Shown here piece after piece: positions 1 through 64,000 of a DNA stretch of 64,000 nt (position 1 is the stretch's first letter; the number at the start of each line of letters is the position of its first letter). The DNA is from Desulfurispirillum indicum S5 (GTDB taxonomy: Bacteria > Chrysiogenota > Chrysiogenetes > Chrysiogenales > Chrysiogenaceae). Made by a program: the position numbers and the translations under genes. A model generated the notes under the pieces. The model was not told the origin of the DNA. It saw nothing but the letters and a program-made list of their open reading frames with translations, and searched no databases. The DNA is taken from assembly GCF_000177635.2 (NCBI RefSeq), contig NC_014836.1:2402001-2466000 (forward strand), in the 5' to 3' direction.

Positions 1-2
1 TG

Positions 3-329
3 GGGAACGAGGAAGAGCGGGATAGGGAATTTTTTCAAGCGCAGGCGGTGCAGCAGTGGCTGGGCAGGCGAGAGCAGAGGATTGAAAGGGCCGGACTGAA
101 GCGCGGGGAGAGCGCCCACATTCTGTCCCTGAGCAACCCTGCGGTCATTCCCCGCAACCACCGGGTGGAGCAGGCCTTGAAGCTGGCTGAGGCGGAAGGG
201 GATATGAGCCTGGTGCATCGGCTGCTTGCCGTGGTGAAGTCACCCTACTCTGTGGCCGATCAGGACCGGGAGTATCAACAGCTGCCCAGCCCGCAGGAAA
301 GGGTGTATCGGACTTTTTGCGGCACTTAA
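3..329 (+). CDS. selO: SelO family protein (YdiU), C-terminal part only
   Basis: This is the last 108 codons of a gene that enters from the left edge; the frame is open from base 3 to the TAA at 327-329. SelO proteins are pseudokinase-fold enzymes that transfer AMP to protein side chains. The piece shows the hallmark C-terminal motif NPAVIPRNHRVEQAL (about 60 residues from the end) and the usual ending around VYRTFCGT, with a cysteine third from the C-terminus where the family often has a conserved Cys or Sec. The catalytic pseudokinase core lies outside the window, so activity cannot be judged. The family assignment is firm because of the IPRNH motif. Confidence 0.85.
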   Translation, partial: GNEEERDREFFQAQAVQQWLGRREQRIERAGLKRGESAHILSLSNPAVIPRNHRVEQALKLAEAEGDMSLVHRLLAVVKSPYSVADQDREYQQLPSPQERVYRTFCGT

Positions 330-340
330 CAGCTTGCTGA

Positions 341-387
341 AATACTTCAAAATGCGCAGGCAATTGAAAAATGCTCAGGTGCAAGGC
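341..387 (+). repeat. 47-bp dispersed repeat, copy A1
   Basis: This 47-bp block recurs at 703-749 with two mismatches. It starts AATAC.TCAAAAT and ends GCTCAGGTGCAAGGC. It lies 12 bases after the selO stop and is non-coding. A second repeat type (461-660) separates the two copies, so the block looks like a target or a neighbouring module of a mosaic intergenic repeat. Confidence 0.8.
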
Positions 388-460
388 GCTCGCGGAGCGC
401 GGAATGAAGCGTACTCCCCGTACGTTGCAGCAACGCGCGAAGGCTCAAATACGAAGAGAT

Positions 461-660
461 TCTCACACAAAGTCCGCAAAGGCGCAAAGAAAGGCAAAAG
501 CAGTTCACCGCGAATGAACACGAATAAACGCGAATGAAAAGGCAGGATCTCACGCCCGTTCGCTGCGCTCACTCAAGTCGCGAAGACGTAGAGAAAAATA
601 CAAGGTTAACTGATTTGGCTGCCCATCTTCTCCGCGTTCTCAGCGGCTTTGCGAGAGGAG
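461..660 (+). repeat. About 200-bp dispersed intergenic repeat, copy B1
   Basis: The block begins TCTCACACAAAG and carries the segments CGCAAAGAAA, ACCGCGAATGAACACGAAT, CGCCCGTTCGCTGCGCTCAC and CCATCTTCTCCGCGTTCTC. The same segments in the same order occur in reverse complement at 28255-28451, next to gluQRS. No conserved reading frame runs through both copies, so this is a non-coding repeat family. No terminal inverted repeats typical of an IS are visible. Confidence 0.75.
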
Positions 661-702
661 ATTGTCTTTTCTGGAAAGAGAATTTTAAAGAAAGTGTCTT
701 TC

Positions 703-785
703 AATACCTCAAAATACGCAGGCAATTGAAAAATGCTCAGGTGCAAGGCGGGCAACACCGCAGATGAGGGTTTTTCAGCAGCCTG
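703..785 (+). repeat. Dispersed repeat copies A2 plus C1
   Basis: Bases 703-749 repeat 341-387 with two mismatches. Bases 748-785 (GCGGGCAAC...CAGCAGCCTG) match the reverse complement of 24713-24750 at 35 of 38 positions. The composite resembles an intergenic mosaic element found beside unrelated genes (selO here, a transglutaminase-like gene there). It is non-coding. Confidence 0.75.
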
Positions 786-1497
786 TTGATATTCTGCGGG
801 AAACCCTGATTTGCCGTGTTCCTGGTATTTTCTTCCGAAAGGCTCTGTGAGCCCCTTGAAGAGAGCGCCACAACCGCTGATGAAAAAATGGCTTGATATT
901 TCAAAAAACCGTTTTTATATTTACGACTGTACGACCACGGAAGGGGTCCTCTCGACGCAGGGAAGTTTCTTTTCTTTCATGTCCATTCCGGACGGCTTTG
1001 ACAACGATTTCTGTGCTTTCCAACGAGTGGAAATTCATGGCACAGGCGCAATACAAGGAGGTAACACCACAGGCATGCGCGTTTTGTAATTTCTCACTAT
1101 TCCATGGATTGGAATTGCGTGCCGGTGGCACGCCATCACGGAGGATACCATGTCGCAGAATTCCTGTTTTTTTTGGAGCAGTGGCTGCAGGGCCACAGGG
1201 AAAGCTCCGCAAACACGGCTGACGGCTTCTGCTGAGGTTCGGCTGACAGGAAAAGATGATTGCGGGATATCCTCCATGGCGTGGCAGATCTCCCCCTCTC
1301 TTTTCTCCTGAACTCCGTTTCTCCATAGGCAGCCCGTTGAAATTATCCGATGACCGCTGTGCACGCACATGTCCCGGCGCAAGGCGTCTGCAAGGCCAGG
1401 AGCTGACAGCTCCCTGCGCTCTGGGTTGCCGCGCCGCGATTGCCACGGCAACCGGATTTTTTCGCAAGGTGTCAGCGCAGCTATCATGGAGGATTTC
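786..1497. other. Long upstream region of the flagellin gene, no recognised gene
   Basis: No frame here resembles a known protein. Directly visible are a strong Shine-Dalgarno-like AAGGAGG at 1055-1061 followed by a 4-codon ORF (ATG CGC GTT TTG TAA), a perfect 7-bp inverted repeat with a 3-base loop at 1117-1133 (GCGTGCC/GGCACGC), and a 53-codon open frame at 1150-1311 whose ATG follows GGAGG by five bases. None has protein-level support. I found no convincing sigma-28 or sigma-54 promoter, so the flagellin transcript start is unknown. The structured elements could be a 5' leader. Confidence 0.4.
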
Positions 1498-3993
1498 ATG
1501 TCCAGCTACATCAACACCAATATTCCATCGCTGAATTCGCAGAACCATCTGCGTTTTCACTCCCAGCAGCTCTCTTCGACCATTGAAAAACTGGCTTCGG
1601 GAATGCGCATCAATCGAGGCTCCGATGACGCTTCAGGCCTGGCCATTTCCGAGAAGATGCGCGGCCAGATCCGGGGCGTGGATCGCGCCATGGCCAATGC
1701 CCAGGACGGCATGTCCCTGGTTCAGACGGCTGATGGCGCGCTCAATGAGACCGCGGGCATTCTGCAGCGCATGCGCGAGCTGGCGGTGCAGGCGGCCAAT
1801 GACACCTACACGCCCAGTGACCGCTTGCATGTGCAGCGGGAGATCGACCAGCTGCGCCAGGAGATCGACCGGGTGGCCAGTTCCACTGAGTTCAATACGA
1901 AAAAGCTCCTCAGTGGTGACGCGGCGGCCCGCTGGTCGGTCTCTGACCCCGGCAGCCTGGAAGCTATCATCCGCGACCGGGTGCAGTCGGGCACCTACCA
2001 GCTGGATGTGAGCGCCAAAGCAGGCAAGAACCAGGTGCTGCGCTCCAATATCATGACCCTGCGCGATGGCGCTTTCGCGGGGGATATTCTCACGGGGAAC
2101 GGAGTTGCCCTCACCGCCAGTACCAACTCTTCGGGCATTGCGGGTATTTACGCCGCCGAGGGAGTGCGCACCGGCTCCCTGGACGAGCGCACCTACCATA
2201 TCAATGTCACCAGCTACGATGTGGCCAATACGACCATTGAAGGCAACAGCACCATCAGCATCACGGCGGCCAATGTGGGCTTTATGGGGGTCTACCAGCA
2301 GGCGGGCTCCAACTGGGCCATCACCGCCGGGGGTGGGCAGGATGCTGCCACCGCCAACCAGCAGACCAACATTGTCAGTTTCGGCGGCATTGTGGCGGGT
2401 CGCCACGGCTACCTGGAGCTGCGCTTTGACGACGACGTGGATGTGGACAGCAATCCCGATGTCACCGGCCTGGCCAGTGTGCGCTTTATTGATGTGAAGA
2501 CCGGCGAAGCGGGTGCCTGGGCCAGCGTTGATCTGGTAGCGGGTGAGCTGAACCTGGCGGGGTCCGGTGCCCAGACCTTTGACGGCGCTGCCGTTTTTGG
2601 CGGTGGTGCCAGCCTGAGCGTCACCGGCAATGTGAAGCAGGGAGACAAGGCCCTCTTCTCCATCAACGCCGCCGTTGCAGCGGCTGATGTGGGCAGCATG
2701 TCCATGGGCGCCGGGGCCATCAAGATTGACGAGCGCTTCTCCAACGATGTGGGCACGGCTTCGGTGGTGGACTACCGGGGAGCCTACTACATTGACACCC
2801 AGAGCAGTGGCATTCAGAATATGCAGCTTACCGATGGCAACCAGCAGATCACCTACCACCTGGCCCAGCTGGAAAGCTCCACGGGCTCGGTGAGCATCGG
2901 CTCCATCACCCTGGACATGCAGGCTGACAGCACGGGCACCAAAGCGGACAGCTCCATTCTGGCGGAAGTGCGTGGCACCAGTGGCCTGGCTTCAGCTTAC
3001 ACCCGTCTGGAGGACATTGACGCCTTTTTGACTTCCGACGGCCTCAGCGTCTTTCTGGCCCCCCAGCAGCTGACCCTCTACGGCAACGATCGCCAAGTCA
3101 ATGTCACCCTGCAGGGTAGCGATACCCTCGCTGATGTGGAGCGCAAGTTCACCACGGCCATTGCCAGTGGCCTTGGCATGGGTACGGGAATCAGCAATGT
3201 GGACAGCCATACGGTGGATTTTATTGCCAAGGGTTCAGCCATTGACAGCACCCACGCGGCGGTGGAGGGAACCATGCTGTTTCGCTCCCTGATCAATGGG
3301 GCCCAGGGGCGTATCGGCCTGGCGGGAGAGGATGCGGTGATTGGTGGCTTCAACCTGGCCACCCTGCAAAACCCGGAGGAGAATCGCTACATGGTGCGGG
3401 TCAGCGAAGCCCATTCGGGCCGCGCGGTGGGGTTTGGCGAGGTGAGCGGCTCCATGCTGCGCGACCTGATTCCCGGTATGGATATCGCCGTCAAGGGCAA
3501 TGTGGGCATCGACACCAGCTTCAACGACAGCCGCGCCCGTTACGACTTCACCAGCCAGGCCACCCCATCACCATTCACCCTGCACGTGGTGGACAATTCC
3601 CCCTCTTTCCAGGTCGGCGCCAATCCGGGGCAGAGCATCAACATGCCCATCGGGCGGATGGATTCGCGGGCCCTGGAACTGGAAAACCTCATGGTGCTGG
3701 ATACGGGGCTGGCCAACGAGGCCATTGCCCGCATTGACCGGGCCATCGGCATGGTTTCGGAAGCGCGGGGGAAAATGGGGGCGGTGGCCAATCGCATGGA
3801 TCACACCATCAACAGCCTGGCCGTGGCCCACGAGAGCATGCAGGCCGCCGAAAGCCGCATCCGCGATGTGAATGTGGCCAAGGAGATCAGCAACCTGGTG
3901 CGCAGTCAGATGCTTACCGAGTCGGCGACCATCATGCTGGGCAAGGCCAATATGCTGCCCGACGGGGTCATGAGCCTGCTGCGCAACGCATGA
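1498..3993 (+). CDS. Flagellin, unusually large (831 aa)
   Basis: This is the flagellar filament subunit, exported through the flagellar type III pathway. The start is ATG 1498, five bases after GGAGG (1488-1492); an in-frame frame upstream is not needed. Residues 1-150 are the conserved D0/D1 coiled coil (starting SSYINTNIPSLNSQ, with LASGMRINRGSDDASGLAISEKMRGQIRG). The last 90 residues carry the matching C-terminal helix, ending with the usual assembly surface (AKEISNLVRSQMLTESATIMLGKANMLPDGVMSLLRNA region). Between them lie nearly 600 residues of Gly/Ala/Ser/Thr-rich surface domains, so the protein is much longer than a typical 280-500-residue flagellin. It is followed by a terminator and stands alone. 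Confidence 0.95.
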   Translation: MSSYINTNIPSLNSQNHLRFHSQQLSSTIEKLASGMRINRGSDDASGLAISEKMRGQIRGVDRAMANAQDGMSLVQTADGALNETAGILQRMRELAVQAANDTYTPSDRLHVQREIDQLRQEIDRVASSTEFNTKKLLSGDAAARWSVSDPGSLEAIIRDRVQSGTYQLDVSAKAGKNQVLRSNIMTLRDGAFAGDILTGNGVALTASTNSSGIAGIYAAEGVRTGSLDERTYHINVTSYDVANTTIEGNSTISITAANVGFMGVYQQAGSNWAITAGGGQDAATANQQTNIVSFGGIVAGRHGYLELRFDDDVDVDSNPDVTGLASVRFIDVKTGEAGAWASVDLVAGELNLAGSGAQTFDGAAVFGGGASLSVTGNVKQGDKALFSINAAVAAADVGSMSMGAGAIKIDERFSNDVGTASVVDYRGAYYIDTQSSGIQNMQLTDGNQQITYHLAQLESSTGSVSIGSITLDMQADSTGTKADSSILAEVRGTSGLASAYTRLEDIDAFLTSDGLSVFLAPQQLTLYGNDRQVNVTLQGSDTLADVERKFTTAIASGLGMGTGISNVDSHTVDFIAKGSAIDSTHAAVEGTMLFRSLINGAQGRIGLAGEDAVIGGFNLATLQNPEENRYMVRVSEAHSGRAVGFGEVSGSMLRDLIPGMDIAVKGNVGIDTSFNDSRARYDFTSQATPSPFTLHVVDNSPSFQVGANPGQSINMPIGRMDSRALELENLMVLDTGLANEAIARIDRAIGMVSEARGKMGAVANRMDHTINSLAVAHESMQAAESRIRDVNVAKEISNLVRSQMLTESATIMLGKANMLPDGVMSLLRNA

Positions 3994-4048
3994 AGAAATT
4001 GCCATATATTTTCATTTCCATCCCTTGAAAAAAAAAGCACGTATGTTT

Positions 4049-4076
4049 ACGCTGGTCTCCGGGCCAGCGTATTTTT
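4049..4076 (+). terminator. Rho-independent terminator after flagellin
   Basis: A 7-bp stem, ACGCTGG (4049-4055) with CCAGCGT (4064-4070), encloses an 8-base loop and is followed by ATTTTT. Confidence 0.8.
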
Positions 4077-4215
4077 CAGAATACAGTATACAAACCCCAG
4101 GGAAAAAAGTTATGATGAAAGGTGCTGATCAATAGCAATTCCTGTTATTGTCGCAGCTTGTGAATTATAGTATTTTCCTATGAAGAGAGAAATTATTTCA
4201 GGAGGTCTGAAACCT

Positions 4216-4968
4216 ATGAAAAGGCGTACTTTTCTAAGGGCCACTGCCGCTGCTGGCATTCTTGCCGGCATGGGAGCGGGAAGCCATGTGACTACCAAGT
4301 TACTGGTGAGCACCGCTGAGGCGTCATCCAGTGGACAGAGTGGCAAGAAGCGATTGGGCATGTTCATTGATGTCAACGGCTGTGTTGGCTGCAACATGTG
4401 TACTGTTGCCTGTAACAAGGAGAACAACGTGGGGCCCAAGGTGAGCCGCACCAAGATTCTGCCTATCGAACCCGAGGGCACGTACCTCTCCATGGCCTGC
4501 CAGCACTGTGACCGCCCGCCCTGCGTCCTGGTATGCCCCATCACTGCAACCTATCGCCGCGACAAGGATGGCATAGTCATGCAGGATGACAGCAAGTGCA
4601 TGGGCTGCAAATACTGCATGACAGCCTGCCCTTACGGTGTGCGCACCTTCAACAAGTACCGTCCGTTCCCCGGCGATCAGGCGCAGTACAACCTCAACCC
4701 CGAAGTCAAGCCCCGCCCCCGTCACGTGGTGGAAAAGTGTTCCTTCTGCGACCACCGCTCCGATCGCGACCAGAAACCTGCCTGTATTGAGGCGTGCCCG
4801 GTTGGCATCCGTTACTTCGGCAACCTGGACGACCCCGACAGTGAGATCAGCCAGATGATCAGGAAGCGCAACGCCATCACCCTGTTGCCGGATCAGAAGA
4901 CGAAACCGAAAGTCTACTTCGCCTTCCCGTACAACACGCAGACACGCTTCAATGGCGACAAAAGTTAA
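4216..4968 (+). CDS. Tat-exported 16-Cys Fe-S electron transfer subunit (NrfC/PsrB/TtrB family)
   Basis: This periplasmic ferredoxin-like subunit should pass electrons between a quinol-oxidising membrane partner and a periplasmic acceptor. Start ATG 4216 is chosen because AGGAGG lies at 4200-4205 and the protein then begins with a Tat signal (KRRTFLRATAAAG, residues 2-14). Four cysteine groups follow: C56/59/62/66, C95/98/103/107, C128/131/134/138 and C175/178/190/194, enough for four [4Fe-4S] clusters. The gene is 21 bases upstream of an nrfD-type gene and co-oriented with two triheme cytochromes. No molybdopterin catalytic subunit is next to it, which is unusual for this family. The specific substrate cannot be told from sequence. 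Confidence 0.88.
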   Translation: MKRRTFLRATAAAGILAGMGAGSHVTTKLLVSTAEASSSGQSGKKRLGMFIDVNGCVGCNMCTVACNKENNVGPKVSRTKILPIEPEGTYLSMACQHCDRPPCVLVCPITATYRRDKDGIVMQDDSKCMGCKYCMTACPYGVRTFNKYRPFPGDQAQYNLNPEVKPRPRHVVEKCSFCDHRSDRDQKPACIEACPVGIRYFGNLDDPDSEISQMIRKRNAITLLPDQKTKPKVYFAFPYNTQTRFNGDKS

Positions 4969-4989
4969 GGGCAGAGGAGGCTATACACA

Positions 4990-6168
4990 ATGTCACTGAA
5001 TATTCAAGCTCAAAAGATCAACTTCGGCCCCCTCAAGCCAACCATGGGAACCTGGTTCTGGGTTCTGGTTTTCGGCGCCCTGGGCCTTATCCTCGCGTAT
5101 TCCGCCGTGTACATCTTCTTCCAGGGACAGCACACGCTGGCCACCAGTGATCCGGTGCCCTGGAACGTCTTTGTTTCCGCTTACATCTTCTTTGTGGTAA
5201 CCAGTACGGGCCTGTGCTTTATCTCCGCCTTCGGCGCGGTGTTCGGCATTGAGAAGTACGAGCTGATCGCCAAGCGGGCCGTTTTCGCCTCGCTGGTCTT
5301 CCTGGCCGTGGGCATGACCGCTATCTTCCTGGATATCGGACGCCCCTGGATGATGTACAACTACGCCATTTCCCCCAACCCTGCGTCTCCCATGTTCTGG
5401 ATGGGCGTGTTCTATGGCCTGTACTTCTTCCTGCTGCTCATGGAGCTGATCTTCATTATTCGCGGCAACCTGAAGGCCACCCAGTTCTGGGGAACCCTGG
5501 GCTTTATCTCAGCGGTCGTCGCCCACGGCTGTCTGGGCGCCCTGCTGGGCATGATCTACGCCAAGCCTCTGTGGTTCGGCCCCTACATGCCCATCTACTT
5601 TATCATGTCGGCTTTTGTATCCGGACTGGCTTCCCTGAGCATCATCCTGATCATCAGCTACAAGTCCAAGAACCGCAAGATGTCCCAGCGCATGCATGAG
5701 CTCATCCTCGACATGGGCAAGGTCTTCGGCTATGCCGTGTGCGCCCTGCTGTTCTTTGTCTTCTGGAAAAACGCTTCCGGCATCTTTGCCGACAAGCCCG
5801 AGCTGCACTGGATTCTCTACGGTGAGTACGCTGCCCGCTTCTGGATCGGCGAAGTGCTTATCGGACTGATCATCCCGATCTTCATTCTGCTGTATAAAGG
5901 AACCCGCACTCACTTCGGCATCCTGATTGCCGCGATCATGGTTATCGCAGGCCTGGTCATGGCCCGTGTCAACCTGGTTATCATCGGCCAGCTGCAGACC
6001 CCCTTCGGTCAGCCCTTGGGAACCTACAGCGCCAATATGCTGGAGATCATGTTCTTTGCCGGCCTGTTCGGCATGTTCGGACTGATCTACCTGGTTGGTG
6101 CCTACTTCTTCCAGTTCGAGGAGTTTGAGGATATGGTATCCGACGCCCTCGATGAAGCCGGACACTGA
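4990..6168 (+). CDS. NrfD/PsrC-family integral membrane quinol-interacting subunit
   Basis: A 392-residue polytopic protein with about ten hydrophobic segments, fitting the NrfD/HybB/DsrP family that exchanges electrons between the quinone pool and a periplasmic four-cluster Fe-S partner. Its partner is the gene just upstream. ATG 4990 follows GGCAGAGGAGG at a normal distance. There are no haem motifs, so electrons should pass directly to the Fe-S subunit. The highly hydrophobic helices are broken by short charged loops (for example KSKNRKMSQRMHE around residue 225). The C-terminal tail is acidic (FEEFEDMVSDALDEAGH). Confidence 0.88.
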   Translation: MSLNIQAQKINFGPLKPTMGTWFWVLVFGALGLILAYSAVYIFFQGQHTLATSDPVPWNVFVSAYIFFVVTSTGLCFISAFGAVFGIEKYELIAKRAVFASLVFLAVGMTAIFLDIGRPWMMYNYAISPNPASPMFWMGVFYGLYFFLLLMELIFIIRGNLKATQFWGTLGFISAVVAHGCLGALLGMIYAKPLWFGPYMPIYFIMSAFVSGLASLSIILIISYKSKNRKMSQRMHELILDMGKVFGYAVCALLFFVFWKNASGIFADKPELHWILYGEYAARFWIGEVLIGLIIPIFILLYKGTRTHFGILIAAIMVIAGLVMARVNLVIIGQLQTPFGQPLGTYSANMLEIMFFAGLFGMFGLIYLVGAYFFQFEEFEDMVSDALDEAGH

Positions 6169-6207
6169 GTGAAACGAAGGAAACAATTGCAGAAAGGAAG
6201 CACTCCC

Positions 6208-6669
6208 ATGATAAAGAAACTGATTCCGCTGCTGCTCTCCGTGGCGTTCATTCTGATAGCCTTCAGCAGTGCCAGCGCTATCGTCAAGTACCGCGGAGAC
6301 GGACCCTATAAAGTCAAAGCTCACCCCGATGAGTTTGTCGCCATGCAGGCATGCAGCTCGTGCCACCAGACTGGCTGGCCCCCCGAGCTGCCCCCCTATG
6401 GACCACGTATCCACGAGCTCCAGCGGCAGGGCATTGAAACTCAGGAAGCGCAAGGGCACATTCACGGCAACTTCGGATTCACCTCCTGCGTGGTCTGCCA
6501 TACCAACATCCACAACGCCGAAACCGCGTCCGAGTCCCTCACCGGTGGCTCCATCAAAAGCCTGGCGGCCTCCTGCGTCGGCTGCCACGGCGAAGGCGGA
6601 TTTGGCGGATACTGGGGTGACTGGACTTCAGAAAAGCTTCGTCCCCATACCTTTAAGCGTGCGCAGTAA
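6208..6669 (+). CDS. Small periplasmic triheme c-type cytochrome (paralogue 1)
   Basis: A 153-residue protein with an N-terminal signal peptide (about residues 1-24, ending SASA) and three CxxCH haem sites: C49-C52-H53, C94-C97-H98 and C123-C126-H127. Additional histidines (H39, H69, H84, H86, H102) can act as distal ligands. ATG 6208 is preceded by GAAAGGAAG; a longer in-frame GTG start at 6169 would add a poor leader. The C-terminal half (LTGGSIKSL, C.GCHGEGGFGGYWG.W, HTFKR) is shared with the next gene and more loosely with the gene at 9137. It is probably the electron acceptor of the Fe-S/NrfD module. I do not recognise a named family. Confidence 0.85.
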   Translation: MIKKLIPLLLSVAFILIAFSSASAIVKYRGDGPYKVKAHPDEFVAMQACSSCHQTGWPPELPPYGPRIHELQRQGIETQEAQGHIHGNFGFTSCVVCHTNIHNAETASESLTGGSIKSLAASCVGCHGEGGFGGYWGDWTSEKLRPHTFKRAQ

Positions 6670-6678
6670 GGAGAAAGC

Positions 6679-7071
6679 ATGAAAAAAGTACTCTATACCC
6701 TTATGGTGCTTTGCGTGTTTGCCGGTGTAAACGCTTACGCCGCGCCACTTGCATGCAACGCGTGCCATATCAATATCTCGGCTGACAGACTCGCTGGCGG
6801 CAAGGCCCACCCCATTCAGTACGAGGGCCTGCACAACCGCATGACAAACCAGATGCACGGGGGCTTCAAAAACTGCAGCTCCTGCCACGACGTCCAGCGG
6901 CTCGGCGAATCATCGTCCCCTGGCGCCAGCCTGCTGGGCGGCAGCATAGAGGCACTGGGTTCACGCCCCACCTGTATCGGCTGCCACAACGAAAACGGCT
7001 TTGCCGGCTACTACGGCACCTGGGCCGATTCGGAAAACCTGCGCCTGCATATCTTCAAAAGAGAGAACTGA
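6679..7071 (+). CDS. Small periplasmic triheme c-type cytochrome (paralogue 2)
   Basis: A 130-residue secreted cytochrome: signal peptide about residues 1-21 (ending AYA), then CNACH, CSSCH and CIGCH. It begins nine bases after paralogue 1, with GGAG directly upstream of ATG 6679. Its signature GGKAHPIQYEG, MTNQMHGG and LLGGSIEALG recurs in the cytochrome at 9137, and its C-terminus (GCHNENGFAGYYGTW.....LR.HIFKRE) recurs in paralogue 1, so it bridges the two. It is the last gene before a strong terminator and is probably co-transcribed with the Fe-S/NrfD genes. Confidence 0.85.
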   Translation: MKKVLYTLMVLCVFAGVNAYAAPLACNACHINISADRLAGGKAHPIQYEGLHNRMTNQMHGGFKNCSSCHDVQRLGESSSPGASLLGGSIEALGSRPTCIGCHNENGFAGYYGTWADSENLRLHIFKREN

Positions 7072-7103
7072 GCTCCCCCGCACACCGCAGAAACCGGAAC
7101 AAG

Positions 7104-7131
7104 AAAACCCCCAAGGCATTGGGGGTTTTTT
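7104..7131 (+). terminator. Rho-independent terminator after the Fe-S/NrfD/cytochrome operon
   Basis: The stem AAAACCCCCAA with TTGGGGGTTTT encloses a 4-base GGCA loop, followed by further T residues. Confidence 0.85.
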
Positions 7132-7208
7132 CTTGCCATGGGGCAAAATCCATCGCTATGCTAGGCTGAACCTGCCGACAAATTCCTCCGTGGAACCAGG
7201 AGAACACT

Positions 7209-7874
7209 GTGCAAAAACACGACAATCGTTCCGAAGCCCGAGCTTACATATACACCTGGTTTTCCGAAAAGTTCATCGCCCTTGCCGAGCAGCAGCTGCC
7301 CGATGACTGGGAAACCGAAACCCTGGCCGAAGCTTTTGATTACATCGGACTGCCACAGCTTGGGGCGCTTGCCACCGAAATGGCCTCCCAGATCAATCAG
7401 ACGCCAGCATTCAGCGAAGCGATCATCAAGGAGCACTTCCGCCTCTTCTTCGGCGGCCAGGAGGAGCCCATTCCCCTCTTTGGCTCCTGGTGGATAGACG
7501 GGGGCTTTGACGGCCCCTCGACCCAGATGGTCTTTGAGGTGTATGAACAGCATGAGCTGACACCCCACGAAGATATTCAGTGGCTGCCCGACCATATCAG
7601 CATTGAACTGGAATTTCTCTACTCCCTGGCCGTGCGTGAAGAGCAGGCCCGCGAAGCCGGTGAGATCGCGACTGCCCTGGCCAATGCCACGGCACAGTTG
7701 GAATTTCTGCGCCAGTTCGTCTCTCCCTGGGTACCTCTCGTCTGCCAGCGTGCGATTCAGCAAGCCCAGGAAGAGTTCTTTCCCCTGTTCTGCCAGCTTC
7801 TCCAGGGCATGGTTACGGAAGATCAGGTCGTCCTGAGCGATATTATCAACGATTACCAGCAAACCCTATCCTAA
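7209..7874 (+). CDS. TorD/DmsD/NarJ-type molybdoenzyme maturation chaperone
   Basis: A 221-residue all-helical cytoplasmic protein. TorD-like chaperones bind Tat-signal precursors and cofactor-free apoenzymes of the DMSO-reductase family. The family features seen are E.FRLFFGGQEEPIPLFGSWW (about residues 77-97) and the LPDHISIELEFL segment (about residues 125-140). The start is GTG 7209, with CCAGGAG just upstream. It lies after a terminator, so it heads a new unit with the ferredoxin-like gene 12 bases downstream. Its client could be the Tat-signal Fe-S protein at 4216 or a molybdoenzyme encoded elsewhere, as none is encoded here. Confidence 0.8.
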   Translation: MQKHDNRSEARAYIYTWFSEKFIALAEQQLPDDWETETLAEAFDYIGLPQLGALATEMASQINQTPAFSEAIIKEHFRLFFGGQEEPIPLFGSWWIDGGFDGPSTQMVFEVYEQHELTPHEDIQWLPDHISIELEFLYSLAVREEQAREAGEIATALANATAQLEFLRQFVSPWVPLVCQRAIQQAQEEFFPLFCQLLQGMVTEDQVVLSDIINDYQQTLS

Positions 7875-7886
7875 CCGCCAGCAATC

Positions 7887-9020
7887 ATGAAAACACCTGC
7901 CATCACTGACGACCGGCTGCTCTTTTTCCACCAGCTGTGCCTCAATCACAAGCTGCCACACCCTGTCTGCTCAGGATGCGTGGATGCCTGCCCCTTTGGC
8001 GCCCTGCAGCAACAGGGATCAAGCATTGAAATCGACCACGACCGGTGCACCCTCTGCGGCGCCTGTGTGGCCGCGTGCCCCGTACTGGCAGTCAATCTGC
8101 GCCAGCACCCGTATGCCGGTATCTCTGGACACATCACAGAAAAACCATACTTTGCCCTGGGCTGTTTCCGGCAAAGCGCCGGGCAGGAGCATATCCGCAT
8201 TCCCTGCGCGCGGGTTGTGGATATTGCCCTGCTGGGCCACAGGGCCATCGAACAGCCTGATGAATCCGCTTCAATGCAGATTCTGACGGCTGACTGTACG
8301 CGCTGCCCGTGTAATGGCGATGGCGGACTGCCTTCGCATATCTCTTCCCTGCAGGAGGAGTCGGCTTTCTGGCGTATCCCCGTTGATATTGAGCTCCAGC
8401 AGGTCAGCAGCAAAGACCGAACAGGAAAGGGCGCTCCCCCTTCTTCAGGCAGCGGCCTCAGCAGGCGTTCATTGCTGCGCTTCTTCCGAAGCGGCGAACC
8501 TCATATTGCGTCATCAGCTCCTGCGAACAGTGCGCCAGACACATGTGAAAGCAGCTGCCACAAGCGGCAACTGCTGCTTGCGTACCTCTCCCGCACCCCT
8601 TTCCCTCTCTCCTCAGCCACGGTGCTGCCAGGACACTCCTTTGGCCAGATACACATGGAAAGGGGTGGTGAGTGCACCCTGTGCGAAGTGTGCACCCGCC
8701 TCTGCCCGACCAGGGCCCTGTACTGGCTGGACTCAGAAAATCAGCGTTCGCTGCGCTTTGACCCCACGCTGTGTATCGCCTGCAAGCGTTGCACCCTGTG
8801 CCCCGGCAAACTGCTCACCCTGCAGTCCATCACCTGTGGGGAGTTTTTCAGCGGAACCCGCGATCTGTGCCAGTTTGCCACAGCAGCCTGTGAGAGCTGC
8901 GACGATCTGTTTGTGAAAAATCCAGAAACAAACGGACTACTCTGCCCGGTTTGTCAGACCATGGCAAAGAACCAGCAACGCCTTCTTGCGGACCTGAAAA
9001 ATTGTTCAGACACCCAATGA
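7887..9020 (+). CDS. Ferredoxin-like protein with four predicted [4Fe-4S] clusters
   Basis: A 377-residue protein without a signal peptide. It has two N-terminal cluster motifs (CSGCVDACPFG about residues 28-38, CTLCGACVAACP about 54-65). A middle region has scattered cysteines (CTRCPC) and a linker with an internal SRRSLLRFF stretch. Two more motifs follow (CTLCEVCTRLCP and CIACKRCTLCPG), then a C-terminal CESCDDLF...CPVC pair resembling a zinc ribbon. It follows the TorD-like gene with no clear Shine-Dalgarno, suggesting translational coupling. It is probably a cytoplasmic electron-transfer or assembly partner of the same respiratory system. No closer family is recognised. Confidence 0.75.
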   Translation: MKTPAITDDRLLFFHQLCLNHKLPHPVCSGCVDACPFGALQQQGSSIEIDHDRCTLCGACVAACPVLAVNLRQHPYAGISGHITEKPYFALGCFRQSAGQEHIRIPCARVVDIALLGHRAIEQPDESASMQILTADCTRCPCNGDGGLPSHISSLQEESAFWRIPVDIELQQVSSKDRTGKGAPPSSGSGLSRRSLLRFFRSGEPHIASSAPANSAPDTCESSCHKRQLLLAYLSRTPFPLSSATVLPGHSFGQIHMERGGECTLCEVCTRLCPTRALYWLDSENQRSLRFDPTLCIACKRCTLCPGKLLTLQSITCGEFFSGTRDLCQFATAACESCDDLFVKNPETNGLLCPVCQTMAKNQQRLLADLKNCSDTQ

Positions 9021-9136
9021 AGCCTCCCCATTGACCTTAGGGCCTGTAAACTCCACTTCACAATAAAATGGGGTTTTACAACCTCTGCGTTTTATACTAT
9101 TTTTTCAGGTTAGAATTCTTACTTAAGGAGATCATT

Positions 9137-9517
9137 ATGAAGAAAACTCTGCTTTTGCTCATGTCAGTGTTTGTGCTTGCTCTCGTAAGCGCCTACGCCC
9201 AGACACCCGCCTGTAACGCCTGCCACGCCGGACTGCCTGAAGCCGCTCTGCAGGGTGGAAAAGCCCACCCCGTCCAGTTTGAAGGGGTAAACCAGAAGAT
9301 GACCAACCCCATGCACATGGGCCTGAAGTCCTGTAACAACTGCCATGACGCTGGCCAGCTCAAAGACGCGACAACCGCCGCTGCCAGCCTCAAGGGTGGA
9401 AGCGTAGCGGCTCTCGGCGCCATGCCTACCTGTGCCGGCTGCCACTCCGGAGCTCCTGCAGCCAAGCCTGCTGACTGGAACATGGAACGCGTGAAGCTGC
9501 ACACTTTCTCCAAGTAA
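9137..9517 (+). CDS. Small periplasmic triheme c-type cytochrome (paralogue 3)
   Basis: A 126-residue secreted cytochrome with three CxxCH motifs (CNACH, CNNCH, CAGCH). The signal peptide covers about residues 1-21 (ending AYA). ATG 9137 follows AAGGAG (9125-9130); an in-frame ATG at 9068 would only add a non-signal leader. It is strongly similar to the cytochrome at 6679 (GGKAHPVQFEGVNQKMTNPMH.G, LKGGSVAALG..PTC.GCH, LHTF) but lacks the GFAGYYG segment. It has its own upstream gap of about 110 bases and its own terminator, so it may be expressed separately from the other two. Confidence 0.85.
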   Translation: MKKTLLLLMSVFVLALVSAYAQTPACNACHAGLPEAALQGGKAHPVQFEGVNQKMTNPMHMGLKSCNNCHDAGQLKDATTAAASLKGGSVAALGAMPTCAGCHSGAPAAKPADWNMERVKLHTFSK

Positions 9518-9544
9518 GCTGAACACGAAACGCTGACTACGGAA

Positions 9545-9580
9545 AAAGGCCCCCGCTGATTTGCAGCGGGGGCCTTTCTA
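9545..9580 (+). terminator. Rho-independent terminator after triheme cytochrome 3
   Basis: A 14-bp perfect stem, AAAGGCCCCCGCTG (9545-9558) with CAGCGGGGGCCTTT (9564-9577), encloses a 5-base loop. Confidence 0.85.
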
Positions 9581-9583
9581 TTT

Positions 9584-9625
9584 GGAAAAAGCCTCCCCTG
9601 TGGAGGCGTACTTTCCACAGGGGAG
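9584..9625 (-). terminator. Rho-independent terminator after nrfH
   Basis: On the minus strand a perfect 12-bp stem, CTCCCCTGTGGA/TCCACAGGGGAG (9614-9625 with 9593-9604), is followed by GCTTTTTCC. It faces the neighbouring plus-strand terminator, insulating the convergent units. Confidence 0.8.
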
Positions 9626-9649
9626 CAGTATCAGGAGGTCGCTATGGCG

Positions 9650-10117
9650 TTAGCGTCGTGAGGCGGCAAAGCGTTGGTTCTGCATGCTCTTCACGTGCCC
9701 TGGGTCATGGCAGCCCATGCAGGTGGCCTGGTACTTCATGTACTCGTCGTGACGAGCGCTGAAGATGGGCCGCTCAGAGCGCTGCTCACGGCTCAGGTGG
9801 CAGCCGATGCAGTTTTCCGTAATGGCTTCCTTATAGCTGGGAAGCAGATCGTTATGCGGGTTAACCTGGCCGGTGGACGTGAGATACACTTTCTGGATAC
9901 CTTTGACCTTATCCGTCATCATGCCCTTGGTATGACATGCTATGCATCCCACATCGGGGTGATCCCCATGGTCCCAGGATACCTTTTCATAAGCGTGGCA
10001 TCTGATGCAGAAGCTGTCAGATGAAGTTTTGTTGGCCACGCTCACTGTCCCGCCCACGATGATAAAGAGGGCAACAACTCCCACTATTATCCATGCTTTG
10101 GGGCTGAGGTTTTTCAT
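9650..10117 (-). CDS. nrfH: NrfH, membrane-anchored tetraheme quinol dehydrogenase
   Basis: NrfH (NapC/NirT family) oxidises menaquinol and passes electrons to NrfA on the outer face of the membrane. The 155-residue protein has one N-terminal membrane anchor (AWIIVGVVALFIIVGGTVSVA, about residues 8-28). Its four haem sites are CIRCH, CIACH, CIGCH and CMGCH. ATG 10117 follows AAGGAG by five bases; the in-frame GTG two codons earlier is not needed. It lies 55 bases downstream of nrfA, the reverse of the usual nrfH-nrfA order, and ends at a terminator. Confidence 0.93.
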   Translation of the reverse strand: MKNLSPKAWIIVGVVALFIIVGGTVSVANKTSSDSFCIRCHAYEKVSWDHGDHPDVGCIACHTKGMMTDKVKGIQKVYLTSTGQVNPHNDLLPSYKEAITENCIGCHLSREQRSERPIFSARHDEYMKYQATCMGCHDPGHVKSMQNQRFAASRR

Positions 10118-10172
10118 GAGCACTCCTTGTGAGAAGGTTATCGTTGTTCAGTTAGCAGTTCACCAGATGCAA

Positions 10173-11666
10173 TCAGCGCAGCTTTTTCTGTCCATCCCAG
10201 ACCAGGTCGGCCTCGGGCAGCTTGGGCAGGTACTGCAGCCACTTGTGAGAGTTCAGGTGCTCCTGGCTCTGCTGCAGCTTGCGGCTGTGCTCCATAATGG
10301 GGGGAACCAGCTTCTCGATAGGTCCTTCCAGCTTGGGTGCGATGGCGTAGCCAGTGGCCTGCATGGCCAGTTTTACCGCCTCGTCACTGTACTGCTGGGA
10401 GAATGCCAGGGTTTCCAGAGCCTTGGTGGGGTTGTGGAAGCCGGCACTGTTCTCGGCAGAGACATAATCCCAGAACCACTGACCTTTACGGACCATCTCG
10501 CGGGCTTCAGCCAGCAGCTTCTGATCAACACCATTGAATTCCATGGCCAGACGCACGGCTTCGTGGGCGCGCACGGATTTCTCCTGGGCGATATTCAGCT
10601 GCTTCCAGGTTTTCTCCTGGTGGTAGATAACGCGATCACGCAGGTAGCCGGTAGATTTGTCGTCGTGGCAGCCGGTACAGGAAACGCGGATCATCTCGTC
10701 GTTCTTGATAGGCGAAGTCCAGTGGTGAGAGGTGATGGTCACGGCTCCCTGCTTCATGCGAGGCATGTGGCAGTCGGCACAGGAAACTCCAGCAGCGCCG
10801 TGAACGGAGTCATAGAACATTTCGTACTCGGGATGCTGGGTCTTGATCATGGGTGTCTTGGAGACCGCGTGAGTCCAATCAACAAACTGACCCTTGAAGC
10901 CATCGCGATCGGGCTGGCCGTCGGCATAGAACTCATACATGTCAGCAGGGTCCATACCCTTGTCCCAGGGGAGGTGAGGCTTGGCAGCTACACCATGGGC
11001 ACCGGTTTCGAAGTAGTATTCAACGTGACACTGGGCGCACACCAGGGAACGCATTTCATTGCGGGAAGCGTCCTGCCAGGGCTTACCCAGGCGCTCAAGG
11101 GTTTCTTCCAGGGGAATTGAAGTGATCACCAGCTGCATATTGTTTTCAGCATCGTGACAGTTGTTACACCCAATGGCGTGGTTGGAAGTGTCATGGGCCT
11201 GACGGTAGTCATGGAAGTTGGATGACCAGAAGGCGTCACCATAGGCCTCCACGAGGGTGGGAATGGTGCTGGTTTTACAGTTGAAGCAGGTGGCTGGCAG
11301 GCCGGCCTGTTCGCTGTAACGGTTGATACGGTCAATTTTCAAAATGTCTTTGATGGCATAGGTATGGCCGCGGGCACGGTCATACTGGTAGCTGAAAGGG
11401 TAGCCGAGCCACAGGTTCTTCAGGTAGGGCTGGGCATGCTTGTAGCCCTTGGGCAGGGGGTTAACACCATCATGCTTGGCATGAGGTACAGACCCACCAT
11501 ACTCGGTCATCTGAGTGTCATCATTGTTCTTCAGGTAAGACTGATACTGGGGCAGGTTTTTGAATGGCTCATTGCCTGGACCCAAATCAACATTCACAGC
11601 AGCGGCATTCCCGGCGAAGGCCAGAGCCACAAAGAGCGCTGCGATCACAGCAAGAGTTTTACGCAT
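10173..11666 (-). CDS. nrfA: NrfA, pentaheme ammonia-forming cytochrome c nitrite reductase
   Basis: NrfA reduces nitrite to ammonium in the periplasm with six electrons. The 497-residue precursor has a signal peptide (about residues 1-23, ending AAA). The diagnostic catalytic haem site is CFNCK (C127-C130-K131), followed by four CxxCH sites at C167, C210, C296 and C330. The segment VEYYFE after haem 3 and KTQHPEYEMF before haem 4 hold the expected active-site Tyr and His. ATG 11666 is preceded by AGGAGAG. The gene is preceded by a 32-codon membrane ORF and a sigma-54-type regulator on the same strand, and is followed by nrfH. Confidence 0.96.
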   Translation of the reverse strand: MRKTLAVIAALFVALAFAGNAAAVNVDLGPGNEPFKNLPQYQSYLKNNDDTQMTEYGGSVPHAKHDGVNPLPKGYKHAQPYLKNLWLGYPFSYQYDRARGHTYAIKDILKIDRINRYSEQAGLPATCFNCKTSTIPTLVEAYGDAFWSSNFHDYRQAHDTSNHAIGCNNCHDAENNMQLVITSIPLEETLERLGKPWQDASRNEMRSLVCAQCHVEYYFETGAHGVAAKPHLPWDKGMDPADMYEFYADGQPDRDGFKGQFVDWTHAVSKTPMIKTQHPEYEMFYDSVHGAAGVSCADCHMPRMKQGAVTITSHHWTSPIKNDEMIRVSCTGCHDDKSTGYLRDRVIYHQEKTWKQLNIAQEKSVRAHEAVRLAMEFNGVDQKLLAEAREMVRKGQWFWDYVSAENSAGFHNPTKALETLAFSQQYSDEAVKLAMQATGYAIAPKLEGPIEKLVPPIMEHSRKLQQSQEHLNSHKWLQYLPKLPEADLVWDGQKKLR

Positions 11667-11746
11667 CTTTTCTCTCCTTTTCATGTTATTGACAAGTTTG
11701 AAAGCAAAAGAACATCTTTCCAGAGGCACCTCCATATGCATACTTC

Positions 11747-11845
11747 TTATTGAACAAATCCTGTGGCGGCCGCGTATGAGACAATAGTCATCAGAAACGC
11801 GCCCACCAGGACACCCATAAGCAAAAACACCGTCGTTCTTTGCAT
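11747..11845 (-). CDS. Putative 32-aa single-span membrane protein upstream of nrfA
   Basis: An ATG at 11845 lies eight bases behind a GGAGG on the minus strand, and the ORF encodes 32 residues (MQRTTVFLLMGVLVGAFLMT, then IVSYAAATGFVQ). It has a positive N-terminus followed by one hydrophobic segment of about 24 residues. It sits 14 bases after the response regulator stop and 80 bases before nrfA, all on one strand. The good ribosome site, the membrane-helix composition and the fit in the gap support a real small protein. Its function is unknown: it could be a small subunit, an assembly factor or a leader. The alternative is a chance ORF. Confidence 0.55.
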   Translation of the reverse strand: MQRTTVFLLMGVLVGAFLMTIVSYAAATGFVQ

Positions 11846-11859
11846 AAATCCTCCTCGCA

Positions 11860-13203
11860 CTACTGCACGCCATACTCTTCCAGTTTTTTGCGCAAAGTGA
11901 CTCGATTTATCCCCAGAACCTCCGCCGTGCGTGTCTTGTTCTTTTGCAGGCGGTGGTACGTGGCAATGATCAGTTCCCTCTCCACATCGGCGAGGGTTTT
12001 AAAGGCCTCTTCAGTGGAATCTCCATTTTGCTGACGCATCTGGTGCGTTCGTCCATCACCCAGCAGACTGGGGAAAGTTCCCAGCAAAGCCGTGCGTTCA
12101 GCCACATTCCGCAGCTCGCGCACGTTGCCAGGCCAGTGATAGGCCGTGGCCTCGGCCAGAATCTCGGCGCCAAGCTCCAGGACAGGCCTCCCCATACGCT
12201 GACAGTAGTGAGTAATGTAGTGCCGAAGCAAAGTGGAGATATCTCCACTGCGCTCCCGCAGGGTCGGCAGATTGATCTGCACCACATTCAGTCGATAGTA
12301 AAGATCGCTCCGAAACGATTTATCCTCAAGCATTCTGGCCATATCGCGGTTAGTGGCGGCAATCACCCGCACATCAACCTGAATCTCCCGCTCGCCACCG
12401 ATTTTGGTGAATGTCTTGGCCTCCAGAAAGCGCAGCAGCTTCGACTGCACCTCAAGCCCCAGCTCACCGATTTCGTCCAGGAAGAGCGTGCCACCGGCAG
12501 CCATTTCGATGTAGCCCTTGCGACTCTTTTTGGCATCGGTGTAGGCGCCTTTCTCATAACCGAACAGCTCGGCCTCAATCAGACTTGATGGCAGAGCGGC
12601 ACAGTTGACCCGCACGATGGGGCGACTGCGGCGCGCCGACAGTTCATGGATGGCCTGGGCCACCAATTCCTTGCCCGTTCCCGTTTCGCCGGTAATCAGC
12701 ACCGTGGTGTCAGGCGACTGGGCGATGGTGCTGATGAGCTCTTTCACATGGTTCACCGCATCAGAATCACCCTTGATACTGTCCAGGGCATCAACGCGCT
12801 GCCGATCGCCAAGGGCGAGCTTCTGGCGCGAATAACTCTGCTGCAGAGCCTTGGCGACGATCAGATCCAGGTCATCCAGATCAAAGGGCTTTTCCAGATA
12901 GTCCAGAGCTCCCATCTTGATGGTGCGAACAGCCATCTGATGTTCGGGGAAGGCCGTAAGGATAATTGCCTGGGGGCTTCCCGGCGCATCGGGCAATATC
13001 TGCAGCACCTGGGTTCCTTCACCATCGGGCAGATGCATATCCAGCAGAACCAGATCAAAGGTGTGGGAGCTCACCGTTTCGATGGCTGACGCGATGTCGC
13101 TGCACCAGACAACACTGTAAAGACTCCCGTAATGACCGACCAGGTGTTCCCCTATGGTCAGGTCATCTTCGACTATGAGAATGCTGGCATTTTCATAGGA
13201 CAT
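11860..13203 (-). CDS. Sigma-54-dependent response regulator, NtrC family, probable nrf regulator
   Basis: A 447-residue activator with an N-terminal receiver domain (phospho-acceptor D55 in LVLLDMHLPDG; K105-P106). The central AAA+ domain has Walker A GETGTGKE (172-179) and Walker B GTLFLDE. The C-terminal Fis-type helix-turn-helix is KTRTAEVLGINRVTLRKKL. The sigma-54 contact loop is GAYTDA (219-224) rather than canonical GAFTGA; I know GA[FY]TDA variants in this family, so it is probably still functional. No histidine kinase gene is adjacent. The gene is preceded by a good sigma-54 promoter and followed on the same strand by the small ORF, nrfA and nrfH, suggesting that it controls nitrite reduction. 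Confidence 0.9.
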   Translation of the reverse strand: MSYENASILIVEDDLTIGEHLVGHYGSLYSVVWCSDIASAIETVSSHTFDLVLLDMHLPDGEGTQVLQILPDAPGSPQAIILTAFPEHQMAVRTIKMGALDYLEKPFDLDDLDLIVAKALQQSYSRQKLALGDRQRVDALDSIKGDSDAVNHVKELISTIAQSPDTTVLITGETGTGKELVAQAIHELSARRSRPIVRVNCAALPSSLIEAELFGYEKGAYTDAKKSRKGYIEMAAGGTLFLDEIGELGLEVQSKLLRFLEAKTFTKIGGEREIQVDVRVIAATNRDMARMLEDKSFRSDLYYRLNVVQINLPTLRERSGDISTLLRHYITHYCQRMGRPVLELGAEILAEATAYHWPGNVRELRNVAERTALLGTFPSLLGDGRTHQMRQQNGDSTEEAFKTLADVERELIIATYHRLQKNKTRTAEVLGINRVTLRKKLEEYGVQ

Positions 13204-13245
13204 CTGCGGCTCCTTCTCGGCCCACGCGGGCTCGCTTTCGTAATT

Positions 13246-13262
13246 TGCAAGTACCGTTCCAA
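13246..13262 (-). promoter_or_regulatory. Sigma-54 (-24/-12) promoter upstream of the NtrC-type regulator
   Basis: The minus strand reads TTGGAACGGTACTTGCA. It matches the TGGCACG-N4-TTGCA consensus with one mismatch in the -24 box, the full TTGC -12 box and the obligatory 10-base GG-to-GC spacing. It lies about 45 bases before the regulator start, implying autoregulation or control by a related activator. Confidence 0.75.
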
Positions 13263-13501
13263 AACATCACCGCTCGTGAAAAAGAATTCAAGAGTTATTT
13301 AACCAACGAAAACAGCGCCAGTTACTGAAATAGCGGCGAATGACACCCCACCATGGAGATGGCAAAATCCACCTCACTGATTAAAAAACTACCGGACAAC
13401 CCTGGCGCATACCAGGGAAATCAGAACGCTGTTCCAGGGGTTTCGTCGCAAAAACAGAAATACGCAGACAAGGAGAACTCAGAGAGGGAAGAGAACGCGG
13501 A
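13263..13501. other. Non-coding stretch between the sigma-54 promoter and the small membrane protein gene
   Basis: No gene is seen. The segment around 13480-13500 (GAAGAGAACGCGGATCAGCG) faintly recalls a piece of repeat family B, but too little is shared to call a copy. A regulator binding site for the sigma-54 promoter is expected around here, but no clear tandem palindrome was identified. Confidence 0.4.
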
Positions 13502-13783
13502 TCAGCGAAAGAAACTGCGGGGAGGAGGAGTAAAGAGGAGAAAGAGGGCCGCGGAACCACCCAGGAACCACCAGCCGTGGGCAGTACTCTGAAAGGCAAC
13601 CACTACCAGAAAAACGCTGAACAGGGCACTTGACCACAGCAGCAGGCGTGAAACCACGGGGTGGCGGGCTATACCGGTTATATCCTTACCATAAGGGCGT
13701 GGCACCAGCCACTTGCCGGCATAGCGCATAAAGAGAATAGTCGCAATCTGCAGCAGCCCCAGAACCAGAATGAAATACGGCAT
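13502..13783 (-). CDS. Small predicted membrane protein (93 aa), unknown function
   Basis: This short polypeptide has two or three hydrophobic segments (YFILVLGLLQIATILFM, LLLWSSALFSVFLVVVAF and WWFLGGSAALFLLF), a basic linker between them (KWLVPRPYGKDITGIARHP) and a basic C-terminus. ATG 13783 is preceded by AAGGTG at 9 bases. Its neighbours are the nitrite-reductase regulator on one side and a PHP-glycosyltransferase on the other; neither suggests a role. I do not recognise the family. A chance ORF is less likely because of the coherent transmembrane pattern. Confidence 0.6.
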   Translation of the reverse strand: MPYFILVLGLLQIATILFMRYAGKWLVPRPYGKDITGIARHPVVSRLLLWSSALFSVFLVVVAFQSTAHGWWFLGGSAALFLLFTPPPRSFFR

Positions 13784-13921
13784 CGGGATTCACCTTCGGT
13801 CACTTGTGTAACAAAAAAACTCAGCACACAATTTCCAGAGAGTATATTGGCTGGCGAAACAGAATACAAGGAAAAGAAAATACTTTTCTGCGAACTATCC
13901 CAAGCCCCATCAGGAGCGGAA

Positions 13922-16237
13922 TCACGATGAAACCACAAGGGCATCACCCTCAATGGGCCTGCGCTGCCTGACCTTTCCCAGGGACAGCAGATCGATCATC
14001 TGAATGAGCAGATCCCGCTCCCCCTTATCGGCCATATGGCGGATAGCCTCCTGGCGCATCTTTTCCAGCAGGGCGGGGCTCTCCAGCAGCTCCTGCACCT
14101 TCGCGGCATAGGAGAAGGGATTGTTGTCTTCGATGACAAATCCGGTACTGCCGGGCCTGAGGTTCTCCCTGGTGGCCCCTTCCGCAGATACAATGGCCGG
14201 CAGGCCACTGGCCTGGGCCTCCAGGATGACGTTGCCAAAGGTCTCCGTCATGCTGGGGAAGAGGAAAATATCAGCCGAGGCAAAGGCCGTCGAAAGATCG
14301 CGACCCTCAAGAAACCCCACAAACAGGACATTGTGAGCGTATTTTGCCTCCAGCTCGCGACGATAGGGGCCATCGCCCACCACCACAAAGCGCACATCAT
14401 CGCGATTCTGCAGCAGCTGACTGGCCTGCATGAAAATATCGATATTCTTCTCCACCGCGATGCGACCGACAAAGAGCACGATTTTCCTGCCATCGCACTG
14501 CGGGTCAAAGCGACTCCAGAAAGAGGGCTCGCGGAATTCCGGGTTGAAACGCTCGTGATTGACGCCCCGCGAAAAGACCTCGATGCGCTTTCTCTTTACG
14601 CCATGGGCCTTGAGGATGCGTCCGTATTCGCGCGAAGGCGCCAGAACCCGGGCTGAATTATTGAAGAGCAGGGCGAAGGCGCTCCACAGGTTGCGGGTGA
14701 AGAGGTGATCACCGGTATAGTCGCGGATATAGGCCGGCAGATCCGTGTGAAAGGTGGTGACATAGGGGATGTTGAGGATTTTGGCGATAATAAAGGCATA
14801 GAGCCCCACCACCCCCGGCGTGGCAGCGTAGATCACATCGAAGTTCTCGGCATCCACATACTCCAGCATCTCCAGGAAGTGGGGAATATTTACGGTCAGA
14901 TCCTCATATTCCGGCAGCGCGAAGGAGAAAATGGGCTCGAAATTCCGGTGGAACTCATCACTGTCCTGACCGCTGTACGCGGTTATGAAGGTCATGTGGA
15001 AATTCTCTTCGCGGGCGATGGCCATCAGCTTGCGTGAAGTCAGAGCGACGCCGTTGATCTCCCTCAGCGTATCGGTGAAATAGGCGATCTTGCCCTCGCT
15101 GTGCTTGCGGCCAACACCAAAGGCACAGGCAATCTGCCGCGAACGCCGTTTTTCCACAGCCCGCTGCCAGCAGGTGGAGGTATAAAACAGCGTGGGCACG
15201 CTGGAAAGAACGGTTTTTCCTACCAGGGAGCTGATCTTCTCGAAGTCAAAATCGCGGACTTCCGAAAACTGACGCACCGTGTGGGGCAGGAAGTTCTTGA
15301 AAAAGCTGTGCATCATCTCATGGCGCCTGGACTCCTCGCCAGGGTGAATACCCGCGATCCGGGCAATATAGTCCTCCACCTTGCGACTGCCGAGCATCCG
15401 CTGCAGGAACGAAGGCTTCTGTATGCCCAGCAGGTGCTCGAACAGCACCCCCTCGGACCCACTGCGAGCCTTTCCCCACTGGTAGGCAATACTCATGATC
15501 ATATGGGTCAGGCGCATGGGAGAGCCATGATTGCCCTGGGGTTCCGTGGTTCCCGCCCGCAGGGCATCCTTGAGATCAGCCAGGGTTTCGCCCTCACAGC
15601 TGGTATAGGTGGTGCCGATATCCATGCCGGCGTGATCATCACTGCCGCCGGTAAAGGCAATGCGCTCCCGTCGACGGCGGTTGAAGCCATAGCGGTTGGC
15701 CAGCAACTCCAGATCGTGACCCTCTACCGTGGCGACGATCTCCTCCGTCAGGCCGGAAGAGAGGCGCGAGCGGGTGCCATTGATCATTTCCCAGTTGTCA
15801 AACAGCAGCAGACAGCGTTCGATATGCTCACGGCGCAGCTTGCCGTCCATGTCGTAGAGCGGGTGCGCCAGTATGGACTCCACCTCGCGGGCCTGCAGGT
15901 AGTCCACCAGTTCATAAACATTGTAGCGCAGGCGCTGGATCTCGCGGTGAATCTCCTCATTGATATCCAGAGCGATGACGTGAATCTTGCAGCGATCTTC
16001 AGGGAAATAGGCCGTCACCTCTTCGCTGAGAAAGGCACCCGGCAGGTGGGCAATCTCCAGGCAGCCGTCAATGCTGTCGTGGTCAGTGATGGTGAAGAGG
16101 TTCATGCCCCGCTCAAAAAGGGTATCGTACACCTGGCGCGGGGTGATATAGCTCTCCTGAATCTGCAGTTTTTCGGAAAAAAAACCCGCACCACGGCTGG
16201 AAGCCGCCGAGTGCAGGTGGAGATCGACTTTAACCAT
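13922..16237 (-). CDS. PHP phosphoesterase domain fused to a GT4-type glycosyltransferase
   Basis: A 771-residue two-domain protein. Residues about 1-270 form a PHP (polymerase/histidinol phosphatase-like) metal-dependent domain: VDLHLHSAAS, FTITDHDSIDGC, ILAHPLYD and GGSDDHAG supply the metal ligands. Residues about 380-760 are a family-4 glycosyltransferase with a donor-binding E-x7-E motif (ETFGNVILEA) and the VGRIAVEKNID region. An elongated linker joins them. ATG 16237 follows GGAAGG and places the PHP motif at the N-terminus; longer starts add nothing homologous. Such fusions occur in some anaerobes, and the substrate is unknown. The gene is monocistronic as far as I can see. Confidence 0.85.
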   Translation of the reverse strand: MVKVDLHLHSAASSRGAGFFSEKLQIQESYITPRQVYDTLFERGMNLFTITDHDSIDGCLEIAHLPGAFLSEEVTAYFPEDRCKIHVIALDINEEIHREIQRLRYNVYELVDYLQAREVESILAHPLYDMDGKLRREHIERCLLLFDNWEMINGTRSRLSSGLTEEIVATVEGHDLELLANRYGFNRRRRERIAFTGGSDDHAGMDIGTTYTSCEGETLADLKDALRAGTTEPQGNHGSPMRLTHMIMSIAYQWGKARSGSEGVLFEHLLGIQKPSFLQRMLGSRKVEDYIARIAGIHPGEESRRHEMMHSFFKNFLPHTVRQFSEVRDFDFEKISSLVGKTVLSSVPTLFYTSTCWQRAVEKRRSRQIACAFGVGRKHSEGKIAYFTDTLREINGVALTSRKLMAIAREENFHMTFITAYSGQDSDEFHRNFEPIFSFALPEYEDLTVNIPHFLEMLEYVDAENFDVIYAATPGVVGLYAFIIAKILNIPYVTTFHTDLPAYIRDYTGDHLFTRNLWSAFALLFNNSARVLAPSREYGRILKAHGVKRKRIEVFSRGVNHERFNPEFREPSFWSRFDPQCDGRKIVLFVGRIAVEKNIDIFMQASQLLQNRDDVRFVVVGDGPYRRELEAKYAHNVLFVGFLEGRDLSTAFASADIFLFPSMTETFGNVILEAQASGLPAIVSAEGATRENLRPGSTGFVIEDNNPFSYAAKVQELLESPALLEKMRQEAIRHMADKGERDLLIQMIDLLSLGKVRQRRPIEGDALVVSS

Positions 16238-16477
16238 AGCGCACACCTTCCTGAGCTTTCGCTCAACACAAACAGGAACCGGTGTCAGCATGGCGCAAGG
16301 CAACCGCAAAAACGTCAGGGAACTGTCAATTTTCTGTAAAAAACAACGCGCCAGCAAACTCCCCTCCGAACAGCCTGCCAACCCATGCCCATTTCGCCAT
16401 TCATCCCTTGACCGGAAACAGTGTCGCTGCTATACAGTAACACGAAACCAATAATCGTATTACCAGCGGAGGTTCCC

Positions 16478-17587
16478 GTGTCCATGCGCCCATTGCTGCT
16501 CCTGCTCCTCTGTACCATGCTGCTTCCCCCCCTGGCACACGCCGCCCCAAACCGTACCATCACCGATGCCATGCAGCGCCAGGTCAGCATTCCCGCTGAA
16601 GTCAGACATGTCATCTGCTCCGGCCCCGGCTGCCTGCGCCTGCTGACCTACCTGCAGGCACAACATATGATCGTGGGCGTTGACAGTATCGAAGTGCGGG
16701 GAGTCGATGCCGACGCACGCCCCTACGCCATGGCCAACCCCCAGTTCGCCACCTATCCCGTCTTTGGCGAGTTCCGCGGCCACGATCACCCCGAGCGCAT
16801 TGTCACCCTGGAACCGCTGCCTGACGTCATATTCAAGACATCCCCCGAGTCCGGGCACAACCCCATCCTGCTGCAGCAGAAAACCGGCATCCCCGTCATT
16901 ACCCTGAACTACGGCGACCTCACCAGTGGCAAATCCGACCTCTTCGCCTCCCTGCGCCTTATGGGCAGCATCGTTGGCCAGCAGAAGCGGGCCGAAGAGG
17001 TCATCGCCTTTTTCGAACAGACCCTGGAGGACGTGCAAACACGCATGGCCACTCACGATACCTCCGCCATCCCCGCCTGCTATGTGGGAGGAATCGCCAT
17101 GCGCGGCGGACGCGGCTTTCAGTCCACCATGCCCTCCTATACACCCTTTGAACTGCTGGGAATCACCAACCTGGCCGCCAGCGGCTCGCGCCAGTCCCAG
17201 GCGGCCCATGCCGTGGTCTCCCAGGAGCAGCTTCTGGCCTGGGACCCCGCCTGCCTCTTCCTGGATGTCTCCACCTCAATGCTGGAACCCGCCAACAACG
17301 GCCTGCACGCCCTGCGCACCGACCCCTCCTACGCCAGCCTGGCTGCCGTGCGGGAAAATACCATTCGTGGCGTCCTGCCCTTCAACTCCTACACCCAGAA
17401 CTTCGGCTCAATCCTGGCCAACACCTACTACATCGGCAGCGCGCTCTTCCCTCAAGCGTTCCATGATGTTGACCCAGCCACAAAGGCTGACGACATCTAC
17501 CGCTTCCTGGTAGGCAAACCCGTCTTCGGTCAACTGGAACAGCAGTTTGACGGACTGGTTTTCCAGACCATCTCCATCTGGAACTGA
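16478..17587 (+). CDS. Periplasmic binding protein of an iron-chelate/cobalamin-type ABC importer
   Basis: A 369-residue FecB/BtuF-family (class III) solute-binding protein with a signal peptide (LLLLLLCTMLLPPLAHA). It has the family pattern of an N-terminal ITDAMQRQVSIPAEVRHVI lobe, the LEPLPDVIF segment and a helical backbone before the second lobe. GTG 16478 lies five bases after GGAGG (16468-16472) and is preferred to the ATG two codons later. It is followed by the FecCD-type permease and the ATPase with almost no gaps, then by an FmdE-family gene. That pairing suggests a metal or metal-chelate substrate, but the ligand is not determined by the sequence. Confidence 0.85.
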   Translation: MSMRPLLLLLLCTMLLPPLAHAAPNRTITDAMQRQVSIPAEVRHVICSGPGCLRLLTYLQAQHMIVGVDSIEVRGVDADARPYAMANPQFATYPVFGEFRGHDHPERIVTLEPLPDVIFKTSPESGHNPILLQQKTGIPVITLNYGDLTSGKSDLFASLRLMGSIVGQQKRAEEVIAFFEQTLEDVQTRMATHDTSAIPACYVGGIAMRGGRGFQSTMPSYTPFELLGITNLAASGSRQSQAAHAVVSQEQLLAWDPACLFLDVSTSMLEPANNGLHALRTDPSYASLAAVRENTIRGVLPFNSYTQNFGSILANTYYIGSALFPQAFHDVDPATKADDIYRFLVGKPVFGQLEQQFDGLVFQTISIWN

Positions 17588-17594
17588 GCCACCC

Positions 17595-18668
17595 ATGGCC
17601 CACCTGCACCACGGCATCGTTCCCCCTGAATACACCGCCTACCTCAGGCACAAGCGGACCTTTCTTCTCATCTGCGCCCTGCTGAGCCTGCTGCTGCTCC
17701 TGGCCGCCCTCTGCCTGGGGCCAGCCAGAATACCCGTGGCAGACGTCTTCAGAACCCTGCTGGGAACCAGCGACTCCCTCCGCAATCACGCCATCGTGTG
17801 GAACATGCGCCTGCCCCACGCCCTGGCGGCAATTCTGGCCGGAGCCGGACTGGCCGCTGCCGGAGCCGCCATGCAGTCCATTCTGCGTAACCCCCTGGGC
17901 TCCCCCTTCACCCTGGGCATATCCCAGGCGGGCGCTTTCGGCGCAGCCCTGGTGGTCATGGCCCTGGGAGCCTCCGGAGCCTCCGGCCCGGCGCTGACCA
18001 TGTTGAAAACCTCCCAGTCCCTGGCGATCACCGTCAGCGCCTTCTTCTTCTGCCTGACAGCCTCCCTCGTCATCGTGGCTCTGGCCCGCCTGCGGGGAGC
18101 CACACCCGAAGTGATGGTACTGGCCGGTGTGGCGCTGGGGGCTCTGTTTTCCGCCGGAACCATGTTCCTGCAGTACTTTGCCGACGACGTTCAACTGGCC
18201 GCCATCGTCTTCTGGGCCTTTGGCGACGTGGGAAGGGCCGGCTGGAATGAAGTGGCCATCATGGCGGCCGTGGTCGGCACCGGAATCCTCTACTTCATCT
18301 GGCACCGCTGGCAGTACAACGCCATCGATGCCGGAGACGAAACCGCCCGTGGCCTGGGCGTAAACGTGGAAAGGCTGCGTATAGTGGGCATGCTCGTCTG
18401 CTCGGCCATCACCGCCGTCATTGTCGCCTTCCTGGGTATCATCGGATTCGTGGGCCTGATCAGCCCCCACATCGTGCGCCGCTTCATCGGCGACGATCAC
18501 CGCTTTCTCATGCCCGCCAGCTGCCTGGTCGGGGCCGCGCTGCTGCTGGCCGCCGATATCGTGGCTCGCCTGGTCATGGCACCCCACATGATCCCCGTCT
18601 CCGTGCTTACCGCCTTTATCGGTGCACCGGCATTTATTTACCTGCTTATCCGGAGGCAGCGACGATGA
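17595..18668 (+). CDS. FecCD/BtuC-type ABC importer permease
   Basis: A 357-residue permease with about nine or ten membrane helices and the family signatures RLPHALAAILAGAGLAAAGAAMQ (about residues 74-96), RNPLGSPFTLGISQAGAFGA (about 99-118) and GFVGLISPHIVR near the C-terminus, which couples to the ATPase. ATG 17595 follows the binding-protein stop by seven bases. The 3' end overlaps the ATPase start (ATGA). Together with its neighbours it forms a complete type II importer. Confidence 0.92.
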   Translation: MAHLHHGIVPPEYTAYLRHKRTFLLICALLSLLLLLAALCLGPARIPVADVFRTLLGTSDSLRNHAIVWNMRLPHALAAILAGAGLAAAGAAMQSILRNPLGSPFTLGISQAGAFGAALVVMALGASGASGPALTMLKTSQSLAITVSAFFFCLTASLVIVALARLRGATPEVMVLAGVALGALFSAGTMFLQYFADDVQLAAIVFWAFGDVGRAGWNEVAIMAAVVGTGILYFIWHRWQYNAIDAGDETARGLGVNVERLRIVGMLVCSAITAVIVAFLGIIGFVGLISPHIVRRFIGDDHRFLMPASCLVGAALLLAADIVARLVMAPHMIPVSVLTAFIGAPAFIYLLIRRQRR

Positions 18669-19432
18669 AACTGCAGGTGAAGGATCTGGATTTCCACTAC
18701 CGCCAACACGCCGTGCTGCAGCAGATTGACCTGGAGCTGCACCAGGGCGAGCTCATGGCCGTCCTCGGCCCCAACGGCGTTGGCAAAACCACTCTGCTGC
18801 GCTGCATCAACGCCATGCACCGGCCACGGGGCGGCACCATCACCGTTGAGGACATAAATGTCCTGCGCATGGGCAGCCGCGACATCGCCCGCCACTTCGG
18901 CTACGTGGCCCAGCGCGGTGAAAGCGCCAGAATGACCGCCTTCGATGCCGTCCTGCTGGGCCGCACCCCCCACATGGGCTGGCGGCCCGCCCGCGACGAC
19001 CTGCAGAAAGTCGAAGCCGCCCTGCAGCGCATTGGCCTGGGTGAGCTGAGCCTGCGCTTTCTCGACGAGATGAGCGGCGGCGAGCTTCAGAAAGTCTGTA
19101 TTGCCCGTGCCCTTGTGCAGGAACCACATATTCTGCTCCTGGACGAGCCCACCAGCTCCCTGGACCTGAAAAACCAGTTTGAAATCCTGCAGACCATCCG
19201 CGCCATCACCCGCAGCCACCCCGTCAGTGCCATCATGACCATGCACGACCTCAACAGCGCCCTGCGCTTTGCCGACCGCTTTGTCTTTGTCAAAGCGGGC
19301 CGCATATACGCCGATGTCGCCGCCAGCGGCGTCACTCCCACCATCGTTCAGGCCGTCTACGGCGTGGAGGTGGATATTCTTGAGCACAGCGGCTACCGTC
19401 TGGTGGTACCACGTGCCACCTGCCCACAGTAA
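18665..19432 (+). CDS. ABC importer ATPase (FecE/BtuD type)
   Basis: A 255-residue ATPase with Walker A GPNGVGKTT (about residues 36-44), Q-loop YVAQRG, signature SGGELQKV, Walker B ILLLDEPTSSLD and switch histidine (MTMHD). It overlaps the permease stop by four bases, indicating translational coupling. A truncated relative of this gene lies at 20068, so the locus once had two ATPases. The C-terminal extension (VEVDILEHSGYRLVVPR) is shared in form with that relic. Confidence 0.93.
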   Translation: MKLQVKDLDFHYRQHAVLQQIDLELHQGELMAVLGPNGVGKTTLLRCINAMHRPRGGTITVEDINVLRMGSRDIARHFGYVAQRGESARMTAFDAVLLGRTPHMGWRPARDDLQKVEAALQRIGLGELSLRFLDEMSGGELQKVCIARALVQEPHILLLDEPTSSLDLKNQFEILQTIRAITRSHPVSAIMTMHDLNSALRFADRFVFVKAGRIYADVAASGVTPTIVQAVYGVEVDILEHSGYRLVVPRATCPQ

Positions 19433-19451
19433 CTTCGTAAAGGAACTCCAT

Positions 19452-20015
19452 ATGACAAGCATCTCCCCCGAACAGATTCAGGCCACCATCGACTTTCACG
19501 GCCACCACTGCCCCGGACTCACCATCGGCATCCGCGCCGCCGAACTGTGCCTTGCGCGCGTTGGGCACAATCGCCAGGCACCCGTTACCGCCGTGGTGGA
19601 GACAGACATGTGCGGCGTCGACGCCATCCAGTTCCTCACCGGCTGCACCTTCGGCAAGGGCAACCTCATCCACCTGGATCACGGCAAGATGGCCTTTCGC
19701 TTCTACCGCGCCGACACGAATCAGGCCCTGCGCGCCCTCTATCAGCCGCCCGCCGAGTTTGCCGCCATGAAAAAGCCCGCCCCCCACGAACAGGAAAAGC
19801 GCGAAGCCCTCTGCCGCGCCATCATGGAGACTCCCCTGGAAGCACTCTTCCGCGTAGAAGAGATTCCGACCCCAGCACCTCGCCCGGCAGTGATTCTGGA
19901 AAGCCTGGCCTGCGAACACTGCGGTGAAAAAACCATGGAGTCACGCACCCGCCGCTTTGGAGGACGCACCCTGTGCATTCCCTGTTTCCGCCAGGTGGAA
20001 CAGAAAGTGCTGTAA
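19452..20015 (+). CDS. FmdE-family protein with C-terminal zinc ribbon
   Basis: A 187-residue protein with the FmdE fold signature FHGHHCPGL at its N-terminus (H16, H18, H19, C20). It also has the VETDMCGVDAIQFLTGCTFGKGN motif, and a C-terminal CEHC...CIPC ribbon that should bind zinc. The name comes from tungsten formylmethanofuran dehydrogenase gene clusters, but most bacterial members have no proven activity. ATG 19452 follows AAGGAACTCC. It is 19 bases downstream of the ATPase and in the same operon, which suggests a role in handling whatever metal or metallocofactor the importer brings in. It is not evidence of methanogenesis. Confidence 0.82.
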   Translation: MTSISPEQIQATIDFHGHHCPGLTIGIRAAELCLARVGHNRQAPVTAVVETDMCGVDAIQFLTGCTFGKGNLIHLDHGKMAFRFYRADTNQALRALYQPPAEFAAMKKPAPHEQEKREALCRAIMETPLEALFRVEEIPTPAPRPAVILESLACEHCGEKTMESRTRRFGGRTLCIPCFRQVEQKVL

Positions 20016-20067
20016 CCCATCTGCCCCGTTGCCCGCTGTGCCATCACGCCTGCTCACGTGCCCTGCG

Positions 20068-20537
20068 TCACCTCGGACAGATCAGCGGCGGCGAATTTCA
20101 GAAGGTGCAGATCACGCGGGCCATTGTCCAGGAGCCCCAGGTACTCGTTCTGGATGAGCCCTCCAACAACCTCGACATGACCAACCAGCACAACACCATG
20201 CACCTGGTGGAGGAGCTGGTGCACTCCAGGGGCATCTGCACCATCATGACCATGCACGACATCAACCTGGCCATCCACTACTCAGACAGGTTTCTCTTTC
20301 TCTCCCGGGGAAGGGTGCTGGCGTACGGTGGCCTGGAAGTGATAACCGAAGAGCTGATTCAGCAGGTTTACGGTTATAGAGTCTGAAATCATCGACCACC
20401 GCGGCATCCCCTTTGTGGTACCGCGGCACTCCTCCCGCTATCATCGGACAAGCCACCGCCATCCCCACGATGTCCATGACCATATCCTGCCGACGACACC
20501 GGACAGTTCGGGCTTGGCATATATCATCTCAGGGTAG
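20068..20537 (+). pseudogene. 5'-truncated and frameshifted ABC ATPase relic
   Basis: From about 20068 the frame encodes the C-terminal half of an importer ATPase: signature SGGEFQKVQITRA, Walker B VLVLDEPSNNLDMTNQ and switch MTMHDINLAIHYSDR, ending at a TGA after VYGYRV (20386). A shift into another frame at that point continues into the family-typical tail (SEIIDHRGIPFVVPR) up to a TAG near 20537. The Walker A half is absent; only 50 bases separate it from the FmdE gene. It is therefore a decayed second ATPase, with deletion of its 5' half and a 3' frameshift. The neighbouring importer has its own intact ATPase. Confidence 0.75.
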
Positions 20538-20572
20538 AGATTTTACCGGTCGGACCCAAAGGATTTGTTTTC

Positions 20573-20578
20573 TTGACA
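20573..20578 (+). promoter_or_regulatory. -35 half of a promoter split by the ISL3-family element
   Basis: TTGACA lies 17 bases before the left end of the element. The matching TATAAT lies at 21913-21918, two bases after the right-hand 8-bp target duplication. With the element and one duplication removed, the boxes are separated by 19 bases. The promoter would have driven the chemoreceptor gene at 22103. The 19-base spacer is longer than the optimum, so this is plausible rather than proven. Confidence 0.5.
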
Positions 20579-20595
20579 GTTATCCATATTTTTTT

Positions 20596-21902
20596 GGTTC
20601 ATCCGGTTAAAGCGTACTTTGAATTATGGAGGGCCTTTATTCTGAGCTCGAAGAATTCCATATCTCTGTATCCATAGGCTTGCCTTTTGAGGGTATCAAT
20701 TTTGTTGTTGATCCCCTCAAGTGGTCCTGTTGATATGGGGTGATCATACCAGTTCAGGATTCCCTCTCGGTGCTTCTCCAGCGTTTTGGCCATTTTCTTC
20801 AATCCTTTGATAGCTGATGCTTGAGCCCTGTTGATCCAGTCATCGAGGAATACCGTGGCAGTTACCTTGTCAGTTTGTTGCCATATCTGGCGGAGATCTT
20901 CTTTCATGTAATAGGCAACCGCCAATGGTCGATTGGCCTGCAGGGCAAGTTCAAGGCGTTCATGATCACTGGTTTGCTCGCCAATGCTCTGCGGATTTTT
21001 GAGAAGCATCCAGCGAGTGCCTTTGAGAATGCTCTTGTCATGCTGACTTGTGAGCTCATGGTACAGCTCGCGGCGAATATCGGTAAGGCGTTCATTCATA
21101 AGCTTGACGACATGGAAACGATCAAACACCAACGCAGCAGATGGAAGGTGTTCGAGCACTGCCGACCGGTAAGCCGGACTCATGTCAGCAGCAACGGCTT
21201 TGATAGATGACTTGCGACGACCAAGGCGTTTCCAGAAACCATCAAGCGCTTCTGCCTGTTTGCCTGCTCCAACGTATACGACCCTGGCTGAACCAAGGTC
21301 AATGACGAGAGTAATGAAGCCATGTTTGCGTCCTGTGTATTTCTCATCAATGGCGATATACTCAAGCCCAGCAAGTGAAGGGCTACTGTAGTGATGATGC
21401 AGATACTGCTTGAAAATGGACTTGACCAGGTCCCAGCCTATACCAAGAAGCCGTGCTACATCAATGAGGGTCATAGCTTGGGCAAGGGAGACCACATACC
21501 GAGCAAATGCATGGGTGTAGGAACACCGTGGAGAGGCTATTTTCAGACTCACCCGCCTGACACTACCGCACTGAAGGCACTGGATGCGTGGAACGTGGAC
21601 GTGCAACCAAGTGGACTTGATCCCCAAAGGCAAACCTCGTAACCGACGAATGCTACTGCCGCGTAATATGACAGAACGGCCAAGGCACGCAGGGCAGCGA
21701 ATCAGCTTTTTACGGGGCCGGACATGGAAATTGATGGTATTGCCGCAATACTCTGTGCGGATGTAATCGTAGCCAGCAAGGCCGTAGGCATGGTAAAGAA
21801 CACTGGTGAGCATGGTGCTTCTCCCGGAATTATTTGGTTGTAATCCCGATAAGTGGCACCATGCTCACTTTTTTGTCAATGTATCCTCAATACGGAAGAG
21901 CC
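20596..21902 (-). mobile_element. ISL3-family insertion sequence, complete, 1307 bp
   Basis: The ends are imperfect inverted repeats beginning GG(T/C)TC(A/T)TCCG: GGTTCATCCGG at 20596 and the complement of CGGAAGAGCC ending at 21902. The element is flanked on both sides by the 8-bp direct repeat ATTTTTTT (20588-20595 and 21903-21910), the duplication length typical of ISL3. It contains one intact transposase. Perfect target duplication and an intact gene argue for a recent insertion. Confidence 0.9.
20599..21813 (-). CDS. ISL3-family transposase
   Basis: A 404-residue DDE transposase. The N-terminal zinc-binding region has CPAC and CLQCGS pairs (about residues 38-83), followed by a helix-turn-helix and the DDE core: D in YIAIDEKYTG, D in VAADMSPAYR and E in PLEGINNKIDTLKRQAYG. 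The frame is uninterrupted and the stop codon overlaps the terminal inverted repeat, so the protein looks functional. ATG 21813 follows GGGAGAAGCACC. Confidence 0.93.
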   Translation of the reverse strand: MLTSVLYHAYGLAGYDYIRTEYCGNTINFHVRPRKKLIRCPACLGRSVILRGSSIRRLRGLPLGIKSTWLHVHVPRIQCLQCGSVRRVSLKIASPRCSYTHAFARYVVSLAQAMTLIDVARLLGIGWDLVKSIFKQYLHHHYSSPSLAGLEYIAIDEKYTGRKHGFITLVIDLGSARVVYVGAGKQAEALDGFWKRLGRRKSSIKAVAADMSPAYRSAVLEHLPSAALVFDRFHVVKLMNERLTDIRRELYHELTSQHDKSILKGTRWMLLKNPQSIGEQTSDHERLELALQANRPLAVAYYMKEDLRQIWQQTDKVTATVFLDDWINRAQASAIKGLKKMAKTLEKHREGILNWYDHPISTGPLEGINNKIDTLKRQAYGYRDMEFFELRIKALHNSKYALTG

Positions 21903-21912
21903 ATTTTTTTGG

Positions 21913-21918
21913 TATAAT
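21913..21918 (+). promoter_or_regulatory. -10 half of the split promoter before the chemoreceptor gene
   Basis: TATAAT lies just outside the ISL3 element. The element end now supplies the -35 position, where no TTGACA-like hexamer is present (bases 21890-21896 read ATACGGA), so transcription of the downstream gene may be reduced or re-routed. Confidence 0.45.
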
Positions 21919-22102
21919 TGGTCACGTTCGCAATAAGACAAGTCCCGATTCATCTTTTCAACCAACCCCACAGCATTGTCCATCCTTCACCAGAGCACAT
22001 GTATACCGCAAGGGAATCCACTCATACTTTTCGTTTCCGCGCCACTTCGTCTGTTTTTGTTTTTCGTAGAGATAACCGATAAACGTACTCCTGAGGTGAC
22101 CC

Positions 22103-24091
22103 ATGAACCTGAAAACGAAAATGTACATTTCCATGCTCTCTATTTTCCTGGTAACCCTGGCCCTGCTTGTGGGCAACGCCTACCTCTCCACCCGCTCCAC
22201 CTTCGGCCACAGCGCCGAGGAGTTCCAGCTGGCCCAGTCGCGTGAACTGGCAGCCATGGTGGATGAATGGTCCCTGAGCCGTAAAAACGGCATCACCATC
22301 ATGGCTAAAGAACTCAGCGCCAACTGGGACGCCTATATGGCAGATCTCGCCCACCACCGCAGCGCGGGAACCATGGCCGCGGCGGAAATCATCGGTGACA
22401 TGGGCCTGACAGCCAATGTGGGTGGCTTCGATGTCGTCTACTTCGGTGCCGAAGCCGACGGAGGCTTCTACCCCTCCCGCCACCTGGATCTGCCCGCCGA
22501 CTTCGACCCCCGCGTCCGCCCCTGGTATGAGCAGGGCAAGCGCTCCAGTGGCGCCTCCCAGACACTGCCCTACCGAACCGCCACCCGCGACGCCGGGCTG
22601 ATTCTCTCCTTTATGCACCCCGTGACAGCCCACGGCCAGTTCCGTGGCGTCCTCAGTTCCAACGTATGGATGGATACCATCGTCCAGAGCGTGCTTTCAC
22701 GCACCATCGGCGAAAGCGGCTACTTCTTCCTGGTACACAAGGACGGAACCATTCTGGCCCACCACCAGGGCGACCTGGTCCTGCAGAAAAAACTCTCCGA
22801 CATCGACCCATCCCTCAGCCGCACCATTGCTGACATGCAGCAAGCCTCACAGGGCATTGCCAGCTTCCGGGAAAATGGCCGTGAAAAACTGCTGGCCTAC
22901 TCCGCCCTGGAAAGCATGGACTGGTTCGTCATGGTGGCCATCGACCGCAGCGAAGTCTACGCACCCGTCATAAGCCTGCTGGGCTCCCAGATCACCATTG
23001 CCGTGATGGCCCTTATCGCCGGCGCGTTGATCATCGTCTTCCTGCTCCGGGCACTTCTGCGCCCCATTGACGCCCTGATCTACCGCCTGCGCGACATCGC
23101 CGAAGGCGATGCCGACCTGACCCAGCAACTGGATGAAAGCCGCCGCGATGAGCTGGGAACCCTGGCCCACCTCTTTAACCTCTTTATTCAGCGCATCAGA
23201 CGCATCATGCTCGACATCGACGACCTCTCCCACCATGTGGCCTCTTCCAGCTCAGAGCTTTCCAGCACCGTCTCCGTCATCTCCGAAGGCATCGACGAGC
23301 AAAGCGCCAAAACCGGAGAGCTGGCCGCCGCCATCGAACAGATGAACCAGACCATCAGCCAGATCGCCGCCAACGCCACCGACACCGCCGAGCGGGCCCA
23401 GGAAATGCAGCGCGGCGCAGGTGAAAGCCAGCAGTCCGTCATGGCCACCGTGGAGAATATGCTGAAGATCGCCGACGGCGCCAAAGCCTCCATGGAAGTC
23501 ATCCAGGAACTTGGCGACTCCTCCCTGCGCATCGGAGAAATCGTCAACGTGATCAACGATATCGCCGACCAGACCAACCTGCTCGCCCTCAACGCCGCCA
23601 TTGAAGCCGCCCGCGCCGGCGACTCCGGCCGCGGATTCGCCGTAGTTGCCGATGAAGTCCGCAAACTGGCCGAACGCACCCAGGCCGCCACCAGGGAAAT
23701 ATCCGAAATGGTCAGCAAGTTTCAGGCACAGTCCAAGGATGCCGTCGACAAAGTCGCCGCCGATGTGGACCGCGTGGAAGTGGGCGCCCAGTCCGCCGAC
23801 CAGGCCGGCGAATCCATCAACCAGATCATGGGCAACGTCACCACCACCACGGACATGATCACCCAGATCGCCTCGGCAGCCGAAGAACAAGCCGCCACCA
23901 CCAATGAAATCGCCCGGAACGTGGAACGCATCAACGCCATCGCCGACAGCAGCGCCCGCGAACTGGTGGAAATCTCCAACTCCTCCACCCAGCTCAGCAA
24001 AGTTGCCGAAGAGCTGCGCAGCACCGTCATGCAGTTCAAACTGCAGGAAACCACCATCGCCCAGATAGCCGCCGCCACCAATTCACGATAA
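22103..24091 (+). CDS. Methyl-accepting chemotaxis protein with periplasmic CACHE-type sensor
   Basis: A 662-residue chemoreceptor. Transmembrane helix 1 is at about residues 8-28. A double-CACHE-like periplasmic domain of about 260 residues follows ([28 protein letters not shown] and [10 protein letters not shown] are typical), then helix 2 at about 293-315 and a HAMP domain ([24 protein letters not shown]). The long cytoplasmic helical hairpin has the invariant tip [22 protein letters not shown] and the region [27 protein letters not shown] 22103 follows GAGGTG. It likely senses a small organic ligand. Its promoter appears disturbed by the insertion at 20596-21902. Confidence 0.95.
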
Positions 24092-24102
24092 CCCCTGAAA
24101 TC

Positions 24103-24137
24103 AAAAGCCCGTGACCAACTCAGGTCACGGGCTTTTT
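24103..24137. terminator. Bidirectional terminator between the chemoreceptor and transglutaminase-like genes
   Basis: A perfect 14-bp stem, AAAAGCCCGTGACC with GGTCACGGGCTTTT, encloses a 6-base loop. It has U-runs on both strands and serves two convergent genes. Confidence 0.85.
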
Positions 24138-24701
24138 CACATCTGGCAAATGAGCCCACAACTCATCAGCCGTCCTGAAAGACCGGAGGGCCTCCACCAC
24201 CACTGGCAACGGCTCAGGCAGGATATCCGGAAAATCCACCTCCCCCGGCAGCCGAATCGCATAGGCCAGCTGCTCCACCGGGGGCGTAAACTGCGCATTG
24301 ACACCCTCCCGGTTGCCCCGTGCGTCCACGCGATACCAGCCAACATCGGGCAGGAAAACCGCATTCAGCCCGTGCAGGCAAAAAGGCGCTCCGTTGTCAT
24401 CGCGACTCAAGCGCTGATAGCACAAACCCGCCGCAATTCCATTAGCCCGCAACAGCGCCGCCAGCAGATGGCTCTTGGCATAGCAATAGCCACTGCCGAC
24501 ACGCAGCACCTCCGAAGCCGTGCAGGTCACCTCCTGCAGCTGAAAATCCCGCGAATGCCTGATCTCATCCCGAACCCACTGGAAACACCGCTTCGCCACA
24601 GCATGAACCGAATCCGCACCAGCAGCAAGCCCACGAGCGCGGGCGAAAACATCGGGATGATCCCAGTCGATGATATGGGTGGCGGCGAGGTAGTCTTGCA
24701 T
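24120..24701 (-). CDS. Transglutaminase-like cysteine protease-fold protein
   Basis: A 193-residue protein of the transglutaminase-like superfamily with a visible Cys-His-Asp triad: Cys in GSGYCYAKSHLLAALLRANGI (about residue 81), His in CLHGLNAVF and Asp in WYRVDARGN. Members can be peptidases or transglutaminases; the substrate is unknown. ATG 24701 follows AAGGAG by six bases; the 19-codon longer frame runs into repeat C2 and is rejected. No signal peptide is seen, so it is probably cytoplasmic. It stands alone, with a shared terminator at its 3' end and the cassette array upstream. Confidence 0.85.
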   Translation of the reverse strand: MQDYLAATHIIDWDHPDVFARARGLAAGADSVHAVAKRCFQWVRDEIRHSRDFQLQEVTCTASEVLRVGSGYCYAKSHLLAALLRANGIAAGLCYQRLSRDDNGAPFCLHGLNAVFLPDVGWYRVDARGNREGVNAQFTPPVEQLAYAIRLPGEVDFPDILPEPLPVVVEALRSFRTADELWAHLPDVKKPVT

Positions 24702-24712
24702 GGGAACTCCTT

Positions 24713-24750
24713 CAGGCTGCTGAAAAACCCCCATCTGCGACGTTGCCCGC
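24713..24750 (-). repeat. Dispersed repeat copy C2
   Basis: The reverse complement matches 748-785 at 35 of 38 positions, including the GGGTTTTTCAGCAGCCTG end. Here it lies immediately upstream of the transglutaminase-like gene and next to the degenerate end of the cassette array. Confidence 0.75.
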
Positions 24751-24815
24751 AATCGCACGTAATTAAGGGGGTGGATACCCTTTAATTACTTTCCGCATCA
24801 GTGAGTGCTCTTGAT

Positions 24816-24890
24816 GGCTAAGAGACGACGCGGCGTTAGCCGCGTTCAGTGGAGCGTGAAGCTCGGGACGGGCCTGAGCAAATGTTATAC
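24816..24890 (-). other. Degenerate attC-like site C
   Basis: On the minus strand the site begins GTATAAC (containing the stop of the membrane-protein cassette gene). It has an inner GAGC/GCTC hairpin with flanking CTCAG/CTGAA arms and ends near CTTAGCC. The end boxes do not pair well, and a separate perfect hairpin CGCGGC-GTTA-GCCGCG lies at 24829-24844, so it is a decayed or rearranged site. Confidence 0.4.
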
Positions 24891-25190
24891 GGTTGCACCC
24901 TCAAGTTGCCTCCACATCTCAAGGCACCAGAATCCTATAGTTAATGCCGAGAGGTGCCAAAAGGGAGTAATGTTCGGAAATAGGGGCATATCGAATGCCT
25001 GCCCAATGATTGCCATACCAAAACAAAGACAGATGATGCCAATCCATCCATAAATCTGATTGCCAAAGTAGTTGACATTCAATGCAATAACTACCCACCA
25101 CATAGAGAGTAAAGCAAACGTCACCGCGCATATTGAAATCACCATGGCTAATAGTTCACGCATTGCAATGGGAAGCCACTCAACTCCCAT
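24885..25190 (-). CDS. Cassette gene 1: small membrane protein of unknown function
   Basis: From ATG 25190 this encodes 101 residues with three hydrophobic segments (ELLAMVISICAVTFALLSMWWVVIAL, IYGWIGIICLCFGMAIIGQAF and HLSALTIGFWCLEMW). A TTG start at 25256 would add 22 polar residues; there is no good ribosome site for either, as is common for integron cassettes. The stop TAA lies inside the first box of attC-like site C, and the 5' end is close to the GTTAGGT box of attC site B, giving typical cassette geometry. The family is unknown, as for most cassette genes. Confidence 0.6.
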   Translation of the reverse strand: MGVEWLPIAMRELLAMVISICAVTFALLSMWWVVIALNVNYFGNQIYGWIGIICLCFGMAIIGQAFDMPLFPNITPFWHLSALTIGFWCLEMWRQLEGATV

Positions 25191-25271
25191 AAGGGGTTCT
25201 ATGTGTCGTGTACCATAGAGTCTCCGCTCATTCGAACTCCGTGTATGTTGGTACAAGCGTCATCCTTGGCC

Positions 25272-25329
25272 ACCTAACGCCCATATTCACGTGCCAGCGT
25301 AGCTGGTCACGTGCAATTGATGGTTAGCT
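25272..25329 (-). other. attC recombination site B
   Basis: On the minus strand the 58-bp site runs from AGCTAAC (25329-25323, containing the toxin stop codon) to GTTAGGT (25278-25272, a perfect GTTRRRY box). The interior is a near-perfect palindrome, CACGTGACCAGC with GCTGGCACGTG around a TAC loop, in which one A on one arm is unpaired. An extrahelical base of this kind is the strand-choice signature of attC sites. Confidence 0.85.
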
Positions 25330-25635
25330 GTTCAACTCCTCGTCCAGAAGAAATTTACGTAACAACATTTCTTCTCTCATGACGTGAACAATGAAAACCA
25401 CACCCTTGTCTTGACGGTAAAATATTCGACATGGCCTGACAGAAATTTCACGATATATCGAGCCTGGAATCTCGGGGGGGACATGTCCCGAATCCGGAAA
25501 CTGCCCAAGCCGATCCACGGTTGAAAATATTTTCTTAACAAGCCCTGCGGCAGCTTCCGGCTTATCCAACGCGATGTAATCTGCGATTTCTTCCAGTTGA
25601 TCCAGTGCGGGATCCGTCCATACTATTTCAGCCAC
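25324..25635 (-). CDS. Cassette gene 2b: ParE/RelE-family toxin
   Basis: A 103-residue type II toxin of the ParE/RelE superfamily, with the N-terminal IVWTDPALDQLEEIADYIALDKPEAA helical hairpin, a PDSG..PPE segment and the strand pair YREISVRPCRIFYRQ and VVFIVHVMREE typical of ParE-type members. Whether it hits gyrase or mRNA cannot be told from sequence. ATG 25635 overlaps the antitoxin 3' end by 13 bases. The TAA sits inside attC site B. It is paired with the upstream antitoxin, and both travel as one cassette. Confidence 0.85.
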   Translation of the reverse strand: MAEIVWTDPALDQLEEIADYIALDKPEAAAGLVKKIFSTVDRLGQFPDSGHVPPEIPGSIYREISVRPCRIFYRQDKGVVFIVHVMREEMLLRKFLLDEELNS

Positions 25636-25880
25636 TTTTGCATCCGCTCTTTGGCCTTTTCATGGGAGGTCGTTCTGCCCTCCAGAATGGCCCTTTCTCC
25701 CTTGGACAATCCTTCCAGCAGCGCCAGCCTGCGCTGCATGAATTCGTAATCCTGAACATCGACCAGGTAAGCGGATGGCTGGCCGTGTTCTGTGATCAGG
25801 ACCGCTTCCTTGCTCTCATGCAGATCAGCAAGAATTTTTGTCGCTTGACGCTTTAGATTGGTTACAAGCTCAACTTTCAT
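25623..25880 (-). CDS. Cassette gene 2a: Phd/YefM-family antitoxin
   Basis: An 85-residue antitoxin: an N-terminal DNA-binding Phd/YefM fold (VTNLKRQATKILADLHESKEAVLITEHGQPSAYLVDVQDYE) and a charged C-terminal tail that would wrap the toxin. ATG 25880 follows AAGGAGG by six bases, a strong ribosome site. A near-perfect 24-bp palindrome overlaps the likely -10 region just upstream (25895-25918), fitting autoregulation. Having its own promoter is typical of toxin-antitoxin cassettes, unlike most cassettes. Confidence 0.88.
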   Translation of the reverse strand: MKVELVTNLKRQATKILADLHESKEAVLITEHGQPSAYLVDVQDYEFMQRRLALLEGLSKGERAILEGRTTSHEKAKERMQKWLK

Positions 25881-25894
25881 GGGCTACCTCCTTC

Positions 25895-25918
25895 AAAGTG
25901 CCACTATAGTATCACTTT
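25895..25918 (-). promoter_or_regulatory. Operator palindrome of the toxin-antitoxin cassette
   Basis: A 24-bp palindrome matches itself at 20 of 24 positions: AAAGTG, two bases, ACTATAGT, two bases, CACTTT. It contains a TACTAT -10-like hexamer on the minus strand and ends 15 bases before the antitoxin start, so bound antitoxin would block the promoter. Confidence 0.65.
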
Positions 25919-25964
25919 TGTCGGTTTATGACTACTCTTGCAAGACACGGAGGTCAATCTTGAC

Positions 25965-26031
25965 AGCTAACGTTTGAGTTCAGGGGCGCGCTGCCGATAG
26001 GCGGAGCGTCCCCTGCAACGAAGGGTTAGGC
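25965..26031 (-). other. attC recombination site A
   Basis: On the minus strand the 67-bp site starts GCCTAAC (26031-26025, a perfect RYYYAAC box containing the stop of the acetyltransferase gene) and ends GTTAGCT (25971-25965). The interior arms CAGGGGACGC and GCGCCCCTG pair with one unpaired A. Translated in another frame it gives the PNPSLQGTLRLSAARP stretch often produced by attC sequences. Confidence 0.9.
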
Positions 26032-26637
26032 ATGGCCGACAATTGCTTTGAGAACCTTGCGTTCATATCGAGGAACATGGCCACCCGCTGGCAGCTCAAG
26101 TGTCCATATGCCCCTTGGCCTATCTTCATTGACAGGACGAAAGCCAAACCCTTTGCAGAGACGAAGGCCGTCGGGCGTAATTGGATTCGTGAGCAAGGTA
26201 ATGGCGCGCTTCTCATTGATGCGCTTAATATGTTCCAAGGCACTAAGCAGTGTAGCTGCTCTATCCTTTTGTGATCTGCTGGTAGTGCCAACGGAACCGA
26301 TGTAGTAACTCTTAGGCGTCGTCCGGGGAGACAATATGTCTTTCGCTGACAGTCCCCACCCTTCGATTACACCTCTTACGAGCCTCTTATGCGCATGGGA
26401 AGTTAGCGGTTCGAAATCAAAGAAGCCGGCGACACGACTATTGCTCTGCTCATTGTATGACTTTACGCACATCACCTTATGGCATATTGATGGATTCTTC
26501 ACCATCCACTTTGTGAATTCTTCTTGAGGGATAAGATCATTCCCGAATATTTTTTCGTAGTGTTCAAAGAGTGAGTTTAGGTCGCCAATTGCCGCACGCT
26601 CAGTAACGTAGGACACTTCGCCCCGCATGTAAAACAC
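26026..26637 (-). CDS. Cassette gene 3: GNAT-like acetyltransferase, 5' end cut off by an IS5-family element
   Basis: The remaining 203 codons (from GTG 26637, or ATG 26628) encode a protein whose second half looks like a GNAT fold: YYIGSVGTTSRSQKDRAATLLSALEHI and ITLLTNPITPDGLRLCKGFGFRPV. The stop lies inside attC site A. The IS5-family element starts 11 bases upstream. Removing the element and one TTA duplication joins this frame without a shift to 21 upstream codons beginning at ATG 27628, giving a 224-residue original. No ribosome site precedes the shortened frame, so it may not be expressed. The substrate is unknown. Confidence 0.65.
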   Translation of the reverse strand: MFYMRGEVSYVTERAAIGDLNSLFEHYEKIFGNDLIPQEEFTKWMVKNPSICHKVMCVKSYNEQSNSRVAGFFDFEPLTSHAHKRLVRGVIEGWGLSAKDILSPRTTPKSYYIGSVGTTSRSQKDRAATLLSALEHIKRINEKRAITLLTNPITPDGLRLCKGFGFRPVNEDRPRGIWTLELPAGGHVPRYERKVLKAIVGHA

Positions 26638-26652
26638 GACCTGACTTAGAAC

Positions 26653-27057
26653 TTATCCATAAATTACGCCGATTTTCCTGTATGTGATTATGGCTGCCGC
26701 AAGACACGTCAACCCGTAGTGAGTGACCTCAAGCTTCTCAAAGCGCACATGAATCTTCCTGAAACGGTTGAACCAGGAAATAGATGCTTCCACTATCCAG
26801 CGCCTCGCCTTCTTTGATGGGTCACGCTTCTTGTCCTCGATCTCTTCTTTTCGCTGCTTTACATGGGGTATGTATCCGCGCTGAAGAATGCTGCTGAGCG
26901 CCTGCTTTCCCTTGTAGCCACAATCTGCGCAAAGATGCTGCTCCTGCTCTGCAGGCTTCTCGAAGACTACGCCATCAAGAACAGCTTCAAGCTGGCTCAC
27001 ATCATGCCGGTTCGCTCCGGTTACGACGATGGACAACGGGACGCCACGACCGTCCAC
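26653..27057 (-). CDS. IS5-family transposase, second reading frame (orfB)
   Basis: The C-terminal part of a DDE transposase. It has the VDGRGVPLSIVVTGANRHDVSQL strand, the second Asp in LCADCGYKGKQ and the catalytic Glu region EASISWFNRFRKIHVRFEK. The frame overlaps orfA by 56 bases. The frames meet at a run of seven A (minus strand, plus 27080-27086), where loss or slippage of one A would join GKNPTDRGEKNGSKRH.VLVDG into one protein. It may be made by slippage, or the copy may carry an inactivating indel. Confidence 0.8.
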   Translation of the reverse strand: MDGRGVPLSIVVTGANRHDVSQLEAVLDGVVFEKPAEQEQHLCADCGYKGKQALSSILQRGYIPHVKQRKEEIEDKKRDPSKKARRWIVEASISWFNRFRKIHVRFEKLEVTHYGLTCLAAAIITYRKIGVIYG

Positions 27058-27490
27058 CAGGACATGACGCTTGCTCCCGTTTTTTTCCCCGATCCGTCGG
27101 GTTCTTCCCTACGGTTTCAAGAGCCATTGGTGCTTTGTACATTCCGCCATCTATGCTTTGCCACTCCCAGGCAATTCCCTCCATCTCGTCGTACTCAGCC
27201 AGCCCTTGACGCCAAATAGCTTCGAATACACCGGCCTTACTCCACTCAATGAAGTACTTGTGCACGGCACTGGCGCAACCAAACTGCTCCTTGGGTATCG
27301 CTTTCCACTGACAACCGGTGCGCAGAACATAGACAATGCCGGAAAACGCCTTCCTGGGGTTAAGTCGCTTGCGCCCACCACCAGGCTTGCGCTTGTAGAC
27401 CTTGTCAAGATCTCTTTGCTGGATTGGCAGCAAAGGCTCAACTCTTTGCCAGAAAGCATCTGAGACTTCCCATGATTGCACTTTAGACAT
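27002..27490 (-). CDS. IS5-family transposase, first reading frame (orfA)
   Basis: A 162-codon frame carrying the N-terminal helical domain (WEVSDAFWQRVEPLLP, GGGRKRLNPRKAFSGIVYVLRTGCQWKAIP) and the first catalytic Asp (WQSIDGGMYKAPM). After the A7 run the frame becomes nonsense (KREQASCPGGRSW) and ends. Alone it lacks the rest of the DDE core, so activity depends on frameshifting into orfB. Confidence 0.8.
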   Translation of the reverse strand: MSKVQSWEVSDAFWQRVEPLLPIQQRDLDKVYKRKPGGGRKRLNPRKAFSGIVYVLRTGCQWKAIPKEQFGCASAVHKYFIEWSKAGVFEAIWRQGLAEYDEMEGIAWEWQSIDGGMYKAPMALETVGKNPTDRGKKREQASCPGGRSWRPVVHRRNRSEPA

Positions 27491-27573
27491 AAATCACCGC
27501 CATGAATGATCTCTCACTGAATCATTCTATAGCAAACTATCATGATGGTCAATGATTATTTATGGACAAGCTC

Positions 27574-27628
27574 TTAGTATCTCATTTTCTAAATTGCTCA
27601 TTATCTCTCCGTCTGGTTGATTTCCCAT
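27574..27628 (-). pseudogene. Separated 5' fragment of cassette gene 3
   Basis: From ATG 27628 the minus strand reads 18 codons (MGNQPDGEIMSNLENEIL) up to the right end of the IS5-family element. With the insertion removed these codons run in frame into the gene at 26637. I see no Shine-Dalgarno and no convincing attC or attI box before this ATG. Confidence 0.6.
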
Positions 27629-28036
27629 AACTACAATTAGGCGTCAAAAGTGATGCTATGCAACTCTTGACTTTTTATCAGTATTGACTGATAAAAATGT
27701 ACCTATTAGTTTTGGATGTGTCAACGAGTTTGTTTCTCGAAGTTACCATATCGCTAAGATTTTCGCTCAATATTCGGGGGCATAAATGCGAGAGGAAAAA
27801 CCACGCCTGTTGGATCTGGTTGTAGGCGGCTGAGGGTCAAGCACTCTGCGTATCGGATTGCACAGCCGTATATTGAATGGATAAGGCGGTTTGTGCCGCT
27901 GCTTTTTTAGCGTGTCGTTTTCGGTGAGCGCAGCAAGTGGGCGGGAAGTATTGTCTCACTTGGTGTGAACAGTTAGTTTCTTCCAGTTTTATCCGTGTTC
28001 ATTAGTGACTATTCGTGGTTACAATCTTCCCTATTA
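27629..28036. other. A+T-rich non-coding stretch beside the cassette array
   Basis: No protein-like frame is seen. There is a perfect 10-bp inverted repeat with a 6-base loop, TTTTTATCAG-TATTGA-CTGATAAAAA, near 27671-27696. A weak TTGCAT-N17-CTAATT on the minus strand could be a cassette promoter. A small GC hairpin followed by T6 near 27883-27909 could be a terminator. If an attI or a lost integrase was ever adjacent to the array, nothing recognisable remains here. Confidence 0.4.
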
Positions 28037-28213
28037 TCACTCATCCCTGCGCAGCCTGCGTTGCTGGAGTAGGTGTCGCACGCTGAACACCAGTACCAGA
28101 ACCAGGATGCTTGTGGTAATAATGGGGCTGACCAGAAGCCCAAGGCTGATGGCTGCCATGGTGATAAGGGTTTTGCCAAAACTCCAGCGGGTGCCAACGT
28201 AGCGGCGTGCCAT
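28037..28213 (-). CDS. Predicted 58-aa membrane protein, unknown function
   Basis: ATG 28213 follows GAAAGGAACGAA and opens a 58-codon frame: a basic N-terminus (MARRYVGTRWSFGK), about 30 hydrophobic residues (TLITMAAISLGLLVSPIITT and then SILVLVLVFSV) and a basic tail (RHLLQQRRLRRDE). The ribosome site, the positive-inside pattern and the absence of competing genes favour a real small protein with one or two spans. It lies beside repeat copy B2. No family is recognised. Confidence 0.55.
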   Translation of the reverse strand: MARRYVGTRWSFGKTLITMAAISLGLLVSPIITTSILVLVLVFSVRHLLQQRRLRRDE

Positions 28214-28254
28214 TTCGTTCCTTTCAGGGTTTTTGAATGCAGGAAAGGCTCTTT

Positions 28255-28451
28255 CCTCTCGCCAAGCCGCAGAGAACGCGGAGAAGATGGGTGGCTAAAT
28301 CAATCTCCTTGTGTTTTCTCGGCGCTCCCCGCGTCCCCAGTGAGCGCAGCGAACGGGCGAGAGACCTGTTCTTCTGAATTTGTGTTCATTCGCGTTTATT
28401 CGCGGTCAAACTCCCCTCTTTTCTTTGCGACTTTGAGGGCTTTGTGTGAGA
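28255..28451 (-). repeat. About 200-bp dispersed intergenic repeat, copy B2
   Basis: Its reverse complement carries the same ordered segments as 461-660 (TCTCACACAAAG, GCAAAGAAA, CCGCGAATAAACGCGAATGAA, CGCCCGTTCGCTGCGCTCAC, CCATCTTCTCCGCGTTCTC). It occupies most of the gap between a small membrane-protein gene and gluQRS and may contain the upstream control region of gluQRS. Confidence 0.75.
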
Positions 28452-28492
28452 CCTTGCTTTCTGTTGGTGTTCCAATTCCGTATATTCTGAGA

Positions 28493-29449
28493 ATGACTTT
28501 TATTCAGGCTAGCATAGAAAAAATGACGACGCAAAGCTCCACTCCCCCTTCCAATTCCCCATATATCGGGCGCTTCGCGCCGACGCCTTCGGGGGCGCTG
28601 CACTTTGGTTCCCTGGTGGCGGCGCTGTCCAGTTTTCTGGAGGCCAGGGTTCATAAGGGGCAGTGGCTGCTGCGTATTGATGATATTGACGCGCCGCGCG
28701 TGGTTCCCGGTGCGGTGGATGAGATTCTGGCGGCTCTGGAGCGTTTTGGCTTCGCTTGGGATGGTGCGGTGCGTTTTCAGAGTCAGTGCATGGAGCGTTA
28801 CGGTGCGGCGGTGGAGGTGCTTGGCCGCGATGGTTTTGTCTTTGCCTGTACCTGTACCCGCAGGTTGCTGGCGGAGCGTGGGAATCATGGCCCCTATGAC
28901 GGGTTCTGTCGTGGGCATGGGCATGCTTTGCAAGGTGCCCACTCCCTGCGCTTTTCGCTTCCTTTGCCTTTGCCGGAGCTGTGTGATGGTGTGCAGGGGG
29001 TGGTGGCCTGGGAGCAGTGGCGCGCTGAGATGGGGGATTTTGTGGTGCGGCGGGGCGATGGCTTCTACGCCTATCACCTGGCCTGCGCGGTGGATGACGC
29101 CCATGAGGGGATTACCCATGTGGTGCGGGGCAGTGACCTGCTGCCCAGTTCCTTTCAGCAGCGGGCTTTGATGGAGGCGCTGGGTTCTGCTGCGCCGGTG
29201 TATGCCCATGTGCCGGTGGCGCTGGCGCGGGATGGGCAGAAGCTCAGCAAGCACAATCAGTCCAGGCCCCTTGATCCGCGTCATCCGGTTCCAGAGCTGG
29301 TGCAGGCGCTGGCGTTTCTGGGGCAGTGTCCACCGGCGGGGCTGGAGCGTGCCAGTGTGCAGACTCTCTGGCAGTGGGCGCTTGAGTGCTGGGATCTGGC
29401 GAGGGTGCCAAGGGCCATGGGGATGCCTGTTTCTGGTCTTCACGGTTGA
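28493..29449 (+). CDS. gluQ: Glutamyl-Q tRNA(Asp) synthetase
   Basis: This is a glutamyl-tRNA synthetase paralogue, lacking an anticodon-binding domain, that attaches glutamate to queuosine in tRNA-Asp. It has the HIGH-like motif GRFAPTPSGALHFGS, the zinc-site pattern CTCTRRLLAERGNHGPYDGFCRG and the KMSKS-like GQKLSKHNQSRPLD. The length (318 aa from ATG 28493, or 308 aa from ATG 28523) fits the family. Neither start has a strong ribosome site; the second gives the usual short N-terminus. It is preceded by repeat B2 and appears to be a single gene. Confidence 0.92.
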   Translation: MTFIQASIEKMTTQSSTPPSNSPYIGRFAPTPSGALHFGSLVAALSSFLEARVHKGQWLLRIDDIDAPRVVPGAVDEILAALERFGFAWDGAVRFQSQCMERYGAAVEVLGRDGFVFACTCTRRLLAERGNHGPYDGFCRGHGHALQGAHSLRFSLPLPLPELCDGVQGVVAWEQWRAEMGDFVVRRGDGFYAYHLACAVDDAHEGITHVVRGSDLLPSSFQQRALMEALGSAAPVYAHVPVALARDGQKLSKHNQSRPLDPRHPVPELVQALAFLGQCPPAGLERASVQTLWQWALECWDLARVPRAMGMPVSGLHG

Positions 29450-29530
29450 AATGCGGGTTGTGTCGAGGTACTCTGTTATGGTGAGTCCCTGTTTTGATGA
29501 ATACTCTTTTCCCTTTCAGGAAAGGCCACT

Positions 29531-30571
29531 ATGGCAAAGGAATACTCTATGCACCACCTGGTAACCGGCACGGCGGGATTTATCGGCTTTCATACGGCAA
29601 AAAAACTGCTGGAGCGCGGCGACAGCGTGGTGGGTTTTGACAGTGTCAACGACTACTATGATGTGGATATCAAGGAAGCGCGCCTGCGGATTCTGGAACA
29701 GACGGCCCGGGAGACGGGCAGCCAATATGCCTTTGTTCGCGCCAACCTGGCCGATCAGGAAGCGGTGAAGCAGTGCTTTGCGGAGCATGACTTCGGGCGG
29801 GTCATCCACCTGGCTGCCCAGGCCGGAGTGCGCTACTCCCTGATGAATCCCCACGCCTATGTGGAGAGCAATATCGTCGCCACCACCAACATTCTGGAAG
29901 CCTGTCGCCATGCCCGGACGCCCCACCTGACCTATGCCAGTACCAGCAGCGTCTATGGTGCCAACACCCGCATGCCCTTCAGCGAACACCGGGGCGTGGA
30001 CCACCCCCTGCAGTTCTATGCGGCCACCAAGCGGGCCAACGAGCTGATGGCCCACAGCTACAGCCACCTCTACGGCCTTCCCACCACCGGCCTGCGCTTC
30101 TTTACGGTCTATGGCCCCTGGGGCCGCCCCGACATGGCGCTCTTTCTCTTCACGAAGAATATTCTGGCCGGAGAACCCATCCAGGTTTTCAACCACGGCA
30201 ACCACACCCGCGACTTCACCTTCGTGGATGACATCGTGGAAGGCGTCATCCGGGCCAGTGATCAGATTGCCGCGCCCGACCCCGACTGGGACAGCGACAA
30301 CCCCGATCCCGCCACCAGCTGCGCCCCCTTCAGGATATTCAATATCGGCAACAACAGCCCCGTGAAGCTGGGTGAGTACATTGCTGCCATTGAAGATGCC
30401 GTGGGGAAAAAGGCCATCAAGGAGATGCTGCCCCTGCAGGCAGGCGACGTGCCCGACACCTTTGCCGATGTGAGCGAACTGGAAAAGAGCGTGCAGTACC
30501 GCCCGGCAACACCGGTGCGCGAAGGTGTGCAGCGCTTTGTGCAGTGGTATCGGGAGTTTTACCGGGTGTGA
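29531..30571 (+). CDS. UDP-glucuronate 4-epimerase-like NAD-dependent sugar epimerase
   Basis: A 346-residue extended short-chain dehydrogenase with the nucleotide-binding motif [11 protein letters not shown], catalytic Ser in YASTSSVYG and the Tyr-Lys pair in [10 protein letters not shown]. The residues [14 protein letters not shown] and [34 protein letters not shown] are characteristic of the UDP-glucuronate 4-epimerase (CapI-like) branch, which makes UDP-galacturonate for surface polysaccharide. ATG 29531 follows AGGAAAGG by five bases. It is monocistronic with a strong terminator. Another UDP-hexuronate epimerase specificity remains possible. Confidence 0.87.
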
Positions 30572-30589
30572 TGTGTGGAGCGGTCTGTA

Positions 30590-30645
30590 AAGGGCAAGTG
30601 GCGAGACGCCCCGGTGGTGGGGATCCTCGCCACTTGCCTTTTTTT
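30590..30645 (+). terminator. Rho-independent terminator after the sugar epimerase gene
   Basis: The long stem GGCAAGTGGCGAG with CTCGCCACTTGCC is followed by seven T. Confidence 0.85.
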
Positions 30646-30676
30646 GTGACGGATTGCCGCTGTTGAGTGGCGGAGG

Positions 30677-31714
30677 CTACACGATATAGCCACCGCCCAG
30701 CAGTCTGGTGCCCTCATAGAAGGCGGCGGCCTGGCCCGGTGCTATGGCGTATTCGGGGCGTTCAAGTTCTATGGTCGCGGAGCCGCCTGCGCCCAGCAGA
30801 ACCCTGGCGGGGGCTTTGGGATTGCGGTAACGCACTTTCACTTCACAGGTGAATTCCTGGCCGGGGTCGGGCAGGAAGAGGTTCAGGTCGCGCACGGCAA
30901 AACGCTGCAGGTTGATTTCCTCGCGAGTTCCCACCACCAGCTCATTGGTCTTGGGCAGGATCTGCTTCACGTAGAGGGCCGTGTGGGAGAGGGGTACATC
31001 GAAGCCTTTGCGCTGGCCGACGGTGTAGTGCATGTAGCCTCTGTGGCTTCCCACCACGTTGCCGCTGGTATCGAGGACTTTTCCCGGCTGATCCACCTGC
31101 AGGTGTTCGCGCAGAACGTCGATGTAGCTGTCTTCCACGAAGCAGATTTCGCTGCTCTCCTTCTGGGTGGCCAGGCTGGCGAGCAGGGGGATGTCGGCGG
31201 CCATGGCTTTGACATCGCTTTTGCGCCAGCTGCCCAGGGGGAAGAGCAGGTGGGGGATGATGCGGGGCTCGATGTTGAAGAGGAAGTAGCTCTGGTCCTT
31301 GCCGGGGTCGTCGCCCTGGTAGATGTACTGGCCGTCGCATTTGACGTAGTGGCCGGTAGCCAGGTGGTGGCAGTCCAGCTCACGGGCAAACTCGAAGAGG
31401 GTGCCGAACTTGATGAGCCGGTTGCAGAAGGTGCAGGGGTTGGGGGTCTGGCCCTGGCTGTAGATGTCGATGAATGGCTGGTAAACGGACTGGTGGAACA
31501 GGTCCTGACGATCCAGCACGTGCCAGGGTATATTGAAGTAGCGCGCAACTCGCTCGACGCGGGCGATATTCTGCTCGTGCATCTGTTCGTTGCCGTGGAG
31601 CTTCATGTAGCAGCCCTCCACGGGGTAGCCCTGCTCCAGCAGGAGCTTGGTGGTCATGGAGGAGTCGACGCCGCCGGACATGGCGACCAGTACCTTCTTG
31701 CGTGGGACGTTCAT
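30677..31714 (-). CDS. mnmA: tRNA-specific 2-thiouridylase MnmA
   Basis: MnmA thiolates U34 of Lys, Glu and Gln tRNAs. The 345-residue protein has the PP-loop ATP-pyrophosphatase motif SGGVDSS (about residues 14-20), the first catalytic Cys in NPCTFCNRLIKFG and the second in SSEICFVED, plus the conserved C-terminal beta-barrel. ATG 31714 follows AAGGAAAGCTCCC. It lies 132 bases downstream of cysK on the same strand, with a large hairpin between, so the thiolation gene may share transcripts with cysteine synthesis. Confidence 0.95.
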   Translation of the reverse strand: MNVPRKKVLVAMSGGVDSSMTTKLLLEQGYPVEGCYMKLHGNEQMHEQNIARVERVARYFNIPWHVLDRQDLFHQSVYQPFIDIYSQGQTPNPCTFCNRLIKFGTLFEFARELDCHHLATGHYVKCDGQYIYQGDDPGKDQSYFLFNIEPRIIPHLLFPLGSWRKSDVKAMAADIPLLASLATQKESSEICFVEDSYIDVLREHLQVDQPGKVLDTSGNVVGSHRGYMHYTVGQRKGFDVPLSHTALYVKQILPKTNELVVGTREEINLQRFAVRDLNLFLPDPGQEFTCEVKVRYRNPKAPARVLLGAGGSATIELERPEYAIAPGQAAAFYEGTRLLGGGYIV

Positions 31715-31770
31715 GGGAGCTTTCCTTGTTCTTGCGATGCGGGCCCTTGGCCCGGCAGGCAGACGCCACT

Positions 31771-31811
31771 CCGCCCGCTGCCATGATGTGGTGTATCATG
31801 ACGGCGGGCGG
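31771..31811 (-). promoter_or_regulatory. Large two-part hairpin between cysK and mnmA
   Basis: CCGCCCGC (31771-31778) pairs with GCGGGCGG (31804-31811), and inside it ATGAT pairs with ATCAT across a 7-base loop. No U-run follows on the minus strand, so it is more likely an RNA-stability or processing element, or an operator, than a standard terminator. Confidence 0.5.
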
Positions 31812-31846
31812 TGAGCAACAGCCTTGCCTGCGACTTGTGTGCAGGA

Positions 31847-32806
31847 TCAGACGCCGATGCCCTCGAAGAGCACGGTGGAGAGGTAGCGTTCCCCGGCGTC
31901 GGGCAGGATGACGACAATGGTCTTGCCGGCGAATTCCGGGCGCTGCGCAATGCGAACAGCGGCTGCTGCTGCGGCTCCGGAAGAGATGCCTACGATAATG
32001 CCCTCTTCGGCAGCCAGGCGGCGGGCGTATTCCACGGCGTCGCTGATATTGACCTGCTCGACGGCATCTACAACGGAGAGATCAAGGGTTTTGGGAATGA
32101 AGCCGGCGCCAATGCCCTGGATTTTGTGGGGGCCGGGTTTCAGCTCTTCGCCCGCCAGCTGCTGGGTGATCACCGGGCTCTCCTGGGGCTCAACGGCCAC
32201 AGAATGGAGGGCCTTGCCTCGCTCCTGCTTGAAGTAGCGGGACACGCCGGTGATGGTGCCGCCGGTTCCCACGCCACTGACCAGGACGTCCACATTGCCG
32301 TCGGTGTCCTGCCAGATTTCCGGCCCGGTGGTTTTCAGGTGGATGGCCGGGTTGGCGGGGTTTTCAAACTGCTGGGGCAGGAAGTATTTCTGGGGATCGG
32401 AGGCGGCAATTTCCTCGGCGCGGCGCACCGCGCCTTTCATGCCTTCCGGCCCGGGAGTGAGCACCAGGTTGGCGCCAAAGGCGGCCAGAACGCGGCGACG
32501 TTCGATGCTCATGGTCTCCGGCATGGTCAGGGTGAGCCTGTAGCCTTTGGCCGCAGCCACATAGGCGAGGGCGATGCCGGTGTTGCCACTGGTGGGTTCG
32601 ATGATCTCCATGCCAGGCTTCAGCAGGCCTTTTTCTTCGGCGTCCCAGATCATGGCAGCGCCGATGCGGCACTTTACGGAGTAGGAGGGGTTGCGCCCTT
32701 CAATTTTGGCCAGTACTCTGGCAGAGCTTGTGCCGACAATGCGGTTAAGCTGGACAAGTGGCGTTCTTCCGATTGACTGGGCGTTATCTGCGTAAATGTT
32801 TGCCAT
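31847..32806 (-). CDS. cysK: Cysteine synthase A (O-acetylserine sulfhydrylase)
   Basis: A 319-residue PLP enzyme that makes cysteine from O-acetylserine and sulfide. It has PLP lysine K45 in [11 protein letters not shown], the substrate loop [11 protein letters not shown], the phosphate-binding GTGGTITG and C-terminal [11 protein letters not shown]. The residues match CysK rather than CysM ([15 protein letters not shown]). ATG 32806 follows AAGGAGCCTCCCC. The upstream minus-strand region has TTTACA-N17-TTATCG as a weak promoter candidate. It is divergent from the flagellar operon. Confidence 0.95.
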
Positions 32807-33037
32807 GGGGAGGCTCCTTGCTGCGTTTTTAATCTTGATAAAATCAACCGATAAACTTTAGATATTGGCAATGTAAATGCTTCTTCTCGTTTTGTAAAGC
32901 AATTTTTGGAAAAAAAGAATGACAGGCTGGCTGTTTCTTTGTTAGCCTTGCTTCTGATGAGGCGCTCGGGGCGGAAAATAATTCGCCCATGGCCTGGGCG
33001 GTGATCGTAAAGTGTTGTATATGGCGACTTGTGTTTT

Positions 33038-33054
33038 TGGCACGCTGTCTGCAT
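33038..33054 (+). promoter_or_regulatory. Sigma-54 (-24/-12) promoter for flgB-flgC-fliE
   Basis: TTGGCACGCTGTCTGCAT contains the full TGGCACG -24 box and CTGC at -12 (one mismatch to TTGC), with the exact 10-base GG-to-GC spacing. Predicted transcription starts about 33 bases before flgB. It fits the class II/III control of flagellar genes by sigma-54 in polar-flagellate bacteria. Confidence 0.8.
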
Positions 33055-33096
33055 TTGAGCGGGCAGTCAACGCCACAACCTCGGAAAGGTGACGAT

Positions 33097-33522
33097 ATGT
33101 TTATCTCTGAGCTCTTCAATCGCACTCCCATAAACCTGCTGGCAACCTCCATGACGGTTCGCTCCAAGAATCAGGATGTGATTGCCACCAATGTGGCCAA
33201 TGCGGAGACCCCCAACTACAAGGCCAAGGAGCTGGTATTTGAGGATCAGCTGCGCGAGGCCGTGCTGGGGCGCAAAGAGGACAAGGAGATGATTCCCATG
33301 GCGCGTACCCATGAGAGCCACCTGCCGACCGGGGCCAAGCCGGCGTTTATGCCGTATATGCAACTGCAGCACAATCAGACGGTCCGCAACGATGGCAATG
33401 ATGTGGAGCTGGAAAAAGAGATCGGGCGCATGATGGAGAATGCCACCATGTACCAGGCTTCCACCACGATTGCTGCCAAAAAGATTGAGGGACTGAAGAG
33501 CGCCATAATGGAGGGACGTTAA
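33097..33522 (+). CDS. flgB: Flagellar proximal rod protein FlgB
   Basis: A 141-residue rod subunit exported by the flagellar system. The N-terminal helix contains the rod/hook signature VIATNVANAETPNYKAKEL, and the C-terminus the matching amphipathic helix (MYQASTTIAAKKIEGLKSAI). ATG 33097 follows GGAAAGGTG. First gene of a unit with flgC and fliE behind a sigma-54 promoter. Confidence 0.93.
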   Translation: MFISELFNRTPINLLATSMTVRSKNQDVIATNVANAETPNYKAKELVFEDQLREAVLGRKEDKEMIPMARTHESHLPTGAKPAFMPYMQLQHNQTVRNDGNDVELEKEIGRMMENATMYQASTTIAAKKIEGLKSAIMEGR

Positions 33523-33523
33523 G

Positions 33524-33979
33524 ATGAGCTTCTTTGACGGACTGAAAATATCCTCATCCGCGCTGTTTGCGCAGCGCCAGCGCATGAACGTCATCTCCAG
33601 CAACCTGGCCAACGCCCACACCACGCGGGCTGAAGATGGTACCTACTACAAGCGTAAAGATCTCGTCTTCAAGCCCCAGACGATCCATGACGATGTGCGG
33701 GGGAAAATTTTTCCTGCATCCTTTGAAGAAGCATGGAAAAAAAAGATTGAAGGGGTTCGCGTCGAGGCTATAATAGAAGATGACGAGCCGCCCATTCTCA
33801 AGTATGACCCCAGCCACCCCGACGCCGATGAAGAGGGCTACGTGGCTTATCCCAATATTAACGTTGTTGAAGAGATGACCGATATGATAACTGCCAGCCG
33901 CTCCTACGAGGCGAACATAACGATGATCGAAACCATCAAGAAGATGGCCAATGAAGCCCTTGGGCTTGGGAGGGTCTGA
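33524..33979 (+). CDS. flgC: Flagellar proximal rod protein FlgC
   Basis: A 151-residue rod subunit: N-terminal FDGLKISSSALFAQRQRMNVISSNLANAHTTR, the central DPSHPDADEEGYVAYPNINVVEEMTDMI signature specific to FlgC, and the C-terminal ASRSYEANITMIETIKKMANEAL helix. It starts one base after the flgB stop, so it is translationally coupled. It forms the inner rod with FlgB and FliE. Confidence 0.95.
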   Translation: MSFFDGLKISSSALFAQRQRMNVISSNLANAHTTRAEDGTYYKRKDLVFKPQTIHDDVRGKIFPASFEEAWKKKIEGVRVEAIIEDDEPPILKYDPSHPDADEEGYVAYPNINVVEEMTDMITASRSYEANITMIETIKKMANEALGLGRV

Positions 33980-33981
33980 TC

Positions 33982-34302
33982 ATGGCAGATTTTAACATCC
34001 ATAACAGTATGCCCCTGCTGCTGGATATGACCAAGCCCACCGGAAAGCCGGAGGCCACGTCTGCCCAGCCGTCCGGTGAGCAGACGCAGTTTTCTGAGTT
34101 TCTGAAGAGCTCGCTGAAAGAGGTCAACACCGCTCAGAAGGATGCTGACCGCGCTATCGAAGAGCTTATAGCCGGCGAGAGCAAGGATATTCACACCACG
34201 ATGATCAAGATGCAGCAGGCTGATGTCTCGCTCAAGATGATGATGCAGGTGCGCAATAAGATCATGGATGCCTATCAGGAAGTCATGCGCACTCAGGTGT
34301 GA
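33982..34302 (+). CDS. fliE: Flagellar hook-basal body protein FliE
   Basis: A 106-residue adaptor between the MS ring and the rod. It has the typical C-terminal half (FLKSSLKEVNTAQKDADRAIEELIAGE...DIHTTMIKMQQADVSLKMMMQVRNKIMDAYQEVMRTQV). It begins two bases after flgC and is followed by a strong terminator, so flgB-flgC-fliE is a closed unit. Confidence 0.93.
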   Translation: MADFNIHNSMPLLLDMTKPTGKPEATSAQPSGEQTQFSEFLKSSLKEVNTAQKDADRAIEELIAGESKDIHTTMIKMQQADVSLKMMMQVRNKIMDAYQEVMRTQV

Positions 34303-34329
34303 CCAGCCTTTATGGTTTTGTGACCCCAG

Positions 34330-34362
34330 CAGCCGGGAAATTGCTTTCCCGGCTGTTTTTTT
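34330..34362 (+). terminator. Rho-independent terminator between fliE and fliF
   Basis: The stem CAGCCGGGAAA (34330-34340) with TTTCCCGGCTG (34345-34355) has a TTGC loop and is followed by seven T. Confidence 0.87.
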
Positions 34363-34384
34363 GTGTTTTCACAGATGTAACTGA

Positions 34385-34413
34385 TTGAAAACTTCTTTCC
34401 GTGGTGATAAGTT
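34385..34413 (+). promoter_or_regulatory. Candidate sigma-70-type promoter for the fliF operon
   Basis: TTGAAA, 17 bases, TAAGTT lies between the terminator and fliF, about 35 bases before its start. The -10 box is weak, so this is only a candidate, but a promoter is required after the terminator. Confidence 0.4.
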
Positions 34414-34447
34414 AGGATTTTCATCACCATATTATGGGAAAGGCTTT

Positions 34448-36124
34448 ATGAAGTTTTCATTTAAGGAACTGATTTCCCAACTCTCACGTGTCCTCCAGAA
34501 ACTTTCCCGCACGCAGCAGATTACCCTTGCGCTGGTGATCGGTGCGTCAGTCATTACTATTATCACCCTTATCATCTGGGCCGTTGTGGCCAGCCGTCCT
34601 GGCAACCAGGTTCTTTTTTCCAACCTGGCCATGGAAGATGCCGGCGAGGTGGCTGCGAAACTGGCTGAATTGCGAGTGCCCTATGAGATTCACAACGATG
34701 GCCGAACCATTCTTGTGCCGGGCAACGTGGTGCACGAAACCCGCCTGAACCTGGCCCAGCAGGGCCTTCCTCGCGGCAGTGGTGTCGGTTTTGAGATTTT
34801 TGACAGCGCCGGAATCGGCATGACGGAATTTATCCAGAAGGTGAACTTCCGCCGCGCTCTCCAGGGGGAGCTGGGTCGTACCATCTCGGCTATCGATGGC
34901 ATTGAGAGCGCCCGTGTGCATATCGCTCTGCCGGAGCGCTCCCTGTTTATTTCCCAGGACCGGGGTGCCGAGGCCAGTGTTGCCCTGCGCCTGAGTCCTC
35001 ACACTCGCCTTTCCGGCGATCAGGTCAAGGGGATTATCCACCTGGTCTCTTCCAGTGTGGAGGGCCTGACCCCTGAAGGGGTGACTGTGGTCGACGAGCA
35101 GGGGCGGATCCTGAACGATCTGATTCAGGAGCGCTCGGAAGAGTCCACCCTGAGCGTCACGCAGCTGATGTATCAGCGTAATATGGAACGCAACCTCCAG
35201 ATAGCGCTGGATAACCTTCTGGTGAGCGTTCTCGGTCAGGGGAACTCCTACTCCAATGTCAGCCTGGAACTGGACTTTGACAAGGTGGAACAGCAGATAG
35301 AAGCCTATGACCCTGCCAATGTGCCGCGCAGCGAGCAGCGCATTGAAGAGCGCGAGCAGGGCCGTGAGGCTCAGGGGGGTATTCCCGGTGTGCGCGCCAA
35401 TATCGCCGACCAGGACGACCCGGAAGCGGGTCTGATGACCACCCGCTCACGGGAAGTGGAGACGACCAACTACGAGGTCGGGCGCACCCTGACCCAGATT
35501 ACCCGCAGCCGTGGTCAGATCAAGCGGTTGACTGTCGCAGTGGCGGTGAACGGCAATTATGTGCAGCAGCAGGCTGATGGCGTGTCGCAGGTGGTCTACC
35601 AGCCGCGCAGCTCCGAGGAACTGGACAAGATTACGGCGCTGGTGCAAAGCGCCATTGGATACAATGAAGGTCGTGGTGACCGGGTGGTAGTCACCAATCT
35701 CCAGTTCGGCGAACCGCCGAAATCGCGATGGCAGGAACTTATGGAAATGCAGGATCTGTGGAAGGAAATGCTGAAGTACCTTGGTATTGCCCTGTTCTTC
35801 CTCTTTGCCTTCATCTTTATCATCCGCCCCATTGTGAAGTGGGTGACCGATATGACCAGAGATGAGGACGAGCTGAAGAAGACCTTCGGTACCGGCCAGA
35901 AAAAGCCCAAGCAGCTGGTGCCGACGCAGCTGCCCAAAACCCTGGCGGAACTTGAAGCGGAGATGGAATCCCAGATCGACTCCGAGAGCAGTGTTTCCGC
36001 ATCAGCGGTTCGGGGCAAGGTTATCCGCAAGAAGCTGTCGGATATTGTTCAGGAGAATCCGGCTGGGGCGGCTCAGCTGATCCGTATCTGGATTAATGAT
36101 GACAAGACAAAAGGTGAACCCTGA
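34448..36124 (+). CDS. fliF: Flagellar MS-ring protein FliF
   Basis: A 558-residue protein with an N-terminal membrane span (ITLALVIGASVITIITLIIWAVVAS), the ring-building motifs (LFSNLAMEDAGEVAAKLAELRVPYEI; ARVHIALPERSLFI; ASVALRL), a long periplasmic loop and a C-terminal span (YLGIALFFLFAFIFIIRPIVKW). The C-terminal cytoplasmic tail binds FliG. ATG 34448 follows GGGAAAGGC. It overlaps fliG by one base (TGATG). Confidence 0.95.
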   Translation: MKFSFKELISQLSRVLQKLSRTQQITLALVIGASVITIITLIIWAVVASRPGNQVLFSNLAMEDAGEVAAKLAELRVPYEIHNDGRTILVPGNVVHETRLNLAQQGLPRGSGVGFEIFDSAGIGMTEFIQKVNFRRALQGELGRTISAIDGIESARVHIALPERSLFISQDRGAEASVALRLSPHTRLSGDQVKGIIHLVSSSVEGLTPEGVTVVDEQGRILNDLIQERSEESTLSVTQLMYQRNMERNLQIALDNLLVSVLGQGNSYSNVSLELDFDKVEQQIEAYDPANVPRSEQRIEEREQGREAQGGIPGVRANIADQDDPEAGLMTTRSREVETTNYEVGRTLTQITRSRGQIKRLTVAVAVNGNYVQQQADGVSQVVYQPRSSEELDKITALVQSAIGYNEGRGDRVVVTNLQFGEPPKSRWQELMEMQDLWKEMLKYLGIALFFLFAFIFIIRPIVKWVTDMTRDEDELKKTFGTGQKKPKQLVPTQLPKTLAELEAEMESQIDSESSVSASAVRGKVIRKKLSDIVQENPAGAAQLIRIWINDDKTKGEP

Positions 36125-37131
36125 TGGCCATTCCCTATGACATGCTTACCGGCTATCAGAAAAGTGCCATTCTGCTGATTGCCCTTGGTGAAGATCTGAG
36201 CTCCTCGGTGCTTGAGCACCTGGAGGATGACGAGGTTGGCGAGATTTCCAAGGAAATTGTCCTGATGAAGGACATTGAGCGGGACACCGTCGACCAGGTT
36301 CTGGACGAATTCCACCAGATGGCTCTGGCCAAGGGCTACCTGTCCAAAGGTGGCCTTGATTACGCCAAGGCGCTTCTGAATAAATCCCTGGGCCCGGAAA
36401 AGGCCCGCAAGATCATCGACCGCCTTACCCGCGCCCTGGAACAGTCCAGTGGCTTTTCCTTCCTGCAGAAGGTGCACGCGCCCCAGCTGGCCAAGTTCAT
36501 ACAGAATGAGCATCCTCAGACCATATCACTGATTATGGCGCACCTTGACCCCTCCCAGGCGGCTGAGTGTCTGGCGGCCCTGCCCGAAGACCTGCAGCCG
36601 GAAGTGGCCATTCGAATGGCGAACCTGGATGAAATTTCGCCGGAAGTGGTCAAGCGCATCTCGGCGGTGCTGGAGGAAAAACTGGACGCCTTCACCTCTT
36701 ACCAGGTGGAGATTGGTGGTGTGCGCTCGGTGGCGGAGGTCTTCAACCGCATGGATCGCACCGTCGGCAAGGTTACCCTGGAAAAACTGGAAAAGCTGGC
36801 ACCGGAGCTGGCGGCCCAGATCCGCGATATGATGTTTGTCTTCGACGATATCCGCATGCTTGGCGACGCGGCCATAACCGAAATTCTCAAGCGCGTGGAT
36901 AAAAAGGTTCTCACCCTGGCTCTCAAAGGCACTGATGAAGACCTGCAGGGGAAATTCTTCAGCAATATGTCACGCCGCGCCACCGATACCCTGAAGGAAG
37001 AGATGGAGTTCCTGGGGCCCATCAAGGTGCGCGATGTGGAAAAAGCCCAGCAGGAAGTCATTGAGATCGTGCGAGCCCTGGAAGAGGAAGGCATCATTAC
37101 CCTTGGCGAGCAGGAAGAACTGATTCAGTAA
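36124..37131 (+). CDS. fliG: Flagellar motor switch protein FliG
   Basis: A 335-residue switch protein with the N-terminal FliF-binding domain (GYQKSAILLIALGEDLSSSVLEHL), the middle EHPQTISLIMAHLDPSQAAECLAALP (EHPQ motif) and the C-terminal torque helix with charged residues (MMFVFDDIRMLGDAAITEILKRVDKKVLTLALKGTDEDLQGKFFSNMSRRATDTLKEEMEFLGPIKVRDVEKAQ). ATG overlaps the fliF stop, so they are coupled. Confidence 0.96.
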   Translation: MAIPYDMLTGYQKSAILLIALGEDLSSSVLEHLEDDEVGEISKEIVLMKDIERDTVDQVLDEFHQMALAKGYLSKGGLDYAKALLNKSLGPEKARKIIDRLTRALEQSSGFSFLQKVHAPQLAKFIQNEHPQTISLIMAHLDPSQAAECLAALPEDLQPEVAIRMANLDEISPEVVKRISAVLEEKLDAFTSYQVEIGGVRSVAEVFNRMDRTVGKVTLEKLEKLAPELAAQIRDMMFVFDDIRMLGDAAITEILKRVDKKVLTLALKGTDEDLQGKFFSNMSRRATDTLKEEMEFLGPIKVRDVEKAQQEVIEIVRALEEEGIITLGEQEELIQ

Positions 37132-37152
37132 TATCCGGCTGGAGGGATGCTA

Positions 37153-38274
37153 ATGAAGCGGATTATCAAAAAAGATCAGGCGCAGCGGGAAGTGAGCCAG
37201 ATATACGACTTCAGCTTCGACAAGGCGCTTGGTCGGGAATCCACCGACGAGGACTATGATTTCCCTCACTTTCACTGGCAGAAAGAGTATTCCCAGGAAA
37301 CTGCCTCCAAGGCGACCAAGAAGGTCTTTCAGCGTCTGGATTTCACGCCTTTGCTTGATGAATCCACCTATGGACGCAGACCTGAAGAGACTCCCCCCCA
37401 GGAAGCCTTTGTCTTTCCCTTTATGAACGAGCGCGTCAGTGGCGAGATCAAGGATATGCTGGACCGCGAACAGGTTCTGCGGATTGTAGCCGCTGAAGGC
37501 AATGCCATCAAGGTGGTGGCGGAAGCTCCCCGGGCATCAGCTCCTCCCAAGGTGGATCAGCCGGCTGCCGAGACAGTGTCCGCCGAAGCGTCTGTGTCCA
37601 GGGAAGAACTGCGTCAGCTGGAGCAGCGCAAAGGGGAACTGGAACAGCAGATTGCCACCCTGAGCGCGCAGCTGACAGGTATTGAGGGCCAGCTGCAGCA
37701 GAGTCAGCAACAGCTGGAGCAGTCTCAGGCCCAGGCCCGACAGGTTCTTGAAGAGGCCAGGGCCCAGGAGGAGAGTATCCGTGAGGAGGCCCGCAGCAAA
37801 GGCGAGGCCGATGCACGCCAGGAGCTGATCGCCATTGAAAGTCAGAAGCTCGATGGCGTGAAGAAGCAGTATGAAGAGAGCGTGGCGCGCGTAGGCGAAG
37901 CCGCGAAGAAGTTTGAGAAAGCCTATCTCGAGGCGGAGCAGAACCTCATCGATCTGGCTATCCACATTGCCACGAGTGTGATTAACACCGAGCTGAAAAC
38001 CAACCATCTGGTGATTGTGGGACAGGTGAAGAAAGCCATTGTGGAGTTGATTAACCGTGAAGAGGCCGTGGTAAAGGTCTCTGCGGCAGATTATGACGCC
38101 CTGCAGAGCTCCCGCCCTGATGTCATGCAGTCGATACCCAGCCTGAAAGTCCTCACCATCGAAAAGGATGAAAGCCTCCCGGCCGGAAGCTGTGTGGTGG
38201 AAAACGAATATGGCTCCGTGCACGCCAATGTGCAGAGCAGCCTGCGTGAAATCGAACAGACCCTCAAAGGATAA
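37153..38274 (+). CDS. fliH: Flagellar export ATPase regulator FliH, long form
   Basis: A 373-residue protein; the C-terminal 220 residues match FliH/HrpE (LIDLAIHIATSVINTELKTNHLVIVGQVKKAIVELINREEAVVKVSAADYDAL...SCVVENEYGSVHANVQSSLREIEQTLKG) preceded by a Q/E-rich coiled coil (about residues 135-255). About 130 residues of additional N-terminal sequence precede the coiled coil, longer than typical FliH. ATG 37153 lies seven bases after GGAGG; the ATG at 37147 would be only one base away. FliH restrains and docks FliI, the next gene. Confidence 0.85.
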   Translation: MKRIIKKDQAQREVSQIYDFSFDKALGRESTDEDYDFPHFHWQKEYSQETASKATKKVFQRLDFTPLLDESTYGRRPEETPPQEAFVFPFMNERVSGEIKDMLDREQVLRIVAAEGNAIKVVAEAPRASAPPKVDQPAAETVSAEASVSREELRQLEQRKGELEQQIATLSAQLTGIEGQLQQSQQQLEQSQAQARQVLEEARAQEESIREEARSKGEADARQELIAIESQKLDGVKKQYEESVARVGEAAKKFEKAYLEAEQNLIDLAIHIATSVINTELKTNHLVIVGQVKKAIVELINREEAVVKVSAADYDALQSSRPDVMQSIPSLKVLTIEKDESLPAGSCVVENEYGSVHANVQSSLREIEQTLKG

Positions 38275-38280
38275 TCATCC

Positions 38281-39600
38281 ATGCCCCTTGATGTGGAAAA
38301 GCTCAAGCACCGCATTGACCATACCCGCACTGTGAAACTCATCGGCAAGGTCACCAAGATCATCGGCCTGCTCATCGAATCCCGGGGGCCCGCCTCCTCC
38401 ATCGGAGACCTGTGCCTCATCCATCCCATTAACCCCCGCGAACCCCTGGTGACGGCGGAAGTTGTCGGGTTTCGCGATGATGTTATCCTGTTGATGCCCC
38501 TGGGGGATCTGGCGGGAATCGGGCCAGGCAGTCGCGTCGAAGCCATGAAGGAGGTCTTCATGGTGCCCGTGGGTGACGCTTTGGTTGGCCGTGTGCTCAA
38601 CGGCTTGGGCATGCCCATTGACGAGCAGCCTGAGCCGGAGTGCAAACGCCTCTATCCCGTTCAGGCGGCGCCGCCGAATCCCTTCACCCGCAAGCGCATT
38701 GATACCCCCATCGGCACTGGAGTGCGCGCCATTGACGGCCTGCTGACCTGGGGCAAGGGTCAGCGGGTGGGAATCTTTGCCGGCTCGGGCGTGGGCAAGT
38801 CCACACTGCTGGGGATGATTGCCAAGAACAGTCAGGCTGACATCAACGTCATTGCCCTGATAGGCGAGCGTGGTCGCGAGGTGCGGGAGTTCATCGAACG
38901 CGATCTTGGCCCCGACGGCCTGGCCCGCAGTGTGATTGTGGTCGCCACCAGTGATCAGCCGGCGCTGGTCCGGCGGCAGGGAGCCTATGTGGCCACAGCG
39001 ATCGCCGAATACTTTCGCGATCAGGGAAAGAACGTCATGTTCATGATGGACTCCATCACGCGCTTCTGCATGGCCCAGCGCGAAATCGGGCTGGCGGTGG
39101 GTGAGCCGCCGACGACCAAGGGGTATACCCCCTCGGTTTTTGCCCTGCTGCCAAAGCTGATGGAGCGTACTGGAACCGGAACTGGTGAAGGCAGCATCTC
39201 CGCTCTCTACACGGTGCTGGTGGATGGCGACGATATTACCGAGCCGGTGGCCGACGCATCGCGATCTATCCTGGATGGTCATATCATGCTTTCGCGTAAG
39301 CTGGCTTCCCGAAACCACTTTCCGGCCATCGATGTGCTGGGCAGCGCCTCCCGCGTCTTTGGCGAAATCACCTCAGGGGAGCATCAGGAGCTGGCGGCCA
39401 AGTTGCGCAACCTGATGGCGGTCTACGGAGACGCTGAAGACCTGATCAACATCGGAGCCTACAGCAAGGGCACCAACAAGGAGATCGACCGCGCGGTCAG
39501 CCGCATGGGAGCCATCAACAGCTTCCTGCGTCAGGCGGTCAACGAGTCAGAGGATTTCGGCAATATCTGTGTCCTGATGAAACAGACTGTGGGTGAATAG
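38281..39600 (+). CDS. fliI: Flagellum-specific ATPase FliI
   Basis: A 439-residue F1-beta-like ATPase of the flagellar export gate, with Walker A GSGVGKSTLLG, VIALIGERGREVREF, Walker B VMFMMDSITRF and the signature PTTKGYTPSVFALLPKLMERTG. It is six bases after fliH, between its regulator fliH and its chaperone fliJ, as usual. Confidence 0.96.
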   Translation: MPLDVEKLKHRIDHTRTVKLIGKVTKIIGLLIESRGPASSIGDLCLIHPINPREPLVTAEVVGFRDDVILLMPLGDLAGIGPGSRVEAMKEVFMVPVGDALVGRVLNGLGMPIDEQPEPECKRLYPVQAAPPNPFTRKRIDTPIGTGVRAIDGLLTWGKGQRVGIFAGSGVGKSTLLGMIAKNSQADINVIALIGERGREVREFIERDLGPDGLARSVIVVATSDQPALVRRQGAYVATAIAEYFRDQGKNVMFMMDSITRFCMAQREIGLAVGEPPTTKGYTPSVFALLPKLMERTGTGTGEGSISALYTVLVDGDDITEPVADASRSILDGHIMLSRKLASRNHFPAIDVLGSASRVFGEITSGEHQELAAKLRNLMAVYGDAEDLINIGAYSKGTNKEIDRAVSRMGAINSFLRQAVNESEDFGNICVLMKQTVGE

Positions 39601-39602
39601 AC

Positions 39603-40058
39603 ATGGCGTTCCGCTTTCGCTTCCAAAAGGTACTGGAGCATCGCCAGCGGCAGCTGGACATGCAGCAGAAGGTTATCGCGGAGTTTCGCCGCAAGAAGCT
39701 GGCTGCCGGTGAGCGCAAGCGCTCCCACGAAGCTCTTCTGCTGCAGGATACCGAGCATGTGCGCCAGTGTCGCCTCAAGGGAGATATGGCCACCGCCCAG
39801 CTCTTTTATGATTACCTGCCGGCCCACACCAAGGCCATCAGGAACTGTGAAATCGAAATTGCCAGCCTGGAGAATGAAATACGGCGCGCCACCGAAAAAC
39901 TCAAAGACCTTTTCAAGCAGAAACGCAGCCTCGAATTTCTACGGGATCGTGATCTGCTGCGCCATCAGGAGCATGAGCGCCGCGAAGAGGAGAAAATGCT
40001 GGCTGAAATCAACACCATAAAATATGCGACCAACCAACGCGAAGGAGTGACTCCATGA
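39603..40058 (+). CDS. fliJ: Flagellar export chaperone-escort protein FliJ
   Basis: A 151-residue, highly charged, all-helical coiled-coil protein (starts FRFRFQKVLEHRQRQLDMQQKVIAEFRRKK). Identification rests on size, composition and position directly after fliI, since FliJ is poorly conserved in sequence. The 3' end overlaps the next gene by four bases (ATGA). Confidence 0.85.
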   Translation: MAFRFRFQKVLEHRQRQLDMQQKVIAEFRRKKLAAGERKRSHEALLLQDTEHVRQCRLKGDMATAQLFYDYLPAHTKAIRNCEIEIASLENEIRRATEKLKDLFKQKRSLEFLRDRDLLRHQEHERREEEKMLAEINTIKYATNQREGVTP

Positions 40059-40603
40059 AAACCCTGCCCCGCCTCTTTGTAGCGGTATACATGCTGATTA
40101 TCCTCGGGCTTTTTCTCTCGGCGGCATCATCTGTTCGCGCCGAGGAGCGCTCTTTCTCGGGAGGGTATGAGAGCGAAATCAATGTGGATAAGGTTATCCA
40201 GAATCTGCGGCAGCGCGAAGAGGAGCTCAACCGACGGGAAAGCAATCTGCAGGCCCGCGAGCAGCAGCTTCAGCAGCTTCAGCGCGAGGTAAACGGTCAG
40301 ATAAACCGTCTTGAAGCCCTGCGTGGCAACATTGAAGAACTCATTGGCATGATCGACAACGAACGCCAGCAGAGGCTGCAGAACGTTGCCAGTATCTACG
40401 AGACCATGAAGCCTCGCGAGGCGGCGGCCGTTGTTTCGGAGCTGCCGGCCCGCGAGGCGGCTGACATCTTTGCCGCGATGCCCCCTCGTACTGCCGGGGG
40501 TATTCTCCAGGCCCTGGGCCGCCTGAATCCTGCCCATGCGGCCCGTATCAGCCATGAACTCAAGACGGTTCAGGGATTTGAAGAGCTGCAGCAGCAGTTC
40601 TGA
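40055..40603 (+). CDS. MotE-like secreted coiled-coil protein (MgtE-N-like domain)
   Basis: A 182-residue protein with a signal peptide or anchor (residues about 7-28), a coiled coil (INVDKVIQNLRQREEELNRRESNLQAREQQLQQLQREVNGQI) and a C-terminal helical repeat (ASIYETMKPREAAAVVSELPAREAADIFAAMPPRTAGGILQALGRLNPAHAARI). That repeat is the MgtE-N-like fold used by MotE, a periplasmic chaperone of motor protein MotC in some bacteria. It overlaps fliJ by four bases, and ends the operon. Confidence 0.8.
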   Translation: MKTLPRLFVAVYMLIILGLFLSAASSVRAEERSFSGGYESEINVDKVIQNLRQREEELNRRESNLQAREQQLQQLQREVNGQINRLEALRGNIEELIGMIDNERQQRLQNVASIYETMKPREAAAVVSELPAREAADIFAAMPPRTAGGILQALGRLNPAHAARISHELKTVQGFEELQQQF

Positions 40604-40624
40604 ATCTGGCTTTGCGTAGGTATC

Positions 40625-41275
40625 CTATGCCGGAGCGATTTCGCGGCGCAGGGAGCGCAGCAGCATTTCGGTCATGATGGAGGCGGCTTCCTCGGGGGGC
40701 GACTGCAGCATGACCTTGCTGTCTTCGATGAGTTTCTGGCTGGCTGCCAGGTGACGCAGTGGCTCGCCTACGATGTAATAACTGATGCTGCCCACAATCA
40801 TCAGGTAGGTCATAAAGGGGTTGCTGGTGTGAAATACCCCTTCTTTCTCGCCCAGGCCCAGGATATCAGAGAGCAGGTTGATCAGACGGATGACCTGCTC
40901 GAGAACCGACGGGGGCATGTTCTTGCCACCGCTGGCAACCTCCCACATCATCAGCACGGAGATCCGGCGGTCGTTGACCATGTTGCCCACATAGGCGTCA
41001 ATGAACGCGCGTAACTTTCCCTCGGCGCCTTTGGCGGCGGCCACCTGCTCTTCCAGGGCGGTGGCGTGTCGATTGAGCATTTCTATGAGAACATGTTCAT
41101 AGAGTTTTTGCTTGTCCTGAAAGTGATAGTAGATGCTTGCCTTATTGACGCCGGAGACCTTGGCGATCTCGTCGACGCGGGTGCCATCATAGCCATCACG
41201 GGAAAAAATATCCGATGAGGTTTCCAGGATTTTCGACATGGTTTCTGCGCTTCGGGCACGAATAGGCTTTCGCAT
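40625..41275 (-). CDS. TetR-family transcriptional regulator
   Basis: A 216-residue repressor with the N-terminal helix-turn-helix GYDGTRVDEIAKVSGVNKASIYYHFQDKQKLYEHVL (about residues 28-64). The C-terminal ligand domain is not diagnostic. It is convergent with the flagellar operon and divergent from the amidase at 41527. An inverted repeat in the intergenic region (41368-41393) may be its operator. The target genes are unknown. Confidence 0.9.
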   Translation of the reverse strand: MRKPIRARSAETMSKILETSSDIFSRDGYDGTRVDEIAKVSGVNKASIYYHFQDKQKLYEHVLIEMLNRHATALEEQVAAAKGAEGKLRAFIDAYVGNMVNDRRISVLMMWEVASGGKNMPPSVLEQVIRLINLLSDILGLGEKEGVFHTSNPFMTYLMIVGSISYYIVGEPLRHLAASQKLIEDSKVMLQSPPEEAASIMTEMLLRSLRREIAPA

Positions 41276-41367
41276 GATTTTCCTCGGAAGAGTGTTGCTG
41301 GCTCATCGCAAAGGCTGTGACAAAACGTTGCGACAAACCCGGTCTGATGTTTTACTGAACTTTTTGC

Positions 41368-41401
41368 GGTTAAACTAAATGGCAAGTTTAGCCTTTTTTT
41401 T
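41368..41401 (+). promoter_or_regulatory. Inverted repeat followed by T8: operator or terminator between tetR and the amidase gene
   Basis: GGTTAAACT (41368-41376) pairs with AGTTTAGCC (41385-41393) with one G-U pair and an 8-base spacer, then TTTTTTTT. It fits a TetR-type operator, but the T-run also makes it a plausible plus-strand terminator or attenuator; the sequence alone does not decide. Confidence 0.5.
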
Positions 41402-41526
41402 TGCGTCGTCAACAGATTCTGATTGGTTCGCCAGCAAAAGCGCGATAGTTTCCTGAGAATACTTGAGTTAGAGGAAAAATTCCCGTATTCTGCTGACAAT
41501 TTTCAACTGTTGCCAGAGGGGGAGCT

Positions 41527-43413
41527 GTGTTTCGTCGAATGGGTTTCTTGCTTGTACCTTTGCTGCTCTGCATGCTCCTGTCTGCGCCGCTGCTGGGCAA
41601 TGAATACAACGAAGACTACTTTTTTGGCGTCAAAAGTGATTATGAGCGCCTGTTGCGCAATGAGAGCACTCAATTCCGCTCGGCGTGGCTCAAGGTGATT
41701 GAAGGCTTTGAGCTCTTCTACCTGAATCGCCCCGACTCCCCCCTTGCCCCAGAGGCCATGTATAATGCCGGCGATGCCTATTTTCGCCTCTATCGCCTCT
41801 CCTCCAAAGACTACGACCTTGAACAGTCCCTGAGCACCTTCCGCACCCTTCCCCGCCGGTACGCCGACAGCGAAAAAGCTCCTGACGCCGCCTTCCAGGC
41901 GGGCCGCATCTATGAGGAGGAAAAGAATGACATCCTCCTGGCGGCAAGGCTCTATGAACAGCTTATTGAACGCTATCCCCGCAGCCAGGCGGCTGTGGAT
42001 GCTCTGCAGCGGCTCGATGCCATGGGCGACATCGTTCGCTCTCCGGCCAATGTCAGTACGCGACGCCCTTCCGCCACCCGCTCCACTGTGCCGACGCTGG
42101 AAGATCCGGCGGTGGTGAAACCCACCCAGGTGGCGGCGACGAATCCAGTCCCCTCCCCGGCAGCGTCTGAGGAGGTTGAGCTGATCAAGGTCGACACCTT
42201 CTCCAATGCGGAGTACACCCGTGCGGTGCTGCGATTCAATGGCTTTGATGGTGATATCTCGCTGAAAAAACACTGGCTGCGTGAAGACCGCAATCTTGGG
42301 ATGCCTCCCCGCCTCTTTGTGGATCTGTTCAATGTGCGCAAGTCGGAAAAGCTGGAAAATCTTGAGCTGGACAATACTCAGCTGCAGGGTATTCGCATGG
42401 CGCAGTACGACCGGGAAACGGTACGGGTCGTCTTTGACATCAACAGTGTCAGCGACTTCAAGGTTTTTGTGCTGCAGAATCCGGTGCGGGTTGTCGTTGA
42501 CCTGATTTCCGAACCGGAGCCTGATCCCATGGCGGTAACCCGTAACCTGCTGGTGGCAGCCAAGACGCCGCCCCCCGTCGCGCAGTCCATCCAGGCTCCT
42601 GCCGCGCCACCCGCTGCGGGCAGTCGGGGTGGGGAAGTGCTTCTGGCGGAGCGCTCCAAACTGCCGGCTTCCGATGAGCCTGAACCACTGCAACTGGCTT
42701 CCCTGGAACCCCGTGCCATAAGCCTGGCCAAGCAGCTTGGCCTGGGGGTCAATACGGTGGTCATAGATGCTGGCCATGGCGGCAGAGATCCGGGGGCCGT
42801 GGGCTTTAACGGCCTGCTGGAAAAGGACGTGGTGCTGGATATTGCCTTGAAAACGGCGGCGTATCTGCGTCGCAACTCCGACCTGACCGTGCACCTGACG
42901 CGGGAGACCGACAAGTTTTTACCATTGGAGGCGCGCACGGCCATTGCCAATACCAAGCGGGCGGATCTCTTTGTGTCCATCCATACCAACGCCTTTCGTG
43001 ATCCCAATGTGCATGGGCTGGAGACCTACTATCTGAATATCACATCTGATCCGCGCGCCATGGAAGTGGCGGCGCGGGAGAATGCCATATCCCAGAAGAG
43101 TGTCAGTGACCTGCAGAATATTCTCAATGACCTGATGCTGAATACCAAGATCAACGAATCTGCCATCCTGGCCCAGGTGGTCCACAACGACATGTTCCAC
43201 GGAATACGTCGTCACCACCCCCAGGCGCGCAACGCGGGGATAAAGAAAGCTCCCTTCTATGTTCTGATTGGCGCCCAGATGCCGTCGATTCTTATCGAAA
43301 CGGGTTTTATCACCAACCCCCGTGAAGGCACTTTGCTGGCCCAGGAATCCTATCGCCAGGCGCTGGCGGAAAATATCGCCAAGGGCATAATCCGTTATGC
43401 CGAAAATCACTAG
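41527..43413 (+). CDS. N-acetylmuramoyl-L-alanine amidase (AmiC type) with TPR-like and AMIN domains
   Basis: A 628-residue secreted cell-wall amidase. It has a signal peptide (residues about 1-24), then a TPR-like helical region (about 40-155; APEAMYNAGDAYFRLYR, AAFQAGRIYEEEKND), a proline-rich linker and an AMIN domain (about 215-330) that localises such enzymes to the septum. The C-terminal Amidase_3 catalytic domain is zinc-dependent (VVIDAGHGGRDPGAVG, E in LEKDVVLD, SIHTNAF, LIETGFITN). The start is GTG 41527, seven bases after AGAGG. The TPR-like extension makes it longer than AmiC of E. coli. It is followed closely by the SspB-like gene. Confidence 0.9.
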   Translation: MFRRMGFLLVPLLLCMLLSAPLLGNEYNEDYFFGVKSDYERLLRNESTQFRSAWLKVIEGFELFYLNRPDSPLAPEAMYNAGDAYFRLYRLSSKDYDLEQSLSTFRTLPRRYADSEKAPDAAFQAGRIYEEEKNDILLAARLYEQLIERYPRSQAAVDALQRLDAMGDIVRSPANVSTRRPSATRSTVPTLEDPAVVKPTQVAATNPVPSPAASEEVELIKVDTFSNAEYTRAVLRFNGFDGDISLKKHWLREDRNLGMPPRLFVDLFNVRKSEKLENLELDNTQLQGIRMAQYDRETVRVVFDINSVSDFKVFVLQNPVRVVVDLISEPEPDPMAVTRNLLVAAKTPPPVAQSIQAPAAPPAAGSRGGEVLLAERSKLPASDEPEPLQLASLEPRAISLAKQLGLGVNTVVIDAGHGGRDPGAVGFNGLLEKDVVLDIALKTAAYLRRNSDLTVHLTRETDKFLPLEARTAIANTKRADLFVSIHTNAFRDPNVHGLETYYLNITSDPRAMEVAARENAISQKSVSDLQNILNDLMLNTKINESAILAQVVHNDMFHGIRRHHPQARNAGIKKAPFYVLIGAQMPSILIETGFITNPREGTLLAQESYRQALAENIAKGIIRYAENH

Positions 43414-43424
43414 GAGCCAGTTCT

Positions 43425-43817
43425 TTGGAGAAATTTGATGTATTCGAATCCTTTGTTCGCTATTACGGTTCGGCCTATCTCGTGGTCAACCGCACCCGTG
43501 GGTTGTGCCGGGGCATAAAAGAGCACTTCTTCAAGGATGACCAGGTGGTGCTGATCTTCAACCCTCTGACGCAGCCCCTGTGGAGCTATGAGGATGATGT
43601 GCTGCTGTGCACCCTCTCCTTTGACGGGGATCGTTGTGAAGTCGCCATATCCGAGCGGTCGGTGGCGGCAACCTACAGTGTTTACGAAGGGAAGGTTCAG
43701 GCCCAGGCGGTTTTCCCTCCGGAACTTGACGATATTGTGCTGGGTGAGTCTCCCCGTGAGGCAGCAGCAGAACCTGGTCGCGACAGCCAGGGCAAGAAGA
43801 TCCTGAAGCTCTTCTGA
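43425..43817 (+). CDS. SspB-like (ClpXP adaptor family) protein
   Basis: A 130-residue protein whose pattern resembles SspB: an N-terminal helix, then AYLVVNRTRGLCRGIKEHFFKDDQVVLIFNPLT, a beta core (VLLCTLSFDGDRCEVAISERSVAATYSVYEGKVQAQAVFPPE) and a C-terminal tail ending KKILKLF that would contact ClpX. Conservation is moderate, so the assignment is from fold-pattern reading. The start is TTG 43425, nine bases after AGGAG. It lies 11 bases after the amidase gene and before a mutase gene on the same strand. Confidence 0.55.
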   Translation: MEKFDVFESFVRYYGSAYLVVNRTRGLCRGIKEHFFKDDQVVLIFNPLTQPLWSYEDDVLLCTLSFDGDRCEVAISERSVAATYSVYEGKVQAQAVFPPELDDIVLGESPREAAAEPGRDSQGKKILKLF

Positions 43818-43827
43818 TGGGTGCTCC

Positions 43828-45240
43828 GTGAATGCTCATATCTTCCGGGCCAATGATATCCGCGGACTGGCCCACAGCGAACTGACGCCGCAGCTGGTGT
43901 CAGCAATCGGTGCCGCGTTCGCGCGTATGCTTCCCGCGAAAAAACACCCACGGGTTTTCGTGGGCAAGGATGCCCGTACGCACTCTGAGACCCTGGCTCA
44001 CAGCTTTCTGGCAGGCCTTGCCTCGGTTCCCTGTGAAGTCGTCTATGGTGGCGATTGCACGTCGCCCATCTCCTACTTCGCCGCATCCCCTGCCGGGGGT
44101 GGTTTTGACGCCACGGTTATGGTTACCGGCAGCCACAATCCTCCTGAGTATAATGGACTCAAGATGACCCTGGGTGGTCGCAGCCTCAGTCCCGATCAGA
44201 TTACCACCCTGCGCCTTGGCTGCGGGAGCGCCGTGACAGGGACACCAATGGTTCCCAGGGTTGACACTTCGGTTCTGGTGCGGTACCGGGAGTATCTGTG
44301 CAGCCTCTTCCCCACGCTGCAGGGAATGCGTATCGGCATTGACTGCGCCAATACGACCATGGCACTGGTGGCACCTGAAGTACTGGGCTGTCTGGGGGCC
44401 GAGGTTCACGCCCTCTTTACCGAGATTGACGGCACCTTTCCCAACCATCATCCCGACCCCACCATTGCGGAAAATCTTACCGACCTGATGGATCTGGTGC
44501 GCCAGCAGCGGCTGGATGTCGGCTTTGCCTATGATGGCGATGGAGACCGCGTGGGGGTGGTGCTGCCTCACCCCGATGATGGCGTACGGATTCTCTGGAG
44601 CGATCAGCTGCTGCTGCTCTTCGCCCGGGATATGGCGCGCCGTTATCCCGGCCGGCCGGTTACCGTGGTCAGCGAGGTGAAATGCTCCCAGCTGATGTAT
44701 GATGGTATCAACCGGCTGCCGGGGTTCCGGGCCATTATGGGCAAAGCCGGCCACAGCTTTATCAAGAGCAGGATGCTTGATACCGGGGCCCTGCTGGGTG
44801 GCGAGATGAGTGGCCATATCTTCTTTGCCGATGAGTACCTGGGCTTTGACGATGCCCTGTACGCTTCCTGTCGATTTGCCTGCCTGCTGAAGCAGGGTGT
44901 TGATATCTGGGACGAACTGCGGGAGTTTGAGCAGGTCTGTTCCACGGCCGAACTGCGTCTGGAAAGTGATGACCAGCGGAAAGTGCAGATCGTGGACGCG
45001 GTTGCGACATACCTGCGGGATCCGGCGGTGCGATCAGCCAGTGGTATCCAGGATATCATTGATGTGGATGGTCTGCGTATCTGTTTTGGCGCCGGAGCCT
45101 GGGCGCTGCTGAGGGCAAGTAACACTCAGCCAGCGCTGGTGATGCGGGTTGAAGCTGCTACGCCAGCTGAGCTTGAGCGCTATCAGTGCTTTGTGGAGCA
45201 GCTGATTGAGCGGGTTTCTCCCAGAGTGGCAGAGGCCTGA
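43828..45240 (+). CDS. Phosphomannomutase/phosphoglucomutase (ManB/AlgC type)
   Basis: A 470-residue alpha-D-phosphohexomutase converting hexose 6- and 1-phosphates for surface polysaccharide. The active-site serine is in TGSHNPPEYNGLKM (S109 or near), the metal loop is AYDGDGDRVGVV and the sugar loop is GEMSGHIFF. The phosphate-binding region is near the end (LLRASNTQPALVMRVEA). The start is GTG 43828, with only a weak GGGTG upstream. It could be specific for mannose, glucose or both; sequence cannot decide. Confidence 0.92.
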   Translation: MNAHIFRANDIRGLAHSELTPQLVSAIGAAFARMLPAKKHPRVFVGKDARTHSETLAHSFLAGLASVPCEVVYGGDCTSPISYFAASPAGGGFDATVMVTGSHNPPEYNGLKMTLGGRSLSPDQITTLRLGCGSAVTGTPMVPRVDTSVLVRYREYLCSLFPTLQGMRIGIDCANTTMALVAPEVLGCLGAEVHALFTEIDGTFPNHHPDPTIAENLTDLMDLVRQQRLDVGFAYDGDGDRVGVVLPHPDDGVRILWSDQLLLLFARDMARRYPGRPVTVVSEVKCSQLMYDGINRLPGFRAIMGKAGHSFIKSRMLDTGALLGGEMSGHIFFADEYLGFDDALYASCRFACLLKQGVDIWDELREFEQVCSTAELRLESDDQRKVQIVDAVATYLRDPAVRSASGIQDIIDVDGLRICFGAGAWALLRASNTQPALVMRVEAATPAELERYQCFVEQLIERVSPRVAEA

Positions 45241-45282
45241 TGGCCATGATAACCCCATAACCCATGACACCGGAGGTGTGAG

Positions 45283-46347
45283 ATGAATGATACCCTGAAG
45301 GGCCTTTTGCAGATCATGGCTGACCAAGGTGCGTCGGATTTGCACCTGGTTGCCGGCAGTCCGGCGCAGATTCGCGTTGATGGTCGTTTACGGCCGGTTA
45401 ACCAGACCGTGCTCAGTGGTGAAGACATTGATCTGATGTGCCGCAGTACCGTTGAGGGCAAAGAAATTGCCCGCTTCCAGGAGAGTGGCGAGCTGGACAA
45501 GGCGCTTTTTCTGCCGGGTATCGCTCGTTTTCGCCTGAATCTGTATAAGGCGCTGGGGGAGACGGCGGCGGCATTCCGCATTATTCCCGAGAAGATTCCC
45601 GCCCTGGACGAGATCGGTTGCCCCCCCATGTATAAGCAGCTGGTCAAACGCGAGAAGGGGCTTGTCCTGGTGACGGGGCCGACGGGCAGCGGCAAGTCGA
45701 CCACCCTGGCGTCCATGCTCAATGAGATCAATCTGACAGAGCATAAACACATTATTACCATTGAAGATCCGGTGGAGTTTATTCACCGGCACGACAAGTC
45801 ACTCTTCTCTCACCGCAATATCGGCCGGGATACCCAGAGCTTCCCCCAGGCCCTCAAGTACGCCCTGCGGGAAGATCCCGATGTGATCCTGATCGGCGAA
45901 ATGCGTGATCGCGCCACCATTGAAGCGGCGTTGACCGCCGCGGAGACCGGACACCTGGTATTCGGCACCCTGCACACCAATTCGGCCTCCCAGACCATCA
46001 ACCGCATCATTGACGTCTTCCCCGGTGACGAGCAGTCGCAGATACGGGCTCAGCTTTCCGTCAGTCTGGTGGCAGTCATCGCCCAGGTGCTGGTGCCCCG
46101 GATCGGTGGCGGGCGGGTGGCTGTGCCGGAGATTCTCCTCAACACCAGTGCTGTGGGCAACCTGATCCGTGAGAGCAAGGTGCATCAGATTTACTCCCAG
46201 ATGGATCTCGGCCGCAACCTGGGGATGCAGACCCAGGTGCGGATGATGGCGCAGCTGGTGCAGGATGGTGTGGTGGAGCGTACCACGGCGTTTCAGTTCA
46301 GCAACAACCCCGAAGAGCTGATGCGTGTTCTGGGGACAGGGAGTTAG
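45283..46347 (+). CDS. pilT: Type IV pilus retraction ATPase PilT
   Basis: A 354-residue secretion-type ATPase with Walker A GPTGSGKST (132-140), the Asp box ITIEDPVEFIH, Walker B DPDVILIGEMRD, His box GHLVFGTLHTNSA and the PilT-specific C-terminal AVGNLIRESKVHQIYSQM. ATG 45283 follows GGAGGTGTGAG. It implies type IV pili, though no other pilus genes are in the window. It is followed by a terminator. Confidence 0.93.
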   Translation: MNDTLKGLLQIMADQGASDLHLVAGSPAQIRVDGRLRPVNQTVLSGEDIDLMCRSTVEGKEIARFQESGELDKALFLPGIARFRLNLYKALGETAAAFRIIPEKIPALDEIGCPPMYKQLVKREKGLVLVTGPTGSGKSTTLASMLNEINLTEHKHIITIEDPVEFIHRHDKSLFSHRNIGRDTQSFPQALKYALREDPDVILIGEMRDRATIEAALTAAETGHLVFGTLHTNSASQTINRIIDVFPGDEQSQIRAQLSVSLVAVIAQVLVPRIGGGRVAVPEILLNTSAVGNLIRESKVHQIYSQMDLGRNLGMQTQVRMMAQLVQDGVVERTTAFQFSNNPEELMRVLGTGS

Positions 46348-46416
46348 AAATTTCCTGGTGACCATGACTACCATGTGAAGGGTTGCGGGAGCGACCTGGT
46401 CTCCTCTTTCCTGGAT

Positions 46417-46454
46417 CCGTCCGCGCGCCTGTCGTGCGGACGGTGAGTTTTTTT
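46417..46454 (+). terminator. Rho-independent terminator between pilT and topA
   Basis: The perfect 8-bp stem CCGTCCGC (46417-46424) with GCGGACGG (46436-46443) is followed by TGAG and seven T. Confidence 0.85.
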
Positions 46455-46620
46455 GCATTTTTGACGGGTCTGTCTGGCAATTCGTTCATTATATGTGTTA
46501 CACCCTTTTAGTTTTGATGTAAGTGCCGGCAAATGTGTGCAGACGTTTGCGCCGGTTTGTGCAGGCAGAGCTCCCGTACCGTTGCGGGGGCCCGATGTTA
46601 TACCTTTTACTGAGGATGGT

Positions 46621-48924
46621 ATGGGAAAAAAGAAACTCGTCATTGTGGAATCACCTGCCAAAGCGAAAACCATTAACCGCTACCTGGGGAATAATTTTAC
46701 CGTCAAAGCCAGTGTGGGGCATGTCCGCGACCTTCCCAAGTCGACTTTTGGCGTTGATCTGGAAAATAACTTTGAGCCCAAGTATGTGACCCTGCGCGAT
46801 AAGAAGAAGGTAATCGATGAGCTGAAAAGCGCTGCCAGCAGGGTTGATGAAGTCTTTCTGGCAAGCGATCCCGATCGCGAGGGAGAGGCCATCGCCTGGC
46901 ATATCAGCGAGATTCTGCAGAAGGAAAACAAGGGACTTGCCATCAAGCGGGTGCTCTTCAACGAAATAACCAAGAAGGCCATTGTGCAGGCGTTGGAACA
47001 TCCCGGCGAAATCGTCCAGCCCAAAGTGGATGCCCAGCAGGCCCGGCGGATTATCGACCGTATCGTGGGCTACAAGATCAGCCCCTTCCTGTGGGAGAAG
47101 ATCTCGCGCAACCTCTCCGCCGGCAGAGTGCAGAGCGTGGCCCTGCGCCTGGTGTGTGAACGGGAGAAGGAGATCGACGCCTTTGTCACCGAGGAGTACT
47201 GGAGTGTTGTCACCCAGTTCATCAAGGACGAGGTGCCCTTTCAGGCCAAGCTCTTCCGCATCAAGGAGAAAAAGGCCCAGATCAAAGACGGAGACACGGC
47301 CCACGCCATCGTTGACGCCCTGAAAAAAGGTTCGTTCACGGTTGGCACGGTGGAAAAGAAGCAAAAGCGCAAGCGCCCCATGCCGCCTTTTACCACCAGC
47401 AAGCTGCAGCAGGATGCCTCACGCAAGCTGCGTTTTTCCGCCAAGAAGACCATGATGGTGGCCCAGTCACTCTATGAAGGGGTCAACCTTGGTGAGTACG
47501 GCCAGACGGGTCTGATCACCTATATGCGTACCGATTCCACCAGGCTCTCCCAGGATGCCATTGACATGGCCCGCGAATATATCGGCAAGACCTTCGGCCC
47601 CGATTATCTGCCGGAAAAGCCACGGGTCTACGCCACGGGCGGCAAGACCCAGGATGCCCACGAGGCGATTCGCCCCACCACTTCCCTGAACCCCGAAAGC
47701 ATCAAAGCACACCTGACGGGGGATCAGTACCGCCTCTACAAGCTTGTTTTTGACAAGTTCCTGGCGTCGCAGATGGCCGATGCCCTGATTGACGCCACGG
47801 CGGCGGATATCATCAATGGCGACTACACCCTGCGCGCCACCGGAAGCGTGGTGGCCTTTGCCGGTCACCTGGCCCTCTATCAGGCGGTGGAGGAGAGTGC
47901 CAAAAAAGAAGAGGATATTCTGCCGCCCCTGCATCAGGGCGACAAGCTCACCAGTGAAGATATCCAGGCCCTGCAGCACTTCACGCAGCCACCGCCCCGC
48001 TATACGGAGGCGACACTGGTGAAGACCCTTGAGGAAAAAGGTATCGGCCGTCCCAGTACCTATGCCTCCATTCTCTCCACCATCGAAGATCGCAAGTATG
48101 TGGAAAAGGAGGACCGGAAGTTTACCCCCACCGAGCGTGGAAAAATCGTCAACGAGCTTCTGGTCAATCACTTCCCCGAACTCTTTGAGTACAGCTTTAC
48201 CGCCAATCTCGAAGCCAAGCTCGACCGCATCGAGGAAGGCGAGGAGAACTGGAAAGATACCCTGGGGAACTTCTACGAAGGGTTTCAGCGGGAGCTGGAG
48301 AAGGCCAAGGAGTCGCTGAAACACGTTGACAAGATCAATATCAAGTCGGGGGTAGCCTGCCCGAAATGTGAAGCGGAGCTGGTGATCAAGAGCGGTCGCA
48401 ACGGTGAATTCCTGGCGTGTATCCGCTATCCGGAGTGCGAGTTCACCTCCAACTTCACCAAGGAAGAGGATGGCTCCATCACCATTGTGCAGCGTCCGGC
48501 CGAAGAGATGACCAGCATCGCCTGCGACAAGTGTGGGAAGCCCATGGCCATCAAGATGTCACGACGTGGCCCCTTCCTGGCGTGCAGCGGTTATCCGGAA
48601 TGCAAAAACCCTAAAAGCTTCCGCCGTGAAGAGGATGGCACCATTGTGGTGGTAGAGAAGAAGCCAGCTGAGCCCACCGATATCGCCTGTGAGAAGTGCG
48701 GCGCCCCCATGGTGATCCGCGCCTCCCGCCGCGGCGAGTTCCTGGCCTGCTCAGCGTTTCCCAAGTGCCGCAACACCAAGAATATGGAGCGCGATGAACA
48801 GGGTAAGGCGGTGATCAAGGAGAAAAAAGCCACCGCCAAGGAACCTGGCGAAAAGGCGGCAGCGCCCAAGGCAAAGGCGGCTGCCAAAAAGGCACCCGCA
48901 AAAAAATCAGCTGCGAAAAAGAAG
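46621..48924 (+). CDS. topA: DNA topoisomerase I
   Basis: A 768-residue type IA topoisomerase that removes negative supercoils. The TOPRIM domain has KLVIVESPAKAKTI and ASDPDREGEAIAWH; the catalytic tyrosine is Y301 in GLITYMRTDSTRLS. Three C-terminal zinc ribbons (CPKC...CIRYPEC, CDKC...CSGYPEC, CEKC...CSAFPKC) and an Ala/Lys-rich tail follow. ATG 46621 is preceded by GAGGATGGT; longer in-frame starts are not homologous. It is flanked by terminators on both sides. The shared start just after a long 270-base gap is where its promoter should lie. Confidence 0.96.
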
Positions 48925-48948
48925 TAGTGTTGCCCTCATGCCAAATAC

Positions 48949-48987
48949 AAAACCCCCGCGGTCAGAGGACTGCGGGGGTTTTGTTTT
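48949..48987 (+). terminator. Terminator after topA
   Basis: AAAACCCCCGCGGTC pairs with GACTGCGGGGGTTTT (one G-U pair), with further T residues on the plus strand and A-rich upstream sequence that makes it usable on the minus strand as well. Confidence 0.85.
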
Positions 48988-49000
48988 CTGCAAAGAGATA

Positions 49001-49459
49001 TCAGAACGCGAACATCACATGGAGGCGGGGAAAGAAGATCGGGCTCTCGGCGTAACCGAATATCTCCTCCTCAATCATGACCATCTGCACGGCTCCACCC
49101 AGGATGATATTGCGGGCGATGGATGTTTCATAGCCCACGGCTGCGCTAAAGCCGATTTCGGTGTCGTCATCTCCGTCCACATACATGCCGCCCAGCTCGT
49201 AGTAGGTGCCGTTCTGGTAGCGCTGGTTGTACGCCTTGTAGGTGAGTTCCAGCACGGTGAGATCCTCGCCGCTGGCGAAGCTGGCCTTGATGGCCGAGGT
49301 GCGCGTCAGGGCATGCTGAAAGATGATGTTCATCATGCCATCATCCTGGTTTCGATCAAAGATGCGCACGACATCGGTTCCGATGGCGTTATTGGCACTG
49401 GCGGTCGCGGGCAGCAGAAAAACGAGGGCAGCGAGCGTGCTGACGATCACTCTTTTCAT
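49001..49459 (-). CDS. Secreted beta-rich protein, probable small outer-membrane-type protein
   Basis: A 152-residue precursor with a signal peptide (MKRVIVSTLAALVFLLPATASA) and a mature part of alternating hydrophobic and polar residues (TYYELGGMYV, TEIGFSAAVGYE, NIILGGAVQMVMI) ending in an aromatic-terminated strand (PRLHVMFAF), as in eight-stranded outer membrane barrels. ATG 49459 follows AAGGAG. No family is named with confidence. It is convergent with topA and lies downstream of panD on the same strand. Confidence 0.7.
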   Translation of the reverse strand: MKRVIVSTLAALVFLLPATASANNAIGTDVVRIFDRNQDDGMMNIIFQHALTRTSAIKASFASGEDLTVLELTYKAYNQRYQNGTYYELGGMYVDGDDDTEIGFSAAVGYETSIARNIILGGAVQMVMIEEEIFGYAESPIFFPRLHVMFAF

Positions 49460-49530
49460 GGGAACTCCTTCGGAATGAAATGAGCTCACTATAATTTCTT
49501 TTGCCGTGGGTGTAAAGCCTGCAGCGTTGT

Positions 49531-49923
49531 CTAGCAGCAGGCGCTCTCCAGTTCCTCGACACCCTGGGTAATGCTCCAGTCGATGCGGTTGTGCTCGTCC
49601 ACATGGATGATGCGTGGCTTGAGAGTGCGGGCGACGGCATCCTCCATCTGGGCGTAGGAGATGATAATGATCAGATCACCTGGCTGTACCAGCCGTGCCG
49701 CGGCACCATTGAGGCAGATGACGCCGCTGCCGGGTTCGCCCTCGATGATATAGGTTTCAAAGCGGGCGCCATTGTTGATGTCGACGATGGCGACCTGTTC
49801 ATATTCCAGCAGGTCGGCAGCTTCCATGAGTTCTCGATCGATGGTGATACTGCCGACATAATGCAGATTAGCTTCGGTGACGGTGGCTCGATGTATCTTG
49901 GATTTGCACATGGTACGCAGCAT
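49531..49923 (-). CDS. panD: Aspartate 1-decarboxylase PanD
   Basis: A 130-residue pyruvoyl-dependent enzyme that makes beta-alanine for pantothenate. The precursor self-cleaves between G24 and S25 in the motif HYVGSITID, present exactly here, and K9, Y22 and R54 are in the expected positions (residues read directly). Last gene of panB-panC-panD, five bases after panC. Confidence 0.95.
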
Positions 49924-49928
49924 AGGGG

Positions 49929-50792
49929 TTACTCCTTGGCTTTGAGGGTAATGGAGGCGTTATCGATCAGGCGGGTTCTGCCGATATGGACGGCCAGGAT
50001 AACTCTGGCTTCTTCGGTAATGGTTTCCAGGTGAGCCAGGGTGACCGGATCGACGATTTCCACATAGTCGATGGTGCACAGTGGCGAGGCTGCGAAGTGC
50101 TCCCGGAGAGCCTGCCGGATTCTGGAAGCATCCCGCTGTCCCTGGTTGAGTATCTCCTGGGCCAGCGTCAGGGCCTGAAAGAGCATGGTGGCCGCTGAGC
50201 GTTCCTCCGGCGAGAGGTAGGTGTTGCGGGAGCTCATGGCCAGGCCATCTTCTTCGCGCAGCGTGGGGCAGGCAACAATTTCGACGGGCATATTGAGGTC
50301 CCGGGTCATCTGGCGGATCAGGGCCAGCTGCTGGTAATCCTTCTCGCCGAAATAGGCCCGTTGGGGCTGAATCAGGTGAAACAGCTTGGTGACAACGGTG
50401 GTGACTCCGCGAAAGTGGCTGGGGCGGCTGGCGCCACAGAGGACGGCGGCCATGGGCGACTGAACCTCAACCCAGGTGCAGTGTCCAGGAGGGTAGATGT
50501 CCTGGGCTTGCGGGGCAAAGACGTAGTCAACGCCAGCGTCACGGGCCATATCCAGATCCCTTTGCAGGTCGCGGGGATAACTGTCCAGGTCTTCTGAAGG
50601 GCCAAACTGGGTGGGGTTGACAAAGATGCTCATGACCGTGCAGGCGTTCTCGCTTTTGCTGCGCTCCACCAGGCTCATGTGGCCAGCGTGGAGGTATCCC
50701 ATGGTGGGGACCAGGCCAATGGTATGGGACGTCTTCTGCCAGAAAGCCCCAAGCACGTTGCACAGTTCCTTGCGTGTTTGTATGACCTGCAA
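49929..50792 (-). CDS. panC: Pantothenate synthetase PanC
   Basis: A 287-residue ligase joining pantoate and beta-alanine, with [16 protein letters not shown] (ATP-binding HIGH-like), [42 protein letters not shown] and [12 protein letters not shown]. The start is ATG 50792, just after the panB stop. The order panB-panC-panD makes a complete local pathway from ketopantoate branch precursors, except ketopantoate reductase. Confidence 0.96.
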
Positions 50793-50796
50793 GGTG

Positions 50797-51618
50797 CTAC
50801 CCTTTGAAGCAGTGTTCCGGCTGCGGGAACACTGCTTGTTTTACTTCGGCGCGGTACTGGCGGAAAGCCTCGGCCACCTGCTCACCCAGCAGGGCGTACT
50901 GTTTGACGAACTTGGGCGTGAAGTCATCGAAAAGCCCCAGCAGATCGTGCATGACCAGAACCTGGCCATCACAGTCGGGGCCGGCCCCAATGCCGATGGT
51001 GGGAATACGCAGCTCTCGGCTGATGCGCTGCCCGAGGGATGCGGGGATGCCTTCCAGGACTAGGGCGAAAGCTCCGGCTTCCTGAAGGGCCAGGGCGTCG
51101 GCTGTCAGGGTGTCGGCAGCTTCAGCCCCTCTCCCCTGGACGCGGAAGCCGCCCAGTGTGTGAATGGATTGCGGTGTCAGGCCGATATGGCCCATGACGG
51201 GGATGCCGGCACCGACGATTTTGCGTACGGTGTCTGCCATGGCGCGCCCGCCTTCAATTTTGACGGCTTCGGCACCCGCCTCCTGTACGAGGCGGCCGGC
51301 ATTGCGCAGGGCTTCTTCGGGGTTGATCTGGTAGGTCATGAAAGGCATGTCAGCGACGACCAGGGCATGCTTGGCCCCACGGCTGACGGCGCTGGTGTGG
51401 TAGATCATCTGTTCCAGAGTGACGCTCAGGGTGTTGGGCTGGCCGGAAAAAACCATGCCAACACTGTCCCCCACCAGGAGGATTTCGATACCCGCACTGT
51501 CGGCAATGCGGGCAAAAGACGAGTCGTAGGCGGTCAGCATGGCGATCTTTTCCCCCTCCGCTTTCATGGACATGACAGCGGTAGTGGTGATCTTGCCCAC
51601 CTCAAGGACTTTGCTCAT
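50797..51618 (-). CDS. panB: 3-methyl-2-oxobutanoate hydroxymethyltransferase PanB
   Basis: A 273-residue TIM-barrel enzyme transferring a hydroxymethyl group from methylene-THF. It has AMLTAYDSSFARIADSAGIEILLVGDSVGMV, MPFMTYQ, VKIEGG, PVMGHIGLTPQS and IGIGAGPDCDGQVLVMHDLLG. ATG 51618 follows AAAGG at 8 bases; the 36-codon longer frame upstream is not homologous. First gene of the pan operon. Confidence 0.96.
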   Translation of the reverse strand: MSKVLEVGKITTTAVMSMKAEGEKIAMLTAYDSSFARIADSAGIEILLVGDSVGMVFSGQPNTLSVTLEQMIYHTSAVSRGAKHALVVADMPFMTYQINPEEALRNAGRLVQEAGAEAVKIEGGRAMADTVRKIVGAGIPVMGHIGLTPQSIHTLGGFRVQGRGAEAADTLTADALALQEAGAFALVLEGIPASLGQRISRELRIPTIGIGAGPDCDGQVLVMHDLLGLFDDFTPKFVKQYALLGEQVAEAFRQYRAEVKQAVFPQPEHCFKG

Positions 51619-51781
51619 GTAAAGAACCTTTCTGGTCTGACCCCATGCGGGTGTCAGCCAAACAGTGTTTTCAGATTTTTTTCTTTTAGAGAACGTGGCA
51701 ATTTTTGTCAAGACAAGAGCTTGCAATTTCCCGCAGTTTCTCTGTGGCTGCGCTCAAAGGGGCGTGCTCAGAGGGATCGTG

Positions 51782-52558
51782 TCAGTTCACCTCAATGGGG
51801 AAGGGGAAGAGTTTTTCCTTCTCTTTGATCTGTTCGGCTTTGGTGCGGGCGGCGTCCAGCTGGCCGAATTCACCGACTCTGACACGGTACCAGATACCTC
51901 GGTCTCCCTGGTCGGAAACCATATAGTAGGCGTCATAGCCTTTTTCCTTGAGGGCTTTCGCCTGGCTCTGCGCGGACTGCTCGTCCCGGAAAGCGGCTAT
52001 CTGTATGGTGAATTTTCCGGCGGGTACCGTGCGTTTGAGAGATCCTTCGCCTGTGGCTGTGGCCGGAGCGGCCGGGGGAGCAGTCTTGGCTGCCGTAGGC
52101 TCAGCGGGGGAGCTTACCTGTGGTGTACTGGGTGCCTGGGGGCCGCTGGGGGTTGTTGGGGCGGCTATCTCCTGTTTTGCCCTGGCCAGCAGGTTGTCCT
52201 TTTCCTGGCGGGTTGCCTGGGCCTGCTCGGCAGCGCGCTGCGCTTCCTGGGCGGGTGGAACTTCCGCGAACTTGAGCTCAGGGGCTGTGGGCGCTCCGGG
52301 TGCGGTTGGCGCGCTCAGGGGCTGGGAGTTTGGCGGCAGGACGGTGGTGGTTTCCGTATCTGGCTGCAGGACGGAAATGCGCTGATCCATCTCTTTGGAG
52401 CCCAGGAGCATGCGACCGGCAAAGACTCCCAGGGCAAAGACCAGGGTGAGCCCGACTATAAAGACGATAAGGGTTGCAAATGTCTGATTGCCGCTTTTGC
52501 GGTTTGGCTGTTCCTGCTTGCTGCGTCCTGCGCGGGACGCGGTTCCAAATTGATCCAC
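51782..52558 (-). CDS. SPOR-domain, single-span membrane protein (cell division type)
   Basis: A 258-residue protein: cytoplasmic basic N-terminus, one membrane span (FATLIVFIVGLTLVFALGVFAG, about residues 27-48), a Pro/Ala/Thr-rich periplasmic linker with an Ala/Gln-rich coiled stretch, and a C-terminal SPOR domain (residues about 180-258; FTIQIAAFRDEQSAQSQAKALKEKGYDAYY, WYRVRVGEF). SPOR domains bind denuded glycan at the septum. It is 31 bases downstream of argS and probably co-transcribed. Whether it is FtsN-like or another septal protein is not resolved. Confidence 0.85.
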   Translation of the reverse strand: MDQFGTASRAGRSKQEQPNRKSGNQTFATLIVFIVGLTLVFALGVFAGRMLLGSKEMDQRISVLQPDTETTTVLPPNSQPLSAPTAPGAPTAPELKFAEVPPAQEAQRAAEQAQATRQEKDNLLARAKQEIAAPTTPSGPQAPSTPQVSSPAEPTAAKTAPPAAPATATGEGSLKRTVPAGKFTIQIAAFRDEQSAQSQAKALKEKGYDAYYMVSDQGDRGIWYRVRVGEFGQLDAARTKAEQIKEKEKLFPFPIEVN

Positions 52559-52589
52559 CTGTGGCCTCCTTGGCGGTTTCGGGGGGTTG

Positions 52590-54260
52590 TTACATGCGCT
52601 GGGGTGCGTCTATGCCGATGACATGGAGTCCGTTGCAGACGATCTGACGGGTTGCCTCCACCATGATGGTGCGGGCGGTCAGCAGTTCCTGCGTGGGGGC
52701 ATTCATGACGCGGCATACATTATAAAAGCTGTGGAATGCCGATGCAACTTCGTTGAGATAGTGGGGGATGCGGTGGGGTTCGCGCGCCAGAGCCGCGCCT
52801 TCTACCACTTCAGTGAAGCGTCCCAGCACCTTGGCGAGGTCTTTTTCCTGTTCCGTGTCCATCACGCTGAAATCGATGGCGTCCAGGTTTTGCTGCGGGT
52901 ACTTGTCGTTGGCTTTGAGCTGTTCGATGATGCTGCAGCAGCGGGCATGACAGTACTGGACATAGAAGACCGGGTTATCGTTGGTCTGCTGTTTGGCCAG
53001 CTCCAGGTCGAAATCCAGGTGGGAGTCGCAGCGGCGCATGAGGAAGAAGTACCGGGCGGCATCGGTGCCCACCTCGTCCAGCACGTCGCGCAGGGCATCG
53101 AACTCGCCGGAGCGGGTGCTCATGGCGACGGGCACACCCGCGCGCTGCAGGCTGACCAGCTGGATGAGGATGACTTCCAGATCGTCGGGGTTGCGATCCA
53201 GCAGGTTGACGGCGGCCTTGAGTCGGTTCACATAGCCGTGGTGGTCGGCTCCCCAGATATCGATCAGGGTGTCGAAGCCACGCTGGAATTTATTGCGGTG
53301 GTAGGCGATATCGGCGGCAAAGTAGGTGGTTTCGCCATTGCCACGGCGCACGACGCGATCTTTGTCATCACCGAAGGCGGTGGTGCGGACCCACAGGGCG
53401 TCGCCCTCTTCATAGGCCTTGCCGGCAGTCTGCAGCTGATCCAGCTCCCGGCTGACGTGGCCCTGTTCGTGAAGATCCTTTTCCGAGAAATAATGGTCGA
53501 AGCTGACCCGGAAGCGCTGCAGGTCGTCTTTGATGCCCTGCAGGATCACATCACCGGTCAGGGTGGTGAAAAAGGGTATGCTGGAGCGGTCGCCTTCAAA
53601 CTTGCGGCCGTACTTGGTGAGGACATCCCGGGCGATATCAGTAATATAGTCGCCCTGGTAGCAGCTCTCTTCCAGGGTCATTTCCTCGTGTCCCAGCAGC
53701 TGCATGTAGCGGATATAGGTGGAGAGGCCCAGGTTGTTCATCTGGTTGCCGGCATCGTTGATATAGTATTCGCGGTGCACATTGTAGCCGGCGTACTCGA
53801 GAATGCGGGCAATGGCGTCTCCCACGGCAGCTCCCCTGCCATGGCCGATATGCAGAGGGCCGGTGGGATTGGCGCTGACAAATTCCACCATGACGCGGCG
53901 GTTCTGGCCTACGGCGCTGCGTCCATACTGCTCACCTTCCCGCAGAATGGTTTTGAGGACTTCCAGGGAGGCGGCCGGGCGTACAAAGAAATTCATGAAG
54001 CCGGGGCCGGCGATTTCCACTTTCTCAATGGCGCTGTGGGAAAGGTGTGCCATGATGGCCTGGGCTATGGCTCGTGGTGGCTGCCCCATGATCTTGGCCA
54101 GTGGCATGGCTATGGTGCAGGCGAAATCGCCAAAGGATTTTTCCTTAGGGTTTTCGATGATGATCTCGGGGAGACCCTGGCCTTCGGGCAGGGACAGGGT
54201 GCCCCTCTGTATTGCCTGTTCAATGGCGTTTCGCACGCATTCCGCAATGAGCTGTCGCAT
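52590..54260 (-). CDS. argS: Arginyl-tRNA synthetase
   Basis: A 556-residue class I synthetase with FVSANPTGPLHIGHGRGAAVGDA (HIGH at 137-140), the D-rich anticodon-side DALRDVLDEVGTDAARYFFLMRR and the C-terminal DALR domain. The KMSKS position reads VAMSTRSG, the degenerate form common in ArgRS. ATG 54260 is divergent from lepA, with about 230 bases between. The gene is followed by the SPOR gene. Confidence 0.96.
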   Translation of the reverse strand: MRQLIAECVRNAIEQAIQRGTLSLPEGQGLPEIIIENPKEKSFGDFACTIAMPLAKIMGQPPRAIAQAIMAHLSHSAIEKVEIAGPGFMNFFVRPAASLEVLKTILREGEQYGRSAVGQNRRVMVEFVSANPTGPLHIGHGRGAAVGDAIARILEYAGYNVHREYYINDAGNQMNNLGLSTYIRYMQLLGHEEMTLEESCYQGDYITDIARDVLTKYGRKFEGDRSSIPFFTTLTGDVILQGIKDDLQRFRVSFDHYFSEKDLHEQGHVSRELDQLQTAGKAYEEGDALWVRTTAFGDDKDRVVRRGNGETTYFAADIAYHRNKFQRGFDTLIDIWGADHHGYVNRLKAAVNLLDRNPDDLEVILIQLVSLQRAGVPVAMSTRSGEFDALRDVLDEVGTDAARYFFLMRRCDSHLDFDLELAKQQTNDNPVFYVQYCHARCCSIIEQLKANDKYPQQNLDAIDFSVMDTEQEKDLAKVLGRFTEVVEGAALAREPHRIPHYLNEVASAFHSFYNVCRVMNAPTQELLTARTIMVEATRQIVCNGLHVIGIDAPQRM

Positions 54261-54383
54261 AGGTGACGATTCCTTGTTTCTGGAAAAATGAAGTGTTAAG
54301 CCACAGCATCATAGTGATTCTTGCCTGCCATGGCAAGAGCAAGGGACGACTAAAGTAGCGTTGGTTGCCTGTGGTACCTTTAC

Positions 54384-54414
54384 TTGCGGTAGCCTGCGCA
54401 ATGGTGTATATAAT
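54384..54414 (+). promoter_or_regulatory. Weak candidate promoter for lepA
   Basis: TTGCGG and TATAAT are separated by 19 bases, about 80 bases before lepA. The -10 box is perfect but the spacing is long. Confidence 0.3.
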
Positions 54415-54492
54415 TTGCTTTTGTTTCCAGAAGGCTGCTTTGGATGTGTTTTCTGCAAACGGTGACACTATCACTTGAGTACAAGAGGTTTC

Positions 54493-56301
54493 ATGCAACG
54501 GGAGTTCAAGCGCAACTTTTCCATTATTGCCCATATTGATCACGGGAAGTCGACCCTGGCTGACCGCATCATAGAGTTTACGGGTGCCATACAGGATCGC
54601 GAAAAAAAGGACCAGCTGCTGGATCGCATGGATCTGGAGCGCGAGCGTGGCATCACCATCAAGGCCCAGGCCATTACCCTGAACTACCTGGCGCAGGATG
54701 GGAACACCTACGAGCTGAACCTGATTGATACTCCGGGGCACGTGGACTTTTCCTATGAGGTATCCCGCAGCCTTGCCGCCTGTGAAGGGGCACTGCTGGT
54801 GGTTGACGCTTCCCAGGGTGTCGAGGCCCAGACTCTGGCAAACGTGTACCTGGCCCTGGACAACGACCTTGAGCTGATTCCGGTGCTCAATAAAATCGAT
54901 CTGCCGTCGGCGGAGCCGGAGCGTATCAAGCAGCAGATTGAAGATATTATCGGACTGGATACTTCCGATGCCGTTATGGCCTCTGCCAAGGAGGGGATCG
55001 GTATCGGCGATATTCTCGAGGCGGTGGTGCAGCGCATTCCCTCACCGGAGGGCTCAGAGGAAGCGCCGCTGCAGGCACTTATTTTCGACTCCTGGTTTGA
55101 CCCCTACCAGGGCGTGATCATCATGGTGCGGATTGTGAATGGCTCTTTGCGCAAGGGGATGCGTATCCGCTCCTTCAAGGGAAGGAAGGAACACGAGGTC
55201 ACCCATGTGGGGTACTTTGACCCCTTTCAGCAGGATGTGGACTGTCTCAGCGCCGGCAGTGTCGGCTTTGTGATCGCCGGTATCAAGGATATTCAGGAGG
55301 TCAAGGTCGGTGACACCATCACGCGCTGTGACCACCCGGCCAAGCAGCCGCTGGACGGTTACAAGGAAGTGAAGCCCATGGTATTCAGCGGGCTTTACCC
55401 TGTGGACAGTGCAGAGTACGATGACCTGCGGGACGCTCTGGAAAAGCTGGTGCTCAACGACGCTTCCCTGAGTTTTGAGCTGGAGAGCTCGGCGGCCCTT
55501 GGTTTTGGTTTTCGCTGTGGCTTCCTGGGACTTCTGCACATGGAGATCATTCAGGAGCGTCTGGAGCGCGAGTACAACCTGAATCTCATTACCACGGCGC
55601 CTACGGTGACCTACGCGGTGCACGATATCCATGGTGGGTGCACCATGGTGGACAACCCCACGCAGCTGCCGGATCCGCAGTTGATCGACCATATCGAAGA
55701 GCCGTATATTGTTGCCAACATCATGTGTCCCAACGACTACGTGGGGCAGGTGATCACCCTGTGCCAGATGAAGCGCGGGATTCAGAAGGCCATTCAGTAT
55801 ATTGGATCTGACCGGGTCATGGTCACCTATGAATTGCCGCTCAACGAAGTGGTCATGGATTTTTATGATGCCCTGAAGAGCGCGACGCGCGGCTATGCCT
55901 CTTTGGATTATGACTTCCTGGAGTATCGCCCCGGCAAGCTGGTCAAGCTCGATATACTGCTCAACGGCGACACGGTGGACGCCTTGAGTCTGATCGTGCA
56001 CGCTGACAGCGCCTATGCCCGTGGCCGCGACCTGGCAGCCAAGATGCGCGAAATCATTCCGCGCCAGATGTTCGAAGTGGCGATTCAGGCCGCTATCGGT
56101 AATAAGATCATCGCTCGCGAGACCGTCAAGGCCATGCGGAAAAACGTTCTTGCCAAGTGTTATGGTGGCGATATCACCCGAAAAAAGAAGCTTCTGGAGA
56201 AACAGAAGGAAGGAAAGAAACGCATGAAACAGGTGGGAGCAGTGGAAGTTCCTCAGGAAGCATTTATGGCCGTTCTGCGTGTCGGCACGGAGGGAAGGTA
56301 A
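54493..56301 (+). CDS. lepA: Elongation factor 4 (LepA)
   Basis: A 602-residue translational GTPase that assists ribosome back-translocation or assembly. It has [16 protein letters not shown] (G1), [11 protein letters not shown] switch region, [13 protein letters not shown] (G3), [10 protein letters not shown] (G4) and the LepA C-terminal signature ([16 protein letters not shown]). ATG 54493 follows AAGAGG by four bases. It is directly followed by lepB, the usual gene order. Confidence 0.97.
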
Positions 56302-57123
56302 GTGGTGAACGAGACCCATACCGACAAGGAAGGAACGCCGGTATCCCGGGAGGGAAATCCCAGGGGGATGCGCCACTTGCTGGAGAGGCACCTTGATCTG
56401 ATTATCGCGGTTTTCTATACGCTGTGCCTGATCTTCTGGGCCGATCAGCTGCCCCTGAAAATGGGGACGGCCACGGTATCTTTGCCCATGGTGGTGATAC
56501 TGACCGCATTGATTGCCCACCACGCCTTCTATTACGTGGTCCGCCTGCTGAAGACCACCATTGAAAAGGGAAGATTCCAGCGTTTTGTGGACGAAATATC
56601 CCAGGTGCTTGCCATGGCCCTGGTGATTATCATCTTCATCGTGCAGGCCTTCAAGATCCCTTCCGGATCCATGCTGGAGACGCTGCAGATCGGTGACCAC
56701 CTGCTGGTGAACAAGTTTATATACACTTTTGTAGAAGTTGAGCGCGGTGACGTGGTGGTGTTCAAGTTTCCCCCTGAGCCTCACATCGACTATATCAAGC
56801 GTGTCGTTGGCCTGCCAGGCGACCGGATTCGCATCGAGGCCAAGCGGGTCTATGTGAATGACGAGCCCTTTGTGACCGGTTTTGAACAGTTTAAGGATTC
56901 CCAGCTGCAAACGGGTTCGCCCCGCGACAATATGAAGGAATTCCAGGTTCCCCAGGGCAATTACTTCATGCTGGGTGACAACCGGGATAACTCTTTCGAC
57001 AGTCGCTTCTGGGGATTTGTTCCCGAAGAAAACATCGTTGGGAAAGCATTCATTCTCTATTTTTCCTGGGATTCCGAAAACAGCGCTGTGCGTTTTAATC
57101 GCATCGGCCGCCTGATACGGTGA
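56302..57123 (+). CDS. lepB: Signal peptidase I (LepB)
   Basis: A 273-residue membrane protease that removes signal peptides. Catalytic Ser123 is in FKIPSGSMLETL and Lys166 in DYIKRVVGLPGDRI; the conserved GDNRDNSFDSRFWG follows. About 115 residues with three hydrophobic segments precede the active site. The GTG 56302 start abuts the lepA stop, with GGAGGGAAGG upstream, so translation is coupled. Confidence 0.95.
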   Translation: MVNETHTDKEGTPVSREGNPRGMRHLLERHLDLIIAVFYTLCLIFWADQLPLKMGTATVSLPMVVILTALIAHHAFYYVVRLLKTTIEKGRFQRFVDEISQVLAMALVIIIFIVQAFKIPSGSMLETLQIGDHLLVNKFIYTFVEVERGDVVVFKFPPEPHIDYIKRVVGLPGDRIRIEAKRVYVNDEPFVTGFEQFKDSQLQTGSPRDNMKEFQVPQGNYFMLGDNRDNSFDSRFWGFVPEENIVGKAFILYFSWDSENSAVRFNRIGRLIR

Positions 57124-57127
57124 GAGC

Positions 57128-57601
57128 GTGGAAGCAACCAAAGCCACCATAGCCGATGTGAAGCAGATTCACACCATCATCAACCGCTTTGCTCAGGAGC
57201 AGCTGATGCTGCCCAAGGCGCTGAGCGATATCTATGAGACCATCCGCGATTTTTTTGTTCTGCGTGACGAGCAGGGGCAGGTTACGGCCTGCGGAGCCCT
57301 GCACGTTATCTGGGAGGATCTGGCCGAAATTCGCAGCCTGGCCGTAGCCCATGGCTTTCAGGGTCAGGGCCTTGGCAGCTGTATCGTGAGCGCCTGCCTG
57401 CAGGAGGCAAATTTCCTGGGGGTGAGGCGTATCTTTGCTCTTACCTATCAGAAGCCTTTCTTTGAGAAGATGGGTTTTCACGAAGTGGAGAAGAGCGAAC
57501 TGCCCCACAAGATATGGGCTGACTGTGTCAAGTGCGCGAAGTTCCCGGAGTGCGATGAGATTGCCATGGAAATTCTGCTGCAAGGTGTGCGCGCAAGCTG
57601 A
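57128..57601 (+). CDS. GNAT N-acetyltransferase, short ArgA/NAGS-like
   Basis: A 157-residue single-domain GNAT enzyme whose pattern (ALHVIWEDLAEIRSLAVAHGFQGQGLGSCIV, acetyl-CoA-binding; ALTYQKPFFEKMGFHEV; LPHKIWADCVKCAKFPECDEIAM) matches the short-form N-acetylglutamate synthases of many bacteria, which start arginine biosynthesis. The four clustered cysteines near the C-terminus (CVKCAKFPEC) could bind a metal. GTG 57128 starts four bases after lepB; the stop overlaps the next gene start. A different acceptor amino acid is possible. Confidence 0.8.
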   Translation: MEATKATIADVKQIHTIINRFAQEQLMLPKALSDIYETIRDFFVLRDEQGQVTACGALHVIWEDLAEIRSLAVAHGFQGQGLGSCIVSACLQEANFLGVRRIFALTYQKPFFEKMGFHEVEKSELPHKIWADCVKCAKFPECDEIAMEILLQGVRAS

Positions 57602-58653
57602 TGGCAACACAGATTATCGGGGCGACGGGCATATTCGATGGCAGGCAGTGGGTACAGACTGTCGCCGTCCGCGACGGGGTTCTGCAGCCCGCCGGGGGCT
57701 GCCCTGCGGATCACGCCATCGAAGGAGTGCTTTTCCCTGGCTTTGTCAACGCCCATGCGCACCTGGACCTCTACTTTACCCTGGAGCCCGGCCCCTTCTA
57801 TCAATGGGTGCAGCGGCTGATCGACAAAATATTTCACGAATATGATGCCGACTTCTCCATTCCCCTTTCCCTGAAGCTCCTTCGTGACTCTGGCGTGCGT
57901 TATGTGGGTGATATTGCCCGCAGGCCCCAGGCAGATCGCCTTCAGGAAGAGATTTTCGTCCGCAGTTTCTACGAGTTTATCGTGCGTTATCCGGACATCA
58001 GTGAGGAGGGTTTCTACTCGCCCCACTCGCTGTACACGGTTCCCCACGATTTCCTGCAGCGTTTTGGCCGGGAGAATCGGCAGCGCTTTCAGATCCATCT
58101 GGCAGAGTCCAGAGACGAGTACGAGTACTTCATCCGCGGTAACGAGACCTTTTACCGCGAATACCTGCAGAAATTCTCCCGGGAGCGCTTTGGGCAGCCG
58201 TATCGCTCGCCAGTGCAGGTGCTGGATGACCTGGGGCTGCTGGGGCCTCTCTCGATTCTCGTGCATATGGGCGAGGCCACCGGAGAAGATCTTGACCTGG
58301 TGCAGCGCGCTGGGGCCAGTGTTATTGCCTGCCCGGAAAGCAACCGGTTCCTTGGCAATGCGGTCGCCGACCTGCGCGGCCTTGAGGAGCGTGGTATCCC
58401 CTATGGTATAGGCACCGATGGTAAATGCTCACGCCACGCTCTGGATTTTCTGGAGGATTATCACGCTGTTGCGGGAGTGGTGGGATATGAGAGTGCCTTC
58501 CGCGCTGCGACCAGTGGGGGCGCGGGCGTCATCGGCCTGGGGGACGCGTACAGCCTGTATGGACAGCCGGTATCCCGGGCGGTTGTGGGTCTTGGTGATG
58601 GCGTGAATATCAACCGGGTCAAGAGCCTGAGCGATGTCCTGGCAGGCGCCTGA
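57601..58653 (+). CDS. Amidohydrolase-superfamily deaminase-like enzyme
   Basis: A 350-residue TIM-barrel metal hydrolase of the SAH/MTA/aminodeoxyfutalosine deaminase group. Metal ligands are H52 and H54 in VNAHAHLDL, His in QIHLAESRDE and LVHMGEA, and Asp in GIGTDGKCS. The length is slightly shorter than typical members. Aminodeoxyfutalosine deaminase (menaquinone synthesis) is one reasonable guess for an anaerobic respirer, but no other menaquinone gene is nearby. It begins on the last base of the GNAT stop, last in a lepA-lepB-GNAT-hydrolase string. Confidence 0.7.
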   Translation: MATQIIGATGIFDGRQWVQTVAVRDGVLQPAGGCPADHAIEGVLFPGFVNAHAHLDLYFTLEPGPFYQWVQRLIDKIFHEYDADFSIPLSLKLLRDSGVRYVGDIARRPQADRLQEEIFVRSFYEFIVRYPDISEEGFYSPHSLYTVPHDFLQRFGRENRQRFQIHLAESRDEYEYFIRGNETFYREYLQKFSRERFGQPYRSPVQVLDDLGLLGPLSILVHMGEATGEDLDLVQRAGASVIACPESNRFLGNAVADLRGLEERGIPYGIGTDGKCSRHALDFLEDYHAVAGVVGYESAFRAATSGGAGVIGLGDAYSLYGQPVSRAVVGLGDGVNINRVKSLSDVLAGA

Positions 58654-58665
58654 AATAAGGGCTGG

Positions 58666-59055
58666 TTACAGGAAGGAACGCTGAAAGGGGCTGCCCTGTC
58701 CCACCTTGATCTGCCCGCGACGCAGCTCGGTTGCCGAATCGTACTGGGCCTCCAGGCGCTCCTTGAGGTAGTCGTAGGCGAGCCAGGGGTCAATGGTGTT
58801 TGAGGGTGTGAAGATATCCACGGCGGCGTAGCTGTGGGATGGCCAGGTATGAATGGACACCCGAATATCTGCCGTGATGACGGTGCCGTTGGCGCCGTTT
58901 TCTGGTGTAGGCTGAAAAAAACTCTCTTCGATGGAGGAAGTGCTGAAGGTGATGGCGCCTTCCACGTGTTGCTGAATCAGAACCACATCGCCGATAATCT
59001 GCGGGTTACAATTATAAAATTCGACAATAATGTGTTTTGCCAGCGCGTGGACCAA
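58666..59055 (-). CDS. Divergent S-adenosylmethionine decarboxylase (SpeD) homologue
   Basis: A 129-residue protein with the SpeD fold pattern: the HIIVEFYNCNPQIIGDVVLIQQ N-terminus, a candidate self-cleavage site E44-S45 (SIEESFFQP), and the core SIHTWPSHSYAAVDIFT (67-83). Two usual features are altered: the Cys that normally follows in FTCG is replaced (FTPSN), and the SESH motif before SIHTWP reads TADIR. It may therefore have a different activity or substrate. TTG 59055 lies 7 bases after AGGAGG. It is convergent with the hydrolase gene. Confidence 0.75.
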   Translation of the reverse strand: MVHALAKHIIVEFYNCNPQIIGDVVLIQQHVEGAITFSTSSIEESFFQPTPENGANGTVITADIRVSIHTWPSHSYAAVDIFTPSNTIDPWLAYDYLKERLEAQYDSATELRRGQIKVGQGSPFQRSFL

Positions 59056-59374
59056 TCCGGCACCTCCTTGAAAAATAAGAAAATACTTTTACTCTATTGG
59101 TGTGCCGGGCGTCAAGGATGTTTCTGGTTGACGGCGGGTAATGGCCTGTACAGAGGGCTGGCGGGGTGAGTGTTTTTTGCTTGCCTCGGATGAATATCTT
59201 TGCCAAAATTACTGTTTTGTTCAGCTGGCTGCTGAGGAAAACTCTCTGGGGCGCAAGCCTGTAGTCGTCTGTGGCTGCAATGCCTTGCGCACTGGGTGCT
59301 TTCAGCTGCCGACGGTCTTTTTGCAAGCTGTCTGTGGTTTCGGGCGCGCGGGGATCGTTTATGGAGTGGATGTT
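59056..59374. other. Leader region before thiE with a strong hairpin
   Basis: A perfect 7-bp stem, GCGCAAG (59251-59257) with CTTGCGC (59284-59290), encloses a second inner stem (TGTAG/CTGCA), and CAGCTG motifs flank both sides. It could be part of an untranslated leader or small RNA. I looked for the conserved TPP riboswitch core (CUGAGA and the CUGAUCUGGAUAAUGC helix) and did not find it, so I do not call a thi-box. Confidence 0.4.
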
Positions 59375-60028
59375 ATGGAGAGAAAAGGGCTTATGTTTAC
59401 GTTTTGTGCGATTACCGCTGCTGACGCCTTGGGCGACCACTGCCAGACGGCTGCTTCAGCCCTCGAGGGTGGAGCGGATATGATTCAGCTTCGTGCCAAG
59501 GAATTGTCTGGCGATGACCTGCTCGTCTGCGCCAAGAAGATCATGGAACTCAAGTCCCGCTTCCGTTTCACCTTTATCGTGAATGATTCCATCGAGGCAG
59601 CGCTGAAATCCAATGCTGACGGAGTCCATCTGGGGCAGGATGACGACGGTCTGGAATTTGCCCGCGATATTCTCGGCCCCGACGCCATTGTGGGTATTTC
59701 CACCCATACCCTGCAGCAGGCAAAGTCCGCTGTGGCTGCCGGCGCGGATTATATTGGCTTTGGCCCGATGTTTGCCACGATGACCAAGTCATCGGAGTAT
59801 GAACCCCGTGAAGTGGGAGATCTGCTCAAGGTGGCCCAGGGTGTCGAAGTGCCGGTGTGCGCCATTGGAGGCATCAGCGTCGCGTCCGTGGCGCAGCTGA
59901 TTGTTGCGCCCAATGTGTTCGTGGCCAGTATAAGTGGCTTCCGGCGCGAAGACATGAAAGCGGCTGTCGGTGAGTATGTCCACGCGGTGGAAGAGTGCCG
60001 CCGCCTCAAGGGGTTTGACGTATCCTGA
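59375..60028 (+). CDS. thiE: Thiamine-phosphate synthase ThiE
   Basis: A 217-residue TIM barrel that couples the pyrimidine and thiazole moieties of thiamine. It has GADMIQLRAKELSGDDLL, FIVNDSIEAALKSNADGVHLGQDD, GISTHTLQQAKSAVAAGADYIGFGPMFAT and VCAIGGIS. ATG 59375 follows a GGAG at 8 bases; a second in-frame ATG is at 59393. A long leader precedes it. Members closely related to ThiE (TenI) also exist, and TenI differs in lacking synthase residues; the full set of loops here favours ThiE. Confidence 0.85.
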   Translation: MERKGLMFTFCAITAADALGDHCQTAASALEGGADMIQLRAKELSGDDLLVCAKKIMELKSRFRFTFIVNDSIEAALKSNADGVHLGQDDDGLEFARDILGPDAIVGISTHTLQQAKSAVAAGADYIGFGPMFATMTKSSEYEPREVGDLLKVAQGVEVPVCAIGGISVASVAQLIVAPNVFVASISGFRREDMKAAVGEYVHAVEECRRLKGFDVS

Positions 60029-60191
60029 CGCACCTGGCGGCTTTTCAACGGCCTGTTTGCGAGAAAAGACTTTACTAATGAAGCTTAAGGTGTTAACTAC
60101 CCTGGGCTTAACTGGCCGCCGGGTTCAAGGGCCCGGCAGGCGGAAAACAACCGACTAACAATCTCACATACAATGCAAGGAGAAAGACGAA

Positions 60192-60461
60192 ATGGCTCTG
60201 ACGAAAGAGAGAAAAACTGAGATTATGAGGGAATTCGGGATGTCCGAAGGGGATACTGGTTCTCCTGAGGTACAGATCGCCCTGCTGACTGAGCGCATCA
60301 ATTACCTGACCGAACACTTCAAGGATCACAAGCACGACTTCCACTCCCGCCGTGGATTGCTGATGCTGGTCGGCAAGCGACGTCGCCTGCTGGACTACCT
60401 GAAGAAGAAGGAAATCGACCGTTACCGTAAGATTATTGAACGCCTGAATATCCGTAAGTAA
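60192..60461 (+). CDS. rpsO: Ribosomal protein S15
   Basis: An 89-residue 30S protein with the usual sequence [57 protein letters not shown] lies before ATG 60192. It is followed by pnp, the standard rpsO-pnp pair. The 160-base leader contains a hairpin of GCCGCCGGG/CCCGGCAGGCGG type near 60115-60145, a possible control element. Confidence 0.97.
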
Positions 60462-60489
60462 GTTTTCCTCGAACCTGTAAGGAGTAGTA

Positions 60490-62658
60490 ATGGAATCGGT
60501 ATCAGTAGAGTTCGGTGGAAAAATTATTGAAATGCAAACCGGCCAGGTGGCACGCCAGGCTTCGGCGGCTGTAGTGGTGAGGCAGGGCGATAATGTCATT
60601 CTGGTCACGGCCGTGAGCAATAACGAACCCAAAGAGGGAATCGACTTTTTCCCTCTGACGGTCAATTATATTGAAAAGCGTTACAGCTCGGGCCGGATTC
60701 CCGGTGGTTTCAAGAAGCGTGAAGGCATGCCGTCGGATGACGAAACACTGATTTCGCGTCTGATCGATCGCCCGCTGCGCCCACTGTTTCCCGATGGATA
60801 CTTCAATGAAACTCAGGTTATTGCCACGGTCATGTCATCTGACGGAGAGACGCCTGCTGATGTGTTGGCCATGTATGGCGCGGCTACAGCGCTGCATATC
60901 TCCGATGTTCCTTTTAATGGGCCCCTCGGAGCGTGCCGCATTGGCCGCATCGACGGTCAGTTTGTGCTGAATCCGACCTATGCGCAGATTGAGCAGAGCG
61001 ACATGGACATCTCCCTGGCGGCCACGCGGGACGCGATCCTCATGATCGAGGCCGGCGCCAAAGAGGTTTCCGATCAGGATATCCTTGACGCCGTGGCTTT
61101 CGGCCAGCGTGAAATGGGTCGACTGCTGGACGCGCAGGAGCAACTGCGTACTCAGGCAGGAACCCCCAAGCGCGCGTTTACTCCCCAGCTGGTGCGCGAT
61201 GAGGTTCGCGGTGCGGTGCGGGAGCAGTTTGCCGGACGTCTGCGCGACGCCCTGGCTGCTGGCGGCAAGATGGAAGTGTACAGCGCCATCGACCAGACGA
61301 AAAAAGATCTGCAGGAACACTTTGCTGCGGTTCTGGGTGAAGAGGAATTTGCGGCGCAGAAAAAAGAGTATATGCGGGCCTTTGGCGACCTTGAGCGGGA
61401 CATCATGCGCGGACGTATTCTCGATGAAGGCAAGCGCGTTGACGGCAGAAGCCTCAATGAAGTGCGCCCCATCAGCATAGCCCCTTCCTTCCTGCCTCGC
61501 ACCCATGGCAGCGTGCTCTTCACTCGCGGCGAGACCCAGGCCATTGTGGTGACAACGCTGGGTACCGTTTCCGATGAGCAGTTTGTGGAGAACCTTGAGG
61601 GTGAGCGTCGCTCAAACTACATGTTCCACTATAACTTCCCGCCCTACTGTGTTGGCGAGGCTGGTTTTCTGCGCTCGCCCGGACGCCGGGAAATCGGTCA
61701 CGGCGCTCTGGCGAAGCGGGCCATTGAGGCGGTTCTGCCCCAGGGCGAGGATTTCCCCTATACGATTCGCATCGTTTCGGAGATCACCGAGTCCAATGGC
61801 AGTTCCAGTATGGCCAGTGTCTGCGGTGCGTCGCTGGCGCTTATGGATGCCGGTGTGCCCATTAAGGGAGCCGTTTCCGGTATCGCCATGGGCCTGATCC
61901 TTGAAGGCGATCGCTTTGCGGTGCTCACCGATATCCTTGGAATCGAAGATCACCTGGGGGATATGGACTTCAAGGTGGCGGGAACGTCCCGGGGCATTAC
62001 CTCGCTGCAGATGGACATCAAGGTTGAAGGCATCACGCTGGAGATCATGAAGGCGGCCATCGAGCAGGCCAATGGTGGGCGCATGCACATCCTTGACCGC
62101 ATGAATGAGGCCCTGGATACCCACCGCCCTGAGCTGAATCCCCACGCGCCCCGTATCGTGACCATCTATGTCAAGCCTGACAAGATACGCGATATCATCG
62201 GAACCGGCGGCAAGGTTATCCGCGGTATTGTGGAGCAGACCGGCGCCAAGATCGATATTGACGACGATGGTCGCTGTCTTGTGGCTTCCGCCAACAAAGA
62301 GAGCCTTGACATGGCGGTTGCCATCATCCAGGGAATCCTTGAGGAGCCGGAGATCGGCAAGACCTATAAAGGGAAAGTGAAGAAAGTTGCCGAGTTTGGC
62401 GCTTTCGTGGAATTCCTGCCCAATCAGGACGGCCTGCTGCATATTTCGCAGATTGACCACAAACGCGTTGAGCGGGTCAGCGATGTTCTGCAGGAAGGCG
62501 ACGAACTGGAAGTACAGCTGATTGAAGTTGACTCCAAGACCGGTAAGTACAAGCTGTCCCGCAAGGCGCTGCTGGTTCGCCCTGCCGGTATGCCCGATGA
62601 TGATTCCGATGGCGATGGCGCTGAGCGTCGCCGTCCGATGCACAGTAAACGCCGCTGA
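60490..62658 (+). CDS. pnp: Polyribonucleotide nucleotidyltransferase PNPase
   Basis: A 722-residue 3'-to-5' exoribonuclease with two RNase PH-like domains (SSGRIPGGFKKREG; YNFPPYCVGE...GRREIGHG), the helical linker, a KH domain (IYVKPDKIRDIIGTGGKVIRGI) and an S1 domain (GKVKKVAEFGAFVEFLPNQDGLLHIS). ATG 60490 follows AAGGAG. Confidence 0.97.
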   Translation: MESVSVEFGGKIIEMQTGQVARQASAAVVVRQGDNVILVTAVSNNEPKEGIDFFPLTVNYIEKRYSSGRIPGGFKKREGMPSDDETLISRLIDRPLRPLFPDGYFNETQVIATVMSSDGETPADVLAMYGAATALHISDVPFNGPLGACRIGRIDGQFVLNPTYAQIEQSDMDISLAATRDAILMIEAGAKEVSDQDILDAVAFGQREMGRLLDAQEQLRTQAGTPKRAFTPQLVRDEVRGAVREQFAGRLRDALAAGGKMEVYSAIDQTKKDLQEHFAAVLGEEEFAAQKKEYMRAFGDLERDIMRGRILDEGKRVDGRSLNEVRPISIAPSFLPRTHGSVLFTRGETQAIVVTTLGTVSDEQFVENLEGERRSNYMFHYNFPPYCVGEAGFLRSPGRREIGHGALAKRAIEAVLPQGEDFPYTIRIVSEITESNGSSSMASVCGASLALMDAGVPIKGAVSGIAMGLILEGDRFAVLTDILGIEDHLGDMDFKVAGTSRGITSLQMDIKVEGITLEIMKAAIEQANGGRMHILDRMNEALDTHRPELNPHAPRIVTIYVKPDKIRDIIGTGGKVIRGIVEQTGAKIDIDDDGRCLVASANKESLDMAVAIIQGILEEPEIGKTYKGKVKKVAEFGAFVEFLPNQDGLLHISQIDHKRVERVSDVLQEGDELEVQLIEVDSKTGKYKLSRKALLVRPAGMPDDDSDGDGAERRRPMHSKRR

Positions 62659-62672
62659 AGCAGTATTTTTCC

Positions 62673-62701
62673 TTGACTTGGGGTCGGGGGGTGTATATGC
62701 T
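62673..62701 (+). promoter_or_regulatory. Sigma-70-type promoter for rplU-rpmA
   Basis: TTGACT, 17 bases, TATGCT lies between pnp and rplU. The spacing is ideal and both boxes are close to consensus; the predicted start is about 40 bases before rplU. Confidence 0.65.
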
Positions 62702-62750
62702 TTGTCGGTTTTGTAAGAAAAATGATTGAGAGTTTCATGGAGGTGCAGCC

Positions 62751-63059
62751 GTGCAAGCGGTCATAAAAACCTGCGGAAAGCAGTACCACGTCAGCGAAGG
62801 AGATGTCCTGTCTGTCAGCCGTCTTGAAGGCGAGATCGGTGATGTCGTGCATGTCAATGAAGTACTTCTGCTCAGTGGTGACAGTGTTGTTGTTGGCGCT
62901 CCCTATGTCGAAGGCGCGAAGGTATCTCTGGAGATCCTGAGCCAGTACAAAGGGAAGAAGATTATCGCTTTTAAGTCCAAGCGACGTAAAAAATCGAAGT
63001 GTAAGCGCGGCTTCCGGCAATCGCTGACCAAGATTCGCGTTGCCAAGATAGAACAGTAA
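62751..63059 (+). CDS. rplU: Ribosomal protein L21
   Basis: A 102-residue 50S protein (MQAVIKTCGKQYHVSEGDVLSV; RRKKSKCKRGFRQSLTKIRV). GTG 62751 follows GGAGGTGCAGCC. It carries one Cys pattern (KSKCKRG) otherwise unusual for L21. It precedes rpmA and obgE in the conserved L21-L27-Obg order. Confidence 0.96.
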   Translation: MQAVIKTCGKQYHVSEGDVLSVSRLEGEIGDVVHVNEVLLLSGDSVVVGAPYVEGAKVSLEILSQYKGKKIIAFKSKRRKKSKCKRGFRQSLTKIRVAKIEQ

Positions 63060-63080
63060 CGAGTATTGAAGGAGTAGACC

Positions 63081-63353
63081 ATGGCTCACAAGAAAGCAGG
63101 CGGCAGTTCCCGCAATGGACGGGATTCACAGTCCAAACGCCTTGGAGTGAAAAAGTTCGGTGGCGAACAGGTTCTGGCCGGAAATATTCTTGTTCGTCAA
63201 AGAGGCACGCGCTTCTATCCCGGTGAAAACGTTGGAATGGGCAGGGACTTCACCCTTTTCTCCAAGGTTGAGGGCAAGGTGACTTTTGTGACCAGAAAAG
63301 GTGGCAGAAGGTATATTAATGTTGTTGAAGCGGGCACGGAAAGCGCCAGCTGA
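63081..63353 (+). CDS. rpmA: Ribosomal protein L27
   Basis: A 90-residue 50S protein beginning [28 protein letters not shown], with the standard N-terminal tail reaching the peptidyl-transferase centre and no cleavable extension as in Firmicutes. AAGGAG precedes ATG 63081. It is followed by a terminator before obgE. Confidence 0.97.
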
Positions 63354-63376
63354 ACACAGGTGAATTTTAACCCCCG

Positions 63377-63413
63377 AGGGAGCACCAGCCATGCGTGGCC
63401 AGTGCTCCCTTTT
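63377..63413 (+). terminator. Terminator after rpmA
   Basis: GGGAGCAC pairs with GTGCTCCC across a further paired inner region (CAGCCA/TGGCCA-like), followed by TTTTCTC. It implies obgE has its own start or partial read-through. Confidence 0.75.
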
Positions 63414-63445
63414 CTCATTACAGATGTACCGTAAAAGAGTTTCAT

Positions 63446-64000
63446 ATGTTTATTGACAGTATCAGTATAAAGGTTCAGGGCGGCCGTGGCGGCAATGGCT
63501 GCATGAGTTTCCGCCGTGAGAAGTATGTGCCGCTGGGTGGCCCCGATGGAGGCTGTGGCGGCGCGGGCGGTAATGTCGTTCTGGAGGCTGATGAACGCTA
63601 TCAGACGCTCCATGACTTCAACTACCAGCGCCACTATACCGCCAAGCGGGGGCAACACGGCAAGAGTGCCAATATGACCGGGCGCACCGGCGAGGATCTG
63701 GTGTTGAAGGTTCCTCCCGGAACCCTGGTGCGCGATGTTGCTACTGGTGAACTGCTGGCGGATATGGTGGAAAATGGCCAGCGATTCGTGGTGGCAGCTG
63801 GCGGTCGTGGTGGTCGGGGAAATCTCTGTTTTCAGTCTGCAAATAACAAGGCTCCACGCCGGGCTGATGATGGTCAGGAAGGCGAGTACCGCGAAATTGA
63901 GCTTGAATTGAAGCTGTTAGCCGATGTGGGTATTGCCGGGCTGCCCAATGCCGGCAAGTCTACTCTGATCTCGCGCATTTCATCGGCACGCCCGAAGATT
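63446..64000 (+). CDS. obgE: GTPase ObgE/CgtA, N-terminal part
   Basis: The first 185 codons of an Obg GTPase that runs off the right edge. The glycine-rich Obg domain ([43 protein letters not shown]) fills residues 1-155, and the G domain begins with the P-loop [18 protein letters not shown] 63446 follows AAAAGAG. It acts in ribosome assembly and growth control. Confidence 0.95.

What the first reader, a model, noticed from the sequence alone, without database searches (positions are those of the whole stretch)
4216..9517. Quinol/Fe-S/triheme-cytochrome module with a TorD chaperone but no molybdoenzyme
A Tat-signal 16-Cys Fe-S protein and an NrfD-type membrane subunit normally pair with a molybdopterin catalytic subunit. 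Here the catalytic subunit is absent and three related triheme cytochromes take its place. A TorD-like chaperone and a second four-cluster Fe-S protein follow. This could be an unrecognised menaquinol:cytochrome c oxidoreductase, with periplasmic triheme cytochromes as electron carriers.
Basis: partly seen in the sequence, partly recalled or inferred. Interest (0 to 1): 0.65.

Follow-up and report, generated by a model that had tools for sequence, protein, structure and literature searches.

The report
Quinol-to-cytochrome module plus separate chaperone operon
The stretch is really two neighbouring gene sets in a selenium-breathing bacterium: a membrane complex that probably passes electrons from the membrane to small periplasmic cytochromes, and a separate helper operon for assembling a molybdenum enzyme encoded elsewhere; it is an uncommon variant of a known kind of respiratory complex.

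Summary
In detail: Tat-signal 16-Cys Fe-S protein, NrfD, three triheme cytochromes, TorD and a polyferredoxin at 4216-9517, with no molybdoenzyme gene in the window (genome: Desulfurispirillum indicum S5). The single-module reading does not hold. A strong terminator (~7100-7135) splits the run into operon A (FeS1-nrfD-tri1-tri2) and operon B (torD-FeS2-tri3). In a sister genus the two lie on different contigs, each without a molybdoenzyme. Operon A is best read as a stand-alone NrfD-type menaquinol:cytochrome c oxidoreductase, the kind represented by Cbc4 and SirCD; each triheme has the histidines for bis-His ligation of all its hemes. Operon B is best read as a maturation pair for a molybdoenzyme encoded elsewhere: 9 of 10 such pairs in related genomes sit beside a molybdoenzyme gene, the tenth is at a contig edge, and by elimination the client is a TtrA-like enzyme. 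An unexpected complement: the same two genomes carry a Psr/Srr-like molybdoenzyme-plus-FeS locus that lacks its NrfD subunit, so operon A may feed it through the cytochromes. New variant of a known kind; moderate interest.

The parts
4048..4071 (+). intrinsic terminator upstream of operon A (after the flagellin-like gene)
   Evidence: 10-bp stem, -18.4 kcal/mol, z -4.7
4216..4968 (+). FeS1: Tat-exported four-[4Fe-4S] electron-transfer subunit (NrfC/DsrO/TtrB-like)
   Evidence: 16 Cys, RR motif, own signal peptide; 74% identical to the G002 copy
4990..6168 (+). NrfD/PsrC-type membrane subunit with presumed quinone-site residues D115 and S133 (spacing 18, as in TtrC, DsrP, QrcD and W. succinogenes PsrC)
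   Evidence: 67% identical to G002
6208..6669 (+). tri1: periplasmic triheme cytochrome c
   Evidence: three CxxCH plus three further invariant His
6679..7071 (+). tri2: periplasmic triheme cytochrome c
7100..7135 (+). intrinsic terminator that ends operon A
   Evidence: CAAGAAAACCCCCAAGGCATTGGGGGTTTTTTCTTG, -21.5 kcal/mol, z -3.2; G002 has an equivalent hairpin right after its tri2
7133..7162 (+). promoter-like site in front of operon B (9 of 12 matches, weak evidence)
7209..7874 (+). TorD/DmsD/NarJ-family chaperone
7887..9020 (+). FeS2: polyferredoxin without evident signal peptide, partner of TorD; NapF-like maturation role inferred
9137..9517 (+). tri3: periplasmic triheme cytochrome c of operon B
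   Evidence: 58% identical to the triheme after TorD-FeS2 in G002
9545..9577 (+). intrinsic terminator after tri3
   Evidence: hairpin AAAGGCCCCCGCTG...CAGCGGGGGCCTTT

Best explanation
Two operons sit side by side. Operon A (FeS1-nrfD-tri1-tri2) encodes a stand-alone NrfD-type menaquinol:cytochrome c oxidoreductase. Menaquinol is oxidised at the periplasmic-side site of NrfD, electrons pass through the four [4Fe-4S] clusters of the Tat-exported FeS1 to tri1, and on to small bis-His triheme carriers (tri2, tri3), which deliver them to periplasmic reductases that have no quinol-oxidising subunit of their own. The leading candidate acceptor is the Psr/Phs/Srr-like molybdoenzyme plus FeS pair encoded about 0.51 Mb away. 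Operon B (torD-FeS2-tri3) is a cytoplasmic maturation pair (chaperone plus NapF-like polyferredoxin) for a Tat molybdoenzyme encoded elsewhere, most likely the TtrA-like enzyme, followed by a third triheme carrier. Shown here: gene content, terminators, conservation and separability in the sister genus, complementary gene inventories. Inferred: direction of electron flow, acceptor, chaperone client.
For: Operon A recurs intact, without a molybdoenzyme and apart from TorD, in G002. Terminators follow tri2 in both genomes. The quinone-site Asp/Glu and Ser are present. FeS1 has its own Tat signal in both genomes, unlike the 182-206 aa signal-less FeS subunits of Psr-type molybdoenzyme-linked relatives, so it can be exported without a molybdoenzyme. 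The six trihemes share exactly six invariant His, three in CxxCH and three others, enough for bis-His ligation of every heme. TorD plus polyferredoxin pairs lie beside molybdoenzyme genes in 9 of 10 Deferribacterota cases, the tenth being at a contig edge. D. indicum has four PF02613 chaperones; three have a local client, leaving the window's one, and the TtrA-like enzyme is the candidate client without one; G002 has the same leftover pair and G001 lacks both. Only two NrfD genes exist in the genome; the other belongs to the Ttr locus.
Against: No expression, biochemical or genetic data were available. The co-occurrence argument rests on three genomes. Direction could be reversed (cytochrome c to menaquinone, as in Qrc). 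The promoter-like site before torD is close to chance frequency. TorD homologues can serve more than one enzyme. D. indicum also has a Rieske/cytochrome b/cytochrome c set next to the Psr/Srr-like locus that could feed the same carriers.
Confidence: 0.7

Rival explanations
1. Operon A is the displaced membrane half of the Psr/Srr-like molybdoenzyme (MO1): a split complex in which FeS1-NrfD and the trihemes serve this one enzyme only.
For: MO1 locus (p110-chaperone-MO1-FeS-rhodanese-rhodanese) lacks NrfD in both D. indicum and G002, while its relatives in Deferribacterota are MO-FeS-NrfD operons. MO1 and the window NrfD are both present in G000 and G002 and both absent from G001. The window NrfD branches on the Psr/Arr/Arx side of the tree (96/96).
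Against: MO1 keeps its own PsrB-like FeS subunit, and FeS1 is not in the PsrB clade. The window NrfD is a deep branch, not nested in the PsrC clade. ArrAB also has no membrane subunit gene next to it in D. indicum, so MO1 need not be the only client.
Confidence: 0.3
2. Operon A belongs to nitrite reduction: FeS1-NrfD as NrfCD, a triheme as NrfB equivalent, feeding the adjacent NrfA.
For: nrfHA lies 132 bp away, convergent.
Against: NrfA has an NrfH quinol dehydrogenase gene next to it. All three Chrysiogenota genomes have NrfA but G001 lacks operon A; in G002 NrfA is on contig C14 and operon A on C3. NrfC and NrfD models are far below cut-off (152.6 against 377.6 and 35.1 against 347.6 bits).
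Confidence: 0.08
3. Operon A works in reverse, as a Qrc/Nhc-like cytochrome c:menaquinone reductase.
For: NrfD-FeS pairs with cytochromes work in that direction in QrcABCD and NhcABCD (PMC8076601).
Against: No QrcB-type gene in the operon; QrcC and QrcD models far below cut-off (162 against 400 and 27 against 570 bits). The terminal acceptors reported for the organism are all reduced in respiration (PMC3368425). Periplasmic hydrogenases or formate dehydrogenases, the usual donors, were not looked for.
Confidence: 0.1
4. Operon A is a DsrJOP-like (DsrMKJOP) electron-transfer set.
For: Same three protein types (triheme, Tat FeS, NrfD); FeS1 scores 196.4 bits on the DsrO model, cut-off 200.
Against: The DsrO model also passes on the organism's TtrB (216.6 bits), so it is not specific. 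NrfD gives 37 bits on DsrP (cut-off 350) and branches away from DsrP. Trihemes do not match DsrJ (best E 0.006). No DsrMK next to it.
Confidence: 0.03

Closest known systems
Cbc4 (CbcSTU) of Geobacter sulfurreducens, a proposed menaquinol:ferricytochrome c oxidoreductase (PMC11434368)
   Same: Three-part plan: c-type cytochrome, FeS protein and membrane quinol subunit, no molybdoenzyme, feeding a periplasmic cytochrome network
   Different: Two trihemes of their own family here; CbcSTU itself was not compared by sequence; the cytochrome-linked FeS-NrfD sets found in the survey (L211, L212, L217) are on another branch
SirCD of Shewanella oneidensis (PMC11434368, PMC8524038)
   Same: FeS plus NrfD quinol dehydrogenase that can feed several periplasmic pathways
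   Different: Dedicated triheme genes in the operon here; SirCD was not compared by sequence
PsrABC / SrrABC / ArrABC complex iron-sulfur molybdoenzymes
   Same: NrfD is most similar to theirs (about 28-40% identity) and branches beside them
   Different: No catalytic subunit in the operon; FeS1 is Tat-exported on its own; cytochromes added
DsrMKJOP
   Same: Triheme, FeS and NrfD gene types together; FeS1 37-41% identical to the DsrO-type proteins of L208-L210
   Different: NrfD and trihemes are not of the Dsr families; DsrMK absent next door
TorD/FdhM chaperones and NapF-type maturation factors (PMC10609526)
   Same: TorD-family chaperone next to a multi-cluster ferredoxin without signal peptide
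   Different: Client enzyme not in the same operon; a triheme gene follows instead

Membership tests
NrfD-type quinol:cytochrome c oxidoreductase (Cbc4/SirCD kind) | NrfD membrane subunit with quinone-site acidic/His residue in TMH2 and Ser at the pocket entry | tested here: met
   PF03916 E 6e-37; D115 and S133, spacing 18; E and S in G002. By motif only, no structure
NrfD-type quinol:cytochrome c oxidoreductase (Cbc4/SirCD kind) | exported four-cluster FeS partner encoded next to it | tested here: met
   RR motif, 16 Cys, 21-bp gap
NrfD-type quinol:cytochrome c oxidoreductase (Cbc4/SirCD kind) | c-type cytochrome in the operon, no molybdoenzyme | tested here: met
   tri1, tri2 in operon A; no PF00384 in the window; same in G002
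NrfD-type quinol:cytochrome c oxidoreductase (Cbc4/SirCD kind) | menaquinol-dependent cytochrome reduction | not testable with these tools
   needs biochemistry
NrfD-type quinol:cytochrome c oxidoreductase (Cbc4/SirCD kind) | sequence kinship with CbcTU or SirCD themselves | not tested
   no identified CbcSTU or SirCD sequence was fetched
PsrABC/SrrABC molybdoenzyme complex | molybdopterin catalytic subunit in the operon | tested here: not met
PsrABC/SrrABC molybdoenzyme complex | FeS subunit of the PsrB clade without own signal | tested here: not met
   FeS1 outside the PsrB clade, own Tat signal
NrfABCD nitrite reductase | NrfC and NrfD equivalog scores | tested here: not met
   152.6 against 377.6 and 35.1 against 347.6 bits
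DsrMKJOP | DsrP and DsrJ homology | tested here: not met
   DsrP 37 bits against 350; no DsrJ match better than E 0.006
QrcABCD | QrcC and QrcD equivalog scores | tested here: not met
   162.4 against 400 and 26.9 against 570 bits
TorD/NarJ chaperone family | PF02613 domain | tested here: met
   82 bits, cut-off 22.2
TorD/NarJ chaperone family | client molybdoenzyme encoded in the same operon (usual, not obligatory) | tested here: not met
   none in operon B in either genome

The most novel reading that the evidence does not exclude
A complex iron-sulfur molybdoenzyme has been split into two separately encoded halves joined by diffusible carriers: a Psr/Srr-like catalytic plus FeS pair without a membrane subunit, and a FeS-NrfD quinol dehydrogenase that sends electrons to it through bis-His triheme cytochromes, used for selenite or sulfur respiration in Chrysiogenota.
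Probability: 0.3. Interest if true: 0.6.

Novelty: new variant of a known kind. Interest (0 to 1): 0.38.

Why it matters
How D. indicum passes quinol electrons to its periplasmic selenium, sulfur and arsenic reductases is not settled; PMC4245776 states that its terminal reductases for selenate and selenite have not been identified. Operon A is a concrete candidate for a shared quinol exit, and the inventories of three genomes give testable pairings: operon A with the Psr/Srr-like enzyme that lacks a membrane subunit, and the orphan TorD with the TtrA-like enzyme. It also shows how adjacency can make two operons look like one complex when relatives keep them apart.

Tried and rejected
The genome-contig scan with FeS2 gave nothing. 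The NrfD scan used only two peptide patterns and gave two distant molybdoenzyme-linked loci, so absence from that scan means little. Viral contigs gave nothing; plasmids gave two distant PsrC-type hits; the tri1 homologue gave none. phmmer of NrfD against the PDB gave no hit. A phylum search around G056 covered four genomes only and was empty. My first reading of MO1 as an orphan without FeS and chaperone genes was wrong: the simple gene caller had been misled by antisense ORFs, corrected. A Dsr reading from the DsrO score was rejected because the same model passes on TtrB. No structure prediction was run.
Full report
What was checked. The window is G000 C1:2402001-2466000 of a single 2,928,377-bp contig, the size published for Desulfurispirillum indicum S5, a bacterium that respires selenate, selenite, arsenate, nitrate and nitrite (PMC3368425). 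None of the six PF00384 matches in the genome is in the window.

One run, two operons. The gap between tri2 (ends 7071) and torD (starts 7209) holds the hairpin CAAGAAAACCCCCAAGGCATTGGGGGTTTTTTCTTG (about 7100-7135; -21.5 kcal/mol, z -3.2), followed by a weak promoter-like site. A terminator precedes FeS1 (4048-4071) and another follows tri3 (about 9545-9577). The gaps inside operon A are 21, 39 and 9 bp.

The sister genus separates the two. Of the two other genomes of the family, G002 has FeS1-NrfD-tri1-tri2 on contig C3 (72, 67, 65 and 67% identity), again with a terminator hairpin after tri2 and no molybdoenzyme nearby, and TorD-FeS2-tri3 on contig C7. G001 has no NrfD of this type, and its best TorD match is the chaperone of its Arr operon. 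PMC3368425 lists arsenate, nitrate and nitrite for the former and sulfur or arsenate for the latter.

What operon A is. NrfD keeps the residues that the review of the family (PMC8076601) ties to quinone binding: an acidic residue in TMH2 (D115; Glu in G002) and a Ser 18 positions on (S133). FeS1 has 16 Cys and its own Tat signal, whereas the FeS subunits of Psr-type molybdoenzyme-linked relatives are 182-206 aa without a signal. The six trihemes of the two genomes share exactly six invariant His, three in CxxCH and three more, enough for bis-His ligation of each heme, which suits carriers rather than catalysts. In the NrfD tree the window/G002 pair is a deep branch on the Psr/Arr/Arx side (96/96), away from DsrP and from the cytochrome-linked sets L211, L212 and L217. 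FeS1 is a separate deep lineage. Of 26 tested loci that carry more distant NrfD relatives, counting the sets without L069 and L142, 24 or 25 have a molybdoenzyme gene beside NrfD, the clear exception being L143. A sample of 385 genomes returned no further FeS1-NrfD-triheme set of this kind among the loci read; it returned DsrJOP sets, FeS-NrfD plus decaheme sets, and C_GCAxxG-FeS-NrfD sets. The plan matches published FeS-NrfD quinol dehydrogenases that feed c-type cytochromes, Cbc4 and SirCD (PMC11434368, PMC8524038). Membership by sequence in those two was not tested.

What operon B is. The TorD-family gene is followed directly by a polyferredoxin without an evident signal peptide. In Deferribacterota, ten adjacent TorD-polyferredoxin pairs were examined; nine have a molybdoenzyme catalytic gene within a few kb and the tenth (L143) lies at a contig edge. 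NapF, a cytoplasmic four-cluster protein, is reported to act in NapA maturation, and the TorD homologue FdhM belongs to a formate dehydrogenase operon (PMC10609526). D. indicum has four PF02613 chaperones: those of Arr, Nar and MO1, and the window's. Its molybdoenzymes are NapA, NarG, ArrA, MO1 and a TtrA-like protein (1051 bits on the TtrA model), besides NuoG. Leaving NapA aside, which by general knowledge uses a different type of chaperone (NapD), only the TtrA-like one lacks a chaperone gene nearby. G002 has the same leftover pair; G001 has neither. By elimination the window's TorD most likely serves the TtrA-like enzyme.

An unexpected complement. MO1 (C1:2914396-2916729; best PDB match 2vpw, the Thermus polysulfide/thiosulfate reductase, 395 bits; best NCBIfam model PhsA, below its cut-off) sits in p110-chaperone-MO1-FeS-rhodanese-rhodanese and has no NrfD gene next to it, in D. 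indicum and in G002 alike. Its relatives in Deferribacterota are MO-FeS-NrfD operons. D. indicum has only two NrfD genes, the window's and that of the Ttr locus. MO1 and operon A are present together in G000 and G002 and absent together from G001. This makes operon A a natural electron source for MO1, but with three genomes it is a correlation. FeS1 is not the missing PsrB, since MO1 has its own, and a Rieske/cytochrome b/cytochrome c set next to MO1 in D. indicum is an alternative source. The substrate of MO1 is unknown; the Psr/Phs/Srr lineage includes polysulfide, thiosulfate and selenite reductases (PMC10100899).

Nitrite reductase. nrfHA lies next door in convergent orientation, but NrfA is in all three genomes, including G001 without operon A, and is on another contig in G002. 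A shared function is unlikely.

Verdict. Observation confirmed; interpretation partly supported. The FeS1-NrfD-triheme unit is plausibly a menaquinol:cytochrome c oxidoreductase of a known kind, while TorD and FeS2 belong to a neighbouring maturation operon.

Noticed in passing
window 6679-7071 and L069:8045-8428: tri2 of D. indicum has a C-terminus like tri1 (CHNENGFAGYYGTW...), while its G002 counterpart has one like tri3 (CHSGAVASKPEDWDMERVKLHTFSK): a mosaic that suggests recombination among the triheme genes.
   Followed up: no
L143:8299-10972, L218:6109-8846, L219:6335-9034: Three Deferribacterota loci carry a Tat protein (C_GCAxxG domain in L143), a Tat FeS protein and an NrfD nested in the Psr clade, without a molybdoenzyme gene: an apparently separate case of a Psr-type NrfD whose catalytic subunit was replaced.
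   Followed up: partly
L076:797-6022 (G000 C1 about 2906796-2912021): A 12-heme and a 10-heme cytochrome followed by Rieske, cytochrome b and a multiheme c-type gene, next to the Psr/Srr-like MO1 locus.
   Followed up: partly
L076:11127-11459 and L139:11246-11590: Small exported protein (110-114 aa, no Pfam match) at the head of the MO1 operon in both genomes, 44% identical, function unknown.
   Followed up: partly
L069:4355-5359, L073:12039-13034, L140:8508-9515: A second polyferredoxin type (44-47% identical) sits after ArrAB-TorD in D. indicum, in front of FeS1 in G002, and apart from both in G001: it moves between loci.
   Followed up: no
window 1369-3993: Unusually long (874 aa ORF) flagellin-like protein upstream of operon A, followed by a strong terminator.
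   Followed up: no
L142:1669-6354: In G044 a hydrogenase small-subunit-like Tat protein, FeS and NrfD lie next to a polyferredoxin of the FeS2 family.
   Followed up: no
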